From: Desulfocapsa sp.
Lineage (GTDB): Bacteria; Desulfobacterota; Desulfobulbia; Desulfobulbales; Desulfocapsaceae
Direction: 5' to 3'
NCBI GenBank assembly: GCA_029935135.1
Contig: JAOZKX010000025.1
Location: forward strand, 1-10,795
Length of the DNA: 10,795 bases
Made by a program: the position numbers and the translations under genes
Shown here: in pieces, positions 1-10,795 of the stretch
Numbering within the stretch: position 1 is the first letter of the stretch
Layout of the letters: every line of letters starts with the position of its first letter
The notes under the pieces: model-generated
Databases searched by the model: none
What the model saw: only the letters and a program-made list of their open reading frames with translations
Told to the model about the DNA's origin: nothing

Positions 1-590
1 CAAAGTTTAAACCCCTTGGCTTTCCTACCATTACTTTTCCTTGTGAGATCACCGATGATCCAATGCTGGAGGCAATGGTTGCCTCAGTGCTGATTGCAAA
101 ATATGCAGGTATTATCGTTCTCGGTGACCTCCAGGGTGATCTGATATTCCCGCTGTTTCTTGAGAGGATGAATATTTTTACTGATCCGCAGCGACCAATG
201 GTTGTGACCGAGGATATCTATCCGCTCACAGGGCCAGATGAGAATTCACCTGTTGTAATCACCTGTAACTTCTCTCTTACTTACTTTATTGTCTCCGGTG
301 AGATTGAAGGTTCCAAAGTGCCTACCTGGCTGCTTATTAAGGACACCGAGGGACTCTCTGTCCTTACGGCGTGGGCTGCTGGAAAATTCGGCGCAGATCT
401 TATTGCCCAGTTCGTGAAGAAGAATGGAATAGAAGAGAAGGTTAAGCATCGTGATATCATTATCCCAGGCTACCTTGCTTCCTTAAAAGGTGAGCTTGAA
501 GAAGAGCTTCCTGACTGGAATATCATCATTGGACCCCGTGAGGCAGGACATCTGCCGGTCTTCTTGAAAGAATGGAAACCATCCAAATAG
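1..590 (+). CDS. acsC: Corrinoid iron-sulfur protein large (gamma) subunit, C-terminal part (5' end outside window)
   Basis: The reading frame is open from base 3 and ends in TAG at 588-590, giving about 195 residues of a protein usually near 450 residues long. The N-terminal [4Fe-4S] domain and much of the TIM barrel lie upstream of the window. What remains matches the end of the AcsC/CdhE family as I know it: the stretches CNFSLTYFIVSGEIE, DTEGLSVLTAWAAGKF, HRDIIIPGYLA, GELEEELPDW and IGPREA are characteristic of its C-terminal corrinoid-binding domain. With the small subunit (AcsD), this cytoplasmic protein carries the methyl group from methyl-tetrahydrofolate/pterin to acetyl-CoA synthase in the Wood-Ljungdahl pathway. 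An ATG at 63-65 is internal, because conserved family sequence continues upstream of it in frame. The gene ends only 7 bases before fdhA, so the two are probably cotranscribed. The usual partner acsD does not follow directly. Confidence 0.9.
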   Translation, partial: KFKPLGFPTITFPCEITDDPMLEAMVASVLIAKYAGIIVLGDLQGDLIFPLFLERMNIFTDPQRPMVVTEDIYPLTGPDENSPVVITCNFSLTYFIVSGEIEGSKVPTWLLIKDTEGLSVLTAWAAGKFGADLIAQFVKKNGIEEKVKHRDIIIPGYLASLKGELEEELPDWNIIIGPREAGHLPVFLKEWKPSK

Positions 591-597
591 CATATAC

Positions 598-3500
598 ATG
601 AGCACTGTAACACTGAACATAAACGGAAATGAGGTTGTTGCCGAGGAAGGTCTGACCATCCTTGAGGTCGCTAAACGATCTGATATTGCAATTCCAACGC
701 TTTGTTTTGTCGAAGGAAAACCAACCGATAAGCCTTGTGGACTCTGTGTAGTGGAAGTGGAAGGTCAGGACGAACTTGTCTGTTCCTGTGATGCTCCCGC
801 AACCGATGGATTGGTCATTCAGACCGAATCGGAGGCGGTTGTTGCCCACAGGCAGGAACGACTTGCTCTTATTTCCGAGACTCATTTTGGTGATTGCAAA
901 GCTCCCTGTAATCTGACCTGTCCCGGCCAGATTAATGTCCAGGGCTATATTGCTCATGTTGCCCGTGGCGAATATGAAGAAGCGTTGCGGCTGGTTATGG
1001 AGCGCAACCCTGTACCTTTTTCTGTAGGGCGAGTCTGTCCCAGGTTTTGTGAGACCCGATGTCGCCGTATCCTTATCGATGAACCGGTTTCCATTAATCA
1101 TCTCAAACGCTTTGTCGCCGACTGGTGCATGAACCATGAGATTGACCTGAAGATTCCAAAGGATAAACCTACCGGTAAACGAATTGCTGTTATTGGTGGC
1201 GGCCCTGCCGGGCTTACTGCAGCATGGTTCCTGACCAGAAAGGGACATGATGTAACCATTTTTGAAGCGGCTCCCAAAATGGGTGGAGCCCTTCGTTATG
1301 GTTTCCCCGATTATAAAATTCCCAATGAAATTGTTGATTACGAGGTCAATACAATTCTCCGCATGGGGATTAATATTCGTCTTTCGCAAAAATGGGGGCA
1401 GGATTTTAATCTTCAGGATCTGAAAGATATGGGTTTTGATGCCACATTTATTGGTATAGGAGCAACAGTTGACCTGCCCTTTGATGTACCGTGTACCGAT
1501 AAAGAAAATGTCTATGCTGCCATAAAATTTCTCCGCATGGTCAATGAAGGTCGTGAGTTTGATCTTGGTCGCACTGCTGCAGTTTTCGGCGGGAACAATA
1601 CCGCCATGGAAGTTGCCAGATCTCTTGTTCGTCAGGGTGTTGAGCAGGTTACGGTTATCTATCCACGTGCCCGTCTGGAAATGCCCGCCAATCAGAGAAA
1701 TATCAGAGAAGCAGAAAAAGAAGGTGTTCAGTTCCTGCTTATGGCTTCAGCCGTTGGTCTGTGTGGTACACCTGACAAGAATCACCGCTTAAAGCTGGAT
1801 ATCATCAGGATGAAGCTTGGTGAGCCCGATAAGCGTGGAAAACGTGATATCCTGCCTATTCCTGAATCCACCAATACCTTGGGGGTGGATACTGTAATTG
1901 CCTCTCTTGGACAGATGGCAGTAGATGGAATGATGAGGGGGGGAGAACTCGAAGCGCAGCTCAAAATTAAACCATCCGGTATGTTTGATGCCAATCCTCG
2001 TACTGCATCTACCAGTGTGGAAGGTGTCTTTGCAGGCGGTGATGCTGCAACTGGTACCAAGTCAGTTATCCAGGCAGTTGTTTCAGCCAGAAGGGCGGCA
2101 GCTAACATCCACGCCTACATGATGGATTGTGAAAAAGAACCGGCTGATAACCGCTTTAATTTTCATCGAGGTCGATCATTTGATGATGTTTCCTTAAAAA
2201 ACTTTGATGGAATCGGGGTAAATCTGCGCGAAAAAATGCCCGAACGTCCGCCGGAGGTTTCCACCCAGGATTTTGATGAGGTAAAGCTGGGTTTTACAGA
2301 AAAAATGGCTCGCCGTGAGGCTGAACGCTGTCTTTCCTGCGGCTGTACCGCCTTTGAACGTTGCGACCTGAAACGCCTTGATATTGATTTTAATATCAAT
2401 ATTAACAAGACAGGCATGGGGTCTATTCCACAGTATCCCATTGATACCAGTCATCGGGCAATTATCGTTGATCGGAACAAGTGCATCTATTGTGGCCGAT
2501 GTGAACGATCCTGTGAATATGATGCCCTGGAAGTCAGCTCGAAAACCTTCGATGAGCAGGGCAGGCCCCTTGAACTTGTAATCGAATTTAAAGAGAACTG
2601 TGTCTCCTGCGGCAAGTGCGTGGAGAATTGTTCGACTGGAGCCTTGAACAAATGGAATCGTATCGTTCCCATACAATCTGAAGAGGTTCGTGAAGTAAGA
2701 ACGACCTGTCCGTATTGCGGAACCGGTTGTCAGATGATTCTAAAAGTGAAGGGTCATACCCTGATGGAGATTACGGCAGACCCTGAAGCAGGCCCTAATT
2801 ATGGTGATCTTTGTGTGAAGGGAAGATTTGGCCATAATTTTATTCAGCATCCAGACAGATTGACTACACCTCTTATCCGTCGACAAAAAGGTGGCATTCT
2901 TGAACCTGTGAAATGGGATGAGGCGCTTGATTTTATTGCCCAGTCCTTTTCAAAGATTGTTGGTGAAAAAGGCCCTGATGCACTGGCCGGGCTTTCTTCA
3001 GCCCGCTGCACCACTGAGGAAAATTACGCCTTTCAAAAATTCTTCAGGGCAGGGATAGGGACCAATAATGTTGACCACTGTGCCAGATACTGACACAGCC
3101 CAACGGTGACCGGTCTGGTCACAGTACTTGGTTCTGGCGCAATGACAAACACCATCAATGGTATCCTTGATTCTGATGTGATGCTTGTTATCGGCTCTAA
3201 TACCACAGAGACACATCCCATTATTGGCTTGCGAATGGTTAAGGCAGCCAGGAATGGTTCTAAACTTATTGTAGCAGATCCCAGGCGCATTAATCTTTGT
3301 GATTCTGCCGATACATGGATGCAGCAAAAGCCCGGCACTGATGGTGCCCTTATCAATGCACTCTGTCATGTGATTATCCGTGATGGTCTTGAAGACAGAC
3401 AGTACATCGAGGAGCGTGCTGAAAACTTTGAGGCCTTTAAGGAGTCTATTAAAAATTGTACTCCAGAGTGGGCTGAACAAATTACAAAAGTTCCGGCTGT

Positions 3501-4791
3501 TGATATAGAAAAAGTTGCTCATACCTTTGCCAAAGGGAAACGGGCAGGAATTTATTACACCATGGGAATTACCCAGCATACTTCTGGAACAGACAATGTC
3601 TGTGCCCTGGCCAACCTCTCCGTGATTACAGGGAATCTTGGTAAACCCGGTGCGGGACTGAATCCCCTGCGCGGTCAGAATAATGTGCAGGGAGCAAGTG
3701 ATATGGGATGTCTGCCTGTCTTTTTCCCTGGCTATCAACGAACTGACGATGCTGCTGCCGTAGAAAAATTCTCAAAAATATGGGATGCCCAGCTTTCTGA
3801 TACGCCTGGACTTATGGCAACAGAGATGCCGGATGCAATCACTGATGGGAAGCTTGCTGGATTATGGATTATGGGTGAAAACCCAGTTATCAGTGATCCC
3901 AATAGTGATCATGCCAAGCATGCTTTTGCCAAGCTTGAGTGTCTTGTTGTTCAGGATATCTTTTTGACTGAAACAGCAGAGCTTGCCGATGTTGTATTAC
4001 CGGCCGCTTCATTTGCAGAAAAAGATGGCACCTTTGCCAATACCGAGCGCAAAGTGCAGCGTGTCCGTCGTGCAGTTCCTCCTCCTGGAGATGCCTGTGA
4101 TGACCTTTCCATTGTCAATATGGTCAGCAATAGAATGCTCGGTACCAGAAGTCAGGGATATCAGGGGGCTGTTGATCCTTTATACTATACAGTACCTCCT
4201 TTTGCTGGCGAAGTATTCGATGAGATATGCACCTGCTGGCCTGCAATGGCAGGTATGAGCTATGAACGTATTGATGAGAAAGGAATTGCCTGGCCCTGTC
4301 CCGATAAGGATCATCCCGGTACCCCGATATTACATGTATCCGGTTTTCCACGTGGCAAGGCCTGGTTATCTGAGATTACCTGGAGTGGACCTGATGAACT
4401 TCCGGATGCTGAATATCCCCTTGTTCTAACGACTGGGCGCGTGTTGTATCAGTATCACACCGGTACCATGACCAGAAGGTCAAAGGTTCTGGAAGAGTCT
4501 GCCCCTTCGGCCTATGTGGAAATGCATTCTGAAGATGCCAAGGCCCTGTCCATAGAGGATGGTGAAATGGTCACAGCATCTTCCAGACGAGGCTCAATCC
4601 AGCTAGCTGCAAGAATTACGGATCGTACAAGCAAAGGTCTGGTTTTTATACCATTTCACTACAAAGAAGCCTCTGTTAATTTGTTGACAAATGACGCCCT
4701 TGATCCTAAATGCAAGATTGCAGAGGCAAAGGTTTGCGCCATTAAGATAGAGAAAATTCAACAGGACCCAGTTCCTGTTACATTGAATTAG
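598..4791 (+). CDS. fdhA: Selenocysteine-containing formate dehydrogenase alpha subunit fused to [2Fe-2S], GltD-like and ferredoxin domains
   Basis: This cytoplasmic enzyme would catalyse reversible formate oxidation to CO2; no Tat or Sec signal is visible. The gene reads as 1397 residues if TGA at 3091-3093 is decoded as selenocysteine (U832). Domains in order: a NuoG-type [2Fe-2S] domain (C36, C47, C50, C64); a GltD-type Cys region (C100, C104, C108, C147, C151, C155); an FAD fold with GGGPAG at 200-205; a second dinucleotide-binding fold near 327-343; the FAD-closing motif GVFAGGDAATG near 476-486; a Cys group (C578, C581, C583, C589); and two [4Fe-4S] ferredoxin motifs (C629-C639, C668-C678). 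The Mo/W-bis-PGD catalytic part starts at about 700 with a [4Fe-4S] site (C704, C707, C711, C739). U832 sits in CARY-U-HSPTVTGL, the metal ligand of formate dehydrogenases. A molybdopterin dinucleotide-binding domain occupies about 1272-1390. The start is the ATG 7 bases after acsC; no strong Shine-Dalgarno is visible, which suggests translational coupling. The true stop is TAG. The GltD part implies electron exchange with NAD(P)H. An alternative reading as two broken genes is unlikely because both halves join exactly at the Sec motif. Confidence 0.93.
3091..3122 (+). promoter_or_regulatory. Sec UGA codon and SECIS element of fdhA
   Basis: TGA at 3091-3093 is followed by a perfect 6-bp stem, GTGACC (3106-3111) with GGTCAC (3117-3122), closing a GGTCT loop (3112-3116). 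Eighteen bases separate the TGA from the loop. The Escherichia coli fdhF SECIS, as I remember it, has the same GGUCU loop at the same spacing, and SelB binds that loop. This strongly supports selenocysteine insertion at FdhA residue 832. Confidence 0.9.
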
Positions 4792-4824
4792 TTGTATTTA
4801 TAAATAATTACCCTGGAGATTGTA

Positions 4825-7800
4825 ATGGGAAAAGGAATGGAACATAGGGCTGGATCAGTCATGATTGTTGGTGGTGGTATCGCTGGCATTCAGGCCGCCC
4901 TGGATATGACCGAACTCGGTTATTATGTCTATCTGGTTGAAAAATCACCCGCGGTTGGTGGTGTTATGGCTCAGCTCGACAAGACCTTTCCAACCAATGA
5001 TTGTTCTCTCTGAATCCTGGCGCCAAAGCTGGTAGAGGCCGGTCGGTCTCCAAACATAGAGATGGTTACCAATGCTGATCTTCTTGCATTGGAAGGAACA
5101 CCTGGAAATTTCACCGCAAAACTGAATATTCGTCCCCGCTATATAGACGCTGATGCATGTACAGCCTGTGGACTGTGTACCCAGTACTGCCCCAAACATC
5201 ATGTGGATCCGTATAATGAAGGTCTGGCCATTACAAGACCCATCCACATCGATTATGCCCAGGCAGTGCCAGCAACATACTATATTGATCCTTCTTCTTG
5301 TATGTTTCTGCAGCACGATACCTGTCAGATCTGTGTCCCGGTCTGTCAAAGTCATGCCATTAATTTCAGCCAGAGACCCGAGGCTCGTGAACTCAAAATT
5401 GGTGCGGTTATTCTCTCACCAGGTTTTGGAAAGATAGCCCCGGAAACGCTGGAAAAATTTAGTTATGGAAAACATCCAGACATCGTCACCGCATTTGAGT
5501 ATGAACGGATGACCACTGCCTCCGGACCATTTCTGGGTGAGATCAAATGCTTTTCTGATGGTCGCCATCCAAAGTCCATGGCATTTATCCAGTGTGTTGG
5601 TTCAAGAGATATGGGTTGTGACAACGGCTACTGTTCCTCAGTCTGCTGTATGTATGCCATAAAAGAAGCACTGGTCACCAAAGAACATGATCCTGAAGTG
5701 GATATCACCATCTACTACATGGATATCCGTACCCAGGGCAAGGACTTTGATGCAGCAAGAGAACGTGCTGAGGCCATTGGCATAAAGTTTGTCCGTGCTA
5801 AAGTCGCTGATGTTACTCCCTGGGAGAATCATCTGAAACTGACCTATTCCACCCTTGATGGGCAGCATAAATTTGATTCCCATGATATGGTTATTCTTTC
5901 CGTGGGTCTCGAGTCTCCCAAAGATGCTGAAAAAATTGCTGATATTACAAAAATTGATCTAAATCGTTATAATTTTTGCAAGACTGCTACCTTTGAACCA
6001 CTGCAGACCAGTCAGGATGGAATCATCGTTGCCGGTGCCTTTCAGGGGCCAAAGGATATTCCGGAATCTGCAACCCAGTCATCTGGTGCCGCACTGCTTG
6101 CCGCCTCTGTGATGAAACAGCAAAGGGGTAAAGGGACTGTCAGTAAAGAGTATCCAGATGAACTGGTACTGAACGATAATGATGAGGTACGGATTGGTGT
6201 CTTTGTCTGTCATTGTGGTATCAATATCAGCTCTGTTGTCGATTGTCCCGGAGTTGCAGAAGAAGCCGGCGGCATGGAAAATGTCACCTATTATACAGAG
6301 AATCTCTACTCTTGTTCCCAGGATGCCCAGGAACAGATCAAGCAGACCATCAAAGATCAGAAACTTAATCGTGTGGTTATTGCTGCCTGTTCACCAAGAA
6401 CCCATGAGCCTCTTTTTCAGGAAACACTAAAAGATGCTGGGCTGAATAGAAATCTTTTTGAGATGGTAAATATTCGGGACCAATGTTCCTGGGTACATGC
6501 AAATGAACCGGAAGCCGCTACTCAGAAATCAAAAGACCTCGTTCGGATGGCTGTTGCAAAGGCTGCTCATATTCAGCCGCTTCCCGAGCAGACTGTTCCT
6601 GTAACAGCCAAGGCATTGATTATTGGTGGCGGAGTGGCAGGCATGACGGCTGCACTTTCTATAGCCGATCAGGGCTTTGAATCTGTTCTTATAGAGAAAT
6701 CTTCTAAGATTGGCGGGAATCTTCTTAATCTGAAAAACACCATTAATGGTGAAAAAATTTCTGATTATCTGAAAAAGCTCACTGCTAGGATTAATAAATC
6801 CAAATTGATCGATGTTGTCACCGATGCTGCTCTTGCCCAGACTTCTGGGTTTGTCGGGAATTTTTCCTCTGTCATTGAGTCTGGTAAGGGGAAGAAAAAG
6901 AAAGAACAGACCTTTGACCATGGTGTTATTGTTGTGGCCACTGGTGGACATGAGCATCGTCCTGATATGTACGAACTTGGTAAGTCGAAAAAGGTTGTGA
7001 CTCAGCAGGAGCTTGAAACAAAGCTTGCGGGTCGAGCCAAGAATCGTGCCCCGGACTCAATTGTTATGATCCAGTGTGCTGGTTCCCGTGGTGATGACCT
7101 GAACTACTGTTCCAAAGTTTGCTGTAACCATGCCATAAAGAATATTCTGAAGATAAAAGAGATCAACCCCGGTTCTCAGATTATTGTTTTATATCGTGAT
7201 ATCCGTACCTACGGTTTTGCCGAGGATGCATACCTTGAAGCACGAAAAAAAGGTGTTATCTTTATTCCTTACGAGATGGATCGTAAACCTGTTGTTACCA
7301 AGAAAGGGACGAAGGTTCAGGTGGATTTCTTTGATTCCATCATGCAGGAAGAAGTCAGCATGAGTCCTGATCTGGTTACTCTGTCTGTTGGTATTGTCCC
7401 TGATGGAACCGAAGAGCTGTCAAAGATGTTGAAATTACCGGTTACGGCCAATAATTTCTTCCTTGAAGCCCATGTTAAACTGCGCCCTGTGGAGGCAGCT
7501 GTGGAGGGAATTTATATCTGTGGTCTGGCCCATGCGCCAAAACCAGTAGATGAGACCATTGTTCAGGCCCAGGCTGCTGCAGCAAAAGCTTCAATGCCGC
7601 TTGTACAAGGATTTGTTAAGGTTGACCCCATTGTTTCCTCTGTTAACCAGGATGATTGTATAGGCTGTGGAATCTGTACCAGTCTTTGTCCCTATGGTGC
7701 AATTGTGATGAAAAAAGTAGGTAAGAAACGTAAAGCCGAAACGGTTTCCGCCTCCTGTAAGGCGTGTGGTATCTGTGCGTCTCGTTGTCCTACATTCGCC

Positions 7801-7890
7801 ATATCCATGGGTGGCTTTACCAATGAACAGCTTATTTCTCAGATTGAAGCCTTCGGTAATAACAAGGTGAAGGAAGAAGCTGCAGCCTAA
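4825..7890 (+). CDS. hdrA: Selenocysteine-containing HdrA-like flavoprotein with two HdrA/FAD modules
   Basis: HdrA-type proteins use FAD to bifurcate electrons between donors such as ferredoxin and NAD(P)H in cytoplasmic complexes. The gene gives 1021 residues when TGA at 5011-5013 is read as U63. Module 1 begins directly with the FAD motif [10 protein letters not shown] (from residue 16), followed by the HdrA signature [15 protein letters not shown] (C60, U63). A ferredoxin motif (C112, C115, C118, C122), a second Cys set (C159, C167, C170, C174) and a CVGSRD...CSSVCC motif (C257, C270, C274, C275) come next. Module 2 starts with the HdrA N-terminal domain (VCHCG, C462/C464), then a second FAD motif at about 600-613 and a second CAGSRG...CSKVCC set (C751, C762, C766, C767). 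Two C-terminal [4Fe-4S] motifs close the protein (C945-C955, C978-C988). Module 2 lacks the CSxC/U signature. Ordinary HdrA is about 650-ish residues, so this is a long, duplicated form. GGAG at 4815-4818 precedes ATG 4825 at good spacing, and the gene lies 33 bases after fdhA. The stop is TAA. Confidence 0.92.
5011..5050 (+). promoter_or_regulatory. Sec UGA codon and candidate SECIS element of hdrA
   Basis: TGA at 5011-5013 lies in the HdrA motif where family members have Cys or Sec. A hairpin GAGGCC (5035-5040) with GGTCTC (5045-5050), containing one G-U pair, closes a GGTC loop (5041-5044). The loop is 27 bases after the TGA, within the range described for bacterial SECIS elements but longer than in fdhA. 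A competing hairpin with loop 5033-5038 (stem 5028-5032 with 5039-5043) sits closer but has two G-U pairs and no GGU loop. The Sec call itself is firmer than the exact hairpin. Confidence 0.65.
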
Positions 7891-7893
7891 GTG

Positions 7894-7907
7894 ATTACAT
7901 TTGTAAT
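7894..7907. repeat. Small inverted repeat between hdrA and mvhD
   Basis: ATTACA (7894-7899) and TGTAAT (7902-7907) are perfect reverse complements separated by TT. They lie 3 bases after the hdrA stop and are followed by a T-rich tract. It could be a weak RNA hairpin that tunes mvhD expression or mRNA stability, or a chance palindrome in AT-rich sequence. It is too weak and AT-rich to call a terminator. Confidence 0.25.
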
Positions 7908-7938
7908 TTAATTGTTTTATTAGCAAAAAAAGATTTGC

Positions 7939-7942
7939 GGAG
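7939..7942 (+). promoter_or_regulatory. Shine-Dalgarno site deciding the mvhD start
   Basis: GGAG at 7939-7942 lies 7 bases before ATG at 7950. The frame also has a TTG at 7935, but that codon would lie upstream of this ribosome binding site and has none of its own. The ATG is therefore preferred. Confidence 0.75.
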
Positions 7943-7949
7943 AATAAAT

Positions 7950-8552
7950 ATGTCAGAAAATTCATTCAGCCCAAAAATTCTTGGGTTCCTCTGTAACTGG
8001 TGCTGTTATGCAGCAGCCGATGCGGCAGGGGTATCTCGCTTTCAATATCCTCCGAATATGCGAACTGTTCGGGTGATGTGTACCGGTAGGGTTGATCCTT
8101 CCTTTGTCCTAAAAGGATTCCTCGAAGGAGCCGACGGCATATTCACAGGCGGCTGACAACTTGGCGAATGCCATTACCAGGTTGGTAATTATGACGCGAT
8201 GGGAGTGAATGCACTGGTGAAAAAGGTGCTGACAGATGTTGGAATAAAAGAAGAACGATTCAGTTTGCAATGGGCATCTGCTGCAGAGGCTCCAAGGTTT
8301 GTCCAGTTAATTACTGAATTTACAGAGGAGATGAAAGAGCTTGGGCCCATTGGCCAGGCGGAAGGATTCTCCAAAGAGGAAGTTCAGGAGAGAGTTCAAA
8401 AAGCATTGGATGCTCTCTCCAGCCAGAAAGTCCGCATTAGTTTTGGCAATGCATCAAAGGCTGTTCGTAAAGATGGCATCTGGACAGCTGAACATATCGG
8501 TGGAATTATAAACACAAAGATGGAAAAATCATTGGCGATATTAAATAAATAA
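7950..8552 (+). CDS. mvhD: Selenocysteine-containing MvhD-like [2Fe-2S] electron-transfer protein
   Basis: MvhD-family proteins carry a [2Fe-2S] cluster and link a hydrogenase or formate dehydrogenase to HdrA. Reading TGA at 8154-8156 as U69 gives 200 residues. Seen in order: [16 protein letters not shown] (C15, C18, C19), CTGRVDP (C44), then [21 protein letters not shown] (U69, C74). The last motif is GC(x)xGxCHY in homologues with Cys, so Sec replaces a conserved, probably cluster-linked Cys. Downstream, [19 protein letters not shown] and KELGP are also typical of the family. Classic MvhD is about 140 residues; the extra C-terminal segment (from about residue 125) is charged and probably helical, and I cannot assign it a role. 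The gene lies 59 bases after hdrA, ends in TAA, and is the last gene before the terminator. It probably bridges FdhA and HdrA in one cytoplasmic complex. That partnership is inferred from gene order and family knowledge. Confidence 0.92.
8154..8189 (+). promoter_or_regulatory. Sec UGA codon and SECIS element of mvhD
   Basis: TGA at 8154-8156 is followed by a perfect 6-bp stem, ATTACC (8173-8178) with GGTAAT (8184-8189), around an AGGTT loop (8179-8183). The loop begins 22 bases after the TGA and contains the GGU typical of SelB-recognised loops. The frame continues on both sides of the codon within one conserved MvhD motif, which supports decoding as selenocysteine. Confidence 0.85.
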
Positions 8553-8579
8553 TGTCGACAATCAGATTGCTACCAGTAT

Positions 8580-8617
8580 AAAAAAAGCCCGTTCCTTTTA
8601 AGGAACGGGCTTTTTTT
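8580..8617. terminator. Bidirectional rho-independent terminator
   Basis: GCCCGTTCC (8587-8595) pairs with GGAACGGGC (8602-8610) across a TTTTAA loop. The stem is flanked by seven A (8580-8586) on the left and seven T (8611-8617) on the right. It therefore ends transcripts from both sides: the rightward mvhD operon and the leftward PilZ gene, which converge here. The 98 bases between the two stop codons hold nothing else that I can identify. Confidence 0.95.
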
Positions 8618-8650
8618 CTGTATTGTTTGCGGCGGTTACCCGTGCAAAGG

Positions 8651-8992
8651 CTATTTCTTATCTATTTTGAATTTATTTTTATAGACATAAAAGAGGGTCA
8701 GCCATTCCATTTTGTCTTTAAATTCGAGAGCCACTACATTATCGTTAAAACGAATAACTTTGGCACTGAGTTCATCTATCATAAGGTTACTGTTATTTCC
8801 TTCGATGGTAATAGAAAGATTACAACTACTGCCTGTATCTAAACGCGTGTCGGTTTTTATAGAAACTCCGGTGGCACTCAGGTCCTGAAGGATTCCTTGT
8901 ATTTTATTGTGCTTATCGTCTAAAATGCTTACTTTTGAAGCAAGAGTTAGGCGAGCAGTGGCACGCTTTTCGTCTTTACTGTTTATAAACAT
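8651..8992 (-). CDS. Small PilZ-domain protein (probable c-di-GMP receptor)
   Basis: This gene encodes 113 residues, about the size of a stand-alone PilZ domain. The two c-di-GMP binding elements are visible: an RxxxR motif (R10, R14 in KRATARL) and a DxSxxG motif (D37, S39, G42 in DLSATGVSI). VVALEF near residues 86-91 fits the closing strand of the fold. PilZ proteins bind cyclic di-GMP and usually act on motility, exopolysaccharide or adhesion targets in the cytoplasm. There is no signal peptide or membrane segment. On the minus strand, the start codon (8990-8992) is preceded by a GGGAG Shine-Dalgarno sequence at about 8 bases. The gene converges on the mvhD operon and diverges from the EF-hand-like gene, so its target cannot be read from context. 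Confidence 0.82.
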   Translation of the reverse strand: MFINSKDEKRATARLTLASKVSILDDKHNKIQGILQDLSATGVSIKTDTRLDTGSSCNLSITIEGNNSNLMIDELSAKVIRFNDNVVALEFKDKMEWLTLFYVYKNKFKIDKK

Positions 8993-9156
8993 TTGAGCTC
9001 TCCCTGATGATTTATCGTATTACGCTCTTCTTTTTGATTCATTCCTGTGACCAAAAGATTGTATCTCGTATCTAACTATACCATCATCCTATCTAATCCT
9101 GACTCCTTTGCCAATAGGTAGAATTACCCAAAACTGATCTTTTCTGTCAATTTTCC

Positions 9157-9184
9157 TAAAGAAAAATTGGAAAAAGGGCGATAA
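9157..9184 (+). promoter_or_regulatory. Possible sigma-28 (FliA)-like promoter
   Basis: GGCGATAA at 9177-9184 matches the sigma-28 -10 consensus GCCGATAA at 7 of 8 positions. TAAAG at 9157-9161 matches the start of the -35 element TAAAGTTT. The gap between TAAA and the -10 is 16 bases, against the usual 15. It lies about 90 bases before the gene at 9274. The rest of the AT-rich divergent region 8993-9273 shows no clear sigma-70 promoter on either strand, only weak candidates. This is a pattern match by eye and may be chance. Confidence 0.3.
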
Positions 9185-9273
9185 AGATAAGGAATAAATA
9201 TTTTCAGGAGTTCTGGTCAGGGATGATTTGAGCCCCATACCATCTTTTTCATGCAAGCCAAGGAGGGCCGAAC

Positions 9274-10359
9274 ATGAAAATTTCAGATTCTTCCATCTTG
9301 TTTCTCTCAGACAGATCTTTTCTCGCTAAACATACAAAAATTGAAAATCTCACCGTCTGGGGAGCAGGAGAAGAACCTCTGCTTCGCACTGACACCAATG
9401 GACTAGGGAGACAGATTGATGTGCAGAAGCATATTGCACTGCTCAGTAAATCCACTACAGTTGCCTTTTCAGAGAAGATTGTGAGAAATCGACCTGTGAA
9501 GGCAGTAGCGGAACCGATTCCTGCCGATCAGGAACTGATGGCAGATCTCAATATAAGGATCTTAAAGGCCATGGTAGAACGGCTAACTGGAAAACAAATC
9601 CAAATCCATACGCCAAATCAAGTTCAAGACACAGCAACAAAACCAGTTTCTGCAACGATTGAACATCCTGAGAGTGAAAGAGAAGCACCTTCTGCAGGAG
9701 GGTTGGTTTACGATTACTATGAATCTCATTATGAATATGAATCTACTAATTTTTCCTCATCAGGAAAGATCATCACCGAAGATGGTATGGAGATTGATTT
9801 TACAGTATCCTTACAGATGTCGCGTGAATTTTTCACAGAAGAACAACTTACAATTCGTGCTGGCGATGCATTAAAAGATCCTCTGGTGATCAATTTTTCC
9901 GGGAAGGCGGCGGAACTCTCTGAGAGAAAGTTTTCTTTTGATATTGATATGGATGGCAGGGAAAACCAGATCTCTTTCCTGCAGCCTGGCAGTGGTTTCC
10001 TGGCGCTGGATAAAAACAATGATCAGACAATTAATAACGGCTCTGAGCTTTTTGGACCTGAAAGCGGAAATGGTTTCAAAGATCTTGCCGCATATGACCT
10101 GGATGAGAATAACTGGATAGATGAAAATGATGCCATTTATGACAATTTACGAATTTGGGTCAAGGATGCAGATGGTAATGATAGCCTCTTTGCCCTGGGA
10201 GAAAAAGGCATAGGAGCCATATACCTCAATTCAGCAGCAACGCTTTTTTCGCTGAAGGACAGTGATAATACTCTGCAGGGGCAGGTTCAATCCACCTCTC
10301 TTTTTGTAAGACAAGATGGTGGCGTGGGGACTGTTCAGCAAGTTGATCTGGTTGCCTGA
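9274..10359 (+). CDS. Conserved protein with EF-hand-like Asp-rich calcium-binding region
   Basis: The product has 361 residues. I recognise the C-terminal half as a recurring uncharacterised proteobacterial type, but I know no established function. Residues 1-140 are variable-looking and rich in polar and charged residues. A likely beta-rich segment covers about 163-215. Four Asp/Asn-rich loops follow: D223-D227 (DIDMDG), D246-E258 (DKNNDQTINNGSE), D275-D286 (DLDENNWIDEND) and D298-D303 (DADGND). The second and third resemble EF-hand loops (DxNxD/DxDxN with I at position 8), so Ca2+ binding is likely. The end, VGTVQQVDLVA, appears conserved in such proteins. There is no N-terminal signal peptide or transmembrane segment, so if it is exported it would need another route such as type I secretion. 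A perfect AGGAGG at 9261-9266 lies 7 bases before the ATG. The gene stops with TGA, 11 bases short of the convergent transglycosylase gene. Confidence 0.7.
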   Translation: MKISDSSILFLSDRSFLAKHTKIENLTVWGAGEEPLLRTDTNGLGRQIDVQKHIALLSKSTTVAFSEKIVRNRPVKAVAEPIPADQELMADLNIRILKAMVERLTGKQIQIHTPNQVQDTATKPVSATIEHPESEREAPSAGGLVYDYYESHYEYESTNFSSSGKIITEDGMEIDFTVSLQMSREFFTEEQLTIRAGDALKDPLVINFSGKAAELSERKFSFDIDMDGRENQISFLQPGSGFLALDKNNDQTINNGSELFGPESGNGFKDLAAYDLDENNWIDENDAIYDNLRIWVKDADGNDSLFALGEKGIGAIYLNSAATLFSLKDSDNTLQGQVQSTSLFVRQDGGVGTVQQVDLVA

Positions 10360-10370
10360 GTAGGAGTTTC

Positions 10371-10795
10371 TTATTGCTTGTAGGACTTCTCTCGTTTGCG
10401 CAGGAGGTCGATATAGTAACTGTTTACCTTTCCAATCAAATTAATTGTCTCCGGGTAGGGAGCGTGCTTTCCTCTGTGGAGTATTGCAAGGTTCTCGCCG
10501 GCGTTCCAGGCTGACAGCACAAGCTCCAGTCTGCCATCAAATTTATAGTTATATTTTGATATAAGATAGCAGGTGAGGAGAATATTGATGGCCGGATCAA
10601 AAAGATCTTCTTCTTTTAAATTGGCCAGCTTGTTTTTGGGTACAGAGTGAAAACGATACTTTGAGCGGGAAAGTTCTTTTGCCGCTTGTTTACCAGTGGA
10701 ATATATAATTTGTCCGAGTCCTTTGGCACCTTTATGGGAGACGGCACGGGGATCAGCATTTGATTCAGCAAGAATAAGTGCGCGAATAAAATCCG
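10371..10795 (-). CDS. Lytic transglycosylase (SLT-domain), C-terminal part; 5' end outside window
   Basis: On the minus strand an open frame enters from the right edge (first full codon 10791-10793) and stops at TAA (10371-10373), giving 140 residues. No start codon is inside the window. The visible start ALILAESNADPRAVSH followed by KGAKGLGQI is the SLT catalytic motif of family 1-type lytic murein transglycosylases. The Glu at the tenth visible residue is the expected catalytic acid. FDPAINILLTCYLISK and LSAWNAGENLA match the later helices of the fold (DPxxNI...AWNAG). The second part of the motif usually reads GLMQ; here it is GLGQ. The enzyme would cleave peptidoglycan in the periplasm, and its signal peptide would lie outside the window. 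It converges with the EF-hand-like gene, 11 bases apart, and no terminator hairpin is evident between them. Confidence 0.85.
   Translation of the reverse strand, partial: DFIRALILAESNADPRAVSHKGAKGLGQIIYSTGKQAAKELSRSKYRFHSVPKNKLANLKEEDLFDPAINILLTCYLISKYNYKFDGRLELVLSAWNAGENLAILHRGKHAPYPETINLIGKVNSYYIDLLRKREKSYKQ

Follow-up and report, generated by a model that had tools for sequence, protein, structure and literature searches.

The question raised by this locus is whether three consecutive genes, each split at an internal TGA in the standard-code ORF listing, specify three selenoproteins, and what these might do together. The window, that is the whole stretch of DNA analysed, comprises 10,795 nucleotides of Desulfocapsa sp. 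(GCA_029935135.1, contig JAOZKX010000025.1, positions 1-10,795, forward strand). Its features are as follows:

3..590, + strand: acsC/cdhE, CODH/ACS gamma subunit, 3' part only, truncated where the contig begins; stop TAG; PF03599, 148.1 bits
598..4791, + strand: fdhA, fused formate dehydrogenase, 1397 aa with one predicted Sec; TIGR01591, PF07992, PF14691, PF13510, PF12838
3091..3093, + strand: in-frame TGA, predicted Sec codon of FdhA; residue U832 in HCARYUHSP
3106..3122, + strand: FdhA bSECIS-type hairpin, GTGACC-GGTCT-GGTCAC; covariation
4825..7890, + strand: hdrA (HdrA/HdrL-like), 1021 aa with one predicted Sec and the FAD domain twice; NF040770, 5odc_A
5011..5013, + strand: in-frame TGA, predicted Sec codon of HdrA; residue U63 in NDCSLUIL, aligned with Cys197 of 5odc_A
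5035..5050, + strand: HdrA bSECIS-type hairpin, GAGGCC-GGTC-GGTCTC; kept pairs, synonymous constraint
7950..8552, + strand: mvhD/flpD, 200 aa with one predicted Sec; PF02662
8154..8156, + strand: in-frame TGA, predicted Sec codon of MvhD; residue U69 in GGUQLGECHY, aligned with Cys67 of 5odc_D
8173..8189, + strand: MvhD bSECIS-type hairpin, ATTACC-AGGTT-GGTAAT; kept pairs, synonymous constraint
8580..8617, + strand: intrinsic-terminator-like hairpin 3' of mvhD, 17 pairs and a T run

We propose that fdhA, hdrA and mvhD close a CODH/ACS (Wood-Ljungdahl) operon and encode three selenoproteins, an explanation which, taken whole and including the enzyme proposed below, we regard as highly probable. 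The truncated acsC/cdhE piece matches model positions 256-449 of 450 of NF003195 in a profile search (276.9 bits); the gene is complete in the relatives L016 and L052, where CODH/ACS genes lie upstream of the corresponding loci (three upstream ORFs scanned in each). Downstream, the 8500-8700 region holds one terminator-like hairpin against a shuffled mean of 0.1. As an earlier note on this DNA had stated, the four genes end only in TAG (acsC, fdhA) or TAA (hdrA, mvhD).

The in-frame TGAs which that note placed at 3091, 5011 and 8154 were confirmed, each at a position where homologues have Cys, including the solved homologues 5odc_A, 5odc_D and 7qv7_S, and the frame remains open for 565, 958 and 131 codons past the respective TGA. 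FdhA exceeds the curated cut-off for the formate dehydrogenase alpha subunit (TIGR01591, 803.7 bits vs 666.25) and consists of 2Fe-2S, Fer4_20, GltD-type FAD/NAD(P), two-cluster ferredoxin and molybdopterin catalytic domains. In the FdhA family, Sec is an established ligand of the Mo/W site. HdrA is strongly similar to PDB chain 5odc_A (E 8.6e-190) and falls below the curated HdrA2 cut-off (NF040770, 952.2 bits in three stretches vs 1100); the end of that model is matched by MvhD, which is here a separate gene. MvhD is well above the PF02662 gathering cut-off (167.9 bits vs 22.3).

Are these simply broken genes, with the three TGAs as true stops or sequencing errors? The standard-code listing, which splits each gene, would suggest so. 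The same TGAs occur, however, in other assemblies: among the best 80 of at least 565 candidate loci, all three sites are readable in 34, and 33 of these have TGA at all three, in each case in the order fdhA-hdrA-mvhD. Taken singly within the same 80 loci, many of which are related and thus not independent, the FdhA site is TGA in 35/36, the HdrA site in 75/78 and the MvhD site in 66/70, the loci lacking the site (44, 2 and 10, respectively) being excluded. For these counts FdhA matches below 45% identity were ignored, which removes a single match of 23% identity, with TGT and on the minus strand, in L016. The best HdrA or MvhD match per locus was used, so that an additional copy, for instance the one with TGA in L091, is uncounted. 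Among the best 150 MvhD matches, all 140 at ≥58% identity contain one TGA (in 139 of the 257 genomes searched), one of them also a TAA, and the other 10, at 52-54% identity, have no TGA. Protein identity runs on beyond the TGA, and synonymous sites just 3' of it are constrained, all of which leaves gene breakage very improbable.

A GGU-loop hairpin had been noted after each TGA, and it was found in all three genes, with loops (GGUCU, GGUC and AGGUU) starting 19, 28 and 23 nt after the UGA in fdhA, hdrA and mvhD, respectively. Each of the three genes has a downstream hairpin of conserved structure in which loop position 1 or 2 is G, as in bSECIS-type elements; an Rfam gathering scan of the whole 10,795-nt window gave no match. 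In a single sequence the strength of these hairpins is ordinary and too weak to decide. If a G is required at loop position 1 or 2, hairpins of equal or greater stability follow 22/1377, 8/1001 and 23/180 codons of fdhA, hdrA and mvhD (8/1377, 8/1001 and 7/180 if a GGU loop is required), counts which include the Sec site itself, and folding the MvhD stretch to minimum energy favours a different hairpin.

It is the comparison of relatives which carries weight. In 31 distinct FdhA sequences, three of the six pairs show changes on both sides; one pair is open in 13 of the 31, and the number of pair types was reached in 27 of 500 shuffles. The HdrA hairpin retains 409/426 pair cells in 71 distinct TGA sequences vs 17/48 in eight Cys homologues, and its region has the strongest synonymous constraint among 996 windows. 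For MvhD, 391/396 pair cells are kept in 66 distinct TGA sequences and also 40/54 in nine Cys homologues; a G occupies loop position 1 or 2 in 65/66 TGA rows and 0/9 Cys rows, and the region is again the most constrained at synonymous sites, here among 192 windows. These pair-cell alignments do include second HdrA or MvhD copies such as that in L091. Since the hairpins of HdrA and MvhD hardly vary, they show constraint rather than covariation.

Among the Sec machinery genes selA, selB, selC and selD, to which the earlier note had pointed, the draft genome (72.6% complete) contains tRNA-Sec (selC) with anticodon UCA and a full-length selD; the end of selA and the start of selB were found only as pieces at contig ends, below the family cut-offs. 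Of 20 genomes of the genus, 15 have a selB that scores above the cut-off. If TGA were instead reassigned throughout the genome, for example to Trp, it should not terminate genes, yet it ends ORF 9274-10359 and, apparently, a second fdhA; moreover, within the three genes it is confined to the Cys positions of homologues, and tRNA-Sec and selD are present. This is more improbable still than gene breakage, and both readings were rejected. The second fdhA carries several TGAs, three in this genome and two in some relatives; a multi-Sec reading of it was rejected after reading L132, L133 and L134, which have one Sec site and C-terminal TGAs that are apparently stops.

The conserved TGA, the covarying or fixed hairpins, the tRNA-Sec and selD, and the selA and selB pieces lead us to conclude that these are almost certainly three selenoprotein genes, with Sec predicted at all three sites at a confidence close to certainty; the earlier proposal, that a single redox operon holds three selenoprotein genes side by side, is thus supported by relatives, hairpins and Sec machinery alike. 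At each internal UGA, SelB and Sec-tRNA(UCA) would insert selenocysteine, guided by the GGU-bearing hairpin whose loop starts 19-28 nt downstream. Perhaps the UGA additionally acts as a selenium-responsive switch, yielding short products when selenium is scarce. Such behaviour is a general property of UGA recoding, of which this locus shows no sign, and the short products would lack the greater part of the FdhA catalytic domain and almost all of HdrA; we consider such a switch improbable.

That the whole electron path is selenium-dependent, as had been claimed, is an overstatement, for relatives mix Sec and Cys. In L059, FdhA has TGT and the other two genes have TGA; L084 and L088, which are more distant (HdrA 54% and 48% identical), have TGA in HdrA and TGT in MvhD; and L081 has Cys in both HdrA and MvhD. 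An all-or-none use of selenium in the operon is ruled out by these four loci.

In PDB alignments, FdhA residues 1-1039, 3-1038 and 4-750 are matched by 8oh5_C, 9bov_A and 9n5u_A, across the 2Fe-2S, GltD and ferredoxin parts; we take these to be chains of Stn, Bfu and Nfn-type bifurcating enzymes. The last is named NfnA in the PDB match. In contrast to these chains, the catalytic domain of FdhA scores above the Fdh-alpha cut-off and bears the predicted Sec, and no gene resembling BfuB or BfuC of the Bfu family (described in PMC9304861) was detected among the seven window ORFs scanned, or among three ORFs upstream of the L016 locus and three upstream of that in L052.

The closest published cluster is that of Desulfurivibrio dismutans AMeS2 (a 2025 paper, PMC12142623), where, in the part of the paper considered, fdhAB-hdrA/hdrL-mvhD is given in the same gene order, adjoins Wood-Ljungdahl genes and is similarly expressed throughout. 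As here, FdhA is fused with NAD(P)H/FAD and ferredoxin domains and HdrA has two NADH/FAD-binding domains, and the locus (L056) has TGA at all three sites; its FdhA, however, is from another lineage, which is 54% identical to that of the window. Both lineages occupy the same operon slot beside much the same HdrA. Candidatus Desulfobulbus rimicarensis DR15 (L030) likewise has TGA at all three sites; the sections considered of PMC7117923 describe Wood-Ljungdahl carbon fixation and name selenocysteine biosynthesis and a selenium formate dehydrogenase, which it shares with the window, and leave Sec in HdrA or MvhD unmentioned.

In Desulfobacterium autotrophicum HRM2, Sec-containing fdhA, hdrA, hdrL and mvhD genes are reported; nearly every hdrA or hdrL is followed by mvhD, and two such loci also contain fdhB followed by fdhA, which are separate, unlike the fused FdhA of the window. 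The part of PMC2702500 considered does not say whether any single locus combines Sec forms of all three. Desulfococcus multivorans has Sec HdrA, MvhD and FdhA genes with locus numbers far apart (PMC5109826). The hdrA-frhD-frhG-frhA (+glpC) operon includes several selenoproteins, among them Sec-HdrA and Sec-FrhD of the MvhD family (relevant parts of PMC1794560 and PMC13188914), with hydrogenase FrhA as catalytic subunit rather than formate dehydrogenase; neither FrhA nor FrhG was found among the seven window ORFs scanned, which sets the locus apart from that operon. From deep-sea Chloroflexi single cells, HdrBCA-MvhD-FdhBA with a Sec-containing FdhA is described and compared with Desulfobacula toluolica (PMC5736913, in part). 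This cluster and the methanogen structures 7bkb and 9t1s combine, like the window, formate dehydrogenase, HdrA and MvhD; the window differs in that a profile scan detected no HdrB or HdrC among the seven window ORFs and that the FdhA here is a GltD fusion. The portions of PMC9469722 and PMC5539420 covered hold nothing on an fdhA-hdrA-mvhD Sec triple. Selenoprotein clusters with these families, and the individual parts, are known; the triple set inside a carbon-fixation cluster is a modest new instance of them.

The three proteins would most probably make up a soluble CO2 reductase/formate dehydrogenase, and as a single joint enzyme they are rather probable. Electrons could pass between the FdhA Mo/W site and, through the Fe-S chain, the GltD-type NAD(P)H/FAD site of the same protein, and also between the Mo/W site, MvhD and HdrA, the FAD and clusters of which would exchange electrons with ferredoxin. 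The route from formate through the [2Fe-2S] link to the flavin subunit, as drawn in the earlier note, is incomplete, as it overlooks the GltD-type module; since 2Fe-2S, Fer4_20 and GltD-type FAD/NAD(P) domains are built into FdhA itself, formate to HdrA is not the sole route. CO2-formate interconversion linked to NAD(P)H and ferredoxin is likely. Because the preceding gene encodes the CODH/ACS gamma subunit, we infer that the enzyme is no less likely to run towards CO2 reduction than towards formate oxidation; formate would then be made for the methyl branch, driven by NAD(P)H and ferredoxin together.

Possibly, though with less probability, the three selenoproteins form no joint enzyme: FdhA-GltD would act by itself as an NAD(P)-linked formate dehydrogenase, as its NAD(P)H/FAD domain suggests, and HdrA-MvhD would serve another partner such as DsrC. 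In 30 of the 80 loci (the best of at least 565) HdrA and MvhD have TGA without a readable FdhA site, some of these 30 being short contigs or having FdhA pieces, and the AMeS2 authors propose electron flow from DsrC through HdrA to FdhAB (PMC12142623, in part). Against this stand the gene order in all 33 triple-TGA loci, the slot filled by either FdhA lineage next to much the same HdrA, and 7bkb and 9t1s, which each hold homologues of all three proteins within one structure. Returning to the joint enzyme, we tentatively suggest that the Mo/W ligand, HdrA and MvhD may form a conserved selenium triad in a Wood-Ljungdahl CO2-reducing complex without HdrB/HdrC, confurcating NAD(P)H and ferredoxin, in which the FdhA slot is taken by one of two Sec lineages. 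As both exchangeable lineages have Sec, selection might maintain selenium in several places along a single electron path despite exchange of the catalytic gene.

If true, many Desulfocapsa- and Desulfurivibrio-like bacteria would have their autotrophic CO2 fixation tied to the supply of selenium at three points of one operon. The published, expressed AMeS2 cluster is also indicated to consist of selenoprotein genes, selenium being unmentioned in the main text, where "seleno" occurs 0 times (PMC12142623). AMeS2 thus offers a culture for examining Sec insertion at the three sites together.

We found three adjacent genes in the window, each carrying a single in-frame TGA, with a terminator-like hairpin after the last of them:

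598-4791, plus strand: fdhA, one in-frame TGA, at 3091
4825-7890, plus strand: hdrA, one in-frame TGA, at 5011
7950-8552, plus strand: mvhD, one in-frame TGA, at 8154
8580-8617, plus strand: terminator-like hairpin, 3' of mvhD

The genes are separated by 33 (fdhA-hdrA) and 59 bases (hdrA-mvhD), and fdhA begins 7 bases past the end of acsC. Profile matches assign the window ORF directly 5' of fdhA to the CODH/ACS gamma subunit, and at two related loci (L016 and L052) the three ORFs upstream of fdhA match the delta, alpha/beta and gamma subunits. Given these upstream CODH/ACS genes and the terminator-like hairpin after mvhD, fdhA-hdrA-mvhD most likely close a Wood-Ljungdahl operon. Further along lie a PilZ-domain gene (8651-8992, minus strand) and a lytic-transglycosylase-domain ORF (10371-10793, minus strand), flanking a 361-aa ORF (9274-10359) which has no match to Pfam or NCBIfam profiles.

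FdhA exceeds the Fdh-alpha cut-off (803.7 versus 666.25) and carries 2Fe-2S, Fer4_20, GltD-type FAD/NAD(P) and two-cluster ferredoxin domains N-terminal of the catalytic domain. The best-matching PDB chain, 7qv7_S (FdhF from the hydrogen-dependent CO2 reductase), has Cys at the Sec place, and the first 1039 residues of FdhA align with 8oh5_C and 9bov_A. The alignment of HdrA with its methanogen counterpart 5odc_A falls into three segments, and the FAD domain occurs twice in HdrA; since the protein scores below the HdrA2 cut-off (952.2 versus 1100), we label it HdrA/HdrL-like. HdrA U63 corresponds to Cys197 of 5odc_A (counted on the ungapped alignment), and MvhD U69 to Cys67 of 5odc_D. The structures 7bkb and 9t1s each contain homologues of all three proteins.

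The TGA codons were compared across the best 80 of at least 565 candidate loci encoding an HdrA relative, many of them mutually related. Among the loci readable at each site, TGA was present in 35/36 for FdhA (TGT in one), 75/78 for HdrA and 66/70 for MvhD, with Cys codons in the other three and four, respectively. All three sites were readable in 34 loci, of which 33 had TGA throughout, every one in the order fdhA-hdrA-mvhD, and one (L059) had TGT-TGA-TGA. MvhD was also surveyed in 257 genomes, requested by class, those obtained all belonging to the same order. Among the matches listed, all 140 with at least 58% identity, from 139 of the 257 genomes, had one TGA (one had a TAA as well), and the other 10, at 52-54% identity, were without TGA. 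The remaining genomes have weaker matches only, so not every member of the order possesses this close form of MvhD. Two HdrA matches from genus relatives show extra internal stops, whether real or erroneous, namely one TAA (G100:C45) and two TGA (G110:C34). Eight loci (L061, L065, L067, L068, L087, L089, L091 and L092) hold two HdrA matches each spanning the Sec site, with TGA in one copy and Cys in the other in six; the first five also have a GltD-like match.

In single sequences the downstream hairpins are unremarkable: with GGU required, equal or better ones occur at 8/1377, 8/1001 and 7/180 codons of fdhA, hdrA and mvhD (site included), and the MvhD stretch has an alternative fold. It is across relatives that the predicted structures become striking. 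For the FdhA hairpin, compared in 31 distinct sequences, the share of pair cells that pair is 93.0%, against a shuffled mean of 87.7 (0/500 shuffles attain the observed value), with both-side changes in 3/6 pairs (shuffled mean 1.0; 1/500) and in 10 cells (0/500); sliding the partner lowers pairing to 17-51%. Weaker points are the number of pair types, reached by 27/500 shuffles, and one pair unpaired in 13/31 sequences. For synonymous constraint, the FdhA site windows rank second to fourth of 973, and the first sits 252 codons upstream. The HdrA hairpin keeps 409/426 pair cells in 71 distinct TGA sequences versus 17/48 in eight Cys homologues. Almost no codon change is seen at positions +8 to +12 (identical codon 89-100%), where the most constrained of 996 synonymous windows is located. 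For MvhD the top window of 192 also falls at the hairpin, whose pair cells are kept in 391/396 (66 TGA sequences), yet also in 40/54 (nine Cys homologues). Here the loop separates the classes, with G within the first two bases in 65/66 TGA rows, the exception being N-shifted, versus 0/9 Cys rows.

The earlier note had named an absence of sel genes as a refutation. The 2.6 Mb draft genome (497 contigs, 72.6% complete) instead contains a tRNA-Sec (72 bits, cut-off 47; anticodon TCA), and a full-length selD match with an in-frame TGA inside (L012, contig C279). Of selB it holds the first 131 codons, truncated where contig C288 ends, and of selA no more than the final 80 codons, cut by the end of contig C136. 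Both pieces score below their family cut-offs; among 20 genomes of the genus, 15 have selB above its cut-off. Sec-containing SelD is a known form. On sequence grounds, the predicted Sec insertion at all three UGAs is close to certain. The same genome has a second, shorter formate dehydrogenase (L132, C225:6072-8129) with one Sec site, then GGTCT; its further TGAs read as a stop and sequence behind it.

Sec is not all-or-none across these loci. In L059 the FdhA codon is TGT (L059:8229) with the downstream hairpin intact, and HdrA and MvhD retain TGA. Since its FdhA is nested with TGA-bearing relatives, as sister to L048 (100/100) with L086 adjoining the pair (100/100), this is probably a recent Sec-to-Cys replacement leaving a fossil SECIS. 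L081 has Cys in both HdrA and MvhD, and L084 and L088 combine Sec-HdrA with Cys-MvhD. The earlier suggestion that the whole electron path is selenium-dependent thus fits most loci and, given the Cys sites in these four, is no rule of chemistry.

HdrA and FdhA trees of 34 loci plus the window conflict. L018 groups with the window in the HdrA tree (100/99) and with another lineage in the FdhA tree (96/99), and L055 and L056, sisters by HdrA (100/100), have FdhA of different lineages. Both FdhA lineages possess the TGA and hairpin, and both occur in one genome of the genus (G113), one beside hdrA and one elsewhere. Old FdhA duplicates, differentially kept, would look similar; the plain reading is that one Sec-FdhA was swapped for another in the same operon slot, at least twice.

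Sec forms of these families are on record from D. autotrophicum, with gene clusters (PMC2702500), and D. multivorans (PMC5109826), as are multi-selenoprotein operons (PMC1794560, reviewed in PMC13188914) and Sec-FdhA together with HdrBCA-MvhD (PMC5736913). The operon section of that review does not list fdhA-hdrA-mvhD, and a search covering listings and selected passages of open-access literature found no description of the triple as selenoproteins in a Wood-Ljungdahl cluster. Desulfurivibrio dismutans AMeS2 (L056) has TGA at all three places and, according to PMC12142623, the window's gene order and similar expression of the whole cluster; the word "seleno" is absent from that paper's main text. 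Its authors propose that HdrA accepts electrons from DsrC and passes them to FdhAB, directly or via NAD(P)H, for CO2 reduction. From gene order, domain make-up, the CODH/ACS context and solved methanogen complexes, we infer that FdhA, HdrA and MvhD probably work together as a CO2 reductase/formate dehydrogenase coupled to NAD(P)H and ferredoxin.
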